Assembly (NCBI RefSeq): GCF_000271665.2
Contig: NZ_CP010978.1
Coordinates: 1,334,501 to 1,398,500 of the forward strand
Length of the DNA: 64,000 nucleotides
From: Pelosinus fermentans JBW45
Lineage (GTDB): Bacteria > Bacillota > Negativicutes > DSM-13327
Direction of reading: 5' to 3'
Made by a program: the position numbers and the translations under genes. Each line of letters opens with the position of its first letter. The stretch's first letter is position 1. Below, one piece after another: positions 1 through 64,000 of the stretch. Below the pieces are notes generated by a model, which saw nothing but the letters and a program-made list of their open reading frames with translations, did not search any database and was not told the DNA's origin.

Positions 1-1
1 A

Positions 2-187
2 GTAGGGCGTTCTGTTGCTCAGCTTGGGCTTTGGCAGCGTACAGGTGCCACTCTTATTGCCATCAGAAGAGGAATGGAAGTAATCATATCTCCAGGAGCA
101 GGTGCACTCCTGCAAGCTGGAGATCGTCTAATCGTGGTTGGTTCCGGCGATATTTTGGAAAAAGTGAATACAGTACTGCAAGAATGA
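2..187 (+). CDS. TrkA-C (RCK C-terminal) domain protein, 3' end only
   Basis: The reading frame is open from the left edge of the window and ends with TGA. The 61 visible residues read as an RCK_C/TrkA-C domain: a stretch ending in AIRRG, a predicted turn, then GDRLIVVGS and a short helix. TrkA-C domains bind small ligands such as nucleotides and gate K+ channels or cation/proton antiporters, or sit at the end of CPA2-type antiporters. Which of these the full protein is cannot be told because its N-terminal part lies outside the window. A strong terminator follows directly. Confidence 0.7.
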   Translation, partial: VGRSVAQLGLWQRTGATLIAIRRGMEVIISPGAGALLQAGDRLIVVGSGDILEKVNTVLQE

Positions 188-192
188 ATGTT

Positions 193-249
193 AAAAATCC
201 CCTTGATAAGCAGCACATATCCTGTGCTATTTATCAAGGGGATTTTTTT
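193..249 (+). terminator. Rho-independent terminator of the TrkA-C gene
   Basis: A stem of about 16 bp (AAATCCCCTTGATAA and its complement) with a loop around CAGCACATATCCTGTGCT is followed by a run of T. It begins five bases after the stop codon. Confidence 0.9.
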
Positions 250-284
250 ACTAGCTAAGTTTTAGGTGAAAAATAAGATTTTAT

Positions 285-376
285 GAACCACAAAGGCACA
301 ATGCCGCTGATGCGGCACACAAAGGAGTGCACAAAAAATAAATAAAACCCTTTGTGTCCTTTGCGTCTTTGTGGTT
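285..376. repeat. Dispersed palindromic repeat, CACAAAGG subfamily, copy 1
   Basis: The left arm begins GAACCACAAAGGCACA and the right arm ends CCTTTGCGTCTTTGTGGTT, its near complement. Inside is a smaller GCCGC/GCGGC stem and an AT-rich centre. Near-identical copies occur at 6299-6393 and 7361-7424. The 187-550 interval holds only the terminator, this repeat and a promoter. Confidence 0.85.
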
Positions 377-432
377 GATTTTTCGATTCGTTATACTAAC
401 AACTTCATTAGCATGAAAAAATTGCTAGTGTC

Positions 433-461
433 TTGCATGGCTAACAATTTTATGGTATAGT
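433..461 (+). promoter_or_regulatory. Sigma-70-type promoter of the osmoprotectant transporter operon
   Basis: TTGCAT and TATAGT are separated by 17 bp, about 90 bases before the first gene of the operon. An inverted repeat, ATCTTGT-N6-ACAAGAT at 511-530, lies in the leader and could be an operator. The promoter is seen in the sequence; regulator binding is a guess. Confidence 0.55.
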
Positions 462-549
462 GTAAGTTGTTAGTTGGAAAATGCTATGAGAATCTCTTAT
501 AGTTTTGAAAATCTTGTACTAGCACAAGATAACGGAAGAGGGGGATTTG

Positions 550-1707
550 ATGATACGTTTCGAAAATATATCTAAGACGTATGAACATGGCCGAAAAGTG
601 GTAGATGATATCAATCTACATATTAGAGAAGGTGAAATCCTAGTACTGATCGGTCCTAGTGGTTGTGGAAAAACAACAACGATGAAAATGATTAATCGTT
701 TAGTAGAATCAACTACGGGGAAGATCTTTATAAAAGGTGAGGATATCAGTCAGTTAGATCCTGTTCAGCTGCGGAGAAATATTGGTTATGTGATACAAAA
801 TATCGGGTTACTGCCTCATATGACAATTGCTGAGAACGTGGCTCTGGTTCCAAAACTGAAAAAATGGGATAAGAATATGTATTTGAACCGTGTTGCTGAC
901 TTGCTCCGCATGGTTAATCTTGATCCTGATATTTATAGTAATCGCTATCCTAATGAATTAAGCGGTGGTCAACAACAGCGAATTGGAGTAATTCGTGCCA
1001 TGGCTGCTGATCCGCCAATCATATTAATGGATGAACCATTTAGTGCCTTGGACCCTATCAGTCGTGAGCAGCTGCAGGATGAGCTGGTTCGATTACAGGA
1101 AGTAATTTCTAAAACAATCATTTTCGTTACGCATGATATTGATGAAGCAATCAAAATTGCCAATCGTATTTGTATTATTAAAGACGGCAAAATTGTGCAA
1201 GTAGATACACCTGAGCAGATATTGCGTCATCCAGCGAATGAATTTGTCAAAGAGTTTATTGGCGTAAATCGGCTGCAAAAAGCAGATATATTACCATCTA
1301 TTCAGGAAATCATGGTAAGGCCCGTTACTGCACGGCCTAGTAAGGGGCTCGCAGAAGCAATTGTGCAAATGAGAAAGCAGAAAGTTGATACTCTGCTTAT
1401 TGTGGATCCTAATCGAAAATTACTTGGGAAAGTTAGTGTGTGGGATATACACAATAATTTTCAGCAGGAAGAAATTCTGCTGCAGGATGTATTAAATCCT
1501 GTTATATATAAGATAAATGTAAGTCAGTCTTTAACAGAAGCATTACAAATTATTAGCAAATATCATATTGCTTATCTTCCTGTAGTTAGTGAAGAAAATG
1601 AATTATTAGGAGTGATTACTCGGTCAAGCCTAGTAGATGTTATGGCTGAACGGTTTCAAGAAGCTGAGAGTGGCCCAATAATAGAGGGAGGGGCGATTCT
1701 ATGTTAA
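550..1707 (+). CDS. opuCA: Osmoprotectant (glycine betaine/choline-type) ABC transporter ATPase with CBS domains
   Basis: This cytoplasmic ATPase powers uptake of quaternary-amine osmoprotectants. Walker A GPSGCGKTT starts at about residue 35, the signature LSGGQQ is near 137 and Walker B ILMDEP near 157. The C-terminal 130 residues form a pair of CBS repeats, as in OpuCA/ProV ATPases, where they sense ionic strength or nucleotides. Length 385 is usual for the family. ATG 550 is chosen over the in-frame TTG 547 because it sits at proper distance from the GAGGGGG ribosome site. The gene overlaps the permease gene by seven bases, so the two are probably translationally coupled. Family assignment is firm; the exact substrate is inferred. 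Confidence 0.9.
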   Translation: MIRFENISKTYEHGRKVVDDINLHIREGEILVLIGPSGCGKTTTMKMINRLVESTTGKIFIKGEDISQLDPVQLRRNIGYVIQNIGLLPHMTIAENVALVPKLKKWDKNMYLNRVADLLRMVNLDPDIYSNRYPNELSGGQQQRIGVIRAMAADPPIILMDEPFSALDPISREQLQDELVRLQEVISKTIIFVTHDIDEAIKIANRICIIKDGKIVQVDTPEQILRHPANEFVKEFIGVNRLQKADILPSIQEIMVRPVTARPSKGLAEAIVQMRKQKVDTLLIVDPNRKLLGKVSVWDIHNNFQQEEILLQDVLNPVIYKINVSQSLTEALQIISKYHIAYLPVVSEENELLGVITRSSLVDVMAERFQEAESGPIIEGGAILC

Positions 1708-2345
1708 TTGATTTACTTGAAATTTTTCAAAATCGATATGAAGATATTTTGATGGCCTCTTGGGAACATCTGCAATTAACATTTATTTCATTGTTTATTG
1801 CTAATTTGATTGCTATTCCTCTCGGTATTTTGTTGACACGTCATAGAAAATGGGCGGAACCGATTATTGGCGTGACAGCAGTATTTCAAACGATTCCTAG
1901 TTTGGCATTGTTAGGTTTTATGATACCCTTCTTTGGTATTGGTAATGTGCCTGCTATTATTGCTTTGACCATATACGGTTTACTCCCGATTCTTCGCAAT
2001 ACCTATACCGGAATCATAGGTGTAACACCTGCTGCTGTAGAGGCGGGTATTGGTATGGGGATGACATCTATACAAGTATTATTTATGGTGGAGCTACCTA
2101 TGGCATTATCCGTTATTATGGCAGGAGTTCGAACAGCGACTGTACTTATTGTAGGTGTGGCTACTTTGGCAGCACTGATTGGTGCAGGGGGGCTGGGAGA
2201 TTTGATTTTCCGTGGCATTGCTATGGCTAATTCACCATTAATTATGGCTGGTGCGTTACCTGCTGCATTTTTAGCAATTGTCTTTGATTTTGCTCTAAAA
2301 CGCTTGGAGTACAAAGCGCAACCAAAGGGATTAAAGAAATTGTAA
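1701..2345 (+). CDS. opuCB: Osmoprotectant ABC transporter permease
   Basis: A 214-residue inner-membrane permease of the BPD_transp_1 family with five or six hydrophobic segments. It contains the EAA-like coupling loop, read here as AVEAGIGMGMT followed by VELPMALSVIMAG, typical of OpuCB/YehW-type permeases. GAGGGAGGGG precedes ATG 1701. It lies between the ATPase and the binding protein. Bacillus-type OpuC systems carry two permeases (B and D); only one is present here, so a homodimeric channel is likely. The family is clear from sequence; the homodimer is inference. Confidence 0.9.
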   Translation: MLIDLLEIFQNRYEDILMASWEHLQLTFISLFIANLIAIPLGILLTRHRKWAEPIIGVTAVFQTIPSLALLGFMIPFFGIGNVPAIIALTIYGLLPILRNTYTGIIGVTPAAVEAGIGMGMTSIQVLFMVELPMALSVIMAGVRTATVLIVGVATLAALIGAGGLGDLIFRGIAMANSPLIMAGALPAAFLAIVFDFALKRLEYKAQPKGLKKL

Positions 2346-2362
2346 AATAGGGAGATGATAGG

Positions 2363-3259
2363 ATGAAAAAGACAGCTATTTTGTTACTTAGTGTTTTAGT
2401 GGTAATGGTGTTTACAGGATGTTCTTTATTATCAGGGAAAAATAGTAACACCGTTGTAATTGCTGGAAAGAACTTTACCGAACAAGATATTTTAGTCTAC
2501 ATGATGAAATATGTGATTGAAGATCAAACCAAATTGAAAGTCGAAACGAAAGCTTTTCTTGGAGGAACTAGTGTTGTAGCCCAAGCTATTGAACGCGGGG
2601 ATATTGACATATATCCTGAATATACAGGTACGGCACTCATTAATCTTCTAGGGGAGCCAATGATTAGTGATCCTCAGGCTGCCTATGATAAGGTAAAGAA
2701 CATATATAAAGAAAAAAAGCAGATTATTTGGCTTGAGCCTTTCGGTTTTAACAATACCTATACCTTAACCATGCGTACTGATGAAGCAGAGCGTTTGGGG
2801 ATTCGTACCATTTCTGATTTGGCAGCTAAGGCAGATCGCCTGATGCTTGGATGTACGCAAGAGTTTCTAGAACGAGCAGATGGGCAAAAAGGCTTAGAAG
2901 AGAAATATGGATTTAAATTCGCCGCTTCCAGTGGTATGGATCCAGGTTTGACATATGCAGCAGTACGTGATAAAAAGGTTCATGTTATTGACGGATTTTC
3001 TACTGATGGACGTATTGTAGCATTCAATTTGAAGGTCTTAGAGGATGATAAAAAGTTCTTCCCTCCATATTATGCGGCCCCTATTATAAGAGAAGATACG
3101 TTGAAAAAGCATCCTGAAATTGCCGATGCGCTTAAATTACTGGCAGGAAAATTAAATGAAACAGAGATGGCTAAGCTCAATGCAAAAGTAGATTTGGAAA
3201 AACAAGATCCAAAGGCCGTAGCCAAGGAATGGCTGCAATCCAAAGGATTAATTAAATAA
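2363..3259 (+). CDS. opuCC: Osmoprotectant-binding lipoprotein
   Basis: Substrate-binding component of the same transporter. The start is a lipoprotein signal with a hydrophobic stretch and lipobox FTGC (Cys about 20), so the mature protein is anchored on the outer face of the cytoplasmic membrane. The body is an OpuAC/QAT-type fold with VVIAGKNFTEQ near the start and the GGTSVVAQAIERGDIDIYPEYTGT region, split here by family into an aromatic-box binding site. Length 298 matches the family. The gene starts 17 bases after the permease stop with GGGAGATGATAGG as ribosome site, and a terminator follows, closing a three-gene operon. Confidence 0.9.
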   Translation: MKKTAILLLSVLVVMVFTGCSLLSGKNSNTVVIAGKNFTEQDILVYMMKYVIEDQTKLKVETKAFLGGTSVVAQAIERGDIDIYPEYTGTALINLLGEPMISDPQAAYDKVKNIYKEKKQIIWLEPFGFNNTYTLTMRTDEAERLGIRTISDLAAKADRLMLGCTQEFLERADGQKGLEEKYGFKFAASSGMDPGLTYAAVRDKKVHVIDGFSTDGRIVAFNLKVLEDDKKFFPPYYAAPIIREDTLKKHPEIADALKLLAGKLNETEMAKLNAKVDLEKQDPKAVAKEWLQSKGLIK

Positions 3260-3265
3260 ATAATA

Positions 3266-3305
3266 AAAGAAGACTTGACCCCTACTGTGGGCAAGTCTTC
3301 TTTTG
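3266..3305 (+). terminator. Terminator of the opuC-like operon
   Basis: AAGAAGACTTG pairs with CAAGTCTTCTT around a 14-base loop, then TTTT. It lies right after the binding-protein stop. Confidence 0.85.
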
Positions 3306-3370
3306 CTATTTCTAGATGCCATTTGGATAAGGAAAAAGATGTTTCTTGAAATCTGGCAGTACCTTCAAAA

Positions 3371-3400
3371 TTGACGAGTGGCTTTCTTTTGCGATATACT
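3371..3400 (+). promoter_or_regulatory. Promoter of the pyridoxal kinase / ECF gene pair
   Basis: TTGACG and TATACT are separated by 18 bp. Because the -35 lies on the codon where the longest open frame would start, the true start of the next gene must be downstream, at ATG 3455. Confidence 0.65.
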
Positions 3401-3454
3401 AATTTTCGATGTATTATAAAATATAGGAGATTTATGCTTAAAAGGAGAAAAGTA

Positions 3455-4306
3455 ATGAAAAATTTCGTGCCCAAAGTGGCGGCTGTTCATGATATTTCCT
3501 GTTTTGGACGCTGCTCTTTAACAGTCATTATGCCTGTATTATCAACAATGGGAATTCAAGTCTGTCCTCTTCCGACAGCTGTATTAAGTACTCACTTAGG
3601 CGGTTTTAAAGACTTAGCATTTTGCGATTTTACAAACCACATGCCGGATTTTTTTCATCATTGGAAAAAAGAAGAAATTGATTTTCATTGTATTTACAGT
3701 GGTTTTTTAGCTTCAGAGGAACAAATTGATGTAGTACAGCACTTTATCAATGAATTTTCTTCTAACCATCCCTTGGTAGTTGTAGACCCAGTCATGGGGG
3801 ATGAGGGGAAGTTATATTCTATTTATACGCGTCACATGCAAGAGCGAATGAAGGATTTAGTTCGAAAAGCAGATATTATTACACCCAATTATACGGAGGC
3901 ATGTTTTTTACTGGGAGAGAGTTATCAGAATACAATCTATGATACCAAGAAAATGAAGAAATGGCTTGTGGACTTAGGAGGTTTTGGTCCATCCAAGGTG
4001 GTAATCACAGGAATTCCTTTTGTGAATGAGAAAATTCTTACCATAGGATATGACAAAAGGCAAAATACCTTCTGGGAAGTCTACAGCGACCACATTCCAG
4101 CTAAATATCCTGGAACAGGAGATATCTTTGCAAGTGTGCTGGTAGGGTCTTTGCTGCAGCAGGACTGTCTGTCAGCAGCCATGGAACGGGCAGCCGAATT
4201 TGTCAGGATCTCCATTCAAACGACCTTTGCTGCTCAAACTCCCTCCCGGGAGGGTGTATTGGTAGAAAAGGTGCTGCCTTGGCTTTGCCGAGATAGCCAA
4301 GAATGA
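3455..4306 (+). CDS. Pyridoxal/pyridoxine kinase (PfkB-like)
   Basis: A 283-residue ribokinase-fold enzyme that phosphorylates B6 vitamers. The N-terminus VAAVHDISCFGRCSLTVIMP followed by LPTAVLSTHLGGF is characteristic of the PdxY/PdxK-like family of Firmicutes. The central VVVDPVMGDEGKLY motif and the C-terminal PGTGDIFASVLVG carry the nucleotide site and the catalytic Asp (GTGD). ATG 3455 has AAAAGGAG seven bases upstream and lies after the promoter; a longer open frame starts inside the promoter and is rejected. The next gene, 25 bases on, is an ECF S component, which suggests uptake and trapping of the same vitamin. Confidence 0.85.
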   Translation: MKNFVPKVAAVHDISCFGRCSLTVIMPVLSTMGIQVCPLPTAVLSTHLGGFKDLAFCDFTNHMPDFFHHWKKEEIDFHCIYSGFLASEEQIDVVQHFINEFSSNHPLVVVDPVMGDEGKLYSIYTRHMQERMKDLVRKADIITPNYTEACFLLGESYQNTIYDTKKMKKWLVDLGGFGPSKVVITGIPFVNEKILTIGYDKRQNTFWEVYSDHIPAKYPGTGDIFASVLVGSLLQQDCLSAAMERAAEFVRISIQTTFAAQTPSREGVLVEKVLPWLCRDSQE

Positions 4307-4331
4307 AGAGGAAATATAGGGAGGTTGAGCT

Positions 4332-4868
4332 ATGAATCGCAAGCGTAAATTGGATGTAAGAGATATTGTATTTGTCGGTGTACTCTCCTCTATGTGTACG
4401 ATTGCCACAACCATTAAAATACCTTTTGGCGTTGGAGCAATGGTGCATTTGGGATCGGCATTTTTATATACAATGGGTATTGTTTTTGGTGGTGTGTATG
4501 CAGGATTGGCGGGAGCCATTGGATCAGGTTTTTATGATCTTTTGATGGGCTTTTCTCCTTATACACTATGGTCTTTTGTTATTAAAGGAATTGCAGGTTT
4601 GATCGTTGGTGTGGCTGCTAAAGGATTATGGCCTGAGGCCACGGCAAGTTCTTATGGGGCAGGCAGTAAGTTGTTTGTCCGCGCTTTCTTTGCCTGCATT
4701 TTAGCTGCTCTTTGGACGTTATGCGGATATATTTTAGCCTGGTGGTATGTTACGGGTAGTTTTGCTACTGCGCTGGGGAATATACCTAGTTCTTTGATGA
4801 CATCAGGTGCAGGATTAATTGTAGCACTTATTTTAGGACCTAAGTTACGCAAGCTGTTAAGACGTTAA
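4332..4868 (+). CDS. ECF transporter S component, predicted B6-vitamer uptake
   Basis: A 178-residue integral membrane protein with about six hydrophobic segments. The opening region (DIVFVGVLSSMCTIATTIKIPF) and the mid-protein GSGFYDLLMGFSPYTLWSF resemble S components of energy-coupling-factor vitamin transporters. S components bind one vitamin and borrow the EcfAAT energising module, which is not in this window. The operon-like link to pyridoxal kinase suggests a pyridoxine-type substrate (compare predicted PdxU proteins), by context only. GGGAGGTTGAGCT precedes the ATG. The fold is well supported; the substrate is inferred. Confidence 0.75.
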   Translation: MNRKRKLDVRDIVFVGVLSSMCTIATTIKIPFGVGAMVHLGSAFLYTMGIVFGGVYAGLAGAIGSGFYDLLMGFSPYTLWSFVIKGIAGLIVGVAAKGLWPEATASSYGAGSKLFVRAFFACILAALWTLCGYILAWWYVTGSFATALGNIPSSLMTSGAGLIVALILGPKLRKLLRR

Positions 4869-4908
4869 TGCTGCAGCGAAATGATGAAAGCTGACGATAG
4901 TTATAAAA

Positions 4909-4966
4909 TAAAAACAGCAAGATTAGCCAAGGGATATCGAAAATCAGGCTAATCTTGCTGTTTTTA
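4909..4966. terminator. Bidirectional terminator between convergent genes
   Basis: An 18-bp perfect stem (AAAACAGCAAGATTAGCC and complement) has A and T runs on both sides, so it can stop transcripts from both the ECF gene and the convergent AbrB-type permease gene. Confidence 0.9.
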
Positions 4967-4976
4967 GCATTTCATA

Positions 4977-6038
4977 TTAGAGGGTAGGCTGCAAGGTCTT
5001 GTGAATTGCTTTTTTTCCAAGCCACCACCGCAGCAGGGGAATCCCGAGAAGCAGCATGGATAATAAGCGAAATAATTGGTAGGCAACAACCAGTGAAACA
5101 TCAGCATGAACCGTCATGGCTGTGAGTCCCATTTCTGTTATGCCACCGGGGGCGGTACTGATAAAAGCGGTTAGAAAAGGGATTCCATAGAGCTTCACCA
5201 GCAAATAATCAATCCCTAATGAACCTGCAATGACAAAAATTACTCCTCCAAAGCTATAGGAGACAATGGATTTCCAATTTGTTAATCCATCGAAAGTGAT
5301 ATCGGCTCCCATGCGTATTCCAATGAATATCTGTGCTAATGCTGTGATGTATTGGGGAAGATGAGGAGCGTTATAGCCTTGAATGATAAGGGCAATGGTT
5401 CCAATAACAGGTCCCATAAGATAAGGGGTGGGAATTCTGATGACTCTGGCTATGAAGGCCGAAATAATACATACAATTCCAAAGGGCAGAAATTGTTCAA
5501 ATTGTAAAGAGGCAGTAGATGCAAAAAGCGGCAGAGGGGTAGAATTGTTTGTAAGACCATAAATTGCCAGCATTGGTACAATAAATACAACGGTTAGTAC
5601 CCTGGTTATTTGCATAAGAGTAACGACAGCAACATCGGCACCATCAATTTCCTCACAAATGACAGCCATTTGGGAAAGACCGCCGGGTATACTGCCAACC
5701 AAACCATTTACCATCCCCACACCTGTAAAGCGGCAAGTAAACCATCCTGCCAAAAGGCTCAGCGTCATAGTAGTGAAGGTGGTTAATAGCATACCGGGGA
5801 GCTGGTCTAAAATTTGTTGACCTACCTGAAGGGTAAAAGGACTGCCCATAGCATAGCCAAGAAAAATTAGACCTGTATTGCGTATAGATTTTGGCCAATG
5901 GATGGGTTTCTTTCTAACTGTCTTCCAAAGTAAGGTGGTCACCAAGGGACCGATGGTCCAAGGAAGAGGAATATGGGCACTAAAAAAGATGATTCCTCCT
6001 ATACAAGATAAGAAGAAAATTACAATATTATTTTTCAT
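4977..6038 (-). CDS. AbrB-family membrane protein (ammonia-monooxygenase-like duplicated permease)
   Basis: A 353-residue protein with about ten hydrophobic segments and an internal duplication: GSIPGGLSQMAVICEE in the first half and STAPGGITEMGLTAMT in the second. This duplicated PGG motif is the hallmark of the AbrB/COG3180 family, whose transport substrate is poorly known. The start is taken at ATG 6038, seated behind AAAGGCG; the in-frame TTG at 6053 lacks a site. A perfect 28-bp palindrome lies 25 bases upstream of this ATG and is the likely operator. Confidence 0.85.
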   Translation of the reverse strand: MKNNIVIFFLSCIGGIIFFSAHIPLPWTIGPLVTTLLWKTVRKKPIHWPKSIRNTGLIFLGYAMGSPFTLQVGQQILDQLPGMLLTTFTTMTLSLLAGWFTCRFTGVGMVNGLVGSIPGGLSQMAVICEEIDGADVAVVTLMQITRVLTVVFIVPMLAIYGLTNNSTPLPLFASTASLQFEQFLPFGIVCIISAFIARVIRIPTPYLMGPVIGTIALIIQGYNAPHLPQYITALAQIFIGIRMGADITFDGLTNWKSIVSYSFGGVIFVIAGSLGIDYLLVKLYGIPFLTAFISTAPGGITEMGLTAMTVHADVSLVVAYQLFRLLSMLLLGIPLLRWWLGKKAIHKTLQPTL

Positions 6039-6062
6039 GTTTCGCCTTTCCAATCGATTTCA

Positions 6063-6090
6063 TTGTAAATATCCAGCTGGATATTTACAA
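6063..6090. promoter_or_regulatory. Perfect 28-bp palindrome, probable operator of the AbrB-type permease gene
   Basis: TTGTAAATATCCAG is followed without a spacer by its exact complement. A perfect dyad without a loop fits a dimeric repressor site better than an RNA hairpin. It ends 25 bases upstream of ATG 6038 on the minus strand. Confidence 0.65.
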
Positions 6091-6100
6091 AAAAGTAATA

Positions 6101-6166
6101 TAAATATAAAATACCATGAGATAGTTGCGCGGTCAACTATCTCATGGTATTTTATATTTATTTTTT
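6101..6166. terminator. 27-bp perfect hairpin with A and T flanks
   Basis: The arms 6101-6127 and 6134-6160 are exact complements around the loop CGCGGT, followed by TTTTTT on the plus strand and preceded by an A run (T run on the minus strand). It can act as a terminator for the minus-strand secreted-protein gene at 6487-7257 before the permease promoter. Confidence 0.6.
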
Positions 6167-6177
6167 GCTGTATTTTT

Positions 6178-6393
6178 TCTCAGTGTTCTCTGCGCCTCTG
6201 CGGTTCGGTTTACTTTCTATGTTTTGAAGGACGCCTAGCGTTTTTCTTATAAGCATAGAAAGTATAAGTTTTTAGGTGTGGAAAAGGTGAGATATTATGA
6301 ACCACAAAGGCACAATGCCGCTAACGCGGCACACAAAGGAGTGCACGAAAAAATAAATAAAAACCCTTTGTGTCCTTTGCGTCTTTGTGGTTC
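6178..6393. repeat. Dispersed palindromic repeats: one half unit and one full copy
   Basis: 6178-6210 is a half unit of the CTCTGCGCCTCTGCGGTT subfamily. 6299-6393 is a complete copy of the CACAAAGG subfamily, almost identical to 285-376. The two are joined by a short AT-rich stretch with the AAGTTTTTAGG flank seen beside other copies. With the two hairpins this accounts for the whole 6039-6486 interval. Confidence 0.8.
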
Positions 6394-6486
6394 GATTTAT
6401 TTTGCATGTTTTATAGGACGCGCAGCGTTTTTTCTTACAGCGGGAAGAATCGTGCTAATATTGCAAGTCCCAAAAGTACGGCCTAG

Positions 6487-7257
6487 TTAAATCCCTTGCC
6501 AAAGAGTAGCTAAATTGTCAGTATTATATTTTTTTACAGATTTTTCTTTAAGTGCGGCAAGAGTATCTGCACTATATTGAATGGGTTGATTAGACAAAGA
6601 TCCTGATTCCGTTAATTTCCAGCCGCTTGAAGTTTGGGATAGCGTAAAGGTCATAGCCGCTAAATCCGTATTGCCATGAAGGGTCATTCCATTTACAAGT
6701 TCTCGGGTATAGTAACAAGAACCAGTAATAGAAGTAGAATCAGCATCAGAAATATCAACATATAAAAGGGTAAAATGATCATATTTCGTTACCCAATTAT
6801 CAAACTGTTCTTTTGTAAGCTGCCTGGACACAATATCTATTTCCTGCAATTTTTCTAAGTCTTTTGTATTAAAGGAATCCAACCTTTTTAGTAATAGATG
6901 AATGGCTTTACGCTCTTCAGGGGCAATGGATGATGTAATTTTTGCTACGTTAGAGAGTTCTACAATTTTTCCCCATTGGAAGGTACTCATGGTATTTGCC
7001 TTCAGCTTTGCGTCAAATTGAATGATGAGCCCGTCTTTCTTAAATTTACGCGGCAAATTGATTGGCTGATATTTTACGCCATCGTCTCCGATTATGCCGT
7101 AAAAGCCTTGAATATTAGGGGCGGTTACTTGACCAGTCATATGAAAGGTGGTATTGACCTGAGAGGGATCTGCTGCCACAGCTAAGGCAGTATGAGAAAA
7201 TACAGTAAGCATCAGAATTGAAAACAAACATAAGCATCTTTTCGTAATTGTATTCAT
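6487..7257 (-). CDS. Secreted protein of unknown function
   Basis: 256 residues with a clear signal peptide (KR, hydrophobic run, cleavage probably after ALAVA near residue 29). The first part after cleavage (about 35-115) has the pattern GxYGIIGDDGVKYQPxNLPxxFKxDGL, common in small secreted beta-barrel domains of anaerobes. The second part (about 120-256) looks like an NTF2-like domain with SCYYTRELVNGM and LSQTSSGWKLTESG. No enzyme motif is visible. It is convergent with nothing on its right and followed by a hairpin. A periplasmic role in this diderm cell is likely; function is not known. Confidence 0.7.
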   Translation of the reverse strand: MNTITKRCLCLFSILMLTVFSHTALAVAADPSQVNTTFHMTGQVTAPNIQGFYGIIGDDGVKYQPINLPRKFKKDGLIIQFDAKLKANTMSTFQWGKIVELSNVAKITSSIAPEERKAIHLLLKRLDSFNTKDLEKLQEIDIVSRQLTKEQFDNWVTKYDHFTLLYVDISDADSTSITGSCYYTRELVNGMTLHGNTDLAAMTFTLSQTSSGWKLTESGSLSNQPIQYSADTLAALKEKSVKKYNTDNLATLWQGI

Positions 7258-7360
7258 AAAGCACTCCTTGATTTTAAGTTTTATTGATGAATCGGGTACA
7301 TAGTATTAGGTAAAAAGGCAATGGACCGCAAAAGTCATGAAGAAATAAAGGAATGATTTC

Positions 7361-7424
7361 ACCACAAAGGAGTGCACAAAAAAATATAAATAAAACCCTT
7401 TGTGTCCTTTGCGTCTTTGTGGTT
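7361..7424. repeat. Dispersed palindromic repeat, shortened copy
   Basis: ACCACAAAGG and CCTTTGCGTCTTTGTGGTT arms are kept, but the internal GCCGC/GCGGC stem present at 285-376 is missing, giving a deletion derivative. It fills the gap between two genes for secreted proteins. Confidence 0.75.
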
Positions 7425-7441
7425 CATAATGTTTTATTTTT

Positions 7442-8044
7442 TTATTCACCTTTAAGTGTAAGAGCATCGGCGGGGACTCTTTTATAAGGCAATTTTCCAA
7501 TGAGCTCATCCATTGCCTTCCCGACAGAATTGTAAAGGCTTGTGTCAACTCTCATGGGTTCTAAGCCAGAGTTAGAAGCTTTTAGAGACAAATATGTACC
7601 GTCCTTGGCAGTATATGCGTAACATTTTATCAAGACTCTGGTATCCAAATAGGTATCATCATTATCAGAATAAAGACCCCAGAAGGAAGGGGTTACAGTC
7701 ACTGCTTGGGCGTGGACAAGTTCAACACCAATCACGATATCTGCAGAAAGATCTTTTGCCAGCTTTTCCATGGCTGCTTTATCTTTTAGTTTTTTTAGCG
7801 TGTCTTTTTGTACTGACCTAGCTGCAGATTCTGCAGGGATGATTTCATAAAAGGGAAATTTGAATTTATTTTTAACCTTTGTTTGTACCAATTCTACGAT
7901 CTCTTCATCTTGGCAGTTCGCAGTATTGACTAAAGGTAGTACAGCAACATGATATGTGTTATAAGCAAGGGCCGATAAGGGATTTAAAATAATAGAAAGC
8001 TGCAGAAAAGCAATTAGAATCAAAAATTTCTTAAAACGAGTCAT
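7442..8044 (-). CDS. Secreted protein of unknown function (FlgO/CsgG-like pattern)
   Basis: 200 residues with a signal peptide ending near ALA at residue 27. The mature start, YHVAVLPLVNTA, followed by an alpha/beta pattern (VKNKFKFPFYEIIPA, then LAKDLSADIVIGVEL) resembles the periplasmic fold of proteins such as FlgO, CsgG and related lipoproteins. There is no lipobox. Several Negativicutes carry such stand-alone proteins. The assignment to that fold is a pattern judgement only. The gene reads in the same direction as the preceding secreted protein but is separated from it by a repeat. Confidence 0.65.
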   Translation of the reverse strand: MTRFKKFLILIAFLQLSIILNPLSALAYNTYHVAVLPLVNTANCQDEEIVELVQTKVKNKFKFPFYEIIPAESAARSVQKDTLKKLKDKAAMEKLAKDLSADIVIGVELVHAQAVTVTPSFWGLYSDNDDTYLDTRVLIKCYAYTAKDGTYLSLKASNSGLEPMRVDTSLYNSVGKAMDELIGKLPYKRVPADALTLKGE

Positions 8045-8095
8045 AATCTCACCTCATATAATTTTCTTTCCTAAATATAGGATATCATAAAGTAC

Positions 8096-8160
8096 AAGCA
8101 TAAAGAAGACTTAATTCGGATAGAGTGGGCGCTCAGCTTGAATTAAATCTTCTTATGCTT
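8096..8160. terminator. Large inverted repeat between divergent genes
   Basis: AAGCATAAAGAAGACTTAATTC pairs, with one mismatch and one bulge, with the right arm ending TCTTCTTATGCTT. It lies upstream of both neighbours, so it is more likely an insulator or operator-like element than a terminator; no T tail is present. Confidence 0.35.
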
Positions 8161-8250
8161 ACTATATTTTATCTAGTAACTGAAAACATAATAGGATTAC
8201 AACGCATATAATACATAACCAGGGGCATTTAAAAAGAGGGAGGAATAGGG

Positions 8251-8406
8251 ATGGAGTGGGTCAATTTAGTAATGGATCATTCTGGTATTACGATTATTTT
8301 CTTACTAATATGTTTGCTCTGTTTTAATTTTGGCAGCTTTATCTTTCTACTATTGATTCTAGCGGCACTTTATTTTGGAGGAACATGGCTGTTAGGATGT
8401 ATATAA
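8251..8406 (+). CDS. Small membrane protein, 51 residues
   Basis: ATG 8251 is preceded by GAGGGAGGAATAGGG, a strong ribosome site. The product has a short polar start (MEWVNLVMDHSG) and then about 38 nearly continuous hydrophobic residues including FNFGSFIF and LYFGGTWLLG, so one long or two short membrane helices. It is followed by a CCCCATTGCA inverted repeat (8418-8461). No family is recognised. The ribosome site and hydrophobic composition support a real gene. Confidence 0.6.
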   Translation: MEWVNLVMDHSGITIIFLLICLLCFNFGSFIFLLLILAALYFGGTWLLGCI

Positions 8407-8496
8407 GAAAGCACACTGCCCCATTGCAGGTTAAAAACAAGTATTGCTAGTGCAATGGGGTGGTAGGGATAAAATAGTAGAAGGAAGTAACATCAA

Positions 8497-8570
8497 TTTG
8501 TCATTGCGAGCATCGCGAAGCAATCTCATGCTTGTTAAGAGATTGCTTCACTCTGTTCGCAATGACAAAA
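8497..8570. repeat. Dispersed GTCATTGCGAG palindromic repeat, copy 1
   Basis: TTTGTCATTGCGAGC...GCGAAGCAATCTC pairs with GAGATTGCTTC...CGCAATGACAAA. A decayed second copy is at 31152-31226. This type of element is distinct from the CACAAAGG family. The 8407-8739 interval holds this, a CCCCATTGCA stem and nothing else recognisable. Confidence 0.75.
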
Positions 8571-8739
8571 GGACGCGAAATGCTGTTCGTATTGAGGCAG
8601 ACTAACGTATTATAAAAGATTTTATTTCTGGTAATTAAAGAGGAGAGGGATAATTCTTTTGCGATACATAATGGAGGAGTTTGGCTAGATGAGTAGAAAT
8701 GAAGGGTGAGAGAAGGATGGCTAAAGGAGTGAGCAGCTG

Positions 8740-9654
8740 GTGAATCTATTGATAACCGGAGGGACTGGCTTTGTAGGTCGAGCCGTTGTCAAACAATTGG
8801 TATCCCGGGGAAATACATTTCAGATTGTCTCTCGTGACAGTAAGAATCACCCAATAGACTCTGTGGTTCAATTGCCTGAGCCAGGAAAACTATTCACTCC
8901 TGCTACGATTGCGGGGACCAGCTGTATTATTAATCTAGCTGGTGAAAGTATTGCAGGCAGCCGATGGAATTCGGTTGTTTGCCAAGAGATCCAAAATAGC
9001 AGAGTGAAAATCACTTCTTGTATTGTTGATAGTATTCTTCAGAATCAAAAACTGGGTCTGCCTTATCCCAAGGTATTAATCAATGCATCAGCGATTGGCT
9101 ACTATGGTTCTCATCCCAAGCAGCGATTCACAGAAAGTAGTGGAAATGGTCATGGCTTCTTAGCCGATGTATGTCGAGCCTGGGAAGAGGAGGCATTAAA
9201 AGCGGAAAGCTTGGGAGTACGTGTCCTACGTTTACGATTTGGTCATGTACTTGGATTGGATGGCGGCATGCTGCCGAAGGTCGCTCTGCCCTTTCGCTTT
9301 GGTGTTGGCGGTTATCTTGGAGATGGACAGCAATGGATGTCTTGGATTCATCGTGATGATCTTGTGAACTTGATTCTGCAGGCAGTTGAGTGTGAAGAAT
9401 GGCAGGGGACCTATAATGCTTGTACTCCCAATGCTGTCACTATGCAGGAATTTATGGAAGTACTGGGAAGAGTGCTGGGCAGTAAAAGCCGTACTCGTAT
9501 TCCAGCTTTCTTAGCAACGATACTGTTCGGCGATATGGCACAAGAGGTCTTATTAAAGAGCCTGAAGGTGTATCCTAAGCGTTTGTTGCAGCAAGGCTTT
9601 ACCTTTCATTATCCTTGCCTTTCCGATGCCTTAACACATATCTTTAAAAAATAG
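8740..9654 (+). CDS. TIGR01777-family NAD(P)-dependent epimerase-like protein
   Basis: 304 residues of an atypical short-chain dehydrogenase (SDR39U1/YfcH type). The N-terminus MNLLITGGTGFVGRAV is the Rossmann dinucleotide site; INLAGESIAGSRW, INASAIGYYG and LRFGHVLGLDGGMLP are the conserved blocks of TIGR01777. The C-terminus is the DUF1731-like domain (RIPAFLATILFGDMAQEVLLKS). GTG 8740 sits nine bases behind AAAGGAG. The biological substrate of this family is unknown. It is convergent with the BFD-like gene across a shared hairpin. Confidence 0.9.
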   Translation: MNLLITGGTGFVGRAVVKQLVSRGNTFQIVSRDSKNHPIDSVVQLPEPGKLFTPATIAGTSCIINLAGESIAGSRWNSVVCQEIQNSRVKITSCIVDSILQNQKLGLPYPKVLINASAIGYYGSHPKQRFTESSGNGHGFLADVCRAWEEEALKAESLGVRVLRLRFGHVLGLDGGMLPKVALPFRFGVGGYLGDGQQWMSWIHRDDLVNLILQAVECEEWQGTYNACTPNAVTMQEFMEVLGRVLGSKSRTRIPAFLATILFGDMAQEVLLKSLKVYPKRLLQQGFTFHYPCLSDALTHIFKK

Positions 9655-9713
9655 AACCATAATAATAATCCTGGCATTTTTCATAAATGTCAGGATTATT
9701 ATTATTATGGTTC
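9655..9713. terminator. Hairpin shared by two convergent genes
   Basis: AACCATAATAATAATCCTG pairs with its complement across a short loop. It exactly fills the space between the convergent epimerase and ferredoxin-like stops. It lacks a classical T run. Confidence 0.6.
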
Positions 9714-9923
9714 TTATGCTTGGAACTCTAAGAGTTCTTTGATTTTTGGTGTACATCGTTTGCCGCCACAGGGACCAGAGCCAGCACCGCATTCTTTTTG
9801 AACTTTCTCTAAGGTATCAGCTCCAGAGGCAATTATCTTTTTTATAGACGCTTTACTAATGGCTTTGCATATACAGACTTTAGTCAATTTGTCTAAAATT
9901 TCTTGATTTACATTATCACTCAT
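9714..9923 (-). CDS. BFD-like [2Fe-2S] protein
   Basis: A 69-residue protein with cysteines in the pattern C-x-C, about 30 residues, then C-x(6)-C...C (VCICKAIS; ECGAGSGPCGGKRC). This arrangement is that of bacterioferritin-associated ferredoxin-like domains, including stand-alone forms in anaerobes. The start is ATG 9923, with GCGAGGTGATGTC upstream; a longer frame reaching 9986 has no site. Likely a small electron carrier or part of an iron-handling complex; partner unknown. Confidence 0.8.
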   Translation of the reverse strand: MSDNVNQEILDKLTKVCICKAISKASIKKIIASGADTLEKVQKECGAGSGPCGGKRCTPKIKELLEFQA

Positions 9924-10116
9924 GACATCACCTCGCTTTCCAGTTGTTGACTTGCCTTGAATGAGGAAGGTATAATTGGGATACATTTTGACTTATAGCG
10001 TGTAAAAGATGTAATATAAGCATAGATTGTATAAAAAGGAAATAAACTCCTGCAAGAGAAACTTTGCTGAATCAAAAAGTTTTGCGAGAGCAGTTGTATA
10101 GGGAAAGGACTGTATA

Positions 10117-12309
10117 ATGAGTAAAGTATTAGTGTTAGCTGAAAAACCTTCTGTTGGTCGAGATTTAGCCAGAGTATTACGATGTAATCGAAAAGAAAAT
10201 GGCTATTTTGAGGGAGAAAAACATATTGTTACCTGGGCATTAGGACATTTAGTAACCTTAGCAGATCCAGAAGTGTATGATGATAAGTATAAATCCTGGA
10301 AGCTAGAAGATTTACCCATGCTGCCCGCACAATTAAAATTGGTTGTCATTAAGCAAAGCGGCAAACAGTTCAACACGGTAAAAACGCAAATGACGCGCAA
10401 AGATGTAAGTGAGATTGTAATTGCCACAGATGCGGGGCGGGAGGGGGAACTTGTTGCCCGCTGGATTATTGAAAAGGCACATATCAATAAACCCATTAAG
10501 CGGCTGTGGATTTCTTCCGTTACGGATAAAGCCATTAAGGAAGGCTTTAGCAAACTTAGGCCTGGCAAAGAATATGAAAGTCTCTATGCTTCTGCCGTTG
10601 CCCGGGCGGAGGTGGATTGGCTTGTGGGAATTAATGCGACTCGCGCTCTAACATGTAAATACAATGCCCAGCTTTCTTGCGGCAGAGTACAAACGCCAAC
10701 GTTAGCTATTATTGCAGCCAGAGAAGAGGAAATTAAAACCTTTAAACCAAAAGAATATTATGGAATTTCTGCAACTGGCAGCAATCATTTAAAACTAATC
10801 TGGCAGGATAAGAATACAAAAAATACGCGAACCTTTGACAAAAGCGTTTGTGAAGCACTCTTAAATACAGTTAAAAATAAAAATGCTGAAGTGGTGGAAA
10901 TCGACAAAGCTTATAAAAAGAAGTTTTCTCCCCAATTATATGATTTAACAGAACTGCAGCGAGATGGTAACCGTTTATTTGGTTTTTCACCAAAAGAAAC
11001 TACTTCTATTATGCAGAGATTGTATGAGAATTATAAGGTGCTAACCTACCCTCGGACGGATTCAAGATATATTTCTACGGATATTGTCGACACCCTCAAG
11101 GACCGAGTCAAAGCATGCAGTGTAGGTCCTTACTCTCAGATAGCCTCTGCCATTTTGAAAAAGCCCATTAAAGGGAATTCCTCTTTTGTTGATAATAATA
11201 AAGTCTCTGATCATCATGCGATTATCCCGACAGAACAGATGCCAATGCTAAGTTCTATGAGTGATATGGAGAGAAAAATATATGATTTGGTTGTAAAACG
11301 ATTTTTAGCAGCCTTATATCCGCCATTTGAATATGAGCAAATCACTCTAAAAGCTAAAATAGGCGGCGAAGTCTTTATTGCCACGGGTAAAACGATTATT
11401 GCCCCAGGATGGAAGGCAATTTATGAACATGCTGGTGAGGACGATGAGGCAAAAGAAGATGTAGTAGAACAATTATTACCCAAGATCAATCGAGGGGACA
11501 CGATATCAATTACTAGTGTAATTCTTACCAAGGGAGAGACGAAACCTCCTGCGCCTTTTAATGAAGGCACCTTATTATCCGCTATGGAGAATCCTGTTAA
11601 GTACATGAGTAATGAAAGTGAAGCCTTGAAAAAAACCATTGGAGAAACAGGCGGTCTCGGCACGGTAGCTACAAGAGCGGATGTGATTGAGAAATTATTT
11701 AATAGCTTCTTAATCGAAAAAAATGGCAAAAATATTTTTATTACTGCCAAAGGAAAACAACTGCTGGCATTGGTTCCTGAAGATTTAAAATCCCCCGCCT
11801 TGACTGCTCAATGGGAACAGAAACTAGGCTATATTGCAAAAGGAAGCCTGAATAAAAATATCTTTATTAATGACATGAAAAAATATGCGCAAGTGGTTGT
11901 AAGTGAGATCAAAAACAGCCAAGATAAGTTTAGGCATGACAATCTTACTAGAACGAAATGTCCGGAATGTGGAAAGTTCATGTTAGAAGTGAATGGCAAG
12001 AAGGGAAAAATGCTTGTTTGCCAGGATCGAGAATGCGGGCATCGTAAAAATCTCTCCATACTAACGAATGCCAGGTGCTCTACTTGTCATAAAAAATTGG
12101 AATTACGTGGTGAAGGTGAAGGGCAGATCTTTGTCTGCAGCTGCGGTTTCCGAGAAAAACTCTCCACCTTCAATGAACGAAAAAAGAAGGAAAGCACCAA
12201 AAGTTCAAAGGGAGAAGTCGCTAAATATATGAGAGAACAAAGCAAAGGAAGCGATGAACCGTTTAATTCTGCTATAGCAGAAGCCCTGGCAAAATTGCAG
12301 CTAAAATAG
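10117..12309 (+). CDS. topB: DNA topoisomerase III
   Basis: 730-residue type IA topoisomerase that relaxes and decatenates DNA by single-strand passage. The N-terminal Toprim domain shows VLVLAEKPSVGRDLA and IATDAGREGELVARW; SCGRVQTPTL follows; the catalytic tyrosine is in VLTYPRTDSRY (Tyr about 311). Unlike E. coli TopB it ends in two zinc-ribbon-like modules (CPECG...CQDRECGH and CSTCHKK...CSCG, residues about 620-690). AAAGGACTGTATA precedes the ATG. It stands alone. An imperfect AAAGGTCAG/CTGGCCTTT hairpin after the stop may terminate it. Confidence 0.95.
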   Translation: MSKVLVLAEKPSVGRDLARVLRCNRKENGYFEGEKHIVTWALGHLVTLADPEVYDDKYKSWKLEDLPMLPAQLKLVVIKQSGKQFNTVKTQMTRKDVSEIVIATDAGREGELVARWIIEKAHINKPIKRLWISSVTDKAIKEGFSKLRPGKEYESLYASAVARAEVDWLVGINATRALTCKYNAQLSCGRVQTPTLAIIAAREEEIKTFKPKEYYGISATGSNHLKLIWQDKNTKNTRTFDKSVCEALLNTVKNKNAEVVEIDKAYKKKFSPQLYDLTELQRDGNRLFGFSPKETTSIMQRLYENYKVLTYPRTDSRYISTDIVDTLKDRVKACSVGPYSQIASAILKKPIKGNSSFVDNNKVSDHHAIIPTEQMPMLSSMSDMERKIYDLVVKRFLAALYPPFEYEQITLKAKIGGEVFIATGKTIIAPGWKAIYEHAGEDDEAKEDVVEQLLPKINRGDTISITSVILTKGETKPPAPFNEGTLLSAMENPVKYMSNESEALKKTIGETGGLGTVATRADVIEKLFNSFLIEKNGKNIFITAKGKQLLALVPEDLKSPALTAQWEQKLGYIAKGSLNKNIFINDMKKYAQVVVSEIKNSQDKFRHDNLTRTKCPECGKFMLEVNGKKGKMLVCQDRECGHRKNLSILTNARCSTCHKKLELRGEGEGQIFVCSCGFREKLSTFNERKKKESTKSSKGEVAKYMREQSKGSDEPFNSAIAEALAKLQLK

Positions 12310-12390
12310 AATCTGAAATGGAAAAAGGTCAGTAACCTATGAAGGTGCTGGCCTTTTGTCTAGTTATAAAAATTATAATTTAAGGAAAGT

Positions 12391-12412
12391 TGACACAGAG
12401 GACACAGAGGTG
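12391..12412. repeat. Fragment of the dispersed repeat
   Basis: GACACAGAGGACACAGAGG matches one arm of the repeat at 17774-17848 without its partner. It is a remnant between topB and the sensor kinase. Confidence 0.5.
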
Positions 12413-12576
12413 CTTAATTTTGGCAGTTCAAAATTTTTATTAGCAATATAAACAAGGAAATTTCAAATTAACGGAGAAGTTTACAAAAAGTTACATGTAT
12501 TGCTATTCTTATCAAATTTTTTGAAAAAAGATAAAAGAGGCGACAAAATGATTCCTAAGTTTGTTTTGAGGCTACT

Positions 12577-14424
12577 ATGAAAATAAAAAAACAATCCATC
12601 GGATTCCAGTTTATATTATGGACATTACTAGCTTGTATCGTACCTTTCGTTGCGGGTGGACTCTATATAGAGAAGGTGATAACGAAGCAGGTACATGAGA
12701 ATTTCGAATATTATACCTATGAAATATTAAGTAAAATACATAATAAGATCAATGATGGAGCAATAAAACCAGCTTATGAGGCTATATCATTATTAGCGAT
12801 GGATGACCGAACATATGAAGTATCCTCTATTGTAGGAGATCGCATAATAGAAAGTTCAGATATGATTACACCAAGTATGCATCATTTTTTTGCAAATTAT
12901 GGAAGTATCTTCCTACGTATGATGGGAGTTGCAATTGGAACTGAGCAAGGAGGATATTTTGAGTATCCAAGTTTTTTTTCAGAACCTGGATATGACCCCC
13001 GGGAGCGCATTTGGTACCAAGAAGCGATAAAACATAAAGGGGTAGCATATTTAACTGACCCTTATTATATGCAAACAACGGGAGAACTAGTTATATCCGT
13101 TGCACGTACAGTTGAGCGTGACAATAAAGTAGTTGGTGTTGTAGTAGCCGGGTGGAGTGTAGAAGAATTAGAAAAGGAAATAGAAGAGTTTAAGATCGGG
13201 GCAAATGGTTATGTGGTTTTACTAAGTCAAAATAACAAAATTATTGTTTGTCCTAAACATAGTGAATGGTTAATGAAAACCCCGCAAGAAATTGATATAT
13301 CTGCGTTAATGGATTTGAGAGATGATGGGAAGATTCACCACATTACGATTGATGGTAAGAAGCAATTAGCCTCTGTTAATCGATCTCCTATATCAGGTTG
13401 GAAAGCCATTGCTATTATTGATGAGAGTGAATTGGAGGAAAAAGTAAGTCGTATAATGACGCCAATTTTTATTACTTGCATTGTGATGCTGCTATTAATT
13501 CTAGGTTCGATTTTTTGGATAACCAAAAAATATGTAATAGAGCCAATCAGTGAATTAACCGAGGGTGTTACAGCTCTTAGTAATGGAGATTTGGAATTTA
13601 GGGTACCTTTAGGAAGGAAGAATGAATTTGGTATCTTAGCAGTTGCTTTTAATAAGATGGCTGATAAATTGAAGGCAAATTTTAAGAAAATCCAACAACA
13701 AAATGAAATGATTTTATGGAATACAATTAGACAACAAGAAATAGAAAAACAGATTGCGAGGCTCGATCGCTTAAATATTATTGGGGAAATGGCAGCAGGT
13801 ATCGCCCATGAGGTACGCAACCCTATGACTACAGTACGAGGTTTTTTGCAAATGCTTGCCAAGAAAGATAATGATTCTCCTCATTTTGCTTTCTATGGTA
13901 TCATGATTGAGGAATTAGATCGAGCGAATGGCATTATAACAGAATTTTTATCCCTGGCAAAAAATAAAGCCGTTAATCTCGAATATACAAATCTAAACCA
14001 GATTATTGAAGCCATTGTTCCTCTTATTGAGGCAGATGCCAGAATCAGTAATAAGAGTATTGTATTAGAATTAAGTGAGATTCCCGAATTGCTGATTGAT
14101 GAGAAAGAGATTAGGCAAGTGATCCTTAACATGGTGAGAAATGGATTAGAAGCAATGAATGAAAAAGGAAAAGTAAGAATTAAGACGTACTGCGAAGAGA
14201 ATGTAGTAGTCATGGCGATTGCTGATCAAGGACCAGGAATAAAAACTGAAATATTAGAGAATATTGGAATCCCCTTTCAGACAACAAAGGAAAGCGGTAC
14301 CGGTTTAGGTTTACCTGTTTGCTATAGTATTGCAGCAAGACATAATGCAAAAATTACGGTAGAAACTGGTTCTAAAGGGACAGAGTTCTTTATTAAGTTT
14401 AAAATAGGACAGAATAATTTATGA
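12577..14424 (+). CDS. Membrane sensor histidine kinase (Cache-HAMP-HisKA-HATPase)
   Basis: 615 residues. A membrane helix at about 8-28, an extracytoplasmic Cache-type sensor domain (about 40-285, with DPRERIWYQEAIKHKG and a YYMQTTGELVISVART block), a second helix at about 293-312, a HAMP linker, a coiled coil, then the kinase: phospho-acceptor His411 in IAHEVRNPMTTVRG, N box MVRNGLEAM, G1 DQGPGI and G2 GTGLGL. The GFLQML pattern after the H box is that of sporulation-kinase-like proteins (KinB/KinE type). No response regulator gene is adjacent, so it is an orphan and may feed a phosphorelay. The role in sporulation is inference. Confidence 0.85.
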   Translation: MKIKKQSIGFQFILWTLLACIVPFVAGGLYIEKVITKQVHENFEYYTYEILSKIHNKINDGAIKPAYEAISLLAMDDRTYEVSSIVGDRIIESSDMITPSMHHFFANYGSIFLRMMGVAIGTEQGGYFEYPSFFSEPGYDPRERIWYQEAIKHKGVAYLTDPYYMQTTGELVISVARTVERDNKVVGVVVAGWSVEELEKEIEEFKIGANGYVVLLSQNNKIIVCPKHSEWLMKTPQEIDISALMDLRDDGKIHHITIDGKKQLASVNRSPISGWKAIAIIDESELEEKVSRIMTPIFITCIVMLLLILGSIFWITKKYVIEPISELTEGVTALSNGDLEFRVPLGRKNEFGILAVAFNKMADKLKANFKKIQQQNEMILWNTIRQQEIEKQIARLDRLNIIGEMAAGIAHEVRNPMTTVRGFLQMLAKKDNDSPHFAFYGIMIEELDRANGIITEFLSLAKNKAVNLEYTNLNQIIEAIVPLIEADARISNKSIVLELSEIPELLIDEKEIRQVILNMVRNGLEAMNEKGKVRIKTYCEENVVVMAIADQGPGIKTEILENIGIPFQTTKESGTGLGLPVCYSIAARHNAKITVETGSKGTEFFIKFKIGQNNL

Positions 14425-14434
14425 TAATGAGAGA

Positions 14435-15136
14435 GTGATAATCATAATAGATGTAGCAGATAACGACCATAGTAAGGAGTATGAAATTAAGTTTTTAAAT
14501 GAAACTCACTTAGACTCAATACTCCGTTTACAGGATACCGTACTAAGGAGTTTATTAGATTCAGCAATTTACTATGGAGAGCCAATAGATTTTTTTCGCA
14601 AGCAATTAATGATTAAAGACGGTTCAATGGGGATTTTTCAGAAGGAGCAAGTAGTAGGCTTCCATATGGCATCATTTCCTAGTTTGCATGAAGCTCAGTT
14701 AGGTGTTGATATTGGACTAAATCAAGAGGAGCTGTCAAATTTTGTTCAATTAGGACCAGTTGTCATACATCCAGACCATAGGAAAAAGGGACTTCTAACT
14801 AAAGTTGCTAATATGCATTTGAAAGTTCTTGAAGAAATGGGATATAGGCACATTTGTCTTACTATTTCTCCTAATAATTATCCCACAATAAGGACAACTT
14901 TGGCTCAGGGGTTTGTGATAAAGCAATTAAAGAAAAAATTTAATAATTTACTTCGTTATATATTTCATTTAGATTTTAAAAATCGCTTTAAGCAGCCTAA
15001 ATACAGTGTTCGAATACCAAATACAGATATTGAATCCCAGAAGTTTATCTTCAGTCTAGGATTTTACGGTTATAGTGTTTTAAAAAATGATAATGGCTTT
15101 GATATTGTTTTTGGTCATGATGAAATCAAAGCATAA
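14435..15136 (+). CDS. GNAT-family N-acetyltransferase
   Basis: 233 residues. The conserved acetyl-CoA loop is in LGPVVIHPDHRKKGLLTKV (Q/RxxGxG/A-like, here RKKGLL), preceded by a beta-strand FHMASFPSLHEAQLGVD and followed by HICLTISPNNYPTIRTTLAQGF, the usual GNAT motif B. The start is GTG 14435, only ten bases after the kinase stop; the ribosome site is weak, so coupling with the kinase gene is likely. The substrate is unknown. Together with the racemase downstream it suggests amino-acid or peptidoglycan-linked chemistry, but that is speculative. Confidence 0.7.
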   Translation: MIIIIDVADNDHSKEYEIKFLNETHLDSILRLQDTVLRSLLDSAIYYGEPIDFFRKQLMIKDGSMGIFQKEQVVGFHMASFPSLHEAQLGVDIGLNQEELSNFVQLGPVVIHPDHRKKGLLTKVANMHLKVLEEMGYRHICLTISPNNYPTIRTTLAQGFVIKQLKKKFNNLLRYIFHLDFKNRFKQPKYSVRIPNTDIESQKFIFSLGFYGYSVLKNDNGFDIVFGHDEIKA

Positions 15137-15171
15137 TCGTACTAGTTCATTTCGTTGAGGAGGGAGCTATT

Positions 15172-15888
15172 TTGAAAACTTGTGGTATTGTCGGCGGTAT
15201 GGGACCTGAGGCAACCGCACTGTTTTATATGAAGATCATCAAACAATTCGTACATACCAAAGGATATCCTCCCATTCTTATGTATAGTGTTCCCGAACCT
15301 TTTCAAATTGCCGATTGTTTTTTACAACGTAACGAAGAGGGAGACTTGCTAGAACAACTTGTGATTGAAGGCATTAAAACAATACATGATAACGTGGATT
15401 TTTGTGTAATTCCTTGTAATACAGCTCATATTTATATAAATGCAATTCGAGAGGTTTCAAAAGTTCCTGTTTTTAGTATTGTGGAAGAAACCTGCAGGCA
15501 TCTTAAGCTGCATAAAATAAGAAAGGTAGGAATTCTAGCCACTACTGCATCTGTTGATAACCAGCTATATACAAGACCCCTGTACGAGAATAATATAATT
15601 CCAATATTGCCTATGACATATCAGCAAAAGACGGTGTCAGAAATTATATATCGTTTGGTAAAAGGAGAAATCTTAGCACCTGACAAAGCCGCATTACTGA
15701 CGATTATCAGCAGTCTAAAAGAAATGGGTGCCGAATGTGTGATATTAGCTTGTACAGATTTACCTATTTTGCTTTCGCAGGATGATATTGATTTTCCTCT
15801 GTTTGATACCTTAGATATATTAGCAGAAGTAGCTAAAAATGCAATAATAGGTGAGTATACAGTTGGTAATACCCTAAGTACAGCTTAA
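15172..15888 (+). CDS. Aspartate/glutamate racemase family protein
   Basis: 238 residues of the Asp/Glu racemase fold: CGIVGGMGPEATALFY at the start, catalytic cysteines in VIPCNTAH and ILACTDLP. The pattern is that of the RacX/YgeA broad-specificity racemases. TTG 15172 follows GGAGGGAGC at good spacing. It begins 35 bases after the acetyltransferase gene and may be in one unit with it and the sensor kinase. The real substrate (Asp, Glu or another amino acid) cannot be read from sequence. Confidence 0.85.
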   Translation: MKTCGIVGGMGPEATALFYMKIIKQFVHTKGYPPILMYSVPEPFQIADCFLQRNEEGDLLEQLVIEGIKTIHDNVDFCVIPCNTAHIYINAIREVSKVPVFSIVEETCRHLKLHKIRKVGILATTASVDNQLYTRPLYENNIIPILPMTYQQKTVSEIIYRLVKGEILAPDKAALLTIISSLKEMGAECVILACTDLPILLSQDDIDFPLFDTLDILAEVAKNAIIGEYTVGNTLSTA

Positions 15889-16025
15889 AGAATATATAAT
15901 TAGACTAGCTCTTAGAATTTCTAGCTTTTGCATTTGGTAATGAGTATGATACAATGAAAAAAAGTAAAAAATATGGATCGCCTAATGCTGTATAATGAAG
16001 ATGGGAAAGGCAAGGGGGAATACGT

Positions 16026-16340
16026 GTGGATCAATTTAAAAATGTTACGATTGTAAAAAAGGCAAATGTATATTTTGAGGGGAAGGTAACAAGCCGAACA
16101 GTTCTTTTTGCTGATGGAACTAGAAAGACCTTGGGAATTATGCTGCCAGGCGAATATGAGTTTGGTACTGACGCTGCTGAAGTCATGGAGATTTTGGCAG
16201 GAGAACTAGAAGTATTGTTACCAGGTGAAAGTACCTGGAATGTATATACAGGCGGAGATCGCTTCCAAGTTCCGGCCAATTCACGTTTTTCATTAAAAGT
16301 AAAAATCGTTGCGGATTATTGTTGTTCCTATGAAGAATAA
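16026..16340 (+). CDS. ppnP: Pyrimidine/purine nucleoside phosphorylase, cupin type
   Basis: A 104-residue single cupin domain matching the PpnP/DUF1255 family: [38 protein letters not shown] and [17 protein letters not shown]. PpnP cleaves nucleosides with phosphate to give free base and ribose 1-phosphate. The length equals that of the E. coli protein. GTG 16026 is behind CAAGGGGGAAT. A terminator follows, so it is monocistronic. Confidence 0.9.
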
Positions 16341-16370
16341 TTCACGATAAGAATGTAGTAGATACATACT

Positions 16371-16407
16371 GTTGTCACAAGCGTATGCTTGTGGCAACCT
16401 TTATTTT
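16371..16407 (+). terminator. Terminator of ppnP
   Basis: GTTGTCACAAGC pairs with GCTTGTGGCAAC around GTAT, then TTTATTTT. A longer reading of the next gene would begin inside this stem, which argues for the later start chosen for that gene. Confidence 0.8.
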
Positions 16408-16431
16408 GTATATAAGAGAGGAGAAAGTTCT

Positions 16432-17679
16432 TTGAGAGTGTTAAGGATCCTATTTTTAAGTATTGCGCTGTTTCTGGTAACGGTAAATGGCTATGCCCAA
16501 AACGATAAAATACAGCTTGTATGGCATAATGCTGAGGATGCAGTTATGTATGAATTGGAGGTCGCCAATTGTCCCATTAAGAATAATAAGAAAGCTTCTG
16601 CCAAGCAGATTGTTTATAGTACAACTAAGATTTCTACTCCTGGTATTGAATTGAATACAGCTTTATTTAAAGGCGAAAAACTAAAAAAACTGTATTATCG
16701 TGTTCGTCCTTTAGATTTAGATAAGAATCCTCGTGCTGCTTTTTCAAATCCTATTGCTTTAAGTAAAGGGGTCCTTAATCCTGATAAGCCAACCATTACA
16801 TCCAGCTTAAAAAAGAATCACCCCCTGCCGCTATATCCTGTATATTCATGGATACCAGTATTAGGAGCTGATTCTTATGAAGTGGAAATATTGAGTGCCC
16901 CGCCAGAGAAACCTAATGGCACGGAAGCATCAAAATATAGAATCCGTTCTTCTATACTACAAGGAGGATTTGGATTTGATTATTATGATACTCATGCCTA
17001 TGTAGAGCCAGGGACGTTTTACTGGCGAGTACTTGCATTAGATGAGAATAAAAAGCCGATTGGCAAGTATTCTGATGCGAGCCCATTGACCGTGAAAACA
17101 GGCAGCCGAAAATGGGCTGTGTTTGGCGACAGTATTACTCATGGGGGTGGGGCCATTTCTAATCCGCCATCGGATGATCGTTTTGAATATGTCTCGTACT
17201 TGCCTTTTCCTGTGAAGAATTTAGGCAGAAGCGGAGATACCAGTGAGGCGATGGTGGAGCGTTTTGAACATGACGTACTTCCCTTTAAGCCTCAATATCT
17301 GTTTATTTTGGGCGGAACGAATAGTATTCGTGGTGGTGTATCTGGAGAAGAAGTCATTGAATCCTTAGAATCACTAAAGGAAAAATGTGAGGAAAATGGA
17401 ATCACGCCGATTTTCTTGACTCTTCCCCCCGTAAATCCTGAGAGAATACAACGGGTTTTTGATCAGTCAACTGCTGATAGCTGGCAGGTGGAATTAGAAA
17501 AAGTAAATGAGTTTATTCGAAATCAACCCTATGCGATTGAAATTTATTCTTTGCTGGCAGATGAGGATGGAATACTGCCAGTAAAATATGCTCAGGATGG
17601 ATTGCATCCTGACATCTCAGGTAAAAAAATTATGGCTGATTCCATCAAGAGTTTTTTAAAAAATCATCCCGAGCTGTAA
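16432..17679 (+). CDS. Secreted SGNH/GDSL hydrolase
   Basis: 415 residues with a signal peptide (RVLRILFLSIALFLVTVNGYA). The first half, about 25-220, has two fibronectin/Ig-like units (YELEVANCP and YEVEILSAPPE, ending FYWRVLAL). The C-terminal half is an SGNH hydrolase: block I AVFGDSITHGGG with nucleophile Ser, block III ILGGTNSIRGG (Asn replaced by Thr-Asn arrangement, GGTN), and block V DGLHPD with catalytic Asp-His. It probably de-esterifies a cell-surface glycan or lipid. TTG 16432 lies behind GAGAGGAGAAAG; an earlier in-frame ATG lies in the ppnP terminator and is rejected. GTG 16438 is an alternative. Confidence 0.85.
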   Translation: MRVLRILFLSIALFLVTVNGYAQNDKIQLVWHNAEDAVMYELEVANCPIKNNKKASAKQIVYSTTKISTPGIELNTALFKGEKLKKLYYRVRPLDLDKNPRAAFSNPIALSKGVLNPDKPTITSSLKKNHPLPLYPVYSWIPVLGADSYEVEILSAPPEKPNGTEASKYRIRSSILQGGFGFDYYDTHAYVEPGTFYWRVLALDENKKPIGKYSDASPLTVKTGSRKWAVFGDSITHGGGAISNPPSDDRFEYVSYLPFPVKNLGRSGDTSEAMVERFEHDVLPFKPQYLFILGGTNSIRGGVSGEEVIESLESLKEKCEENGITPIFLTLPPVNPERIQRVFDQSTADSWQVELEKVNEFIRNQPYAIEIYSLLADEDGILPVKYAQDGLHPDISGKKIMADSIKSFLKNHPEL

Positions 17680-17699
17680 AGCCGTACTGAATAATAATA

Positions 17700-17741
17700 T
17701 AAAAAACACCGATTGCGAATTTTCGCATCGGTGTTTTTTAT
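17700..17741 (+). terminator. Terminator of the SGNH hydrolase gene
   Basis: AAAAAACACCGATGCGAA-type stem (one bulged T) with its complement, then TTTTTT. Confidence 0.9.
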
Positions 17742-17773
17742 AAGTAGAGAACGTATAAGTTTTTAGAGAGACG

Positions 17774-17848
17774 TTGAACACAGAGAGCACAGAGGACACT
17801 GAGGGGGGGATCTATCTTTTCTCAGTGTTCTCTGTGCCCTCTGTGGTT
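17774..17848. repeat. Dispersed palindromic repeat, ACAGAGGACAC subfamily
   Basis: GAACACAGAGAGCACAGAGG pairs with CCTCTGTGGTTC and the preceding TTCTCTGTG block, around a G/T-rich centre. It shares the AAGTTTTTAG flank of the copy at 6299. Confidence 0.8.
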
Positions 17849-17968
17849 CGGTTATGTTTTATTCCTTAAAAGGGTGAGCAGCGTTTTGTTATTCGACCTG
17901 AATGTATACGTTTTCACTTGGATAAGCTATGTGTAATGAATAAAGGCAGGTCGTAAGGGGAGGCACTA

Positions 17969-18643
17969 GTGAGAATTTTAGTTGTAGAAGATGATCAGAT
18001 GCTGCGGGAAGTGGTTGTTGCTGTGCTCAAAGAAGAAGAATACTTGGTTCATGAGACAGGAAATGGCGAGGAAGGATTATATTTAGCATCGCAGAATGTC
18101 CATGACTTATTAATACTTGATATTATGCTTCCAGAAGTCAGTGGTTTAGAGATTGTAAAAGCACTGCGTTCGAAAAGTATTACCATGCCAATTATGCTAT
18201 TAACGGCAAAGGACAGCGTACAAGATCGAGTAATCGGATTAAATAGCGGTGCAGACGATTATTTGGTGAAACCTTTTGCCATTCCAGAGTTATTAGCAAG
18301 AGTGAAAGCCTTATTAAGACGTACGGGCATGGGAGGGAAAGAGGGAGATCTTTTGTATGGCGACATCTCTGTGAATTCCAAATTAAGAGATGGCTTTGTA
18401 GATAAAAATGCCCTGCAGTTAACGAGTAAAGAGTATGAATTACTCGAATACCTGATTTTAAATCAAGGTCATATATTGACAAGAGAACAAATCTTTGATC
18501 GGATATGGGGCTTCGAGTCAGAAACCACAATCGGAATTGTGGATTTATATATTCACTATCTTCGCAAGAAATTAACGGCTCAAGGCAGTCAAATCGTAAT
18601 ACAAACGATTCGTGGAGCAGGTTTTATGATGAAGGAGAAGTAA
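17969..18643 (+). CDS. OmpR/PhoB-family response regulator
   Basis: 224 residues. The receiver domain has the acidic pair VEDD, phospho-acceptor Asp51 in LLILDIMLPE, Thr in LLTAKD and Lys in LVKPF; the C-terminal winged helix shows LTSKEYELLEYL and the final IRGAGFMMKE. GTG 17969 sits behind AAGGGGAGG. It is followed three bases on by the cognate kinase and then, about 1.5 kb on, by a TolC-MacA-MacB export set that it probably controls. That control is inferred from position. Confidence 0.93.
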   Translation: MRILVVEDDQMLREVVVAVLKEEEYLVHETGNGEEGLYLASQNVHDLLILDIMLPEVSGLEIVKALRSKSITMPIMLLTAKDSVQDRVIGLNSGADDYLVKPFAIPELLARVKALLRRTGMGGKEGDLLYGDISVNSKLRDGFVDKNALQLTSKEYELLEYLILNQGHILTREQIFDRIWGFESETTIGIVDLYIHYLRKKLTAQGSQIVIQTIRGAGFMMKEK

Positions 18644-18645
18644 AC

Positions 18646-19911
18646 ATGTTGTTCCAGAAAACCTTACGAAGACTGACGTTGGTAAATTCCATAGTATTTT
18701 TAGTAATTTTTATTATTTTCGGTGGAACCTTGTATGGATATGTAGCTAGGCAGATTTTTGATGATATTGATGAATCCATGGAACGCAGGGTAAATGCTTT
18801 TCGAATTCCTAACATTCGTCCAAGGGATGGGGGACCGCCCCTGATTTTTTTTGAATCCCGCATACTGATTTTGCTGCGTGATATAGAGGGAAAAATTATC
18901 AATCTTCATACCTATCCCATTGAAGGATTACCATCCGAAGTTCTGGATTTTCTTGAAACAGCCAGTACCGAAAAATGGCAGACACAGAAAATAGACTATC
19001 ATGTGTATCGCATTTTATCGACTCCCTATCTTTATACGGATGAGACCATAGTGTTTAAGGATCGTCCTATTAAAGTCAAAGATGTCATAGCCATTAGTAT
19101 AGTTGATTCTGAGTTAGCCATGCTAAGGCGATTTTTAATTATTATATTCATTGGACAGCTTATTGGTATGACGGCCATTGTGTTAGGCAGTTATTATTTG
19201 GCTCGTCGTGCCTTAGTGCCCATTCAAGCGGCATGGGAAAAACAGCAGCAGTTTGTGGCTGATGCTTCTCATGAACTGCGCACTCCCCTTGCTGTTATAA
19301 AAAGTAATGCAGAACTCTTATTGCGCCGTCCTGAACATACCATTGAGTTAGAGACCATCCGCATTACCAATGTCATTCGAGAAACCATCCGCATGAGTAA
19401 ATTGGTTTCCACTCTTTTTACGTTAGCGAGGGCAGATGCAAATCAGATGGAAATTGAAGCAGTGCCTATACTATTAAATGAAATCATTGACAGGGTTGTA
19501 GAACAGTTTGAACCCTTAGCTCAGATGCAAGGTGTTTTCTTAGACGTAAAATGCAGTGATACAATCTGGTTGGTAGCAGATCGAGAACGACTGCACCAAT
19601 TATTCGTCATTTTATTAGATAATGCGATTAAATATACATCTCAAGCAGGGAACATCCAAATTATTTGCCGCAAACACTCTAGTAAGGTCTTAATCCAGGT
19701 GAAGGATACAGGATGTGGAATTTTTCCAGCTGATTTGCCTTATATTTTTGAACGTTTTTTTCGAGGTGACAAAGTTCGTTCTCGTAAGAATGGGGGTGCC
19801 GGTTTAGGATTAGCCATTGCACAGTGGATTGTTGAAAAGCATGAAGGGAAAATATGGGTGGAAAGCCAGGTGGGTATTGGCACACAAGTCTATGTTACTC
19901 TTCCTATTTAA
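18646..19911 (+). CDS. Two-component sensor histidine kinase
   Basis: 421 residues starting at ATG 18646, behind AAGGAGAAG. Membrane helices at about 13-33 and 163-185 bracket a short extracytoplasmic region. The kinase core has His209 in DASHELRTPLAVIKSN, an N box LLDNAIKYT, G1 KDTGCGI, F box IFERFFRGD and G2 GGAGLGLAIA. It lacks a clear HAMP but has the PIQAAWEKQQQF linker typical of BaeS/CssS-like kinases. It probably senses envelope stress or a toxic compound and signals to the regulator upstream. Confidence 0.93.
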   Translation: MLFQKTLRRLTLVNSIVFLVIFIIFGGTLYGYVARQIFDDIDESMERRVNAFRIPNIRPRDGGPPLIFFESRILILLRDIEGKIINLHTYPIEGLPSEVLDFLETASTEKWQTQKIDYHVYRILSTPYLYTDETIVFKDRPIKVKDVIAISIVDSELAMLRRFLIIIFIGQLIGMTAIVLGSYYLARRALVPIQAAWEKQQQFVADASHELRTPLAVIKSNAELLLRRPEHTIELETIRITNVIRETIRMSKLVSTLFTLARADANQMEIEAVPILLNEIIDRVVEQFEPLAQMQGVFLDVKCSDTIWLVADRERLHQLFVILLDNAIKYTSQAGNIQIICRKHSSKVLIQVKDTGCGIFPADLPYIFERFFRGDKVRSRKNGGAGLGLAIAQWIVEKHEGKIWVESQVGIGTQVYVTLPI

Positions 19912-19926
19912 ACATTATAATCAGTG

Positions 19927-19957
19927 AAAAGACACTTGAAAAAGTGTCTTTTTTTAT
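19927..19957 (+). terminator. Terminator of the two-component operon
   Basis: AAAAGACACTT pairs with AAGTGTCTTTT and is followed by more T. It separates the regulatory pair from the exporter operon. Confidence 0.85.
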
Positions 19958-19986
19958 ATAGCATCCGAATTTATACGTTTCTATCC

Positions 19987-20010
19987 TATTCTCTGCGCCT
20001 CTGCGGTTAA
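19987..20010. repeat. Half unit of the dispersed repeat
   Basis: TATTCTCTGCGCCTCTGCGG plus TTAA matches the right arm of copies at 40788-40868 and 59465-59562. The left arm is absent. Confidence 0.6.
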
Positions 20011-20142
20011 AAAACGTTTTCTTGTTTCACCATACAGTACTTACCAAGTGGAATCTAAAGAAAATCAAAAAAAGGAACAGTAGAATGAATTCAATAGTCA
20101 CCGACTACTGATATGAAGCAAATTTAAGGAGGACACATAGAA

Positions 20143-21420
20143 ATGTCAAGAAAGAAAGCCTTCGTGAAACCTGCTGTTTTACTGGCAACTGGCTTGCTGG
20201 TTTTCAATACCGCTATACCTTTTACTGCTGCGGCCGAGCTATCGCTGGATGATAGTATTGCTTTGGCATTGCAAAACAATCCGTCGATTAAGATGGCGAT
20301 TGCTGATAAAGATAAAGCGGTTTGGGGTATAAAGGAAAATGAAGCTGGTAAAATGCCGAATCTATCCTTGTCCAATAGTAATAATCGATCTGGTGCAGAA
20401 GAAGCATCTTCTAGTGATAATTTTAGCACCTCTCTTCGTGTAAACTGGCCTCTATATACTGGGGGAAGGACAGAAGGACTGATTGATCAGGCAAAATATA
20501 ATGCGAATATCGCTACAGTTGGTGTAGCCAAAGTGAAAGAGCAGGTAAAGTTAGATACTACGACTGCTTATTTTAGTGTGTTACAAAATAATAAACTAGT
20601 AACAGTAAATCAACAGACGGTTGATAATTTATCAGAGCATTTGAAAAATGTTCAGGCTCAATATCAAGTAGGAACCATCGCCAAATCCGACGTACTGCGT
20701 TCAGAGGTAGAATTAGCCAATGCGCAGCAGAATTTGACAAAAGCGAAAAATGCTTATGATGTATCCGTTGCGACTTTTAATAACACTATAGGCTTGCCTT
20801 TAGATAGTCAGAATACCATGAAAGATGATCTTGCTTTTGCTCAATATGATATGTCTTTGGATGATAGTATTCAAATGGCAAAAGAAAAGAGACCAGAAAT
20901 CGTGCAGTCTCAAGATACGATAAATGCAGCAAAAGCAGGCATTAAAGTTGCCGATAGCGGAAAATTACCAACTGTGTCAGCAAGTGGTACACAAGGCTGG
21001 AGCGGTTCTAAATTTCCTGGCGACAAGAGTAATTGGACGGTTGGAGTTTCTGCCAGCTGGGATATCTTTGACGGTGGCGTAACCAATGCCAAAATAAAAG
21101 AAGCCCAAGCAAATATGGATAAAGTCAACCACAGTGATCAGCAAACTCGTACTGCAGTTGAATTAGAAGTTCGTCAAGCATATTTAAGTATGAAAGAAGC
21201 GGAGTCTCGTATTGAAACCTCAAAGGTAGCGGTAGGCAAAGCCAATGAAGATCTTAAAGCTTCTCAAGCTAAATACTATGCTGGTGTAGGTACCAACTTA
21301 GATGTTATTGATGCGCAAGTGGCTCTTACACAAGCCGAAACCAACGCTACGCAAGCTGTATATGATTACAATGTAAACAAAGCGAAATTGCAAAAAGCGA
21401 TTGGAGTAGGCGTGGAATGA
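20143..21420 (+). CDS. tolC: TolC-family outer-membrane efflux protein
   Basis: 425 residues with a signal peptide (cleavage near TAAAE, residue 29-30) and two OEP repeats. Each repeat begins with LSLDDSIALALQNNP and MSLDDSIQMAKEKRPE and contains long helices (QAQYQVGTIAKSDVLRSEVELA; ASQAKYYAGVGTNLDVIDAQ). These build the periplasmic tunnel and outer-membrane barrel of tripartite exporters. Its presence shows that the cell has an outer membrane. AAGGAGG precedes the ATG. The MacA and MacB genes follow in the same direction. Confidence 0.93.
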   Translation: MSRKKAFVKPAVLLATGLLVFNTAIPFTAAAELSLDDSIALALQNNPSIKMAIADKDKAVWGIKENEAGKMPNLSLSNSNNRSGAEEASSSDNFSTSLRVNWPLYTGGRTEGLIDQAKYNANIATVGVAKVKEQVKLDTTTAYFSVLQNNKLVTVNQQTVDNLSEHLKNVQAQYQVGTIAKSDVLRSEVELANAQQNLTKAKNAYDVSVATFNNTIGLPLDSQNTMKDDLAFAQYDMSLDDSIQMAKEKRPEIVQSQDTINAAKAGIKVADSGKLPTVSASGTQGWSGSKFPGDKSNWTVGVSASWDIFDGGVTNAKIKEAQANMDKVNHSDQQTRTAVELEVRQAYLSMKEAESRIETSKVAVGKANEDLKASQAKYYAGVGTNLDVIDAQVALTQAETNATQAVYDYNVNKAKLQKAIGVGVE

Positions 21421-21463
21421 GTGCAGCCCTAAAAGCTGTTAATGATAAGCAGGAGGTACGAGT

Positions 21464-22552
21464 ATGCCCTTGGTATGGAAAAAAGTTCTTCAAAATAAAG
21501 TATGGATTCTTGGATTGATTTTTGTAGCAGCAATTGGTGGTGCTATTTATATCTATAAAGGAAAAACAACTCCTGTTCAGGTGGGACCAACCGTACAAGT
21601 AGAGCGTGGCGATATTTCTTCCATGGTTTCTGCTACGGGCACAATTTCACCGGTTAATCTCGTTGATGTTAGTTCTAAAATCACAGGTTTGATCAAAGAA
21701 GTAAAGGTTAAGGAAAATGATATCGTATCAGTGGGACAGGTACTGTTGATGCTGGATGATACGCATCTGCAGGCACTTGTCTCTCAGGCCCAGGCTCGTT
21801 TATCCAACGCCACGGGTATCTATGAGCGTACTCAGCGATTAGAAGCGCTTGGAGCGGTAACGACTCAGGCTCTTGATACCAGCCGCAGTGATTACAGTGT
21901 AGCCCAAGCAGCCTACGAAGATGCGGTATCTCAATTGAACGATACAGTGATCCGCTCTCCGATCAATGGGCAGGTTATTGGTAAGCCAACTCCGGCTGGT
22001 CAAGCGGTAGCACCTGGGGTATCAACACCGATGGTACTACTGACAATCGCTGATATGTCAAAAATGCAGATTGAAACTCAGGTGGATGAATCGGATATTG
22101 GAAAAATACAAGTCGGGCAAAAGGTGACATTTACAGTAGATGCATATCCGACAAAGACTTTCAGTGGAGTGGTATCGAATGTTTCACAAAAAGCCACTGT
22201 TGTGTCTAATGTAGTGTACTATAAGGTATTAGTCGACGTGGATGCTGCAGAAAACTTGCTGAAACCGACTATGACAGCCAGGGTTTCTATTCATGTGGCA
22301 GAAAGTAAAAATACACTTGTTGTGCCAATCGCTGCTGTAAAATCCAATAATAATGGACAATATGTAGTGGTAGTCAAACAAAATGTGTCGCAGAATGTAT
22401 CTGTTACTACTGGAATAACAGGCGATAGTAAAATTGAGATTGTGAGCGGATTATCTGAGGGCGATGAAATCGTGGCATCTTCGGCTAAAACGCAAACAAC
22501 AAATTCTACCAAGGGCGGTATGAGGTCTGTCGGTGGTCCTGGTGGCATGTAA
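21464..22552 (+). CDS. macA: MacA-like periplasmic adaptor (membrane fusion protein)
   Basis: 362 residues. One N-terminal membrane anchor, then a lipoyl/barrel-sandwich half (TGLIKEVKVKENDIVSVGQVL), a short helical hairpin (QARLSNATGIYERTQRLEALGAV), the second half motif VIRSPINGQVIG and a beta-barrel (IQVGQKVTFTVDAYP). The C-terminus is Gly-rich. It links TolC with the MacB ABC transporter across the periplasm. It starts 43 bases after tolC with CAGGAGG as ribosome site. Confidence 0.9.
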   Translation: MPLVWKKVLQNKVWILGLIFVAAIGGAIYIYKGKTTPVQVGPTVQVERGDISSMVSATGTISPVNLVDVSSKITGLIKEVKVKENDIVSVGQVLLMLDDTHLQALVSQAQARLSNATGIYERTQRLEALGAVTTQALDTSRSDYSVAQAAYEDAVSQLNDTVIRSPINGQVIGKPTPAGQAVAPGVSTPMVLLTIADMSKMQIETQVDESDIGKIQVGQKVTFTVDAYPTKTFSGVVSNVSQKATVVSNVVYYKVLVDVDAAENLLKPTMTARVSIHVAESKNTLVVPIAAVKSNNNGQYVVVVKQNVSQNVSVTTGITGDSKIEIVSGLSEGDEIVASSAKTQTTNSTKGGMRSVGGPGGM

Positions 22553-22566
22553 AGGAGGGGCTTATC

Positions 22567-23250
22567 TTGTCAATTCTACTTTCGGAAGTTACTAAAGTTT
22601 ACCAACTAGGCGGAGAACGGGTGAATGCCCTAGCGGGGATCACCTTAAGCATAAGCCCTGGCGAATTTACTGCAATCATGGGACCATCTGGGTCGGGTAA
22701 GTCAACGTTAATGAATATATTAGGATGTCTAGATAGACCGACAACGGGTTCTTATATGCTGGATGGACAAGAAGTAGCAACCCTCAATGATGATCAGCTT
22801 GCCATCACCCGAAACAAAAAAATAGGCTTTGTATTCCAAAGCTTTAATCTTCTGCCTAGGATGTCCACATTACAAAACGTGGCTCTGCCCATGGTGTATG
22901 CCGGAGTTGAAAAAAAAGAACGATTGGCACGGGCAGAGCAGGTTTTGGCGATGGTCGGACTTGAATCACGGATGAATCATCAGCCTAATGAACTTTCTGG
23001 CGGTCAGCGCCAACGTGTTGCCATTGCCAGAGCGCTGGTAAATGACCCTACGATTATTATGGCGGATGAACCAACGGGTAACCTTGATACCAAGTCTGGT
23101 GATGAAGTTATGAATATTTTTTCAGAATTAAACTCCCAAGGACGAACCATCATTCTGGTTACCCACGAACCAGACATCGCCGAGTATGCCGGGCGAGTTG
23201 TCTATGTTCGCGATGGGTTGATTGAACGGGATGAATGGAAAGTGAGGTGA
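22567..23250 (+). CDS. MacB/LolD-type ABC transporter ATPase
   Basis: 227 residues: Walker A GPSGSGKST (about 37-45), Q loop FQSFNLLPRM, signature LSGGQRQRVAIARAL, Walker B IIMADEPTGNLD and H loop VTHEPDIAEYA. The order and spacing are those of MacB/LolD ATPases, which work by mechanotransmission. The start is TTG 22567 behind AAAGGAGGGG. The permease gene begins four bases downstream, so both halves of MacB are made from separate genes here. Confidence 0.93.
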   Translation: MSILLSEVTKVYQLGGERVNALAGITLSISPGEFTAIMGPSGSGKSTLMNILGCLDRPTTGSYMLDGQEVATLNDDQLAITRNKKIGFVFQSFNLLPRMSTLQNVALPMVYAGVEKKERLARAEQVLAMVGLESRMNHQPNELSGGQRQRVAIARALVNDPTIIMADEPTGNLDTKSGDEVMNIFSELNSQGRTIILVTHEPDIAEYAGRVVYVRDGLIERDEWKVR

Positions 23251-23254
23251 GTTT

Positions 23255-24466
23255 GTGTTTAGTGAAAGTATTTCCATCGCCTTAGCGGGGCTTAAGGCGA
23301 ATAAATTGAGAGCGATGCTTACCATGCTGGGTATCATCATTGGTGTTGGTGCAGTAATTGCAATGGTATCCATTGGGATGGGGGTCAAAGATAAAGTAGC
23401 AACCTCCATTGCCGGACTCGGCAGTAACTTGCTGGTGGTAACACCTGGTGCCTCTAATGCTGGCGGTTCCAGGCAAGCCGCAGGATCCAGCATCACCTTG
23501 AATGAGAAGGATGCGTTAGCGATAACCCAAGAAATAGCGGGGATTAATCTGGTAGCACCAGCAGTTACTCGTTCGTATCAGGTGGTATTTGGCAACCAGA
23601 ACTGGACTACGAGTATTCAAGGTACGACTCCTGATATTCAGGGGATACGTGATTACAATATAGAAGAAGGAAGTTTCTTCACAAACCAGGATGTTGAAAC
23701 TCGAGCAAGAGTCGCAGTGCTGGGAAAAACAGTGGCAGAGAACCTGTTTAATGGTGGAACTCCAATTGGGCAGACCATCCGCATTAATAATGCACCCTTT
23801 CGGGTAGTTGGTGTGTTAGAAGCCAAGGGAGAATCAGCTGGAGGCAATCAGGATGATACGGTCATCATTCCATTGAAGACAGCACAGGAACGCTTAATGG
23901 GGATTACGTACATTCAAAACATCAACGTTCAGGCAACTGGTACGGATGTGATTTATCAGGTTCAGGATGATATTACAACTTTGCTGAGAGCACGTCATAA
24001 GTTAACAGCAACGACCCCAGATGATTTTACCGTGCGGAATATGGTAGCGATCATGGCTGCTGCGGATGAAACCACCAGTATGATTACTTCATTGCTAGCC
24101 GTTGTTGCAGGGCTGTCCCTTCTAGTGGGCGGTATTGGTATTATGAATATCATGCTGGTGTCAGTAACGGAAAGGACACGGGAAATTGGCATTCGAAAAG
24201 CACTAGGCGCGCGATACCAAAATATCTTATTGCAATTTCTGATTGAAGCAATTGTAATCAGTGTCACTGGAGGAGTACTCGGTATCGCATTAGGAATTGG
24301 TGCATCTTATGGAATTTCATCCATTGCAGGCTGGAAGACAGTGATTTCTAGTCTGGCCATTGTGGCAGCCTTTGCCTTCTCTGTATTCATTGGTTTATTC
24401 TTTGGCATATATCCTGCCCGCAAAGCAGCATTGCTTGATCCGATTGAAGCCTTGCGATATGAATAA
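23255..24466 (+). CDS. macB: MacB-type ABC transporter permease
   Basis: 403 residues. N-terminal helix with LKANKLRAMLTMLGIIIGVGAVIAM in the family's usual place, a MacB periplasmic core domain (about 45-230), then the FtsX domain with three helices, including VGGIGIMNIMLVSVTERTREIGIRK split by the membrane boundary, and a C-terminal PARKAALLDPIEALRYE. It exports lipids, antibiotics or peptides through TolC. GTG 23255 follows GTGAGGTGAG. The operon ends with a strong terminator. Substrate unknown; control by the upstream two-component system is inferred. Confidence 0.93.
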   Translation: MFSESISIALAGLKANKLRAMLTMLGIIIGVGAVIAMVSIGMGVKDKVATSIAGLGSNLLVVTPGASNAGGSRQAAGSSITLNEKDALAITQEIAGINLVAPAVTRSYQVVFGNQNWTTSIQGTTPDIQGIRDYNIEEGSFFTNQDVETRARVAVLGKTVAENLFNGGTPIGQTIRINNAPFRVVGVLEAKGESAGGNQDDTVIIPLKTAQERLMGITYIQNINVQATGTDVIYQVQDDITTLLRARHKLTATTPDDFTVRNMVAIMAAADETTSMITSLLAVVAGLSLLVGGIGIMNIMLVSVTERTREIGIRKALGARYQNILLQFLIEAIVISVTGGVLGIALGIGASYGISSIAGWKTVISSLAIVAAFAFSVFIGLFFGIYPARKAALLDPIEALRYE

Positions 24467-24475
24467 TGTCATAGA

Positions 24476-24517
24476 AAACAGGCAGTTTCCTCATTATAAG
24501 GAAACTGCCTATTTTCT
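24476..24517 (+). terminator. Terminator of the TolC-MacAB operon
   Basis: AAACAGGCAGTTTCC pairs with GGAAACTGCCT across TCATTATAA, then ATTTTC. Confidence 0.85.
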
Positions 24518-24540
24518 TATAAGTATGGAAAGTATGCGTC

Positions 24541-24622
24541 CAATGCCGCTGCCGCGACACACAAAGGAGAGCACAAAAGAGGTTATAAATATCCCTTTGT
24601 GTCCTTTGTGTTTTTGTGGTTC
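24541..24622. repeat. Dispersed palindromic repeat, diverged CACAAAGG copy
   Basis: CAATGCCGCTGCCGCGACAC, ACAAAGGAGAGCACAAAAG and a right arm CCTTTGTGTCCTTTGTG with TTTTTGTGGTTC match the family at 285-376; the outer left arm is lost. The rest of 24467-24813 holds the terminator and AT-rich DNA with no confident promoter. Confidence 0.7.
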
Positions 24623-24813
24623 AATCCGTTTTATTCTTTTAACGGGCGGTTGGAGTATTATAGAATTTATAACCGTAGCATTCTTTGCGGTTCAAAGAGT
24701 TTTATTTTGAAAGTAAGGTAATATTAACGAAATGTTAATGTAATCCTAATTTTTTTTTATTATGGTTATGATATTGTCAATATATATACAAAATAATATT
24801 AAGAGGTGGGACT

Positions 24814-25992
24814 ATGAAATCAAAAAAGATTCTCATCGTTTCAGCGTCAATTGGCAATGGACATATGCAAGCAGCTTCGACGATCAGTGAGGAGCTGCAG
24901 GCAGATGATTCCTGCAGCGTAACAATTGTTGATTTCTTACAGGTTGGTCAATTTCGTTATCCGACATTAAATCGACTGCAAATCGAGTTGATGAATCTTA
25001 TGAAATCATCCTATTATGGAATTTTAAAAGTTGCACCCAATCTATATAAAGGACTTTATAGAATAACAGAGAATCAACAAACTCGCAAAATGATAGATTT
25101 TATTAATGCAGCCAATCAAAAAATGATGGCTGGTTTAATTGCTGAGTATCGTCCTCATGGTGTGATCTGCACTCATCCTTTCCCTCTTGGTGCGGCTTCT
25201 GCCCTGCGATATAAGAGGAGCAGCTATTTCACTCTTGCAGGCATCATTACCGATTTCGCGGTGCATCCTTGGTGGATTACAAGCGGGGTTGATCACTATT
25301 TTATTGCGAATGAAATGATGGCGAATGAGCTGCAGAAATATGGTATTCAGAGGAATCAGATCACTGCTAACGGTATCCCCGTTAACCGAAGCTTTATGCC
25401 TGCTGACAGGAGCATAAAAAAACAAGTTCCCGAAATTTTAGTTATGGGCGGAGGTTTAGGTTTTGGGTCCATGGATGCAACATTGCGCAGGCTGGAACAA
25501 CTGCCAAAGCCTATCCATATCACAGTTGTGGCGGGAAAGAATGAAAAACTCCAACAACACCTAAGAGTATTAGCCGCGGCATTGCACAATGAAATTACCG
25601 TATTACCTTTTTCACCTCACATAGCCTCGCTTATGAAGAGGGCAGATCTATTAATCACGAAACCCGGGGGGCTGACCTGCAGCGAGGCTTTAGCCGTGAA
25701 TTTACCCATGGTTTTACTTAACCCATTACCGGGGCAGGAAGAAGAAAATGCAAACTATCTGCATTGCCAAGGATCTGCATTATGGGTAAAAGAAGAAAAT
25801 GATATTGCCATAAAGGTTGCAGCCATTTTAAATGAAAAGTCAAATGTATTAAAAGAAATGCAAGATAAATGTAGGGAGCTAAGTCCCCATGATGCTGGTA
25901 GAAAAATAGCTGAAAAAATAAATGATCTTGTTGGAAACCGCGGAAAAAGGCTTACTGACCTGGAATCTTGGCAGAAAGCGGGTGTTCAATAA
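24814..25992 (+). CDS. MGDG-synthase/UgtP-like glycosyltransferase (GT28), probable glycolipid synthase
   Basis: 392 residues, no signal. The start KKILIVSASIGNGHMQAA matches the MGDG synthase N-terminal domain (SxxxGxGH type), the middle GIITDFAVHPWW is typical of the same family, and the C-terminal half has VMGGGLGFGS, ITKPGGLTCSEALAVNLP (nucleotide-sugar site) and PGQEEENA. Such enzymes move a sugar from UDP-sugar to diacylglycerol at the inner face of the membrane. The stop codon overlaps the start of the next gene, a phospholipase C-like protein, by one base. This pairing suggests turnover of phospholipid into glycolipid. Confidence 0.85.
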   Translation: MKSKKILIVSASIGNGHMQAASTISEELQADDSCSVTIVDFLQVGQFRYPTLNRLQIELMNLMKSSYYGILKVAPNLYKGLYRITENQQTRKMIDFINAANQKMMAGLIAEYRPHGVICTHPFPLGAASALRYKRSSYFTLAGIITDFAVHPWWITSGVDHYFIANEMMANELQKYGIQRNQITANGIPVNRSFMPADRSIKKQVPEILVMGGGLGFGSMDATLRRLEQLPKPIHITVVAGKNEKLQQHLRVLAAALHNEITVLPFSPHIASLMKRADLLITKPGGLTCSEALAVNLPMVLLNPLPGQEEENANYLHCQGSALWVKEENDIAIKVAAILNEKSNVLKEMQDKCRELSPHDAGRKIAEKINDLVGNRGKRLTDLESWQKAGVQ

Positions 25993-26729
25993 TGCTAAAA
26001 GCAGTAGTTGAAACAAGTTTGAGAACCCTATCCTTTATGGATAATCCAGCATGGCAGCAAATCGATTCTTCTTACTGTATTACTCATCAATATTGCAATG
26101 ATCAAGCCCTAGGGATTTTGCAGAAGAATGGGTTTATAAAAGAGGCGATGTTACTCGCTGCATACTATCAACAGCTTCAGAATGGAGTAATCTGGGCTGA
26201 TTTAAACTGGAAAAATATCCATCATTTCCTACATCCGACTACTCGTCGCGGATTTTGGCATTTCTCCAATGCGGCTTGTGATTATCAGCAGTTTTTTTCT
26301 ATGGCGATCAAACATATACGGCAAGGTTGTATCGAAAGTTCCATTTTTTATTTAGGGGCTGCAGCTCACTTGGTACAAGATATGTGTGTGCCTCATCATG
26401 CAAAGTGCCAACTGTTTGATGGGCACAAAAAGTTTGAATTATGGGTGGAGAAGAACTTGCCGAACTTTTCTTTTACGCAAAATATGGAGATTGATGGTAC
26501 GAATCCTAGTGGTGTACTCGTGAAAAATGCAGCAACTGCCTTAGAGTTATATCCCTATGTCAATGCAGAAGCTGAAATTGAACAATATAAACAAGCAACA
26601 GCCATATTATTGCCCCTGACCAATCAAAGTACGGCAAATCTTTTTTGTTATTTCTTTGCCAGAGTCAAAAAAATCCTTGGTGTTTCATCCCTGGACTCAT
26701 TATTTAAAGATGCTTTCACTCCTTTTTAA
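25992..26729 (+). CDS. Zinc-dependent phospholipase C-like protein, cytoplasmic form
   Basis: 245 residues. The ligand pattern of the zinc phospholipase C / S1-P1 nuclease fold is visible: His32 in CITHQYCNDQALGIL, an Asp/His pair in IWADLNWKNIHHFLHP, then His126-x3-Asp130-x5-His136 in AAHLVQDMCVPHH and His145-x3-Glu149 in DGHKKFE. The classical enzyme also uses its mature N-terminal Trp, exposed by secretion, as a ligand. Here there is no signal peptide and no such Trp, so metal site 3 may differ. ATG 25992 overlaps the preceding TAA. Catalysis is likely but not proven. Confidence 0.7.
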   Translation: MLKAVVETSLRTLSFMDNPAWQQIDSSYCITHQYCNDQALGILQKNGFIKEAMLLAAYYQQLQNGVIWADLNWKNIHHFLHPTTRRGFWHFSNAACDYQQFFSMAIKHIRQGCIESSIFYLGAAAHLVQDMCVPHHAKCQLFDGHKKFELWVEKNLPNFSFTQNMEIDGTNPSGVLVKNAATALELYPYVNAEAEIEQYKQATAILLPLTNQSTANLFCYFFARVKKILGVSSLDSLFKDAFTPF

Positions 26730-26810
26730 TTGTTGCCGATTGGAACTGGAGTATTTATTTAAAAACATAGAAGCAAGAGCCTTCTATTTCATGTATAAAA
26801 GGTAAAAAAA

Positions 26811-26902
26811 ACCACAAAGGACACAGAGAAAACAGAGAGCACAGAGATAGGAATTAGAAAATCCTCCTCCGTGCTCTCTGATTCTCTGTGTCCTTTGTGG
26901 TT
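26811..26902. repeat. Dispersed palindromic repeat, mixed arms
   Basis: ACCACAAAGGACACAGAG and CTCTGTGTCCTTTGTGGT are perfect outer arms; inner arms AGAGAGCACAGAG/CTCCGTGCTCTCT also pair around an AT-rich loop. It fills most of the 26730-27023 interval. Confidence 0.8.
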
Positions 26903-27023
26903 AACGTTCTATACCTAAAAAAGCCATAAGAAAGTTTGTTGCCTAGGTAAGTGGCAAAATATCTAAGTTTTTGTTATGGCCTTACTACTAAGTGAATATA
27001 CAATAAGGAGGTGATAGAAATAT

Positions 27024-28763
27024 ATGAGGAGAGGGAAAGCTGCCTTATTATTAACTAGCTGGAAAATTGCCAGATCCTATTGGTTTTCAGAGGAAAAGTG
27101 GTCTGCTTGGGGATTACTCTTTACCGTTATTACCTTGAATCTGGGAATTGTATATATGTTAGTTTTAATCAATACCTGGCAAGTTAATTTTTATGAGGTT
27201 ATACAAAGTCATAATTATCAAGGATTTATGGAGTCCATTGGCCATTATTGTATATTGGCAGCTTGTTTGGTTGTGGTACGAGGATATCAAATTTATACGC
27301 GAATGATGCTTCACATTGGATGGCGACGATGGATGACAGAACGATACTTATCCGATTGGCTGACTCACAAGACCTACTATTTATTACAGCTTTCTCAAGA
27401 GCATGATATGGATAATCCTGATCAGCGTATTAGCGAAGATATCGAGATGTTTGTTTGGCTTACTCTTAGGCTCTCTTTAGATCTGTTGCAAGATTTAGTA
27501 ACTATTTTGTCGTTTATTGTGATTTTGTGGAATTTATCAGGTATAATTACCCTATCCATTGCTGGATATGAAATCCCTATACAAGGTTATTTGGTCTGGG
27601 TAGCTATGTTATATGCAATGGGGGGGACTTATTGGACAGTTAAGACAGGGCGTCCTTTGGTTAAATTGGATTTTGACCAGCAACGTTATGAAGCTGATTT
27701 TCGTTTTAGCCTAATGAGATTAAGAGAAAATGCAGAAAGTATTGCTTTATATGGCGGCGAAAGACAAGAAAAATGGAGTTTTCATCAAGGTTTCGGCAAA
27801 ATTATCGCTACCTATCAAAAGATTATGAAGGTTCGCAGGTCACTAACTTGGTTAACCTCTTCCTATACGCAAGTTTCATCCATTTTTGCCTCAATTGCAG
27901 CAGCACCGCGTTACTTTACCAGTCAGATTCATTTAGGGCAAATGTTTCAGATTGTAGATGCCTATCGACATGTACAAACAGGATTCTCCTTTGTTGTCGA
28001 TAGCTTTACACTTCTTGCCCAGTGGCGGGCAGTCGTCAATCGTCTTAATAATTTCTTAGTAAGTATGGAAATGGTTCGCGGTCAATTGCCTAGAGCGTAC
28101 AAATTAAATATTTCCCGGGAAAACTCCGCTGTATACTCTGCATGCAATCTTCAGATATTCTTACCAGATGGGTCTCTTCTAATAAAAGACTTATCCTTAT
28201 CCATAAAACCCGCTGACAAATTATTAATTATGGGAGAATCAGGCTGCGGGAAAAGTACATTATTACGTACTTTTGCTGGTATTTGGCCCTATGCTTCTGG
28301 CAAGATCATAGTGCCTGATAAACAAAAAGTAATGTTTCTTCCTCAAAAGTCGTATCTGCCTTGCAGTTCTTTACGGGAGACTCTAGTCTATCCAGATATC
28401 GTCAAGGAAGACAAGGATAGAGTGATGCGAGAGATTCTAGTCATGTGTAAGCTAGCCCATTTAACAGATAAATTACATATCGTAGCTGATTGGGGTCATA
28501 CTCTTTCCTTAGGAGAACAGCAAAGGGTTGCTTTTGCCAGAGTGCTATTGCAAAAACCAAATTGGCTGTTTTTAGATGAAGCTACATCTGCTTTAGATGA
28601 GGGTACAGAGCAAGCTATGTATAAAATGATCGTTAGTACTATGTCAAGTGCAGCCATTATAAGCGTGGGCCATCGCAGCACTCTTATGAATTATCATACG
28701 GCAAAGATGGAGTTAAATAGTATGGGAAGTTGCGTAGTCACAAAAATCCATAAATGTAAATGA
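27024..28763 (+). CDS. SbmA/YddA-type ABC transporter (fused membrane and ATPase domains)
   Basis: 579 residues. The N-terminal 330 residues form an ABC_membrane_2/SbmA-BacA-like domain with about six helices, including the conserved block LTHKTYYLLQLSQEHDMDNPDQRISED (residues about 110-140; WLTHKTYY, NPDQRI). The C-terminal ATPase has Walker A GESGCGKST, signature LSLGEQQRV and Walker B WLFLDEATSALDEGT. COG4178 proteins move peptides, cobalamin or long-chain acyl compounds. AAGGAGGTGATAG is an excellent ribosome site. It stands alone between a repeat and a terminator; substrate unknown. Confidence 0.87.
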   Translation: MRRGKAALLLTSWKIARSYWFSEEKWSAWGLLFTVITLNLGIVYMLVLINTWQVNFYEVIQSHNYQGFMESIGHYCILAACLVVVRGYQIYTRMMLHIGWRRWMTERYLSDWLTHKTYYLLQLSQEHDMDNPDQRISEDIEMFVWLTLRLSLDLLQDLVTILSFIVILWNLSGIITLSIAGYEIPIQGYLVWVAMLYAMGGTYWTVKTGRPLVKLDFDQQRYEADFRFSLMRLRENAESIALYGGERQEKWSFHQGFGKIIATYQKIMKVRRSLTWLTSSYTQVSSIFASIAAAPRYFTSQIHLGQMFQIVDAYRHVQTGFSFVVDSFTLLAQWRAVVNRLNNFLVSMEMVRGQLPRAYKLNISRENSAVYSACNLQIFLPDGSLLIKDLSLSIKPADKLLIMGESGCGKSTLLRTFAGIWPYASGKIIVPDKQKVMFLPQKSYLPCSSLRETLVYPDIVKEDKDRVMREILVMCKLAHLTDKLHIVADWGHTLSLGEQQRVAFARVLLQKPNWLFLDEATSALDEGTEQAMYKMIVSTMSSAAIISVGHRSTLMNYHTAKMELNSMGSCVVTKIHKCK

Positions 28764-28772
28764 TAATAGAAC

Positions 28773-28819
28773 AAAAAATCGCACTCAAAGGAGGCTGCTC
28801 CTCCATTTTGCGCGATTTT
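28773..28819 (+). terminator. Terminator of the SbmA/YddA-type gene
   Basis: AAAAAATCGC pairs with GCGATTTT, enclosing a second stem GGAGG-CTGCT-CCTCC. It insulates the inversion element on its left side. Confidence 0.75.
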
Positions 28820-28837
28820 AAACGTCATTTATTCATA

Positions 28838-28876
28838 CTATTGATGTAACACAATATACTTGTGTTACGTCAATAG
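28838..28876 (-). repeat. Left recombination site of the inversion element
   Basis: A 39-bp dyad: CTATTGATGTAACACAA, five-base spacer TATAC, then TTGTGTTACGTCAATAG. The arms are complementary at 16 of 17 positions. The spacer is the reverse complement of the right site's GTATA, which fixes the opposite orientation. Confidence 0.7.
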
Positions 28877-28920
28877 CAAGATAAGGAGCATCATCTGCCT
28901 CAATGCTAGAAATGTTATTT

Positions 28921-28949
28921 TTGAAAATTAAAGTAACATATTGTATACT
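28921..28949 (+). promoter_or_regulatory. Promoter of the tyrosine recombinase gene
   Basis: TTGAAA and TATACT are separated by 17 bp. The spacer contains AAAGTAACATATT (28931-28943), which matches a recombinase half-site (compare AATGTAACATAA of the right site), so the recombinase may repress itself. Confidence 0.6.
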
Positions 28950-28979
28950 GAAAAACAGATAAGAAACATGATATAGGAC

Positions 28980-29537
28980 GTGATTGAAATCGAATATGTA
29001 GAACCAATACGATGCAAAACACAGATCAATCAAATTAAATTTTATTTAAAGAATAAGAATTTACGAGATTACTTACTTTTTGTCTTAGGTATTAATAGCG
29101 GATTACGCATATCGGATTTATTATTATTAACAGTAGCCGATGTAAAAGACAAAGATCGCATCTTGCTCAGAGAGAAGAAAACAGGAAAAAGTAAGGATTT
29201 TCCTCTGTCTGATACATGTAAAAAGGCCATAGATGAATATCTTAAAACGATACAAATTAGTGATGGTTGTCTATTTAAAAGCAAAAAAGGTAATTGGCCA
29301 ATTACCAGGGTGCAAGCATATCGAATTATTAATAGTGCAGCACGAGAAATCGGTATTAATGATGCGATTGGCACCCATACACTGCGTAAAACTTTTGGCT
29401 ATTGGGCGCACAAAAAAGGAGTAGATATCACAAAAATCCAAAAACTGCTAAATCATTCCGCACCAAATGTAACATTAGCTTATATCGGAATTACAAAAGA
29501 TGAATTAGATGACGTTTATATCAATTTAAACTTATAA
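28980..29537 (+). CDS. Small tyrosine recombinase (FimB/XerD-like catalytic domain)
   Basis: 185 residues, mostly the catalytic domain of phage-integrase-family recombinases. All catalytic residues are visible: Arg43 in SGLRISDLL, Lys in KKTGKSKDF, His133-x-x-Arg136 in THTLRKTFG, His159 in LLNHSAP and the nucleophile Tyr168 in LAYIGI. The core-binding domain of full XerC/D is reduced to about 30 residues, as in FimB/FimE-type inversion enzymes. GTG 28980 is the first usable start; the ribosome site (AGGAC) is weak, which may keep the enzyme scarce. It lies between two inverted sites that are its likely substrates. Confidence 0.85.
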   Translation: MIEIEYVEPIRCKTQINQIKFYLKNKNLRDYLLFVLGINSGLRISDLLLLTVADVKDKDRILLREKKTGKSKDFPLSDTCKKAIDEYLKTIQISDGCLFKSKKGNWPITRVQAYRIINSAAREIGINDAIGTHTLRKTFGYWAHKKGVDITKIQKLLNHSAPNVTLAYIGITKDELDDVYINLNL

Positions 29538-29638
29538 AAAGCTATGATTTATGAATTTTTTAGCTAGATAAATCTTAATTCCTAGAAAAAAAAGGATAAT
29601 TAGAAAAAATGACGTAATATGTTTTATTATGGAATTTT

Positions 29639-29677
29639 CTAGTTGACGTAACACAAGTATATTATGTTACATTGCTA
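29639..29677 (+). repeat. Right recombination site of the inversion element
   Basis: TTGACGTAACACAA, spacer GTATA, then TTATGTTACATTG. The inner nine-base arms pair with one mismatch. It ends 14 bases before the AGGAGG of the HD-GYP gene, so inversion changes what is joined to that gene. A further half-site TGACGTAATATG starts at 29610. Confidence 0.7.
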
Positions 29678-29702
29678 GTGCTGCCTTTTGAGGAGGAATG
29701 AT

Positions 29703-30305
29703 ATGCTTCAAAATTCAATTATAGATGACGAAATCATATTTAAATATCCTTGTAACACTCGATTAGAAATAACAAATTATCTATTAACCTTAATTCATCA
29801 GCATGATGTAGATACTGCTAAGCACTCTTGTAATGTAGCAAATATAGCTGTTCGCTTTGCCAAAAGACTCAATCTTTCCTCTCAAATGATTAAAGATATA
29901 TCCTTTGCTGCATTGCTTCATGATATTGGAAAAATAAAAATTCCACGACAAATTTTAAACAAACCTGAAAAATTAACTAAAAGTGAATTTGAGATTATGC
30001 AAAGACATTCTCAATATGGTTTTGTAATTTTAAACCAAATACATCCATTGCAAGACATAGCAGAAGCTGTTTGCTGTCATCATGAAAAATTTGATGGAAA
30101 TGGTTATCCCAGTGGCAAAGCTGGAGATGAAATACCATTGATTGCACAAATCTTAAGTATTACGGATGTATATGAAGCTCTTACTTCAGACCGGACTTAT
30201 CGTAAAGCAATGACCCAAAAAGAAGCTTTTCAAGTGATTAATAGCGGCAGGGAAACTCATTTTAATTCAGTATTGGTTAATATGTTCTTATTAGGAGGGT
30301 GCTAG
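29703..30305 (+). CDS. HD-GYP domain protein, predicted c-di-GMP phosphodiesterase
   Basis: 200 residues, essentially a single HD-GYP domain. Metal ligands and motif residues are intact: HDVDTAKHSCNVANIA, the HD pair in LLHDIGKIKIP, and HHEKFDGNGYPSG with the GYP signature, then ITDVYEALTSDRTYR. Such domains hydrolyse cyclic di-GMP. There is no receiver or sensor domain. The start is ATG 29703 with AGGAGG seven bases upstream; a longer reading from TTG 29688 would include the ribosome site. No terminator separates it from the recombinase gene, so both may share a transcript in the present orientation. Confidence 0.85.
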   Translation: MLQNSIIDDEIIFKYPCNTRLEITNYLLTLIHQHDVDTAKHSCNVANIAVRFAKRLNLSSQMIKDISFAALLHDIGKIKIPRQILNKPEKLTKSEFEIMQRHSQYGFVILNQIHPLQDIAEAVCCHHEKFDGNGYPSGKAGDEIPLIAQILSITDVYEALTSDRTYRKAMTQKEAFQVINSGRETHFNSVLVNMFLLGGC

Positions 30306-30463
30306 TGGTGGAGTTCCATGAAAAAGTGGAGTTTCTTATCAAGTTGTTGCAAGAAAATAATAACAATAGCTATGAGGAAGAAGCATTCAAGCAATTGGAA
30401 AACCTTTTAGAAGAATATGCACGAAATTATAAACCTAAGCGTTATGTCAAAAGTGCAAAGTGA
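30305..30463 (+). CDS. Small acidic protein coupled to the HD-GYP gene, 52 residues
   Basis: GTG 30305 (or GTG 30308) overlaps the HD-GYP stop codon by one base and has AGGAGGG in ideal position, inside the upstream gene. The product is helical and charged (VEFHEKVEFLIKLLQE; EAFKQLENLLEEYARNYKPKRYVKSAK), without membrane segments. No family recognised. The stop-start overlap and the ribosome site strongly suggest a translated partner of the phosphodiesterase. Confidence 0.6.
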   Translation: MVEFHEKVEFLIKLLQENNNNSYEEEAFKQLENLLEEYARNYKPKRYVKSAK

Positions 30464-30547
30464 CCATATTCTTTATATATAGGATAACCTAAACTCTGCA
30501 ACTTACTAGATTCATAGGATCTTGTAGGCCTTTTCTTTTGTAAACGA

Positions 30548-30573
30548 CATAGTTGTTATATAAGACAACTATG
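30548..30573. promoter_or_regulatory. Inverted repeat upstream of the DUF1653 gene
   Basis: CATAGTTGT-N8-ACAACTATG, perfect nine-base arms, overlaps a likely -10 region (TATGATAAAAT). It could be an operator or the end of the upstream transcript. Confidence 0.4.
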
Positions 30574-30624
30574 ATAAAATGATAAGCAGATACATAGCCT
30601 AATTAGGTCGGCAGGAGGATATAG

Positions 30625-30858
30625 ATGATTACAGCTGGTACATATCAACATTTTAAAGGTAATTTCTATGAGGTGCTTATGATTGCAAAACATAGTGAAA
30701 CACAAGAAGATTATGTGGTGTATCAAGCCTTATACGGAAATAAGGGAATGTGGATACGCCCCTTAGCGATGTTTGAGGAAATGGTGGAGTTTGAGGGACG
30801 GACAGTGAAGCGATTCACATATATTACCTCTTCTTTACAGGTTGGATGGACAGATTAA
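30625..30858 (+). CDS. DUF1653 domain protein
   Basis: 77 residues matching DUF1653: GTYQHFKGNFYEVLMIAKHSE, a YVVYQALYG core and MWIRPLAMFEEMVE. The family is a short beta-barrel-like domain of unknown role, common across bacteria. GGCAGGAGGATATAG precedes the ATG. The last 24 bases overlap the end of an antisense Lrp-like remnant. Confidence 0.85.
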   Translation: MITAGTYQHFKGNFYEVLMIAKHSETQEDYVVYQALYGNKGMWIRPLAMFEEMVEFEGRTVKRFTYITSSLQVGWTD

Positions 30859-31098
30859 TTCGATAGTTAAAATGGCATCCAGCAAATGGTTGAGATCTTG
30901 CTGGTTCGATAAAGCTGCTTTTAGCCAATAGCAGCCTTCGCCGCTAATTCGATAGGCTTCTTTAGTAAGGAATGCGACCCTATTACTAACAATCAATGAT
31001 CGATTGTTATTGGTTGATCTGATGTTAAGTCCAGCAGAGGCTATGCCGCTTATTGTCAATTCAACAAATGAAGGGCGCAACCCTCTTGTTCCCATCAT
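30835..31098 (-). pseudogene. Lrp/AsnC-family regulator remnant (C-terminal domain only)
   Basis: The open frame (87 residues) has the pattern of the Lrp/AsnC ligand-binding RAM domain: EAYRISGEGCYWLKA, then LNHLLDAIL. The DNA-binding HTH that should precede it is absent; upstream on the minus strand there is only a dispersed repeat. The tail IELICPSNL departs from the usual ending (TSxVLS). It therefore looks like a decayed, truncated regulator. Expression of the remaining frame cannot be excluded, since GAGGATTC lies before its ATG. Confidence 0.55.
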
Positions 31099-31151
31099 GA
31101 ATCCTCAGAATTTTTTGCAGCGGATTGATGCTGTACTATTGACTCATTAAA

Positions 31152-31226
31152 AATGTCATTGCGAACGCTAGTGAAGCAATCTCCTTCTTGCGAAAAGGTT
31201 GTTTCGATATTGTTTGTAATGACATT
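31152..31226. repeat. Dispersed GTCATTGCGA palindromic repeat, decayed copy 2
   Basis: AATGTCATTGCGAAC...GAAGCAATCTCC with a right arm ending TGTTTGTAATGACATT. It matches 8497-8570 in its outer ends but several inner pairs are lost. Confidence 0.65.
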
Positions 31227-31370
31227 ACTTTTTTTGTCGTTTTTTATTACTATTGTTTGCAAAATTCTTCTAAAAGGAATAAAATTTCTATGTAGTGTAT
31301 AGTAAGTAATTTTCAGATTCACACTATATTAATTGGGTAGGTGTGATATAATTTATTTCTTGGGGGAATT

Positions 31371-31967
31371 ATGGAAACTCTTTTTCAATATGTAATTCAC
31401 TTAATTGGGATATGGGGGTACCCTGCTGTTTTCATTGGTATGGCTTTAGAAAGTGCGAATGTACCCATTCCCAGTGAACTGATCTTTGGTTTTGCTGGTT
31501 ATCTTGTCTTTTTAGGCAGGATGGATTTCAATACAGCTGTAATAGCAGGTGTGGCAGGTGGACTAGCAGGATCGATTGTATCCTACTTGATTGGCTATTA
31601 CGGAGGACCGCCTTTTATTACAAGGTATGGCAAATATATTTTTGTATCTGAAGCGAAAGTAGCCATGGCGCAAAAATGGTTTGACCGTTATGGACTGCTT
31701 GCGGTATTGGTGGCTCGTCTGCTGCCGGTGATTCGTACCTTTATTTCTTTACCTGCAGGCTTTGCGAGGGTTCATTTTATTAAATTTATAGTGTATACTA
31801 TCTTAGGATCTGTACCATGGACCATTGCGCTTATTTATGCAGGAATGATGCTGGGGGCGAATTGGGAAATGATACGCAGTATTGGTCATGAGGCCAGTTT
31901 ATTTGTAGCTGGTGCTTTGGTTGTGTTAATAATGTATTATATAATCAAAAAACGTAAGAATGCTTGA
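31371..31967 (+). CDS. DedA-family membrane protein
   Basis: 198 residues with five to six hydrophobic segments. The family motifs are present: ALESANVPIPSELIFGFAGYL, YLIGYYGGPPFITRYGKYI, WFDRYG and ARLLPVIRTFISLPAGFARV. DedA proteins are now seen as phospholipid scramblases or undecaprenyl-phosphate translocases. GGGGGAATT precedes the ATG. It lies 74 bases before a flippase gene. Confidence 0.93.
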   Translation: METLFQYVIHLIGIWGYPAVFIGMALESANVPIPSELIFGFAGYLVFLGRMDFNTAVIAGVAGGLAGSIVSYLIGYYGGPPFITRYGKYIFVSEAKVAMAQKWFDRYGLLAVLVARLLPVIRTFISLPAGFARVHFIKFIVYTILGSVPWTIALIYAGMMLGANWEMIRSIGHEASLFVAGALVVLIMYYIIKKRKNA

Positions 31968-32040
31968 GGATAAAATCGGAACCGCATCATTAGGATTGTG
32001 TAAATAGGCAAGCATTACATTACGAAACGAAGGATAAAAG

Positions 32041-33681
32041 ATGACGGAAGAAAATGAAAAAAACAATAAGAATAAAGGAAGTTCCAATTCTTTTCTAAAA
32101 GGCACCTTAATATTAACAATAGGTGGCGTTGTTGTAAAAGTGATTGGCTTTTTAAACTGGATCATCCTGTCACGGGTGCTGGGCGGTGAGGGAATTGGAC
32201 TGTACCAAATGGCTTTTCCCATCTATCTTTTGGCCTTGAGCGTTTCCTCAGCAGGAATTCCTGTAGCGATTTCCATTATTACTGCGGAGAAAAGAGCCTT
32301 AAATGATTTCATTGGTGCAAATCGTGTTTTTCGTATTTCGTTAACTGTATTAGTATTAACGGGGCTGTTCTTTAGTTTATTATTGTACTTTGGTGCTGGT
32401 TTATTAATTGAATATCGCTTCATTCGAGATCCACGGGCGTATTATTCTTTATTGGCATTAGCACCTGCGGTTTTCTTTGTTACGATTTTATCCAGTTATC
32501 GAGGATATCTGCAAGGCTGCCAAATTATGACGCCGACAGCTGTTTCGCAAATTGCAGAGCAATTGGTGAGAGTCATTACCATGCTGATATTTGCCAGCTT
32601 ATTACTGCCAAAGGGCCTCGAATATGCTGCAGGAGGGGCGAGCCTGGGGGCTGCTCCAGGAGCTGTTGCAGGTCTTCTTGTACTTATTTATTATTATATG
32701 AAATTACAGAAAAAAGGTAAAAAGCAAGAAACAGGACAAGTTTCCCAAAGAGCCCAGGAATCGAGTATGAGTATTATAAAGCGACTTGTCAAACTTGCGC
32801 TGCCCGTATCCTTGTCGAGTATTATGCTGCCCATTGTTTCCAATTTTGATTTATTTATTGTTCCAGCCAGACTGGAAGTGGCAGGGTATACAGTGGAGCA
32901 AGCCACGGAATTATTTGGCTATTTAACAGGGATGGCAGTGCCTTTGCTCAATTTATCAACGATTTTAACGGCTGCTTTAGCAACTAGCTTGGTACCTGCC
33001 ATATCAGAATCCTTTTCTTTGGGGAATATCAAACGAGTCTATCAGCAAACAGCTGCTGCCATGCGTGTCTCAAGCTTGGTTACCATTCCTGCTTTTGTTG
33101 CATTATGGATATTGGCTGAACCCATCTCTCAAATGGTCTACAATGCACCCCAGGCCAGTCATTCCATTAGCATCTTATCGATTGGGATTGTTCTTTTAGG
33201 CATACATCAGATAACAACAGGAGTATTACAAGGGATGGGAAAAACGTCTATCCCAGTGATCAACATGGGACTGGCTGCTGTCTTTAAAGTGATTCTGAAT
33301 TGGACGCTTACAGCAATCCCCACTCTTGGTATTAAAGGGGCATCCTGGGCAACGGTAGCGGATATTGGAATAGCAGCAGTATTAAACATTTATTTCGTAC
33401 ACCGGCATGTGGGATATGCTCTTGATTTAAGAAGTTTAGTAAAACCAAGTATAGCAGCAGTTACTATGGGCGGTGTAATTTACTTTAGTTATGATGCCAT
33501 TATGGCAGCAACGGCGCATATTGCCTTTTCTACATTGACAGCAATGGCTTTGGGCGTTGTGGTATATGGCGGAGTATTGTTAGTCATTGGCGGTATCAGT
33601 GAGAACGATATGAAGCAAGTTCCTATGATAGGATCGCGCTTAATTCCTCTATTGCGTAAATTTGGAGTACTTAAGGAGTAA
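32041..33681 (+). CDS. MATE/MVF-type flippase, SpoVB/MurJ-like
   Basis: 546 residues and about fourteen hydrophobic segments. The start FLKGTLILTIGGVVVKVIGFLNW and RVLGGEGIGLYQMAFPIY, followed by AGIPVAISIITAEKRA, are characteristic of the SpoVB/YtgP/MurJ branch of the polysaccharide flippase superfamily, which moves lipid-linked peptidoglycan or spore-cortex precursors. Length is typical for SpoVB. GAAGGATAAAAG precedes the ATG. Whether it is the spore-specific or vegetative paralogue cannot be told. Confidence 0.88.
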   Translation: MTEENEKNNKNKGSSNSFLKGTLILTIGGVVVKVIGFLNWIILSRVLGGEGIGLYQMAFPIYLLALSVSSAGIPVAISIITAEKRALNDFIGANRVFRISLTVLVLTGLFFSLLLYFGAGLLIEYRFIRDPRAYYSLLALAPAVFFVTILSSYRGYLQGCQIMTPTAVSQIAEQLVRVITMLIFASLLLPKGLEYAAGGASLGAAPGAVAGLLVLIYYYMKLQKKGKKQETGQVSQRAQESSMSIIKRLVKLALPVSLSSIMLPIVSNFDLFIVPARLEVAGYTVEQATELFGYLTGMAVPLLNLSTILTAALATSLVPAISESFSLGNIKRVYQQTAAAMRVSSLVTIPAFVALWILAEPISQMVYNAPQASHSISILSIGIVLLGIHQITTGVLQGMGKTSIPVINMGLAAVFKVILNWTLTAIPTLGIKGASWATVADIGIAAVLNIYFVHRHVGYALDLRSLVKPSIAAVTMGGVIYFSYDAIMAATAHIAFSTLTAMALGVVVYGGVLLVIGGISENDMKQVPMIGSRLIPLLRKFGVLKE

Positions 33682-33692
33682 TGTATGATTAA

Positions 33693-33854
33693 AAGGATTT
33701 AGCAGCAGCTAAGATTGGTATGAAAACCTACCTCGTCACGGACTGCCTTATTAATGCAAAAGGAAGCAATTTTAGAGCCGACTATACAGGAACATTAAAA
33801 GAATTAGCAGAAAATCTTGGTGAAATTATCAAAAAAACTAAGCAAATTTTATAG
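33693..33854 (+). pseudogene. HAD-family hydrolase remnant (C-terminal fragment)
   Basis: The frame starts after a stop codon and reads DLAAAKIGMKTYLVTDCLIN, then ADYTGTLKELAENL, to a TAG. The first block is the end of HAD motif IV plus the following strand (normally NDxxxDLxAAKxxGMKTxLV). The rest of the enzyme is absent from the 9 bases separating it from the flippase gene. The only in-frame ATG (33720) has no ribosome site. It is best read as a decayed gene end. Confidence 0.5.
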
Positions 33855-33877
33855 CGAATGAACCACCCGATAACATA

Positions 33878-33922
33878 TAAAGATTAGGCAGTAGGAGTTA
33901 ACTTTATTTGCCTAATCTTTTT
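33878..33922 (+). terminator. Terminator after the flippase gene and HAD remnant
   Basis: AAAGATTAGGCA pairs with TGCCTAATCTTT across an 18-base loop, then TT. Confidence 0.85.
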
Positions 33923-33962
33923 GATTTCACCCGTGGAAAACAGGGTGCCATTATCCTGAAAG

Positions 33963-33992
33963 TTTACATAATTATAGAAAGCGTCATACAAT
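33963..33992 (+). promoter_or_regulatory. Candidate nrdD promoter
   Basis: TTTACA and TACAAT are 18 bp apart and the -10 overlaps the first NrdR box. A second candidate (TTGGTT, 16 bp, TATAAT at 34076-34103) lies downstream of both boxes. The remaining 33855-34267 sequence is AT-rich leader. Confidence 0.45.
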
Positions 33993-34032
33993 ATATAGTT
34001 TGTGATAAAAGCATTTATACTATATATTGTGT
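33986..34032. promoter_or_regulatory. Pair of NrdR boxes upstream of nrdD
   Basis: Box 1 is ATACAATATATAGTTT (33986-34001) and box 2 ATACTATATATTGTGT (34017-34032). Both fit the known NrdR consensus acaCwATATATwGtgt in the core. They are 31 bp apart, three helical turns, the spacing normally seen for NrdR. NrdR represses ribonucleotide reductase genes when dATP is high. Confidence 0.8.
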
Positions 34033-34267
34033 ATTAAACCTTTTCTAGATATTATAAATAAAAAAAAGTCAAGTCTTGGTTAAAATTAAAATAGTGATAT
34101 AATTACTTATGAAGAACAAATTACTCCATTCCAATATGGATATTTTTTTTGCTGATTTTATATGAAGAATGGTGTATTTTTGCAAAATTACGTTGCTTTT
34201 TCCCAAAAATGCAAAGTGTGAAGAACGGACAAAATTCATTAAAAAAATAAGATGCAGGGTGGTAATT

Positions 34268-36664
34268 ATGAGTATTTTTCAAGTTGTGAAACGTGATGGC
34301 CGTGAAGTGGAATTTAATGGCGATAAAATTTTTGATGCAATTCAAAAGGCGTATACTGAAAATTTTGATGGCATAGTAAAAAAAGAAAAGATTCAGCTAT
34401 TAACGGACAAGGTGTTTAATGCGATTGCATCTAGATCGAATCAGCGTTTGTCAGTAGAAGAGATACAAGATATTGTTGAAGATGTCTTACTGCAGTCAGA
34501 AGAAGTTGCTGTTGCTAAGAAGTATATTGCTTATCGGGCAAAGCGCACCCAAGTGCGGGAAGCCAACATGCGTTTAATGATTGATTATAAAGACATTACC
34601 TTTAAAGATGCAGAACAGGTTGACGGGAAAAGAGAGAATGCAAATGTAGACGGCAATACGGCTATGGGAACCATGCTGCAGTATGGAGCAACAGGATCGA
34701 AACAATTTGCCATTCACCATATTTTAAAACCTGAACATGCCAAATTTCATCAGTCCGGCTATATTCATATTCATGATATGGATTTTGAAGCCATTGGTAC
34801 GTTGACTTGTTGTCAAATTGATATTAAAACCTTGTTTCGCAATGGGTTTTCCACGGGACACGGACATTTGCGAGAGCCACAAGATATTATGAGCTATGCT
34901 GCGTTAGCGGCGATTGCGATTCAGAGCAACCAAAATGATCAGCATGGTGGACAATCCATCCCCAATTTTGATTATGGCTTAGCTGCTGGAGTCGCTAAAA
35001 CCTTTATAAAATTATACTCGGAGAATATGAAGAAAATATTATTGATTGATTTCATGGACTTAGATGAAGAAAAAATTACGGATATCCTTGCAGCTACCAT
35101 ACATGAGTATAGCGGTGAGCAGGGCGATTATCCTCGTATTGGTGAAAAGGAATATCAAACCTATCATATAGATGAGGCTCTGCGTTTAAAAAAAGCTTTA
35201 CTCAGTCATGATATTCAGGCAGCAGATTCAGATATACAAAAAATTCAGGACTTCACCTACTGTTTTGCGAAAAAGGAAACAGTGAAGAAAACATACCAAG
35301 CCATGGAAGGTTTTCTTCATAATTTGAATACGATGCATTCCAGAGCAGGGGCGCAGGTTCCTTTTAGCAGTATTAACTTTGGTACGGATACTACCCCGGA
35401 AGGGCGCCTGGTAGTGGAACAATTCTTATTATCTGTAGAAGCTGGCTTAGGGAATGGAGAAACGGCTATATTCCCGATTAGTATTTTCAAAGTAAAAGAA
35501 GGCATTAATTATAATGCAGAAGATCCTAATTACGATTTATTTAAACTATCCTGCCGTGTTTCGGCTAAACGGTTGTTTCCTAACTTTGTTTTCATTGATG
35601 CGCCTTTTAATCTGCAATATTACAAACCAGGTCGTCCTGAAACAGAGATTGCTACCATGGGATGCAGAACAAGAGTCATATCCTCCATTTTCCCTGAGTC
35701 GGATGGTGTGATATACGGTCGCGGCAATAACTCCTTTACCAGTGTGAATCTTCCTAGAATTGGGATTAAGCATGGTATTGCCCTGGGAGAAAGAAGGCAG
35801 CCTGACATTGAAGGATTCTATCAAGAGCTGGATTCATTAATTGAACTGGTCATTCAGCAAATACTAGATCGCTATGAAATCCAGAAAAATAAAAAGGTAA
35901 AGAATTTCCCATTCTTAATGGGACAGAATATCTGGTTTGACTCTGAAAAGTTGGACTGGGAAGATACTCTGGAAGATGTTATCAAGCATGGCACGTTAAC
36001 CCTTGGATTTATTGGCCTTGCGGAAACACTGACAGCACTTTATGGCAAACATCATGGCGAATCAGAAGCTGCTCAAGAAGCTGGTCTTCGAATTATTGGT
36101 CATATGAGAAAACGTATGGATGAAGCAGCAGTCAAATATCAACAGAATTTTTCCCTGATTGCTACACCAGCAGAAGGTCTATCAGGACGCTTTGTAAAAA
36201 TTGATGCAAAAAATTATGGCGAAATTCCAGGCGTAACCGATCGGGATTATTATACCAATGGTTTCCATGTTCCTGTATACTATGCTATTCCAGCAGCCAG
36301 AAAGATTGAAATCGAAGCTCCCTATCATGCAATGACCAATGCAGGTCATATTACCTACATTGAGTTAGATGGAGATTTAGTTAAGAATCTGGATGCCTTT
36401 GAAATGGTCGTACGTAAGATGAAAGAATGCGGAATTGGCTATGGCTCTATCAATCATCCCGTGGATCGTGATCCTAAATGCGGCTTTACCGGCGTGATTG
36501 GTGATCAATGCCCTAAATGTGGACGAGTAGAAGGAGAAGGCGGTATGGGCTTTGAACGCATTCGCCGTATCACTGGCTACTTAGTAGGAACCATGGACAA
36601 ATGGAACGATGGCAAACGTGCAGAAGAAAAAGACCGCGTAAAACATGGTGTGAGAAACCAATAG
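34268..36664 (+). CDS. nrdD: Anaerobic (class III) ribonucleoside-triphosphate reductase
   Basis: 798 residues. It reduces NTPs to dNTPs using a glycyl radical. An N-terminal ATP cone (VVKRDGREVEFNGDKIFDAIQKAY) senses ATP/dATP. The barrel has DGNTAMGTMLQYG, the formate/thiol region and QNDQHGGQS. A four-cysteine zinc site near the C-terminus reads CGFTGVIGDQCPKCG. The radical glycine lies in RRITGYLVG (about Gly770). ATG 34268 follows GGGTGG; a longer frame from 34169 lies in the leader. NrdR boxes lie upstream. The activase gene nrdG is not adjacent but 3.6 kb downstream. Confidence 0.95.
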   Translation: MSIFQVVKRDGREVEFNGDKIFDAIQKAYTENFDGIVKKEKIQLLTDKVFNAIASRSNQRLSVEEIQDIVEDVLLQSEEVAVAKKYIAYRAKRTQVREANMRLMIDYKDITFKDAEQVDGKRENANVDGNTAMGTMLQYGATGSKQFAIHHILKPEHAKFHQSGYIHIHDMDFEAIGTLTCCQIDIKTLFRNGFSTGHGHLREPQDIMSYAALAAIAIQSNQNDQHGGQSIPNFDYGLAAGVAKTFIKLYSENMKKILLIDFMDLDEEKITDILAATIHEYSGEQGDYPRIGEKEYQTYHIDEALRLKKALLSHDIQAADSDIQKIQDFTYCFAKKETVKKTYQAMEGFLHNLNTMHSRAGAQVPFSSINFGTDTTPEGRLVVEQFLLSVEAGLGNGETAIFPISIFKVKEGINYNAEDPNYDLFKLSCRVSAKRLFPNFVFIDAPFNLQYYKPGRPETEIATMGCRTRVISSIFPESDGVIYGRGNNSFTSVNLPRIGIKHGIALGERRQPDIEGFYQELDSLIELVIQQILDRYEIQKNKKVKNFPFLMGQNIWFDSEKLDWEDTLEDVIKHGTLTLGFIGLAETLTALYGKHHGESEAAQEAGLRIIGHMRKRMDEAAVKYQQNFSLIATPAEGLSGRFVKIDAKNYGEIPGVTDRDYYTNGFHVPVYYAIPAARKIEIEAPYHAMTNAGHITYIELDGDLVKNLDAFEMVVRKMKECGIGYGSINHPVDRDPKCGFTGVIGDQCPKCGRVEGEGGMGFERIRRITGYLVGTMDKWNDGKRAEEKDRVKHGVRNQ

Positions 36665-36745
36665 CCTTTGACAAATAATACTAATAGACACGGTGGAAAA
36701 GTGTTATAATTAGAGAAATTGTTTAACAGAGGAGACTTTGAAAAT

Positions 36746-37045
36746 ATGATTACATTAGTAGCCAATATGCAAGCAAAACCAGGTAAAGAAAACGAATTGG
36801 AAGCTGCTTTACAGGTTCACTTTCCTAAAGTTCAACTTGAAAAAGGTACAGCAGCCTATGTGCTTCATCGATCAACGGAAAAAGTAGGACAATTCTTCTT
36901 TTATGAAAAATACCAAGACCAGCAAGCATTAGACTATCATGGGTCTACGCCTTACTTAAAAGAACTATTCAGCAGTATTGCAGACTTGCTTCTCGAAAAA
37001 CCAGAAGTTAAACTATATGAAGAAGTGGCAGCAATTTCTCGATAA
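36746..37045 (+). CDS. Antibiotic biosynthesis monooxygenase (ABM) domain protein
   Basis: 99 residues of the dimeric alpha/beta-barrel ABM/YgiN family: LVANMQAKPGKENELEAAL, TAAYVLHRSTEKVGQFFFYEKYQDQ (split by strand turns) and HGSTPYLKEL. Members act on quinones or as haem-binding or small-molecule oxygenases; in a strict anaerobe a quinol or detoxifying role is more likely. ATG 36746 with AGAGGAG upstream is chosen over an in-frame ATG at 36719 that lies before the ribosome site. A terminator follows. Confidence 0.85.
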   Translation: MITLVANMQAKPGKENELEAALQVHFPKVQLEKGTAAYVLHRSTEKVGQFFFYEKYQDQQALDYHGSTPYLKELFSSIADLLLEKPEVKLYEEVAAISR

Positions 37046-37086
37046 GTAATGTAGAATAGTGTGACTTTTTACGATATTGCCTGTAT

Positions 37087-37124
37087 AAAAATAGGATTCG
37101 CTAAAATGCGAATCCTATTTTTAT
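37087..37124 (+). terminator. Terminator of the ABM gene
   Basis: AAAAATAGGATTCGC pairs with GCGAATCCTATTTTT around TAAAAT. The A and T flanks may also serve the convergent XRE gene. Confidence 0.9.
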
Positions 37125-37151
37125 ATTCATATGTATTGATGACGAAATAAA

Positions 37152-37382
37152 CTACTTCCTATCCGGGCTATCTGATCTTCCCACGAGATAATCAAGGGAG
37201 ACGTTGAAGTAGTCGGCGAGGGCAATAAGAGTATCTGAGGCTGGGGTCGTAATTTTAGTTTCAAATTGACTGATAGTTCCTCTATTTTTTAGCCCTATTT
37301 CATCCGCCAGCTTTTGCATTGAAATGTTACTGTTCGTACGCAACTGTTTTAATCTTTGTGCAAATATTTCATTTGGAAACAT
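37152..37382 (-). CDS. XRE-family repressor A
   Basis: 76 residues, a single helix-turn-helix domain: RLKQLRTNSNISMQKLADEIGL, recognition helix region KNRGTISQFETKIT, and a C-terminal ALADYFNVSLDYLVGRSD. It is about 65 percent similar to the neighbouring repressor B and probably arose by tandem duplication. AAGAGGTTTTTT precedes the ATG. Two TTCG-N5-CGAA sites flank its promoter, so it probably represses itself. Confidence 0.88.
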   Translation of the reverse strand: MFPNEIFAQRLKQLRTNSNISMQKLADEIGLKNRGTISQFETKITTPASDTLIALADYFNVSLDYLVGRSDSPDRK

Positions 37383-37399
37383 AAAAAACCTCTTGATGT

Positions 37400-37445
37400 T
37401 TCGAAATACGAATCATATAATGAAAATGTAGATTCGTACCACGAA
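37400..37445. promoter_or_regulatory. Paired operators of repressor A
   Basis: TTCG-AAATA-CGAA (37400-37412) and TTCG-TACCA-CGAA (37433-37445), centres 33 bp apart, lie on either side of a shared TCATTATAT core (minus strand) that probably contains the -10. Confidence 0.6.
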
Positions 37446-37528
37446 ACAATGTTGATTATAAATAGGATAATTCTATTATTTAATCCCAATTATATCCGAT
37501 ATTGAATTCAGTTCCTAGTGTAAATCGG

Positions 37529-37759
37529 TTATTTCCTTGTTTGATCATTTGATCGTCCTACGAGGTAATCAAGAGAAACATTAAAGTAGTCAGCAATGGC
37601 AACAAGGGTATCAACAGAAGGCGAGGTCATAGTCTTTTCGAATTGCGTTATACTACCTTTGCTTTTTAACCCTATCGCATCAGCTAATTTTTGGGTTGAC
37701 ACTCCTTTTAATTCACGGAGTTGCTTTAAGCGAATTGAAAAAATATTTTTATCGTACAT
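37529..37759 (-). CDS. XRE-family repressor B (paralogue of A)
   Basis: 76 residues with the same layout as repressor A: IRLKQLRELKGVSTQKLADAIGL, recognition region KSKGSITQFEKTMT, then AIADYFNVSLDYLVGRSN. Differences cluster in the recognition helix (NRGTISQFETKIT in A, SKGSITQFEKTMT in B), which fits the different operators found upstream of each gene. AAGAGGTTTATT precedes the ATG. Nothing in the 147-base gap before repressor A marks a terminator. Confidence 0.88.
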   Translation of the reverse strand: MYDKNIFSIRLKQLRELKGVSTQKLADAIGLKSKGSITQFEKTMTSPSVDTLVAIADYFNVSLDYLVGRSNDQTRK

Positions 37760-37774
37760 AATAAACCTCTTGGC

Positions 37775-37823
37775 GGTTAGCTATACTAACCAATATAATG
37801 AGACTGAAGGCTAGTATTACTAG
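37775..37823. promoter_or_regulatory. Paired operators of repressor B
   Basis: GGTTAG-CTATA-CTAACC (37775-37791) and CTAG-TATTA-CTAG (37811-37823), centres 34 bp apart, bracket the same TCATTATAT core as in repressor A. The geometry is kept but the half-sites differ. The rest of 37824-38058 is AT-rich with nothing recognised. Confidence 0.6.
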
Positions 37824-38058
37824 TTAAACGTATACTTTAAATTAAGTAGTTTAATTATAATAAACATTATATTTCTAAATATATAAAGTAAAGACCATTA
37901 ACGTACCCAGTAAGAATGATTTATATAAATTTAATTATACCTGATATTGCAAAGAGTTCCTAGTCACATTTAAAAAAGGTTATATGAGACTGCTTACTAA
38001 TGCCTGGCAGTATAGAAAACCGGTGATTACTAACCAATAATATTGGGGGGGATGTACA

Positions 38059-38352
38059 ATGGTAAAAAGTATATTCGATTTACTGACGACTGCTAGTGAG
38101 ATGGAGAGTTTAGATGGCTTAGACTTGGAGAAAGTTTCTAGTGATTATTATCATGCCTATCAAAAAATGCTTGAATACCAGACACAAATTAAGCATGCAT
38201 TGCCAGCAGAGATGCAGAAGATATTAATGGAATTAGATGACGAATATACCTGTATGCGGATAAGTGGCGGGGACGTATATTACCGTCAAGGATTTTCTGA
38301 CGCAATGCGCTTGATAATGCAGACTTTAACATGGGGACCAGCAAGAAGTTGA
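38059..38352 (+). CDS. Small protein of unknown function (DUF6809-like)
   Basis: 97 residues, helical. The pattern of a Tyr-rich helix (SSDYYHAYQKMLEYQTQIKHAL) and an ending YRQGFSDAMRLIMQTL resembles the DUF6809 group of short Firmicute proteins, recalled from memory and not verified. GGGGGGGATGTACA precedes the ATG. It sits between the repressors and the toxin-antitoxin pair; no function can be assigned. Confidence 0.6.
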   Translation: MVKSIFDLLTTASEMESLDGLDLEKVSSDYYHAYQKMLEYQTQIKHALPAEMQKILMELDDEYTCMRISGGDVYYRQGFSDAMRLIMQTLTWGPARS

Positions 38353-38495
38353 GGTAGGAAAAACCAATGGCATAACGATGTTGTTTCAAGTATGATATTT
38401 GGATATAATGGTATTAATTAGTAAAAAATTACGAATTTGTACAAAATTTGTTGAAGAAAACTAATAGAAAATGAATGAAGGTGAACATATTTGTG

Positions 38496-38891
38496 ATGAA
38501 AACTGATATCCGCTGGAAACAAAGATTCACTAATTTCAAAAAAGCCATCAATCAGCTAACTGAATTTGTGGAACAACCCCAGTTAAATAAATTTGAAGTG
38601 CAGGGTTTAATACAGTGCTTCGAATATACCTTTGAGCTTGCCTGGAAAACGAGTAAAGATTACCTGGAGCAGGAAGGCTTTGAGATTAAGAGTCCCCGGT
38701 CTGCAATACAGAAAGCATTTCAGGTGCAATTAATCAAAGACGGACACATCTGGATGGATGCACTGGAAAAAAGAAATTTGTTGGCTCATACTTATGATGA
38801 AAATGTGACAAAAGAAGCCGAAAAGTTAATCCGTACAGCATATTATCCCATGCTAATATCATTGTACGCTGAGTTGGAAAAGTTACTATAG
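38496..38891 (+). CDS. hepT: HEPN toxin of a HepT/MntA system (HI0074 family)
   Basis: 131 residues of the nucleotidyltransferase-substrate-binding (HI0074) family. WKQRFTNFKKAINQL, GLIQCFEYTFELAWKTSKDYLEQEG and the HEPN RNase motif R-x4-H (Arg93-NLLA-His98, followed by TYDE) are present. HepT cleaves RNA and is silenced by AMPylation from its partner. AAGGTGA lies ahead of GTG 38493 and ATG 38496; the ATG is chosen. The antitoxin gene starts 30 bases downstream. Confidence 0.88.
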   Translation: MKTDIRWKQRFTNFKKAINQLTEFVEQPQLNKFEVQGLIQCFEYTFELAWKTSKDYLEQEGFEIKSPRSAIQKAFQVQLIKDGHIWMDALEKRNLLAHTYDENVTKEAEKLIRTAYYPMLISLYAELEKLL

Positions 38892-38920
38892 TATACTGAT
38901 GAACCTAAGGGAGAGTAAAC

Positions 38921-39274
38921 ATGAAATTTGGACTTAAAGAAGCGGATATAGCCTATATCGTTGCAGCACTTAGTAAATTTGATGAAATAAAAAAAGCGGC
39001 TGTATTCGGTTCGCGAGCCAAAGGCAATTACAAACCAGGTTCTGATGTAGATATTGCTGTCTTTGGTGAAGATATATCCTTTTCCACAATAGCACACCTA
39101 CATTTCATGTTAGAAGAGGATAGTCCGATGCCCTATTTCTTTGATATTGTGGATTATACACATCTGGCTCACCAGGAGTTAAAAGATCATATTGAGAGAG
39201 TGGGGATAACGATTTTCGAAAGAGAAGATCTTAGAGATGATTCATTGCTACCACATGAAAAAGTTGAAACCTAA
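38921..39274 (+). CDS. mntA: MNT-type nucleotidyltransferase antitoxin
   Basis: 117 residues with the MntA signature GS-x10-D-x-D, read here as GSRAKGNYKPGSDVD, the catalytic metal site of minimal nucleotidyltransferases. The C-terminal HLAHQELKDHIERVGITIFER is common to the family. The enzyme transfers AMP to the HEPN toxin (type VII toxin-antitoxin). GGGAGAGTAAAC precedes the ATG. The toxin-then-antitoxin order is the usual one for this family. Confidence 0.88.
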   Translation: MKFGLKEADIAYIVAALSKFDEIKKAAVFGSRAKGNYKPGSDVDIAVFGEDISFSTIAHLHFMLEEDSPMPYFFDIVDYTHLAHQELKDHIERVGITIFEREDLRDDSLLPHEKVET

Positions 39275-39383
39275 CCATATTGGAATGTAAACTTAGAAAG
39301 GAAAATTAAAGGAGTTGCTCGGTAGTTGTTGAATTTCTAATATAGTAAAAGTTTTATGGAATTTACAAAATTGAGGGATCATA

Positions 39384-40103
39384 ATGATATTTGTTAAACA
39401 TACTCCTAATCATGCAGGAGTGGCTATATATGGTGATTGTTTAGATTTTGAGGAACTTTATGATGCATTGCATGATGTTGTTGGTAAGGAAAACCAATAT
39501 ACTGCCTACCAAGGTGTTCGTATTAGAGTGTTAGGGTTCTGTTATGAGTTGCGTCATGCTTTAATGGGGAATCGGGAATTTGAATTTGTTGACAATGGTA
39601 TGGATGAGAGTCGGATGAAAGAGTTAGCAATGATTACGCCTAAGAAAAATATATATGTAGGCACTCATGTTTTATGGCCGGAAATATTGTTTATTATTAT
39701 GTGTCTGAGTGATTTTATTTTGTTACGCCAGAAAAAAATCAAGTATCCAGAGTGGGATGCGAATACTGCTGCGGTCCATAAGTTTCAAGCGGCGGTTGTA
39801 GAGTGCCTAAAGCAAGTAGTAACGGAGACTTCCTATAAACGTATACTGAATATGATAACCCATGATTATACATGGTTTTACGGATATACAATACAATATA
39901 TTGATATTTTAAATAGTAGATTTCTGGCAATGAATAAGGAAAAGCGCTTAAAGAGTGTACCAACCATAGCAAAGAGAATTGCAGAAATAGGCAATGAATA
40001 TAGAACGGTTAGAGAGGAAATTTTGGAAGAAGCTCTAAAATATAATTGTCCTGCAGATGAGATTCAATATGACTGGGACTATCCTGAAAATATCCAGTGG
40101 TGA
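39384..40103 (+). CDS. Protein of unknown function (DUF6904-like)
   Basis: 239 residues without signal or membrane segment, although VLWPEILFIIMCLSDFILL is hydrophobic. The beginning (FVKHTPNHAGVAIYGDCLDFEELYDALHDVVG) and the RIRVLGFCYELRHALMGNREFEF block resemble DUF6904, a family name recalled and not checked. GAGGGATCATA precedes the ATG. Its place next to HepT/MntA in an island between nrdD and nrdG suggests accessory DNA, perhaps a defence-related gene, but no catalytic motif is seen. Confidence 0.6.
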   Translation: MIFVKHTPNHAGVAIYGDCLDFEELYDALHDVVGKENQYTAYQGVRIRVLGFCYELRHALMGNREFEFVDNGMDESRMKELAMITPKKNIYVGTHVLWPEILFIIMCLSDFILLRQKKIKYPEWDANTAAVHKFQAAVVECLKQVVTETSYKRILNMITHDYTWFYGYTIQYIDILNSRFLAMNKEKRLKSVPTIAKRIAEIGNEYRTVREEILEEALKYNCPADEIQYDWDYPENIQW

Positions 40104-40249
40104 GTACGGATGAATAAGAGACGATTCTGTTTAAAAATGATATAATATTATTTTGATTACGAATGGATAATGATCTGAATCATTCCTATGATATTGACAG
40201 TGAGATGATTTATTGTCTGAAAGTGTAAAAACAGGGAGATTGGTGTGGT

Positions 40250-40753
40250 ATGGTAAAAATTCGTTTAGCTTCTCAGATAACAACGGATTCGGTTGTAGAT
40301 GGAAAAGGATTGAGAACGGTGATCTGGTGTCAAGGCTGTACTCATCATTGCCAGGGATGTCACAATCTTGATACCCAGGATTTGAATGGTGGTTTTGAAC
40401 AGGAAATTGATGACGTAGTACAGGCTGTTCTAGCCGTAGAACTGCAGTCTGGGGTAACGTTCTCAGGTGGTGAACCAATGCTGCAGCCCGTTGCCTGTAC
40501 TGCTATTGCTGAGCAATTGAAAGGTAGTGGCGTTAACATTTGGTGTTATACTGGTTTCACTTTTGAAGAATTACGGAATAGACCGGATTGTCTGGAATTT
40601 TTGCAATACATTGATGTATTAATTGATGGCAAATTTGAATTAGCATTGAAAAGTTATGATTTGTTATTCAAGGGTTCCGCTAATCAGCGCATTATTGATG
40701 TGCCTGAAAGCCTAAAACAGAACAAAGTGGTATTGTATGAACCATTGCCTTAA
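40250..40753 (+). CDS. nrdG: Anaerobic ribonucleotide reductase activating protein
   Basis: 167-residue radical-SAM enzyme that creates the glycyl radical on NrdD. The cluster motif C-x3-C-x2-C is Cys30-THH-Cys34-QG-Cys37 within WCQGCTHHCQGCHN, followed by FSGGEPMLQ (the GGE SAM-binding motif) and VNIWCYTGFTFEEL. Length and motifs match NrdG. The start is ATG 40250 with GGGAGATTGG upstream. It is separated from nrdD by seven other genes, which is unusual since these are normally adjacent. Confidence 0.9.
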   Translation: MVKIRLASQITTDSVVDGKGLRTVIWCQGCTHHCQGCHNLDTQDLNGGFEQEIDDVVQAVLAVELQSGVTFSGGEPMLQPVACTAIAEQLKGSGVNIWCYTGFTFEELRNRPDCLEFLQYIDVLIDGKFELALKSYDLLFKGSANQRIIDVPESLKQNKVVLYEPLP

Positions 40754-40787
40754 GAAAAAATATCAGTGCTAAGCAAAAAAATGATAT

Positions 40788-40868
40788 AACCGCAGAGGCG
40801 CAGAGGCGCAGAGTACGCAGAGGGACATTTATAAATCCTATCTCTGTGTTCTCTGCGCCTCTGCGGTT
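40788..40868. repeat. Dispersed palindromic repeat, CGCAGAGGCGCAGAG subfamily
   Basis: AACCGCAGAGGCGCAGAGG pairs with CTCTGCGCCTCTGCGGTT around an AT-rich loop. This is the most complete copy of the GC-richer subfamily in the window. Confidence 0.85.
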
Positions 40869-40903
40869 AAAAAAATCGTACTCATTTAAATTTCAGAATA
40901 ATC

Positions 40904-40972
40904 TTGAAAAAGATAATAGAAGTGTTATAATATAATTGTAAATGTATATACAACATGTCAATATGATGACAT
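40904..40972 (+). promoter_or_regulatory. Promoter and candidate operators of the nag cluster
   Basis: TTGAAA and TATAAT are 16 bp apart (40904-40931). Just downstream are TGTATATACA (40943-40952), a dyad of the type bound by HutC-subfamily GntR regulators, and ATGTCA-N6-TGACAT (40955-40972). Binding by the adjacent regulator is inference. Confidence 0.55.
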
Positions 40973-41007
40973 TTCAAATTTATGATTAATAATAAAGGTG
41001 GTAAGTC

Positions 41008-41739
41008 ATGAAAAGAGTTGATAAAGATTCGCCGATTCCTTTGTACTATCAGTTGAAAAATATTATTTCCGAAATGATCGAAAATGAAGAACTAGCTGCA
41101 GATGAAGTTGTGCCAACAGAAAGAGAGCTGTGTGAATATCACGGAATTAGTCGAATGACTGCGAATAAAGCCATTGCAAGCTTAGTAAATGAAGGATTGC
41201 TATATCGGGAACGGGGGAAAGGAACCTTCGTTGTCAAAAACAAAGAAAAACATCCCCTGCACAATCTGTTGGGATTTACGGAAGATATGCAGCGGCGTGG
41301 TATGAGTATTCATACGAAAATGATCTCTTTTCAAAGAAAATCTGCAACGAAAAAATTGCAGCATGATCTGCAGTTGGAAGAGCAGGATGAAGTATTTGAA
41401 ATTACTCGATTACGCTCTGTTAATGATGAACCCTATGCCATTGAGATGGCTTATTTACCAACAGCACTTTGTGAGGGATTAACGGCTGAGGCATTAGAGA
41501 ATAATTCCTTGTATACCATTTTAGAAAAGCAGTTCGGTTTGCAGATTGAATATGCAAATCAGACCATCGAGCCTGTATTAGTAAATGATTATGAGAGTCA
41601 AATGCTGCAGGTGAAGCAAAAAACATTAGCACTTATGTTTTCACGATTAACCTATACAAAAAAGAATATTCCCTTTGAGGTGACAAAGTCCATTTATCGC
41701 AGCGACCGTTATAAATTTGAAATAACATTAAAGCGTTAA
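41008..41739 (+). CDS. nagR: GntR-family (HutC/UTRA) regulator, NagR-like
   Basis: 243 residues. N-terminal winged helix (PLYYQLKNIISEMIENEELA, VVPTERELCEYHGISRMTANKAIASLV, YRERGKGTFV) and C-terminal UTRA ligand domain (LLGFTEDMQRRGM, ITRLRSVNDEPYAIEMAYLP). NagR/YvoA proteins bind GlcN6P or GlcNAc6P and release the nag operon. Its place at the head of nagE, murQ, nagA, nagB and crr supports that role. AAAGGTGG precedes the ATG. Confidence 0.88.
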   Translation: MKRVDKDSPIPLYYQLKNIISEMIENEELAADEVVPTERELCEYHGISRMTANKAIASLVNEGLLYRERGKGTFVVKNKEKHPLHNLLGFTEDMQRRGMSIHTKMISFQRKSATKKLQHDLQLEEQDEVFEITRLRSVNDEPYAIEMAYLPTALCEGLTAEALENNSLYTILEKQFGLQIEYANQTIEPVLVNDYESQMLQVKQKTLALMFSRLTYTKKNIPFEVTKSIYRSDRYKFEITLKR

Positions 41740-41899
41740 TTGGTATTTGCTATGTGTATATGAGACAAATTTCAAAGTGACGTATGAATAGCACTAAATC
41801 GGCATTCTTTATTCTTTGGAAAGTACTATCAAGTTTTCTTTTTTGCCAGGTCATTTTGTAGTTTGTAATGTATAAATAAAGAATAGGGGGTTCATAGTT

Positions 41900-43333
41900 G
41901 TGGGAAATTGGTTTGGGAAACTGCAAAAGATTGGTAAAGCGCTGATGCTGCCAGTGGCAGTACTACCAGCAGCGGCTTTGTTGCTGCGTTTTGGTGCTCC
42001 GGATGTTCTTGATATTCCTTTTGTTATGAAAGCTGGAGGGGCTATTTTTGACAATTTGGCATTATTGTTTGCTATGGGTATTGCCATTGGTCTATCTCAT
42101 GATAATGGAGGCGCATCCGGTTTATCAGGAGCCATCGGTTATCTAGTACTCACCAATGGTCTAAAGACCATTAATCCGGATTTGAATATGAGTGTGCTCG
42201 GGGGTATTCTAAGCGGCTTGGTAGCGGGCTATTTGTATAATCGATTTTATAATATTAAGCTTCCTGATTTCTTAGGTTTCTTTGCAGGGCGGCGTTTTGT
42301 TCCCATCGTGACGGCAGCTGCAGGAATCGTTATGGCAGGAATTTTTGGTGTGATTTGGGCACCCATTCAAAGTATCATCCATAGCATGGGTGAATGGATT
42401 ATTGGTGCAGGATCCCTAGGATTATTTGTTTATGGGATATTCAATCGTCTACTCATTCCTTTTGGGCTTCACCACATTTTGAATAGTTTTGTTTGGTTTG
42501 TCTTTGGGAATTACACGGATGCCACCGGCAAGGTGGTAACGGGCGATTTAAATCGTTTCTTTGCGGGAGATCCTACAGCAGGCGGCTTTATGGCTGGTTT
42601 TTATCTAATCTTTATGTTTGCTCTGCCAGCAGCAGCATTGGCTATTTATACATGTGCGAAGCCTGAGAATCGCAGTAAAATCGGCGGTGCCTTATTATCA
42701 GTAGGATTTACTGCATTCTTGACTGGTATTACAGAGCCTATTGAGTTCATGTTTATGTTTTTAGCTCCGATGCTGTACTTCTTACATGCCATTATGACTG
42801 GCTTGGCGATGGCTTTAGTAAGTTCTATGGGGATTTTACATGGGTTTGGTTTTTCTGCGGGCTTGATTGATTTACTGCTGAATTGGGGTTTGGCAACGAA
42901 ACCTGCTATGCTGATTCCCCTTGGTCTGGGGTTTGCTGCTTTATATTATGTGGTATTTGTGTGGGCTATCAAACAATTTAACATTCCTACACCTGGTCGT
43001 TTTGATGATGAAGCAGAGAATACAAAGTTAGACAATGTTGATAGTAGCGCCTTCTCTCTGAATCTTATGGAAAAGTTGGGAGGCGCAGAAAATATCGAGG
43101 TTGTCGATTCTTGCATTACTCGCCTGCGGTTAACTTTGAAAAATTCTGCTCTGTTAGATGAAAGTGAGATTAAAGCTTTAGGAGCAGCGGGTGTGATTAA
43201 AAGTGGTAATAGTGTTCAAATCATTGTAGGTACAAAGGCAGAAATGATTGCTGACGAAATGAAAAAGCTCTTAGTACAAAAACGAAATCACGTTACAAAA
43301 GATATACGTGATACTTCAACACCGAATTTCTAA
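41900..43333 (+). CDS. nagE: PTS N-acetylglucosamine transporter, EIICB
   Basis: 477 residues. The EIIC domain has about ten hydrophobic segments with LMLPVAVLPAAALLLRFG, FGLHHILNSFVWF, GITEPIEFMFMFLAP; the C-terminal EIIB domain (about 385-460) has the phospho-cysteine in VDSCITRLRLTL. It takes up and phosphorylates GlcNAc (or a related amino sugar). The EIIA domain is made separately by the last gene of the cluster. GTG 41900 lies behind TAGGGGG. Confidence 0.92.
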   Translation: MGNWFGKLQKIGKALMLPVAVLPAAALLLRFGAPDVLDIPFVMKAGGAIFDNLALLFAMGIAIGLSHDNGGASGLSGAIGYLVLTNGLKTINPDLNMSVLGGILSGLVAGYLYNRFYNIKLPDFLGFFAGRRFVPIVTAAAGIVMAGIFGVIWAPIQSIIHSMGEWIIGAGSLGLFVYGIFNRLLIPFGLHHILNSFVWFVFGNYTDATGKVVTGDLNRFFAGDPTAGGFMAGFYLIFMFALPAAALAIYTCAKPENRSKIGGALLSVGFTAFLTGITEPIEFMFMFLAPMLYFLHAIMTGLAMALVSSMGILHGFGFSAGLIDLLLNWGLATKPAMLIPLGLGFAALYYVVFVWAIKQFNIPTPGRFDDEAENTKLDNVDSSAFSLNLMEKLGGAENIEVVDSCITRLRLTLKNSALLDESEIKALGAAGVIKSGNSVQIIVGTKAEMIADEMKKLLVQKRNHVTKDIRDTSTPNF

Positions 43334-43485
43334 AAAGAGGTATATGGAATTGAAGGTTGGAGTTGATGCGTGCATATCTTCAAGGTTCAATTCCTTTTTT
43401 CAATGGAAAGTGAAGGGAATAAATAAGGCTAGGATTCATTGGAGTGTTATTCCCTTTGAATCAAGTCTCTTTTCAGGAGGACCAT

Positions 43486-44364
43486 ATGGAGCAATGGAAT
43501 CAAGATACCATAGAGATTGATGAGGTTTCTACCATTGAAATGGTAACTATGTTTAATCGGGAAGATGAGAAGGTAGCTGCTGCCGTAGGCAAATGCACTG
43601 AGATAATTAGTTCAGCCATCGACCTTATTGTGGAACGTATGGTAAAGGGCGGACGACTGTTTTATATTGGCAGTGGTTCAGGAGGAAAACTGGGACTGCT
43701 GGATGCAACCGAATGTCCGCCAACCTTTGGTACGGATGATAATACAGTGATTGGACTGATTTCAGGGGGAGAAGAAGCGCTCTCTGGCTGGCGGGAAGAT
43801 ACAGAAGATGATGAAGAATTGGCAATCAAAGATCTTAAGGCAAAAGGTTTTGGAGGCCACGATGTACTAGTAGGGATTAGCGCCAGCGGCAATACTCCTT
43901 ATGTAATATCGGCGGTTTCTTATGCGAAAGACATGGGAAATAAGACAATTGGAATCTGCTGTTCCTTATCTGGAAAGCTGGAAAGTATCGCTGATGTGTG
44001 TGTGGTGGTGGATGTAGGGCCGGAAGTCATCATGGGCTCTACACGCTTAAAGGCGGGGACAGCACAGAAGATGGTATTAAACATGTTATCTTCTTGCGCT
44101 ATGATAAAACTAGGGAAAACCTATCAAAATTTAATGGTGGATGTAAGGCCGATTAATCGTAAGTTAAAACAGCGAGTCCTGGATATCATCACTCTTGCTA
44201 CCGGAAAAGGAGAAGCCTTTGCCCTGCAAGCCTTAACAAAGGCGAAAGGCAATGCAAAACTTGCCATTCTCATGCTGACATTGAATATCAACGCTACAAT
44301 CGCTAATGCACTCCTTAAGAAACATAATGGATATTTGAAAAAAGCAATAAAGGATGAAGCATGA
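43486..44364 (+). CDS. murQ: N-acetylmuramic acid 6-phosphate etherase
   Basis: 292 residues of the SIS-fold etherase that removes lactate from MurNAc6P to give GlcNAc6P. YIGSGSGGKLGLLDATECPPTFG (residues about 58-80), GISASGNTPYV and GPEVIMGSTRLKAGTAQKMVLNM are the family blocks. ATG 43486 behind TCAGGAGG is chosen over an in-frame ATG at 43444. Its presence extends the GlcNAc pathway to cell-wall recycling. Confidence 0.93.
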   Translation: MEQWNQDTIEIDEVSTIEMVTMFNREDEKVAAAVGKCTEIISSAIDLIVERMVKGGRLFYIGSGSGGKLGLLDATECPPTFGTDDNTVIGLISGGEEALSGWREDTEDDEELAIKDLKAKGFGGHDVLVGISASGNTPYVISAVSYAKDMGNKTIGICCSLSGKLESIADVCVVVDVGPEVIMGSTRLKAGTAQKMVLNMLSSCAMIKLGKTYQNLMVDVRPINRKLKQRVLDIITLATGKGEAFALQALTKAKGNAKLAILMLTLNINATIANALLKKHNGYLKKAIKDEA

Positions 44365-45500
44365 TGAAAGCAATTGTGAATTCAAGAATTATTACATTGC
44401 AGGGAATCCTGTTTAACCATGCAGTTCTCTTTGAGGATCGAATTAGAGGAATTGTAGCAGAAACCCAGTTGGGTAAGTTTACGATCTCTGAGCAGTTTGA
44501 TGGGCAGGGGCAATATGTATCTCCTGGATTTATTGATATCCATGTGCATGGCTGCAACGGGTTTGATACGATGGATGAGGATAAAAGAGCTTTAGCCGTC
44601 ATTAGTGAAGGGCTTTTACAAACAGGTGTCACTTCTTTTATGCCAACAACCATGACCATGTCCATGACGAGGCTTGAACAGTCCATCGAGCATATTCGGC
44701 AGGCTATGAAAAAGAGCAGCGGTGCCCAGGTGCTGGGTTGTCATTTGGAGGGACCTTTTATTCATGAAGAGTATAAAGGCGCTCAGGATAAGCAGTATAT
44801 CATTGCTCCTGATATAAAGAAGATTGAATCCTATTTGGATTGTATTAAGATAATTACTATTGCTCCTGAAATTGCAGGTAGTAAGGACTTTATTCAAGCT
44901 TGTGTGCAGAAAGGGATTGTGGTATCCATTGGGCATAGCAGTGCTACCTATGAACAAGGGATGGAGGCGATTGGATCTGGAGTTTCTCATATGACTCATA
45001 CCTTTAATGCATTGCCGCTCTTACATCATCGTTTTCCTGGTGCCATTGGAGCAGCTATGGATAGTGATATTACCTGTGAACTGATCGCTGATAATTTGCA
45101 TGTCCACCCCGCGATGCAGCGGATACTGCTAAAAGTAAAAGGTCTGGGGAAGATGATTCTGATTACTGATGGGATGCGGGCCAGCCTCTTAGGTGATGGA
45201 GAATATGATTTAGGCGGACAGAATGTAATTGTGAAAGATGGAGAAGCCCGATTGACTGATGGAGTGATTGCGGGCAGTATCTTGACTCTTAATAAGGCAG
45301 TGCGTAACTTCATGGAGAATACAGGTCTGGGCTTAGCAGAGGCGATTCAACTGGTCACCCTTAATCCTGCCAGGAAAATCAAGGTGGATCACGATAAGGG
45401 AAGCCTAGAGATTGGTAAGCATGCTGATATGATCTTATTTCATGATAATCTGGAGATTTCTGCTGCTTTTGTAAAAGGAAACTTATTATTCAGGAGGTAA
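44361..45500 (+). CDS. nagA: N-acetylglucosamine-6-phosphate deacetylase
   Basis: 379 residues, amidohydrolase fold. Metal and substrate motifs are visible: IDIHVHGCNGFDTMD, GCHLEGPFI, SIGHSSATYEQG, HTFNALPLLHHR and ITDGMRA with the catalytic Asp. It turns GlcNAc6P into GlcN6P. The start overlaps the murQ stop by four bases (ATGA), or begins at the next ATG with one base overlap; both imply translational coupling. Confidence 0.94.
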   Translation: MMKAIVNSRIITLQGILFNHAVLFEDRIRGIVAETQLGKFTISEQFDGQGQYVSPGFIDIHVHGCNGFDTMDEDKRALAVISEGLLQTGVTSFMPTTMTMSMTRLEQSIEHIRQAMKKSSGAQVLGCHLEGPFIHEEYKGAQDKQYIIAPDIKKIESYLDCIKIITIAPEIAGSKDFIQACVQKGIVVSIGHSSATYEQGMEAIGSGVSHMTHTFNALPLLHHRFPGAIGAAMDSDITCELIADNLHVHPAMQRILLKVKGLGKMILITDGMRASLLGDGEYDLGGQNVIVKDGEARLTDGVIAGSILTLNKAVRNFMENTGLGLAEAIQLVTLNPARKIKVDHDKGSLEIGKHADMILFHDNLEISAAFVKGNLLFRR

Positions 45501-45504
45501 ACTA

Positions 45505-46257
45505 GTGCGTATCGTAATTGCTAAAGATTATGAAGATATGAGTGCGCGAGCAGCAAGGATTGTGGCTGGTCAAATTTATTTAAAGCCCAATAGTGTATTA
45601 GGAATGGCCACCGGCAGCACTCCCCTTTTAATGTATAAAGAGTTAATTAAAGTGCACAAAGAAGTCGGTCTGGATTTTTCTGAAGTGATAACCTTTAACT
45701 TGGATGAATATTTAGGATTACCAAAAGAAGATGAGCAAAGCTATTATTACTATATGTTTCATCATTTTTTTAATCACATTAATATAAAAAAGCAAAATAT
45801 CTATATTCCCGATGGTATGGCACAAGATGTAGAAGAGGAATGCAGGGACTACGATAGAAATATTCAAAACATGGGAGGTATTGATTTACAAATATTAGGA
45901 ATTGGCAATAATGGACATATTGGCTTTAATGAACCGGATATCAAATTTGAGGCTACTACCCATAGAGTTAAATTAGATGATGAGACGATTGAGGCCAATG
46001 CCCGATTTTTTGCAACGATTGAAGAGGTACCGCGCTTTGCCATTAGTATGGGGATTAAAACTATTATGCACGCGAAAAAGCTTGTACTCTTAGCTAGCGG
46101 TGAAAATAAAGCAGAGGTGCTTTACCACGCACTGTTTGGAGGGATCACTCCTGAAATACCAGCTTCAATTTTGCAGCTTCATCAAGATGTTACTGTAATT
46201 GTAGAAGAAAGCGCGGCTCATTTAGTCAAGCATAAATATCAGAATCATAGAATATAA
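45505..46257 (+). CDS. nagB: Glucosamine-6-phosphate deaminase
   Basis: 250 residues. GMATGSTPLLMYKEL binds phosphate, FNLDEYLGL holds the catalytic acid, and GIGNNGHIGFNEP has the catalytic His. It converts GlcN6P to fructose 6-phosphate and ammonia, feeding glycolysis. GTG 45505 follows CAGGAGG four bases after nagA. Confidence 0.95.
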   Translation: MRIVIAKDYEDMSARAARIVAGQIYLKPNSVLGMATGSTPLLMYKELIKVHKEVGLDFSEVITFNLDEYLGLPKEDEQSYYYYMFHHFFNHINIKKQNIYIPDGMAQDVEEECRDYDRNIQNMGGIDLQILGIGNNGHIGFNEPDIKFEATTHRVKLDDETIEANARFFATIEEVPRFAISMGIKTIMHAKKLVLLASGENKAEVLYHALFGGITPEIPASILQLHQDVTVIVEESAAHLVKHKYQNHRI

Positions 46258-46273
46258 ATAGGAAGGTAGAAGT

Positions 46274-46753
46274 ATGTTTCAGTTATTTCAGCGAAAAAAG
46301 GAACAGTTAATTCTCTTTGCTCCTGTTAAGGGGAAGGTTGTGGATATAACCAATGTTCCTGATGTTGTTTTTTCTAAGAAGATGCTAGGAGATGGTTTGG
46401 GGGTTGAACCTGATGAAAATGTGATTACAGCACCTTGTGATGGTACAATCATCCTGGTAGCAAAAACCCTGCATGCAGTCGCTATAGAAGCCCAAGGAGT
46501 CGAGATATTAATTCATATCGGCATTGATACTGTAATGTTAGATGGGCGGGGATTTACCCCTCATGTGAATATGGGAGATATAGTAAAGCAAGGTGATGCG
46601 CTAATTACTTTTGATAAGGACTATATTCTTCAGCAAGGTAAATCTGTAATGACACCCATTGTACTTACCAATATGGAAAAGAGCGTGAACCGTATAGAAA
46701 AAAGATTTAATAGCAGCGATGGAACAATTATGGGGATAGAAGTAAGAAAGTAA
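46274..46753 (+). CDS. PTS glucose/GlcNAc-type EIIA
   Basis: 159-residue EIIA(Glc) domain: FAPVKGKVVDITNVPD at the start, the phospho-His site VEILIHIGIDTVML and a C-terminal TPIVLTNM. It receives phosphate from HPr and passes it to the EIIB domain of NagE. It begins 16 bases after nagB with GGAAGGTAGAAG upstream and is the last gene of the cluster, closed by a large terminator stem. Confidence 0.92.
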   Translation: MFQLFQRKKEQLILFAPVKGKVVDITNVPDVVFSKKMLGDGLGVEPDENVITAPCDGTIILVAKTLHAVAIEAQGVEILIHIGIDTVMLDGRGFTPHVNMGDIVKQGDALITFDKDYILQQGKSVMTPIVLTNMEKSVNRIEKRFNSSDGTIMGIEVRK

Positions 46754-46767
46754 GTAATAATAAGATA

Positions 46768-46817
46768 AATAGTGTTAAACATCCTCCTATCAATTAGGAG
46801 GATGTTTAACACTATTT
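46768..46817 (+). terminator. Terminator of the nag/mur operon
   Basis: A 22-bp perfect stem, AAATAGTGTTAAACATCCTC plus CT and its complement, around TATCAATT. The perfect pairing and position after the last gene support a terminator, though the T tail is short. Confidence 0.8.
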
Positions 46818-47005
46818 ATAGACATATGAAAAAAGATGTACATAATTTTAGACAACTATGTATACATATATGGACGGGTTCTTCCTAATAAACTGTCTAT
46901 TGCAATAGTAGAAATATTAAGAATTAGGAAGAAAAATGCAAAAAGATGTTATAGGTAGGAGGTTTTAAGAAGAATGCTGCAGACACTGTTTTTTTGCTCT
47001 GAAGA

Positions 47006-47023
47006 TTGGCATAATAATTGCAT
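47006..47023 (+). promoter_or_regulatory. Sigma-54 (-24/-12) promoter of the CoA-transferase operon
   Basis: TTGGCATAATAATTGCAT has GG and GC ten bases apart, as in the consensus TGGCAC-N5-TTGCA. It lies about 40 bases upstream of the CoA-transferase start. Upstream sequence has TAGACA (46849), the dyad TATGTATACATA (46857-46868) and CTGTCTA (46893-46899), candidate activator sites. Confidence 0.8.
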
Positions 47024-47064
47024 AAGTATTAGTTAAAGATAGCTTGGTAAGGAGAGTCGATAAT

Positions 47065-48612
47065 ATGGCCAAGGTGATAAGTGCATTAGAAGCTGCAAAG
47101 CTTGTAAAAAGCGGTGATACAGTTGGTGTTAGTGGATTTGTTGGCAATGGACATCCAGAAGCATTAAGTGCTGCCATGGAGAAACGTTTTTTAGAAGAAG
47201 CTGGACCTCGTGATTTAACTCTATTTTACTGTGCTGGTCAGGGAGATGGTAAAGAGCTTGGTCTCAACCATTTCGGTAATGAAGGTATGGTAAAAAGAGC
47301 CGTTGGCGGTCATTGGAACCTAGCTCCAAAGTTAGGTAAGCTGGCTGTAGAAAATAAAATTGAAGCTTATAATTTTCCTCAAGGTACGTTAGCTCATCTA
47401 GCCCGCAATATTGCAGGCAGAAAACCTGGCGTAATGACAAAAGTTGGTTTGCATACTTTTGTAGATCCGCGAGTAGAAGGTGGAAAAATTAATGACGTTA
47501 CCAAAGAAGATTTAGTTGAAGTCATCGAACTCGGCGGCGAAGAATGGTTATGGTATAAGCCTTTTCCGATCCATGTAGCCTTGCTAAGAGGTACGAGTGC
47601 TGATGAAAGAGGCAATATTACTATTGAGCATGAAGCTGTTTCCTTAGAAATTTTATCTTTAGCCCAAGCTGCTAAAGCATCAGGCGGTATTGTTATTGTA
47701 CAAGTAGAACGACTGGTAGCTAATGGCAGTTTGCCTCCGATGAATGTAAAAATTCCTGGTATTGTTGTTGATTATATTGTAGTAGTGGAAGATATGAAAC
47801 AGCATATGCAAACCTTTGCTGAACAGTACAATCCTGCTTATTCAGGTGAAGTTGCAGTGCCTCTGTCAGCTCTAACTCCGATGCCCCTTGATGAGCGCAA
47901 AGTAATCGCCCGCCGGGCAGTAATGGAATTGATTGCCGATTCTAAGGTGAATCTTGGAATTGGAGTTCCAGAAGGGGTGGCTTTAGTAGCGAATGAAGAA
48001 GGCATCGGCAATAAAATGACCTTAACCGTTGAGGCTGGTCCTATTGGCGGCGTGCCTGCTGGTGGATTAAGTTTTGGTGCAGCAACCAATGCCGAGGCTA
48101 TTTTAGATCAGCCTTACCAGTTTGATTTTTATGATGGCGGTGGTTTGGATTTAGCATATTTGGGGCTGGCGGAAACGGATAAATATGGTAATATTAATGT
48201 AAGTAAGTTTAAAGGTCGTGTAGCTGGTTGTGGTGGTTTTATCAACATTACCCAAAATGCAAAGCAAGTCATTTTTTGCGGTACCTTTATGGCTGGTGGC
48301 TTGAAAGTAACGGTAACTGATGGCAAGTTAACGATTGTGAATGAGGGAAGAGCGAAGAAATTCATTGATCATGTAGAACAAATTACATTTAGCGGCAAAT
48401 ATGCTCAGGAAACAAACCAAACGGTTATGTATATTACAGAGCGGGCAGTTTTTGAATTAACGAGTGAAGGCATGATGTTGACAGAAATTGCACCTGGCGT
48501 CGATTTAGAAAAAGATATTTTGGCATTAATGGATTTTAAGCCGATTATTTCGCCAAATCTGAAATTAATGGATGCACGTATTTTTCATAATGAATTGATG
48601 GGCTTAAAATAA
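47065..48612 (+). CDS. Acyl-CoA:acetate CoA-transferase (propionate CoA-transferase type)
   Basis: 515 residues with alpha and beta halves fused. [19 protein letters not shown] is the start of the CoA-transferase I fold; the catalytic glutamate is Glu323 in [14 protein letters not shown], as in Clostridium propionicum Pct; a further [13 protein letters not shown] block follows. It swaps CoA between acetate, propionate, butyrate or hydroxyacids. ATG 47065 follows AAGGAG; the longer frame from 47044 starts before that site. It leads a long beta-oxidation operon behind a sigma-54 promoter and probably activates a short-chain acid. Confidence 0.88.
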
Positions 48613-48637
48613 TTTTTCAAAGAGGATGGTGTCTGTA

Positions 48638-49819
48638 ATGAGAGAAGTAGTGATTGTAAGTGCAGTAAGAACGGCTGTTGGCAGTTTTAATGGATCGTTG
48701 GGGTCTTTTTCTGCTGTGGAATTAGGTAGTATGGTAATCAAAGAGGCAATTGCAAGAGCTGGCATAGAAAAAGAGAAGGTTGAAGAGGTTATTTTTGGTA
48801 ATGTACTGCAAGCAGGTTTAGGACAAAATCCAGCTCGTCAAGCTGCGATCAAAGCTGGTATTCCTGTAGAAGTGCCATCGTATACCGTGAATAAAGTATG
48901 CGGTTCTGGCTTGAAAACAGTAAACTTAGCAGCACAGGCAATTATGTCTGGCGATGCTGAGATCGTTGTAGCTGGTGGTATGGAAAGCATGACAAACGCG
49001 CCTTATGTTCTTGATAGCAAAGTTCGCCAAGGCCTACGCATGGGACATTCTCAAATGAAAGATACTATGATCCAAGATGGCTTGTGGTGCGCATTTAATG
49101 ATTATCATATGGGCATTACAGCTGAAAATGTTGCAGCAAAATTCGGAATTACCCGTGAAGCCCAAGATCAGCTTGCTTTTTCTTCTCAGCAAAAAGCAAT
49201 AAAGGCGATTGAAAGTGGAGCATTTACGAAAGAAATATTGTCGGTCACCATCAAAGGCAAAAAAGGCGATATTATTTTTGATACGGATGAATATCCTAAG
49301 AGTGATGCAATGCTTGAAAAAATACAAGCACTGCGTACTGCCTTTAAAAAGGACGGTACCGTTACTGCAGGTAATGCTTCCGGAATCAATGATGGAGCGG
49401 CTGCTCTTGTATTAATGTCAGCTGACAAAGCAAAAGAATTAGGCATTAAACCGATGGCACGCATCCGCAGCTTCGCTGCAGCAGGGGTTGATCCTAGTAT
49501 CATGGGGATTGGTCCAGTGCCAGCGGCACGCAAAGCATTGGCTAAAGCTGGTTTGTCAGTTGCTGACCTTGATCTGATTGAGGCGAATGAGGCTTTTGCC
49601 GCTCAATTTTTGGCAGTCGGTAAAGAGCTTGGTTTTGATCAGGAAAAAGTAAATGTAAATGGTGGCGCCATTGCTATTGGTCACCCGATTGGTGCAAGTG
49701 GAGCTCGTATTTTAGTGACTCTGCTTCATGCGATGGAGGCAAGAGATGCTAAGGTAGGTTTAGCAACCTTGTGTATCGGCGGCGGACAAGGCGTGGCAAC
49801 TATTGTTGAACGCGTCTAA
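48638..49819 (+). CDS. Acetyl-CoA acetyltransferase (thiolase)
   Basis: 393 residues. Nucleophile Cys88 in [11 protein letters not shown], then [30 protein letters not shown] and CIGGGQG with the second Cys. It joins two acetyl-CoA or, in the catabolic direction, cleaves acetoacetyl-CoA. ATG 48638 is preferred to ATG 48626, which touches the ribosome site AAAGAGG. It follows the CoA transferase by 25 bases. A perfect 16-bp hairpin lies after it. Confidence 0.94.
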
Positions 49820-49837
49820 GATGGTCTAATGTAGTCC

Positions 49838-49874
49838 AATATCGTGTCAATAGATAAGCTATTGACACGATATT
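49838..49874. other. Perfect 16-bp hairpin inside the beta-oxidation operon
   Basis: AATATCGTGTCAATAG, loop ATAAG, then the exact complement, followed by A-rich rather than T-rich DNA. It is therefore more likely an RNA stability or processing stem than a terminator. It lies between the thiolase and acyl-CoA dehydrogenase genes. Confidence 0.55.
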
Positions 49875-49921
49875 AAAAGATATATGTGACATTTTTCACA
49901 AAAAAGAGGAGGCTTATCAGT

Positions 49922-51061
49922 ATGCAATTTCAATTAACGGAAGATCAACAAATGGTTCAAAAATTGGCACGTGATTTTGCAGAGAAGAGATTAGCACCAA
50001 GTGTAGCAGAGCGAGATGAAAAGGAAGAGTTTTCTCGTGAACTGTTCAATGAAATGGGAGAAATGGGCCTAACTAGTATTTGCTTTCCAGAGGCTTATGG
50101 CGGCGCTGAAGGTGATGTTTTAAGCTACATCTTAGCAGTGGAAGAATTATCAAAAGTGGATGATGGTATAGGCATTACCTTGTCTGCTACGGTATCCTTA
50201 TGTGCATGGCCGATTTATGCTTATGGCACGGAAGAACAAAAGCAAAAATATTTAGTGCCGTTAGTGGAAGGCGAAAAGCTTGGAGCCTTTGGTTTGACCG
50301 AACCCAATGCGGGAACGGATGCAGCAGCGCAGCAAACCGTGGCAGTAGCTGATGGTGATGATTATATTTTAAACGGCAGCAAAGTATTTATCACCAATGG
50401 CGGTGAGGCTGAAACCTATGTGATCTTTGCTATGACTGATAAATCAAAAGGAACAAGAGGGATTACTGCATTTATCGTAGAGAAAGATATGCCTGGTTTT
50501 ACCTTTGGTAAAAAAGAACATAAAATGGGGATTCATACTTCCTTAACAAATGAATTAGTATTCCAAAACGTTCGCTTGCCAAAAGAAAATATGTTAGGCA
50601 AAGTTGGCGAAGGCTTTAAGATTGCAATGAGTACCTTAGATGGCGGCCGTATCGGCGTAGCTGCTCAAGCATTAGGAATTGCCCAGGGAGCTCTTGACCA
50701 TGCCATTAAGTATTCCAAAGAAAGAGTGCAATTTGGCAAACCAATTGCACAAAATCAGGCATTGGCTTTTATGATGGCTGATATGGCTACTAAAATTGAT
50801 GCTGCCCGTCTTTTAGTGTATCGTGCAGCTTATTTGAAAGATCAAGGGTTGCCTTATTCCAAAGAAGCTGCTATGGCAAAATTATATGCATCTGATATCG
50901 CTATGGAAGTTACTACAGATGCTGTGCAGGTTTTTGGCGGCTATGGTTATAGTCGGGAGTATCCAGTAGAGCGTTTAATGCGTAATGCAAAAATTACACA
51001 GATATATGAAGGAACCAATCAAGTTCAGCGAATGGTTATTTCCGGCACAATATTGAAATAA
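49922..51061 (+). CDS. Short-chain acyl-CoA dehydrogenase (butyryl-CoA dehydrogenase type)
   Basis: 379 residues. [23 protein letters not shown] at the start, FAD/substrate blocks [14 protein letters not shown] and [12 protein letters not shown], and the catalytic base Glu363 in [12 protein letters not shown]. It interconverts butyryl-CoA and crotonyl-CoA with EtfAB as redox partner. ATG 49922 has GAGGAGG upstream; a longer frame from 49886 is rejected. The Etf genes follow directly, as in Bcd/EtfAB complexes of anaerobes. Confidence 0.93.
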
Positions 51062-51137
51062 TGTTAAAAAGAAATTTTTGTAGGATTCCTTTACAGCGGT
51101 ATAAAGATTTATGTAAAAGAACAGGGGGACTTATGTG

Positions 51138-51926
51138 ATGGACATAGTAGTTTGTGTCAAGCAAGTGCCTGATACTACGGAAGTGAGAATTGATCCGGAA
51201 ACCAATACTCTTATTCGTCAAGGGGTCCCAAGTATTGTGAATCCCTTTGACAAAAATGCAGTTGAAGCAGCGTTGCAGCTCAGAGAAAAGTATGGTGGTA
51301 AAGTTACCATACTTTCTATGGGGCCCTTACAGTCAAAAGAAGCGTTAAAAGAATGTTTGGCAATGGGAGCCGATGAAGCGATACTTCTAAGTGATAGGGC
51401 CTTTGGTGGTTCTGATACCTTAGCTACCAGTCATGCATTGGCAGCTGGTCTTCGAAAAATGGGTAAGGTGGATATTATTCTTTGTGGTAAACAAGCTATT
51501 GATGGGGATACGGCTCAGGTTGGTCCTGAAATTGCGGAACATTTAGGGATCACTCAGGTTACTTATGTATCTAAAATTAACACGGTAGATGAGCAAGTGA
51601 TTCGTGTGGAACGAGAACATGAAGAAGGTTATGAAGTGATTGAGGCTCAAATGCCTGTTTTGCTGACGGTAGTGAAATCCATTAATGAACCGCGCTACCC
51701 CACCGTGAAAGGCACGATGAAAGCAAACCGCAAAGAAATACCCGTATGGACAGTAGATGATGTAGAAGTGGATCGGGATGCTCTTGGGCTAAAAGGTTCA
51801 CCAACACAAGTACGTCGTATTTTTACTCCTGAGCGTCGTGTGCAGGGTGAAATGATGCAGGCCGATACGGCAAGAGAAGCAGCGACACTACTTGTCAAAC
51901 GTTTAGTAGAAATAAAAATTATCTAA
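51138..51926 (+). CDS. etfB: Electron transfer flavoprotein beta subunit
   Basis: 262 residues. DIVVCVKQVPDTTEVRID, NPFDKNAVEAALQL, ADEAILLSDRAFGGSDTLATS (as short blocks) and CGKQAIDGDTAQVGPEIAE define the family. In bifurcating Etf complexes this subunit carries the flavin that splits electrons. The start is ATG 51138 or the adjoining GTG 51135, behind AGGGGG. It precedes etfA by 18 bases. Confidence 0.93.
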   Translation: MDIVVCVKQVPDTTEVRIDPETNTLIRQGVPSIVNPFDKNAVEAALQLREKYGGKVTILSMGPLQSKEALKECLAMGADEAILLSDRAFGGSDTLATSHALAAGLRKMGKVDIILCGKQAIDGDTAQVGPEIAEHLGITQVTYVSKINTVDEQVIRVEREHEEGYEVIEAQMPVLLTVVKSINEPRYPTVKGTMKANRKEIPVWTVDDVEVDRDALGLKGSPTQVRRIFTPERRVQGEMMQADTAREAATLLVKRLVEIKII

Positions 51927-51944
51927 AAGTAGGGGGTGAAAAAA

Positions 51945-53144
51945 ATGGCTGTAAAAGTGAACCCGGAAGAATGTATTGGCTGTACTGCTTGTGTAGGTGC
52001 CTGTCCCTTTGGAGCAATTGTCATGGAAGATGGTAAAGCATTGATTACAGATGCTTGTACTGCTTGTGGCGCTTGTATTGATGTCTGCCCTGTAGGGGCC
52101 ATTCATCGGGAAGTGGAAGAAAAAAATGTTTCCATGAACAAAGACGAGTTTAAAGGCGTATGGGTTTATGTTGAACAAGTTGACGGGCAGGCACGCAATG
52201 TAGGGTATGAATTGTTAAATGAAGGTCGTAAACTAGCGGATGCTATGGGGCAGGAATTGGCAGGAGTACTCATTGGCGACAATGTTGATCAACTGACCAA
52301 AGAAGTGTTTGCCCGGGGTGCTGATAAAATTTATTTGGTAGAAGGCAAAGAATTTTCTCATTACAGTACAGACGCCTATACTATTACGTTAACGGATTTG
52401 ATCCATACGTATAAGCCTGCTGTTATTTTAATGGGGGCAACCAATGATGGAAGAGATTTAGGACCAAGAGTAGCTGGTCGAGTTGGTACTGGATTGACTG
52501 CGGATTGCACGAATCTTGGTATTGATCCAGCCACCGGCTTAGTAGCCTGGACTCGTCCTGCATTTGGCGGCAATATTATGGCAACCATTTTATGCCCTGA
52601 CCATCGTCCACAGATGGGAACCATACGTCCTAATGTTTTTAAACGTTCAGCGCCGGATTATACACGAACTGGTGAAATCGTAAAAGTAACCAGCAAGGTA
52701 AAAATGACGGATATTCGCACTAAATTGCTGGAGATTATCCGCGAAGGCGTTGCATCGGCTAATTTGGAAGAAGCTGAAATTATTGTCTCGGGTGGTCGTG
52801 GTTTATCAAAGCCGGAAAGTTTTGCTTTAATTGAGGAACTGGCCGATGTGCTGGGCGGAGCCGTAGGTGCATCCCGGGCAGTGGTTGATGCAGGTTGGAA
52901 ACCGGCACTCTATCAGGTTGGACAGACGGGCAAAACTGTTGGTCCCAAAGTATATTTTGCCTGTGGCATTTCCGGCGCCATTCAGCATGTAGCTGGAATG
53001 TCATCCTCTGACATTGTTATTGCGATTAACAAAGATCCAGAAGCACCAATTTTCAAAATCGCCAACTACGGTATTGTAGGCGATGTAATGGAAGTCATTC
53101 CCGCTTTAATTGATGAGATTAAAAAGGTGAAAGCTGCGGGTTAG
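51945..53144 (+). CDS. etfA: Electron transfer flavoprotein alpha subunit with N-terminal 2[4Fe-4S] ferredoxin domain
   Basis: 399 residues, about 65 longer than plain EtfA. The extra N-terminal domain has two cluster motifs, CIGCTACVGACP and CTACGACIDVCP. The rest is EtfA with VYVEQVDGQARNVGYELL, TGLTADCTNLGID, VSGGRGL and the FAD loop GQTGKTVGPKVYFACGISGA. Such fused EtfA proteins occur in anaerobes, for example caffeyl-CoA reductase CarE of Acetobacterium. The domain may wire Etf directly to ferredoxin. ATG 51945 follows AGGGGGTGA. Confidence 0.92.
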   Translation: MAVKVNPEECIGCTACVGACPFGAIVMEDGKALITDACTACGACIDVCPVGAIHREVEEKNVSMNKDEFKGVWVYVEQVDGQARNVGYELLNEGRKLADAMGQELAGVLIGDNVDQLTKEVFARGADKIYLVEGKEFSHYSTDAYTITLTDLIHTYKPAVILMGATNDGRDLGPRVAGRVGTGLTADCTNLGIDPATGLVAWTRPAFGGNIMATILCPDHRPQMGTIRPNVFKRSAPDYTRTGEIVKVTSKVKMTDIRTKLLEIIREGVASANLEEAEIIVSGGRGLSKPESFALIEELADVLGGAVGASRAVVDAGWKPALYQVGQTGKTVGPKVYFACGISGAIQHVAGMSSSDIVIAINKDPEAPIFKIANYGIVGDVMEVIPALIDEIKKVKAAG

Positions 53145-53194
53145 TTTGTCAATCACCGACTAGAAGGCAAGTTTTTTAAGAGTATAACATGATT

Positions 53195-53272
53195 GAACCG
53201 CAGGGGCGCAGAGGACGCAGAGGGAATTTAAATATTCCTAATCGCAACTCTCCTCTGTGCTCTCTGCGCCTC
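53195..53272. repeat. Dispersed palindromic repeat within the beta-oxidation cluster
   Basis: GAACCGCAGGGGCGCAGAGG pairs with CTCTGTGCTCTCTGCGCCTC across an AT-rich centre. It separates etfA from hbd. A frame running through it into hbd is not the true start. Confidence 0.75.
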
Positions 53273-53356
53273 AAATCTTTTTATGCTTTTTTGCGTATTT
53301 TTATTATCAAAGTAGTATTTATCATATTTTACTTAAAATTAGAGGGGGATTTTTTG

Positions 53357-54217
53357 ATGGAAATTAAACGCGTATTAGTTATTGGGGCTGGACAGATGGG
53401 GAGCGGTATCGCTCAAGTCATGGCACAAGGTGGATTAGACGTAATATTACGGGATATCAAAGATGAGTTTGTACAAAAAGGTATTAAAGGAATTGAAAAA
53501 AACTTAACTCGTGCAGTAGAGAAAAATAAATTGACTGCTGAAGAGAAAGAAGCAATCTTAAAACGTATATCTGGAGTGGTAGAATTAGATGCTGCTTCTT
53601 GCAATGTGGATCTTGTCATTGAAGCTGCTGTAGAAAATATGGACATCAAACGGGAAATCTTTCAAACATTAGATAAATTGTGTCCTGCTCATACTATTTT
53701 GGGAACCAATACTTCTTCCTTGCCTGTTACTGCAGTAGGAGCAACTACAAAACGCCCCGATAAAGTAATTGGTATGCATTTCTTTAATCCAGCACCAGTA
53801 ATGAAATTAGTAGAAGTCATTAATGGCTTGGCAACGAGTGAAGAAACTTTTGCTGCGGTAAAAGCTCTTGCAGAACAATTAGGCAAAACACCTGTAAAAG
53901 TTGCTGATTTCCCTGGCTTTATCGGTAATCGTGTCGTGATTCCGATGATCAACGAAGCCGTGTTCACCTTGATGGAAGGAGTAGCTAGCGCAGAAGATAT
54001 TGATAATGTAGCAAAATTAGGTTTTAATCATCCAATGGGACCGTTGGCGCTATCTGATTTAATTGGTAATGACACTGTGCTATATATCATGGAAGTACTG
54101 CATGAAGGTTATGGTGATCCTAAATATCGTCCATGCCCATTATTGAAGAAAATGGTACAAGCAGGTTATCTAGGGCGTAAATCTGGTAAAGGCTTCTATG
54201 ACTATACGTTAAAATAA
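53357..54217 (+). CDS. hbd: 3-hydroxybutyryl-CoA dehydrogenase
   Basis: 286 residues. The Rossmann start [21 protein letters not shown], ENLxK-like block, [12 protein letters not shown], and catalytic [16 protein letters not shown] with the active-site His; [15 protein letters not shown] follows. It interconverts 3-hydroxybutyryl-CoA and acetoacetyl-CoA with NAD(P). ATG 53357 lies behind AGAGGGGGA. Confidence 0.94.
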
Positions 54218-54290
54218 AATACATGATTAGGTAGAATCATTGCCTGAAAGGGCGAGGTTCAAAATAGCTTGGTTATGTGAAGAAGAAGGC

Positions 54291-54327
54291 AGGCTTATGC
54301 TAATGGATCATAGATTGGCATAAGCCT
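54291..54327 (+). terminator. Possible terminator or attenuator between hbd and crt
   Basis: AGGCTTATGC-N17-GCATAAGCCT, perfect ten-base arms, followed by TAGTCCTTGTTTT. The T tail is interrupted, so partial termination is possible. Confidence 0.5.
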
Positions 54328-54380
54328 TAGTCCTTGTTTTAAATACTACGATTTTTAAAAAAATAGGAGTGTGCTAATAC

Positions 54381-55166
54381 ATGAGTCAATATACCAATCT
54401 TTTATTTGAGGTTAAAGACAGCATTGGGATGATTACGTTACATAGACCAAAAGCATTGAATGCTCTTAATACAGAATTATTACAAGAATTAAGTAACCTA
54501 TTAGATCGTATAAAAGAAGATACATCAATTGGAATTGTGATTATTACAGGCAGTGGCGAAAAGGCCTTTGTCGCAGGAGCCGATATCGCTGAAATGCAAA
54601 CATTAACTGCCATTGAAGGTCGTAATTTTGGCAAGATTGGTCAAGAGGTATTTAATAAACTGGAAAGTCTGCCTCAGCCAGTAATCGCTGCCATTAACGG
54701 CTTTGCTTTAGGCGGTGGATGTGAACTGGCAATGGCATGTGATATTCGTATCGCTTCTGAAAAAGCGAAGTTTGGACAGCCAGAAGTTTCTTTAGGGATT
54801 ACTCCTGGTTTCGGCGGTACGCAGCGTTTGCCGCGACTGGTAGGTAAAGGACGCGCGAAAGAACTAATTTATACTGGTGATATTATTGATGCAGGGGAAG
54901 CCTATCGTATTGGACTGGTTAATAAAGTCGCAGCTCCTGATGAATTGATGAATGTAGCTAAGGCTATGGCAGAAAAGATCTTATCGAGAGCTTCCGTTGC
55001 TGTACAGTTGTCAAAAGCTGCTGTAAATGAAGGTCTAAATATGGATCTTGCATCAGGCATTGCCTATGAGGCAGAAGTCTTTGGCTTGTGTTTTGCCACA
55101 GAAGATCAAAAAGAAGGCATGACTGCATTTGTAGAAAAAAGAAAAGCCAATTTTTCTGGCAAATAG
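54381..55166 (+). CDS. crt: Enoyl-CoA hydratase (crotonase)
   Basis: 261 residues with the crotonase fold: GMITLHRPKALNALNTELL, oxyanion loop AFVAGADIAEM, and FALGGGCELAMACDIRIAS with the first catalytic Glu; QPEVSLGITPGFGGTQRLPR has the second. It hydrates crotonyl-CoA to 3-hydroxybutyryl-CoA. AAATAGGAGTGTG precedes the ATG. With hbd, thiolase and Bcd it completes the four-carbon cycle. Confidence 0.94.
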   Translation: MSQYTNLLFEVKDSIGMITLHRPKALNALNTELLQELSNLLDRIKEDTSIGIVIITGSGEKAFVAGADIAEMQTLTAIEGRNFGKIGQEVFNKLESLPQPVIAAINGFALGGGCELAMACDIRIASEKAKFGQPEVSLGITPGFGGTQRLPRLVGKGRAKELIYTGDIIDAGEAYRIGLVNKVAAPDELMNVAKAMAEKILSRASVAVQLSKAAVNEGLNMDLASGIAYEAEVFGLCFATEDQKEGMTAFVEKRKANFSGK

Positions 55167-55229
55167 TAGATACAAAGAATACTATAACCTTTTTGGTCGT
55201 CGGATAAAATAAAAAACGGTCTTTAACGT

Positions 55230-55290
55230 AAACCTCTTTCAGATGCATGCAGTAGAATACATGTACTTACTGAAAGAGGTTTTTAAAAAA
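55230..55290 (+). terminator. Terminator of crt
   Basis: AAACCTCTTTCAG pairs with CTGAAAGAGGTTT across a long loop that can itself fold (CATGCAGTAGAATACATG), then TTT. Confidence 0.85.
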
Positions 55291-55374
55291 AAATCATGAT
55301 CTATTACTTTCGGTAGAGGCGAAGAAAATGGTTTTCTGATAAAATAAATCAATTAAGGCAAAAGGAGGCTGGAA

Positions 55375-57102
55375 ATGAAGATTGGTCAAAAAATTTCATT
55401 ATCTTTAGCAGTAATTCTAGGTTTAATTGTAATTATGGGGGTTTATTCTATATGGTCGTCTGATAGAATAAAAGATGGTGTTGGAGATATACAATCCAGT
55501 AATGCCAGAGCCATTATTTCAGCAAAGGCTGAAAATGAATATACTGGCGCAGTGTTGGAAATCAGACGCTATATAGCAGATGGAGACGAAAAATATAGCA
55601 AGAACTTTGAGGACAAGTTAGGATCAGTCATTGAATTGGAAAAGCAGCTACTCAGTTTAACGCCCCAAGGAAAAAGAGCAGATGTAGAGAAACTAATTGA
55701 TGATACAGAAAAGTATAAAAGTGGCGTAGTCACTAGGCTGATTCCTGTACTGCGGGAACAATATAAAGAAAAAACTGCTGGAAATCAGTTAAAGGCAAAT
55801 GACCTATCTCAAACAAGCGGTATTATTACTCGTGAATTGACTCCTTTTGCTCAAGCTATACAGAAAGCCCTTCATACCAGCGTTGAGGCCAACTCCAATG
55901 ATGCAATTGCAGAAGTTAGTCAGGTCAATCAAAAAGTATCGAGTGGTATTTATACCGCAATTGTATTAAGTATTGTTGCACTTGTATTTGGGATCATACT
56001 CAGCATTTATTTAACGAAGCAGATTACTTCACCGATCAGCAAAATTACCAATGATATCGATCTCATGGCAGGTGGAATTTTTACAGGCAAAGATGATGTG
56101 ACACTGAAAGCCAGAAGTGATGAATTTGGGCATGTAGCTGATTCTCTTTCCAAAATGAAAATGAATTTGAAAGCTCTTATTCTAAATGTACAAGAAAAGA
56201 CAGAACTGCTCGCCAGTTATTCTGAAGAATTGTACGTTAGTGCAGAACAGTCTGCTCAGGCTTCTGGTCAGGTAGCTGATTCGATCATGAATGTGGTGAC
56301 AGGCACCGATAAACAGGCAAAATCCATCCATACCACTTTAGCTATAGTGGAAAAATCGGCAACGGATTCTAGGATGGTAGCTAGTAATGCGCAAAATACG
56401 GTTTCAACGTCCGATGCAGCTACTGCAGCTGCTGTAGAGGGCGAAAAGCTGATCACCTCAGCACAACGTCAAATGAATAGTATTGAAACTACAGTCGGAA
56501 GCTCAGCGCAAATCGTAGAAAAATTGGGCGAGCGCTCTAAACATATTGGACAAATCGTAGATACCATTACGGGAATTGCTGGGCAAACCAATCTTTTAGC
56601 ACTCAATGCTGCGATTGAAGCGGCTCGTGCAGGAGAGCAGGGCCGGGGATTCGCCGTAGTGGCAGAAGAAGTACGAAAGCTGGCAGAGCAATCGGAAGAT
56701 GCTGCCAAATTAATTGCACAATTAATTGGAGAGATCCAGCTTGAGACAGATCAAGCAGTTGTAGCCATGCATAGTGGCACAGAAGAGGTACGAATTGGTG
56801 GTAAAGTTGTAGCCGATGCTGGAATCGCCTTTCAGAACATTATACAACTTGTGAAAGTAATTACCACCGAAGTAACAGAAATCTCTAAATCAGGGGAAGA
56901 TGTACTAGCCAGTAGTCAAGAGATTGTTGAAATCGTTCGTGAAATCAACGAAGTCACACAAGACACGGCAGCGCAAACTCAGACTGTATCTGCTGCAACG
57001 GAGGAACAAACTGCGTCCATGGAAGAAATTGCAGCTACTAGCCGTAGCCTTACTACTATGGCCGAAGAACTGCAAGTAGCAGCACATAAGTTTAAAATTT
57101 AA
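55375..57102 (+). CDS. Methyl-accepting chemotaxis protein
   Basis: 575 residues. Membrane helix at about 9-29, a periplasmic four-helix-bundle-like sensor (about 32-190), second helix at 198-218, HAMP, and the signalling domain. The hairpin tip reads [22 protein letters not shown] in the usual order, with [11 protein letters not shown] after it and a C-terminal [30 protein letters not shown] precedes the ATG. It lies between parts of the butyrate gene set, so it may sense a related compound; that is inference. Confidence 0.93.
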
Positions 57103-57113
57103 GAGTACATATT

Positions 57114-57158
57114 AAAAAGTCTCTTGGCATCACATTGTGAATACCAAGAGACTTTTTT
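57114..57158 (+). terminator. Terminator of the chemoreceptor gene
   Basis: AAAAGTCTCTTGG pairs with CCAAGAGACTTTT across a loop, then TT. Confidence 0.88.
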
Positions 57159-57177
57159 CATGGTAGAGAAAGAGCGA

Positions 57178-57213
57178 TTAACCGCAGAGGTGTTCTCTGC
57201 ATCTCTGCGGTTA
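57178..57213. repeat. Minimal copy of the dispersed repeat
   Basis: TTAACCGCAGAGGTGTTCTC followed by TGCATCTCTGCGGTTAA: only the outer arms remain. It sits between convergent genes. Confidence 0.7.
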
Positions 57214-57234
57214 AAAACGTTTTTCTATGCTTAA

Positions 57235-57651
57235 CTATTTTTTCATGACAGTGGCTTTACCATCAATCACAATAGTTCCTTCTTGATTGGTTACGAAGGT
57301 TCTAAAAATCAAACGATTTTTTGCTTCAATTTTTTCGATCACTTCAACGGTAGCCGTTACGGTATCGCCAATTTTTACAGGAGCTTTGAAGGCTAATTCT
57401 TGACCCATATAAATCGTATTTGCACCAGGTAAGGTAGTGCCTAGTACTGCCGAAATGAAGCCTGCTGACAGCATACCGTGAGCAATACGTTCTTTAAACA
57501 TGCTGGTTTTAGCAAACTCAGCATTCACATGTACGGGATTGAAATCCCCAGTTAGACCAGCAAATGTATATACATCATATTCTGTTACCGTTTTAGACAT
57601 GCTGGCTTTGTCCCCAACTTGAATATCCACAAATTTTACGTCTTGTATCAT
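57235..57651 (-). CDS. MaoC-family (R)-specific enoyl-CoA hydratase
   Basis: 138-residue hot-dog fold protein. The catalytic Asp-x4-His pair is in GLTGDFNPVHVNAEFA; IAHGMLSAGFISAVLGTTLPG and GDTVTATVEVIEKIEAKNRL are family blocks. It hydrates crotonyl-CoA to the R isomer, complementing the S-specific Crt nearby. GGGAGGGTATTATTC precedes the ATG. It lies 102 bases after the GntP-type permease gene, same strand, so both may be one transcript under sigma-54 control. Confidence 0.88.
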   Translation of the reverse strand: MIQDVKFVDIQVGDKASMSKTVTEYDVYTFAGLTGDFNPVHVNAEFAKTSMFKERIAHGMLSAGFISAVLGTTLPGANTIYMGQELAFKAPVKIGDTVTATVEVIEKIEAKNRLIFRTFVTNQEGTIVIDGKATVMKK

Positions 57652-57753
57652 GAATAATACCCTCCCTTAATTAATTAGTATACTCTCGGTAAGCAACATA
57701 TATAGCTGTACCAGGCAAAATATGAGCATGAGACTTTCCGAGAGACTTACTGA

Positions 57754-59151
57754 TTACAGTATTCCAGTAGTCGTATGAATCAAAATAATTACAAATACCA
57801 TCAAAGTTTTGATAGCAGTTAGTACAAAAATATCGCCATAAGAGTCTTTATGAGTCATTCCGCAAACTGCAAGCAGAGTGATTACAGCACCATTATGAGG
57901 TAATGTATCCATACCGCCGGAAGCCATAGATGCTACTCTGTGCAGAATTTCAGGAGACATGCCGATGGAATTTGCCCAGGCTAACCAATCTTTTGCCATT
58001 AAGTCTAGAGCGATGGACATACCACCAGAGGCTGAACCAGTGACACCAGCAAGAATATTTACCGTTACTGCTTCGGATACGAGAGGTGAGCCGCCCACTT
58101 TAATACTCATTAACGCACTGGAAATATTTTTAAAACCGGAAAGGGAAGAAATTACATTACCATAACCAACTTCAGATGCAGTGTTCATAATTGCTAACAA
58201 GGAACCAATGGCACCAGCGTTTAAGGATTTGGCTAATATGCCTTTGCCTAGGTTGTTGAAACCAAGAGCAATTGCCAGCAAGATACCACATACTAGGGCA
58301 ATAATGAGTGACCAGATACTAATAACATTTTTAATGGATGCGGCAGTTAAAGGAAGTTTCATTGCTTTAAAAGGTTCAAGCATATTGGGATCCCATGTGA
58401 AGACTTGTGTCATAACATAGTTTACAACTAATACTGTTAACAATGGCAGAATCGCAACTTTAAAAGAAGGTAACTTAATTGTGGCTGAGGCCTCAGGCTC
58501 GTTTAATGTGTGTGCGCCATAGCCTTCACCGCGGTCTGCAGCTTGTTTACGGCGACGTTCTAACCAGATCGTACCCAAGGCAAAGATCAGAGTGCCGCCA
58601 ATAAGACCTAAAATCGGAGCAGCATAGATATTGGTACCAAAAAAGTTAGTAGGGATCAAATTCTGGATTTGTGGAGTACCAGGCAAACAATCCATCGTTG
58701 CAGTAAAAGCTCCTAAGGCAATAGCAGCTGGTAATAATCTTTTAGGAATATCAGCTTCTTTAAATAATGCGGACGCAAAAGGATATACTGCGAACACGAC
58801 TACGAATAAGCTTACGCCGCCATAGGTAAGTGCTGCACCAGCTAAAACAACTGCTAAAATAGCACGATCTTTTCCTAAAGATTTCATAATAGTGTGAGCT
58901 ATACCTTTTGCAAGGCCAGTGTCTTCCATAATTTTACCAAAGACGGCACCTAATAAGAATACAGGAAAAAAGGATTTAATATACGTGACTGCTTTTGCCA
59001 TAAATAGTTCTGTATAAGCTGGCATTAATGGTAGTCCAGACAGAGAGGCTGCTAACAAAGCAAACACAGGGGCAAACAGGATAACAGAAAAACCTCTATA
59101 CGCAAAAAACATTAAAAGAAATAAACTTAAGATAATACCTACTACTTCCAA
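57754..59151 (-). CDS. GntP-family permease, probable short-chain (hydroxy)acid importer
   Basis: 465 residues with about twelve hydrophobic segments. FFPVFLLGAVFGKIMEDTGLAKGIA, GGVSLFVVVFAVYPFA, ATMDCLPGTPQIQN, LAGVTGSASGGMSIAL and ASGGMDTLPHNGAV are typical of the GntP/DUF-like symporters placed next to beta-oxidation genes. TTG 59151 follows GAGGAGG at eight bases; no ATG fits. A consensus sigma-54 promoter lies 90 bases upstream. The substrate is inferred from context (butyrate, 3-hydroxybutyrate or similar). Confidence 0.87.
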   Translation of the reverse strand: MEVVGIILSLFLLMFFAYRGFSVILFAPVFALLAASLSGLPLMPAYTELFMAKAVTYIKSFFPVFLLGAVFGKIMEDTGLAKGIAHTIMKSLGKDRAILAVVLAGAALTYGGVSLFVVVFAVYPFASALFKEADIPKRLLPAAIALGAFTATMDCLPGTPQIQNLIPTNFFGTNIYAAPILGLIGGTLIFALGTIWLERRRKQAADRGEGYGAHTLNEPEASATIKLPSFKVAILPLLTVLVVNYVMTQVFTWDPNMLEPFKAMKLPLTAASIKNVISIWSLIIALVCGILLAIALGFNNLGKGILAKSLNAGAIGSLLAIMNTASEVGYGNVISSLSGFKNISSALMSIKVGGSPLVSEAVTVNILAGVTGSASGGMSIALDLMAKDWLAWANSIGMSPEILHRVASMASGGMDTLPHNGAVITLLAVCGMTHKDSYGDIFVLTAIKTLMVFVIILIHTTTGIL

Positions 59152-59240
59152 AATGATGACCTCCTCTATTTTAGTTTAATTATGAACCTAAAAGCAAGCT
59201 ATTGTCTTGATAAGCCTCCTTTCGTTATATCTCTAAATAT

Positions 59241-59259
59241 ATGCAAATTTTGTGCCAAT
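59241..59259 (-). promoter_or_regulatory. Sigma-54 (-24/-12) promoter of the GntP-type permease gene
   Basis: On the minus strand the sequence is TTGGCACAAAATTTGCAT, which matches the consensus TTGGCAC-N5-TTGCA exactly. The start codon is about 90 bases downstream. Confidence 0.9.
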
Positions 59260-59306
59260 TCAAATTAGGGTGAAAATTAGTAGTTTACTGTTTTTTAGAT
59301 GAGTAT

Positions 59307-59326
59307 CTGTATAGATATATAGACAG
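59307..59326 (-). promoter_or_regulatory. Candidate upstream activator site for the permease promoter
   Basis: CTGTATA-N6-TAGACAG is an imperfect dyad about 60 bases upstream of the -24 element. TAGACA and CTGTCTA also lie upstream of the other sigma-54 promoter (46849 and 46893). Confidence 0.35.
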
Positions 59327-59464
59327 TATGTACAAGAAAAGAGACATATATTTAGAACATAATAAATAATAGCCTTCCCAAGAACCTCTCCTTTTATTCC
59401 AAAAGGATACAATTGCTGAAGTTACGTTAATAATTATAGAGGGAGGAAAAAGATGAGATTTTCT

Positions 59465-59562
59465 GAACCACAAAGGCACAATGCCGCGATGCAGCACACA
59501 AAGGGAGAACGTTAACCGCACCTATCTATCTTTTCTCAGCGTCCTCTGCGCCTCTGCGGTTC
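59465..59562. repeat. Hybrid copy of the dispersed repeat
   Basis: The left arm GAACCACAAAGGCACAATGC belongs to the CACAAAGG subfamily, whereas the right arm CCTCTGCGCCTCTGCGGTTC belongs to the CGCAGAGG subfamily. The arms no longer match each other well, pointing to recombination between copies. Besides this, the 59152-59732 interval holds the sigma-54 promoter, its candidate activator site and an AT-rich leader. Confidence 0.75.
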
Positions 59563-59732
59563 GGGTATGTTTAGTGATTTTTTAAGAACATGTGGTATTT
59601 TACTTATTATAATTGAAATATTGTAAATTACCTATTATTTTGATGATGTCTAAGAATGAGTACACCAATTAGCAGGAATAATAGAAGAAATGTCTAATGG
59701 CTTATTATATAGAAGACATTTGGAGGTGGGAA

Positions 59733-61823
59733 ATGCGTATACGGGATTTAATGAACATGAACGTAGTAACGGTGTTGCCTACTATGATGTTAAAGGAAGC
59801 TGCAGTCATTCTTAATAATGCTGGTGCAGACAAGGCACTAGTTGTTGATGATGATGGTAAATTAATCGGATTCATTAACCAACGAGGATTTATTAAGGCG
59901 GTAGCGATTAATAAGATAGAAGATCTTTGTGTTCAAGATATTATGACGAATCGTGTCGTTCCTTTGCTATATACGAAGAGTGTTAGTGAATTAAAAGAAG
60001 AATTTACTTTGAATGGATGCCCTTTTTTTCCTGTGGTAGATGGGGAAAATCGCCCAATCGGTATATTACACCAAAACGATGTAGTTACCTATTTATCAGA
60101 CAGATCTTTGCTATTAGTAGAAGAAACCGAAGCCATTATTCAGTCTTTTTATAATGGTGTTACTGCAGTAAATGCGGAAGGAATTGTAACGTTATTCAAT
60201 GCTGCTGCAGAATTTATTACTGGATTAACAGCTGATGCCGTAATTGGACATCATGTGGATCATGTATTGTCAAATACAGGACTTAGCCGAGTGTTAGAAA
60301 CAGGGGTGACAGAAGTCAATCAGCAGCAAACCATTGGTAATTGTACGATTATTACGACTCGGTCGCCAATTTTAAATGGTAATAAAGTGATTGGAGCAGT
60401 GGCTGTTTTTCAAAATATTACAGAATTACAGACTGTTGCTGTTGAATTAGAGAATGTAAAGAATTTAAAGAGTACCTTAGAGTCTGCAATTGAGAGCTTC
60501 TTTGAAGGCATTGTAATTGTAGATCGGAGTGGTAAAATCACAATGATTAATCAATCCTATTGTGATTTTCTCGGAATCGAACGGGAAAGGGTGATTGGTC
60601 AGCATGTGGTTGATGTGATTCCCAATACGCGTATGCATGTGGTTGCCCAAGATGGTAAAGCAGAAATTACAGAAATCCAAAGGATAAACGACCATAATTG
60701 TGTAGTAACTCGTATTCCTATTGTAAAAGATGGTGAAACAGTTGGGGCGGTAGGAAAAGTTGTATTTAAAGATGTGAAAGATTTAAAAATATTATCAAAC
60801 AAGCTCAATAAACTAGAATTTGAGCTAGAGTATTATAAGGAAGAGCTGCGCAAAGCCTATGGAGGTAAATATACCTTTGACAGTATTATAGGGACGAGTG
60901 AGAAAATGCAATGGATGAAATCCATTGCACTAAAGGCAGCTAAAGGAAATTCTACAGTACTAATATTAGGAGAAAGTGGTACCGGAAAAGAAGTATTCGC
61001 CCAATCCATTCATAATGGAAGTATCCGGAATAATGGTCCTTTTATTAAAGTTAATTGTGCAGCCCTCCCAGAAAACCTGTTGGAAACAGAATTATTTGGC
61101 TATGATGAAGGAGCCTTCACAGGAGCAAAAAAAGGCGGGAAACCAGGTAAGTTTGAATTAGCCAATCGGGGGACGATCTTCTTGGATGAAATTGGTGATA
61201 TGCCAATTTCCATGCAGGTTAAATTGCTCAGAGTACTCCAGGAGCGAGAGTTTGAACGGGTCGGGGGAACCAAGACGATAAAGCTGGATCTGCGGGTGAT
61301 TGCTGCTACCAATCGAGAACTGACGAAAATGATAGAGAAAGGTGAGTTTCGTCAAGATTTATATTATCGCCTGGATATTATCTCTTTAGCCATTCCTCCA
61401 TTGCGGGAACGTACGGAAGATATACCCGCGCTATGTGACATGCTGTTAAAAAAGATTAACAAGCGAGTGCAGCATGACGTTGAAGGAATCGCAGCAGCAA
61501 CATTAAAACTATTAATGGCTTATAAATGGCCAGGCAATGTTCGCGAGCTGGAAAATGTGTTAGAAAGAGCATTGAATTTGATGGATGACCATGAAGTGTT
61601 AATCGCACCTGAACATTTACCTCCCATAGTAAAGAAGGTGAATAAAGAAAGCGAACCCATTGAAGTTTCCGATAATTTGGCTGAGATGCTGGATGATACA
61701 GAAAAGCAGGCAATTTTAAAGGTATTAGAAGAAGCCGGCGGTAACAAGAGTAAAGCGGCGAAAATTTTGGGAATTCATCGATCTGGATTTTATCAAAAGT
61801 TACAGAAACATAACATAAAATAA
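59733..61823 (+). CDS. Sigma-54-dependent activator with CBS and PAS sensor domains
   Basis: 696 residues. Two CBS repeats (1-115: [28 protein letters not shown]), then two PAS domains (about 125-240 and 250-365), a coiled coil, and the AAA+ domain: Walker A GESGTGKE at Gly413, the sigma-54 contact loop GAFTGA at Gly460, [20 protein letters not shown]-terminal Fis-type HTH ends [23 protein letters not shown] 59733 follows GGAGGTGGG. It probably drives the two -24/-12 promoters found here. CBS may sense adenine nucleotides or CoA esters; the ligand is not known. Confidence 0.93.
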
Positions 61824-61834
61824 GATGGTTTATG

Positions 61835-61850
61835 ATTTACACAAAAAGAT
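61835..61850. repeat. Left direct repeat flanking the IS30 element
   Basis: ATTTACACAAAAAGAT occurs again unchanged at 63108-63123, directly outside the element's ends. It fits a target-site duplication, although 16 bp is long for IS30. Confidence 0.6.
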
Positions 61851-63107
61851 GGTAAGTTGTAAAATTAAATGCCGTAAGGCAGAAAAATAAAAGGCTCATG
61901 GGAATCCGGTATATAATGTTAAGCGACCAAGCAAAAACATTACCGGAGGAAAAACCCATGAGTCAAAAAGATTATACCGTAGAAAACAAGAAAAATAAAC
62001 ACATAACAGAAAAAGAACGATATACGATAGAAATTTTGCTGAAGGAAAAGTTGAAGGCCAGTGAAATCGCTAAGCGATTGGGGAAGCATCAGCGAACAAT
62101 TGAGAGGGAAATAACAAAGGGGAAAATACGCCTTCTAAACAGCGATTTAAGCTATCGTGAAGAATATTGCGCAGATCGTGGGCAGGCGGTGTACAAAGCT
62201 AATGGGACGAATAAAGGATGCAATTTGAAGATAGGTAATGATCATCAGTTGGCCCAACATATTGAAGAACTAATCGTGAAAAAGAAATATGCACCGGATG
62301 CTGTAATAGGACAAATTAAGGCAAAGGGCCTGAAGTTTAAAACAAGCATCTGCACAAAAACATTGTATAACTACATTGATAAAGGAATTTTTGCGAACAT
62401 AAGCAATCGGGATTTACCTGTAAAAAAAGATAAGAAAAAAGGCATATATAGACGGGTAAAAATCGCACATAAAAATTTAAAAGGCACAAATATAGAAGAA
62501 AGACCAATTGAGATAGAGCACAGAGCAGAATACGGTCATTGGGAAATGGATTGTGTAGTTGGCCCACGCAAAGGTAAGGGTGCAGTTTTATTGGTTTTGA
62601 GCGAGAGATGTAGTCGAGAAGAAATCATTTGTAAAATGCCAGGAAAAACGCAAGAATCAGTAAAAGCAGCAATGGATAAGTTGGAAATAAAATACGGGAA
62701 ACGCTTTAGAGCAAAATTTAAAACAATAACTGTAGATAACGGCAGTGAGTTTTTAAACTTTAAGCAAATTGAGCAATCAATACGTGTTCCTGAGGAGTCC
62801 AGAGTGAAAGTATACTATGCACATCCTTATAGTTCATGGGAGCGCGGAACTAATGAAAATATTAATAAAATGATCCGTCGTTTTATTCCTAAAGGTACCG
62901 ATATTGGTAAAATTACTCAAGCACAAATTAAAAGAATCGAACTATGGATAAATAACTATCCACGAAGAATCTTTGGATATCAGTCTGCGAGCGAGGTAGC
63001 TAGTAAGATAAGTGCATAAACAAACATTTTTGTTGTCGAGGGAAGGTCTAATATCTAACATTATATGGATTTCCATAATATGGACGGCATTTAAACTTGC
63101 AATTTAT
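61851..63107. mobile_element. IS30-family insertion sequence
   Basis: About 1.26 kb with one transposase gene. The terminal inverted repeats of about 24 bp agree at 19 positions; the inner conserved part is TTAAATGCCGT at the left (61865-61875) and its complement ACGGCATTTAA at the right (63084-63094). Direct repeats abut both ends (one extra G at the left). It lies just after the sigma-54 activator gene and before a strong promoter. Confidence 0.75.
61958..63019 (+). CDS. IS30-family transposase
   Basis: 353 residues. N-terminal HTH (ERYTIEILLKEKLKASEIAKRLGKHQRTI in the usual place), then the DDE core: first Asp in EMDCVVGPRKGKG, second in TVDNGSEF, Glu in SSWERGTNENINKMIRR. These are standard IS30 motifs and no frameshift is seen, so it may be active. 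ATG 61958 lies behind CGGAGGAAAAACCC; a longer frame from 61898 is rejected. Confidence 0.93.
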   Translation: MSQKDYTVENKKNKHITEKERYTIEILLKEKLKASEIAKRLGKHQRTIEREITKGKIRLLNSDLSYREEYCADRGQAVYKANGTNKGCNLKIGNDHQLAQHIEELIVKKKYAPDAVIGQIKAKGLKFKTSICTKTLYNYIDKGIFANISNRDLPVKKDKKKGIYRRVKIAHKNLKGTNIEERPIEIEHRAEYGHWEMDCVVGPRKGKGAVLLVLSERCSREEIICKMPGKTQESVKAAMDKLEIKYGKRFRAKFKTITVDNGSEFLNFKQIEQSIRVPEESRVKVYYAHPYSSWERGTNENINKMIRRFIPKGTDIGKITQAQIKRIELWINNYPRRIFGYQSASEVASKISA

Positions 63108-63123
63108 ATTTACACAAAAAGAT
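63108..63123. repeat. Right direct repeat flanking the IS30 element
   Basis: Exact copy of 61835-61850 (ATTTACACAAAAAGAT), directly after the right inverted repeat. Confidence 0.6.
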
Positions 63124-63134
63124 TAATGAAAAAG

Positions 63135-63163
63135 TTGACATGATGAAAATATAATGTTATAAT
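63135..63163 (+). promoter_or_regulatory. Near-perfect sigma-70 promoter downstream of the IS
   Basis: TTGACA and TATAAT, both perfect, 17 bp apart. Transcription should begin near 63170. Confidence 0.8.
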
Positions 63164-63169
63164 GACAGA

Positions 63170-63216
63170 GATCAATATCGAAAGCTAAGAGCCGTCATAT
63201 TTGACGGCTTATATTT
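63170..63216 (+). ncRNA. Candidate short leader RNA or small RNA ending in a hairpin
   Basis: Forty bases after the perfect promoter a stem AGCCGTCA-TATT-TGACGGCT (63190-63209) is followed by TATATTTAT. The unit could be a small RNA or an attenuated leader of the 68-residue gene about 240 bases downstream. The tail is poor in T. No known riboswitch motif is recognised. The interval 63217-63452 holds no other feature. Confidence 0.35.
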
Positions 63217-63452
63217 ATATAGAAATTGCAAAAGTAATCGAGTATGTTCTGGCAAAGCAATACAAAAAGTCGATTGTAAAAAATGATTGGTAGATTAGAG
63301 TTGTTCTCCTTTAAAAAAGAGTAATCATAAATCCTGTCTCTGCATATCCTATAAAGTAGTGGTAATGTTGATTAAGTACATAGTGGGCGAATTTACAAGG
63401 TGTGTTGTATATGATTACCGCTATAGTTTATAGGTTATTAGGGAGGATTCAA

Positions 63453-63659
63453 ATGAGAATAGAACAGCGTATCCAGCAGCTTTATAAGAAGTTGTTAAAA
63501 CTAGGATATTATCCATTTCAAGTACAAAGTATTATACACTTTGCAATTGGCAAGAGCGATGTAGAGGCAGCTACTGCTGCTGATAAAATTAAAGTTGTTA
63601 ATATCTTGAAAGACTATGAAAAATTAGCATATAATTTTTCTCTTGCATATAGTAAATAA
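63453..63659 (+). CDS. Small protein of unknown function, 68 residues
   Basis: ATG 63453 follows GGGAGGATTCAA. The product (RIEQRIQQLYKKLLKLGYYPFQVQSIIH, then EAATAADKIKVVNILKDYEKLAYNF and SLAYSK) is helical and basic with a Spo0E-like or cytosolic adaptor look, but the SxxxD motif of Spo0E is absent. A longer frame from 63402 lacks a ribosome site. A perfect terminator follows. Function unknown. Confidence 0.65.
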   Translation: MRIEQRIQQLYKKLLKLGYYPFQVQSIIHFAIGKSDVEAATAADKIKVVNILKDYEKLAYNFSLAYSK

Positions 63660-63660
63660 G

Positions 63661-63692
63661 TAAATAAAGAGCCTAGTAGGCTCTTTATTTCT
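63661..63692 (+). terminator. Terminator of the 68-residue protein gene
   Basis: AAATAAAGAGCCT pairs with AGGCTCTTTATTT across AGT. Confidence 0.88.
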
Positions 63693-63718
63693 GTCAATTT
63701 TAAATAAGTAGATTTTAA

Positions 63719-64000
<282 letters not shown>

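Follow-up and report, generated by a model that had tools for sequence, protein, structure and literature searches.

The window, the 64,000-nucleotide stretch of the Pelosinus fermentans JBW45 genome analysed here, contains what sequence comparison identifies as part of a real and conserved DNA inversion system, in which a short tyrosine recombinase is encoded between an inverted pair of recombination sites. In the scheme set out here, which we regard as highly probable as a whole, the recombinase would flip its own 0.8-kb segment and act in trans on additional pairs of 23-bp sites, two in this genome and as many as three in Pelosinus relatives, and a pair-specific 5-bp spacer would confine recombination to the pair, so that the chromosome is not scrambled. 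In the ON orientation, an outward promoter near the segment end would read through the site into the gene for a chemoreceptor (MCP) or an HD-GYP protein. With the segment OFF, the promoter would face away, and the other end of the segment and the gene flank would form a long hairpin that either prevents read-through or hides the ribosome-binding site. The predicted outcome is that individual cells differ, reversibly, in their chemoreceptors and in a putative c-di-GMP phosphodiesterase. The sites, their pairing, the identity of their spacers, the differences in orientation, the motif and the hairpins are directly visible in the sequences compared.

The general site is GTAACANAA-N5-TTNTGTTAC, with a 23-bp core, and the features of the window and of the other two pairs are listed in the table. 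A repeat search of the window pairs positions 28837-28873 with 29643-29679 (inverted repeat I1, 37 nt, 89%) and recovers the left dyad with spacer TATAC that had been noted in a preliminary description (I2, 28833-28854 with 28860-28881, 5-nt gap). The 30-nt, one-mismatch alignment of the left site with the reverse complement of the right site, also claimed there, can be read off the sequence. Exactly six perfect sites are present in the 5,380,816-bp single-contig genome, forming three inverted pairs, and the reversed-pattern control gave zero matches at zero mismatches in the same 5.38 Mb. As the genome holds only these six matches, all in inverted pairs, and the control is empty, the site pattern is not due to chance.

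Features of the inversion switch in the window, of the related site pairs and of draft contig ends at sites
Feature	Location	Strand or orientation	Details
ABC transporter gene	27024..28763	+	conserved outer neighbour; not a predicted target
Left recombination site	28846..28868	+	core GTAACACAA-TATAC-TTGTGTTAC; dyad spans 28833-28881
Predicted invertible segment	28869..29647		779 bp; flipped in G002; both junctions in P. propionicus
Recombinase promoter, sigma-70-like	28921..28949	+	TTGAAA-17-TATACT, inside segment; 10/12 consensus match
Half-site over recombinase -10	28933..28948	+	GTAACATATTGTATAC; repeat I14; in several relatives
Short tyrosine recombinase	28980..29537	+	185 aa, GTG start; PF00589 9.8e-27
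Outward promoter-like motif	29592..29620	+	AAGGAT-17-TAATAT (contains GGAT-N15-CGTA); faces HD-GYP
Right recombination site	29648..29670	-	core on + strand GTAACACAAGTATATTATGTTAC, also written GTAACACAA-GTATA-TTATGTTAC; spacer TATAC on - strand; inverted relative to left site
Stand-alone HD-GYP protein, putative c-di-GMP phosphodiesterase	29703..30305	+	predicted target; HD_5 1e-42
Site pair, genome	1262377/1262602	inverted	spacer TTTGC, 225 bp apart, before MCP gene
Site pair, genome (window)	1363346/1364148	inverted	spacer TATAC
Site pair, genome	4600186/4600447	inverted	spacer TAGAA, 261 bp apart, before MCP gene
MCP gene beside one short pair	L053 5219-6907		CHASE3/HAMP/MCPsignal
MCP gene beside other short pair	L052 2418-4451		dCache/HAMP/MCPsignal
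Core-edge contig ends	G001 C43; G004 C9, C36, C51, C53; G005 C10, C18; G007 C359; G017 C29, C68; G034 C7, C16, C21; G153 C6

The enclosed gene product belongs to the tyrosine recombinase (phage integrase) superfamily, with a score of 94.2 bits against a cut-off of 27.1 for PF00589 (Phage_integrase), and consists of the catalytic domain only. Its fold class is settled by sequence alone. The full catalytic set attributed earlier to this 185-aa enzyme is indeed present, and R43, K67, H133, R136, H159 and Y168 are at least 97% conserved in 60 homologues. The top NCBIfam matches are XerA and XerD, and the relatives in the PDB are XerC-like, XerA and XerD proteins. The protein does not score as an equivalog of XerC, XerD or XerA (XerA 103.6 of 220 bits, XerD 80.4 of 329.6), and alignment with the Xer models covers the C-terminal half only. 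Nor does it score as a FimB/FimE-type invertase (PRK09870 and PRK09871; 53.8 and 59.8 bits against cut-offs of 221 and 222). Proteins encoded by the window genome are 96-98% identical in P. propionicus and another Pelosinus genome, and the recombinase promoter is kept in Pelosinus relatives. The half-site over its -10 element may possibly permit autorepression of the recombinase. A plain sigma-70 scan was uninformative, with six promoter-like matches against 8.2 expected, and was set aside except for the conserved recombinase promoter; no terminators came up.

The switch had been described as self-contained, which does not hold, as further invertible pairs of the same sites lie elsewhere in the genome and precede chemoreceptor genes. 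In close relatives, a fourth pair is found before an HD-GYP and MCP gene pair (L056, L059). The 5-bp spacers are equal in inverted orientation in all 35 of the 35 pairs found across the class, which include 18 different spacers, and random spacer pairing gives a mean of 2.3 matches and a maximum of 11; trans pairs were searched with an N5 pattern, in which spacer identity was no criterion, and the best-match search used for the recombinase pairs could slightly favour equal spacers. Tabulated pairs of any one genome all have different spacers, which in this respect may be likened to addresses. In a putative master-invertase network, one enzyme would invert several loci; the observations that bear on this are a site family common to several loci and its co-occurrence with the recombinase. 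A single recombinase would catalyse inversion of all pairs, with phenotypic variation as the presumed consequence, and trans action, like the double lock described below, is a well-supported prediction.

A second promoter-like motif lies at the far end of the segment. The aligned motif has a -35 element AAGGAW, 17-bp spacing and a -10 element TAWTAT, and GGAW-N14..16-CGTA occurs in 35 of 43 segments (a set that includes some loci fetched twice), compared with a mean of 2.5 and a maximum of 8 in shuffles. The motif is present in all 15 trans segments and most recombinase segments, outward-facing and 38-61 bp from one end; all but one face out of the nearer end and one is internal. Four strict matches were found genome-wide, two of them within invertible segments. 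Besides one probable chance match, the sole other good match is at L130 (G000:C1:1832912-1832939, - strand). Sigma-D promoters (TAAA-N15-GCCGATAA), which would be expected before chemotaxis genes, gave no consistent match in the segments, and AAGGAW-17-TAWTAT emerged instead. If the motif acts as a promoter, orientation would be expected to alter target-gene expression through the direction of the motif and the hairpin, and the deposited orientation of the window is predicted to be ON for the HD-GYP gene. The earlier proposal that the whole gene flips together with its promoter and so switches its own surroundings is retained in part. The recombinase promoter does lie inside the segment, but for that very reason the recombinase is expected to be transcribed in either orientation, and it is the second, outward motif that would serve the HD-GYP gene in one orientation only.

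In many cases the sequence just outside the site next to the target gene can pair with the segment end that lies farther away, which is the end without the promoter. Palindromic extension scores of at least 10 were obtained for 14 of 24 pairs and for none of 528 mismatched pairings. When the gene-proximal site was folded in both the ON and OFF configurations, the OFF hairpin was more stable in 18 of 21, with a mean difference of -13 kcal/mol (p = 1.9e-4). Switch c of G001 and the recombinase segments of G026 and G039 are deposited ON, and their arms meet only after in silico inversion; if these loci did not invert, complementarity over such a distance would be difficult to account for. Some of the hairpins are terminator-like in the OFF state, with a U-tract at the end, and at switch d of G001 a 31-bp stem also covers the Shine-Dalgarno sequence. 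The hairpin would be expected to terminate transcription, and a promoter-plus-terminator double lock is probable where the motif faces away from the gene; if true, it would account for a tight OFF state. The G002 orthologue of the window copy has a good OFF hairpin (-16.1 against -9.1 kcal/mol ON). In the window copy the OFF hairpin is weaker than the ON form (-7.3 against -11.1 kcal/mol), and at this locus the terminator part of the double lock therefore lacks support.

Nearly all switch neighbours are MCP or HD-GYP genes. The HD-GYP gene in the window has a Shine-Dalgarno sequence, GAGGAGG, at 29690-29696, and its ATG start was taken in place of the TTG at 29688 given by the ORF caller. This neighbour is conserved across Pelosinus. 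The self-switch adjoins an HD-GYP gene in Pelosinus, G013, G026, G028, G039 and G311, an MCP gene or HD-GYP and MCP genes in G103, G152, G282, G298, G302, G309, G310, G314, G315 and G317, and the gene for a soluble MCP with CheW in G020 and G318. In G017 and G034 it has no MCP or HD-GYP neighbour and adjoins a sigma-70-like gene and a DegS-type kinase gene; the G017 segment lacks the outward motif, and the assembly of G034 does not contain the segment. At L153, a transposase-like ORF (6036-7316, possibly IS110-type as judged by eye) lies between the self-switch and its MCP neighbour.

Close paralogues of the recombinase (~70% identical; L094, L162, L172, L173, L174, L175 and L176) have a single site ~120-145 bp upstream, and several are on contigs with replication- or partition-like genes. 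In this they resemble a plasmid dimer-resolution system, which suggests a possible ancestor. The switch itself could have arisen from a plasmid resolvase as a mobile, self-flipping and selfish cassette, with effects on neighbours as by-products, and the occurrence of these paralogues ~140 bp from a single site, several of them near such genes, is consistent with that origin. However, synteny and the outward promoter-like motif are conserved, the former across Pelosinus, the hairpin arms are common to the chromosomal flanks, and MCP and HD-GYP neighbours recur in many families, making a selfish cassette unlikely. A variant single site, GTTACACAATTTTATTATGTTAC, is present at 4428-4450 of L095 (G001 C108), on a contig with a ParA-like gene. 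Two distant homologues (~40%) have perfect upstream palindromes, with 30-bp arms and no gap at L104 (4748-4807) and 22-bp arms and a 3-bp gap at L105 (4756-4802), possibly a different class of site.

Of 380 genomes in the class, 33 have the exact site, 36 the recombinase (counted at E up to 1e-30) and 26 both (Fisher p = 7e-26); the counts include related genomes, so p-values are optimistic. The reversed pattern was found in one genome among the 380. Some two dozen recombinase genes lie between inverted sites that depart from the 23-bp pattern at 0-2 positions, and the best chance site matches of homologues outside this group have at least 5 mismatches. The self-flanked recombinases fall on one side of a branch with support 88/97, where the bootstrap is rough and there is one long outgroup branch. 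Seven genomes have sites and no recognised recombinase, and in four of these (G004, G005, G034 and G296) contigs break at a site or within 4 bases of one. Catalysis by a housekeeping Xer recombinase or another enzyme, with the inversion real and the enclosed recombinase incidental, would fit the Xer-like family of the recombinase and the presence of XerC/D-like proteins in the same genomes. However, the sites co-occur with the recombinase, hundreds of other Negativicutes have no sites though Xer-type matches are common, and the recombinase is flanked by its own sites in one clade only; such catalysis is quite unlikely. Two Sporomusa-like genomes carry a truncated recombinase between both retained sites (L166 4756-5196 and L167 4864-5178), and the switches there may be locked, or another recombinase copy may serve them. 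At 19 loci of Clostridia homologues, self-flanking by a GTAACANAA-N5-TTNTGTTAC pair was not found. The Clostridia homologue at L133 lies between perfect 21-bp inverted repeats, unrelated in sequence to these sites, at -143 and +212 around the gene, and is perhaps an independent self-flipping switch.

Inversion is indicated by differences in orientation, taken from assemblies and not from reads. Comparison of related genomes, suggested in the preliminary description, reveals that G002 (L055) has the same outer flanks as the window (ABC transporter and HD-GYP genes) with the recombinase segment reversed between them. Both alternative junctions are present in one assembly of P. propionicus DSM 13327 (L034/L061, NZ_FOTS01000050), where a 102-bp inner flank in L061 is joined to the ABC-side flank and, past a 10-N scaffold gap, to the HD-GYP-side flank. 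Between the two junctions there is a one-base difference in the outer arm, which fits exchange toward the spacer. With species differing in orientation, two junctions in one assembly and the same design in about two dozen Negativicutes, the original reading of an inversion switch with an enclosed recombinase is well supported. For MCP switch c, G001 and G003 have the ON orientation and G000 and G002 the OFF orientation. Fourteen draft contig ends coincide precisely with the 23-bp core edge, a pattern that mixed populations would produce; sequencing-blocking hairpins might in principle make contig ends, yet these are at the core edge and not at the hairpin edge. The recombinase segment is absent from the G004, G005 and G034 assemblies, presumably because the assembler dropped a short middle piece when both orientations were present. 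The direct pairs that seemed to lie 9-16 kb apart in G001 are an artefact, produced by a contig end and by runs of N that fill scaffold gaps. A static role for the sites without inversion, as operators, terminators or hairpins bound by the recombinase as a regulator, is very unlikely: they are strong palindromes, several followed by U-tracts, and a half-site covers the recombinase promoter, but orientation varies between species within fixed outer flanks, two junctions occur in one assembly, and asymmetric spacers match in every pair in inverted orientation only, a match that a plain operator does not need.

More broadly, it seems fairly likely that a self-flipping recombinase of single origin runs address-coded double locks on chemoreceptor and HD-GYP genes in motile Negativicutes, and that its own flip is also regulated. 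Most discussion of phase variation concerns surface antigens and interaction with hosts, and the predicted targets here are sensors and a signalling enzyme. If true, the system would diversify behaviour (taxis and c-di-GMP) and not appearance, and isogenic cells would answer the same surroundings differently. The spacer code would offer a direct test of one enzyme acting on many sites without chromosome rearrangement, and the spacers would give a small enzyme a naturally occurring set of orthogonal recombination addresses. Separate publications already describe inversion switches, recombinases enclosed in their segments, terminators of the OFF state, and invertible sites close to MCP or HD genes. 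A literature search, with most subscription journals outside its scope, found no report of these elements combined and no paper on phase variation in Pelosinus, and novelty is therefore provisional.

FimB/FimE-type invertases are tyrosine recombinases of ~200 aa without an N-terminal domain (NCBIfam model lengths 198-200) that flip a promoter and are encoded outside the segment. The Pelosinus enzyme is likewise a short tyrosine recombinase, but its gene is inside the segment and its invertase scores are below the cut-off. In Salmonella, the gene for the serine recombinase Hin lies inside its own inverted segment (H segment), and the promoter flips with it to operate one switch. The recombinase studied here is also within the flipped segment but is a tyrosine enzyme with a predicted trans network. 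Passages of one survey cite Hin as an inversion system and describe an 844-bp segment enclosing a recombinase in Providencia stuartii (PMC5903667), so recombinases enclosed in this way have precedents elsewhere. The same passages report read-based inversion signatures near MCP, HD-type phosphodiesterase and chemotaxis genes in Clostridia (PLoS Genet 2018, PMC5903667); unlike the Pelosinus sites, these are not tied there to a common site family, a spacer code or a particular recombinase. They also describe the Bacteroides master invertase Mpi, one enzyme for at least thirteen regions (PMC5903667). One enzyme for many switches is predicted here too, but Mpi is a serine recombinase with other targets. 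The tyrosine recombinase RecV of Clostridioides difficile (cwpV, flagellar switch) inverts several short segments according to the passages cited (PMC2784873, PMC5903667, PMC9286219), some of them before c-di-GMP phosphodiesterases; pdcB and pdcC are phase-variable phosphodiesterases of this kind in C. difficile (PMC9286219), and an intrinsic terminator has been proposed for the OFF orientation of cwpV (PMC2784873). The Pelosinus system resembles RecV switches in its several short segments, some before putative c-di-GMP phosphodiesterases, and in a predicted OFF-state terminator like that proposed for cwpV. Unlike cwpV, where the promoter is outside the inverted segment, the Pelosinus segments also hold a promoter-like motif inside, and unlike RecV, a distinction drawn from description, the recombinase and its sites form one unit within the segment.
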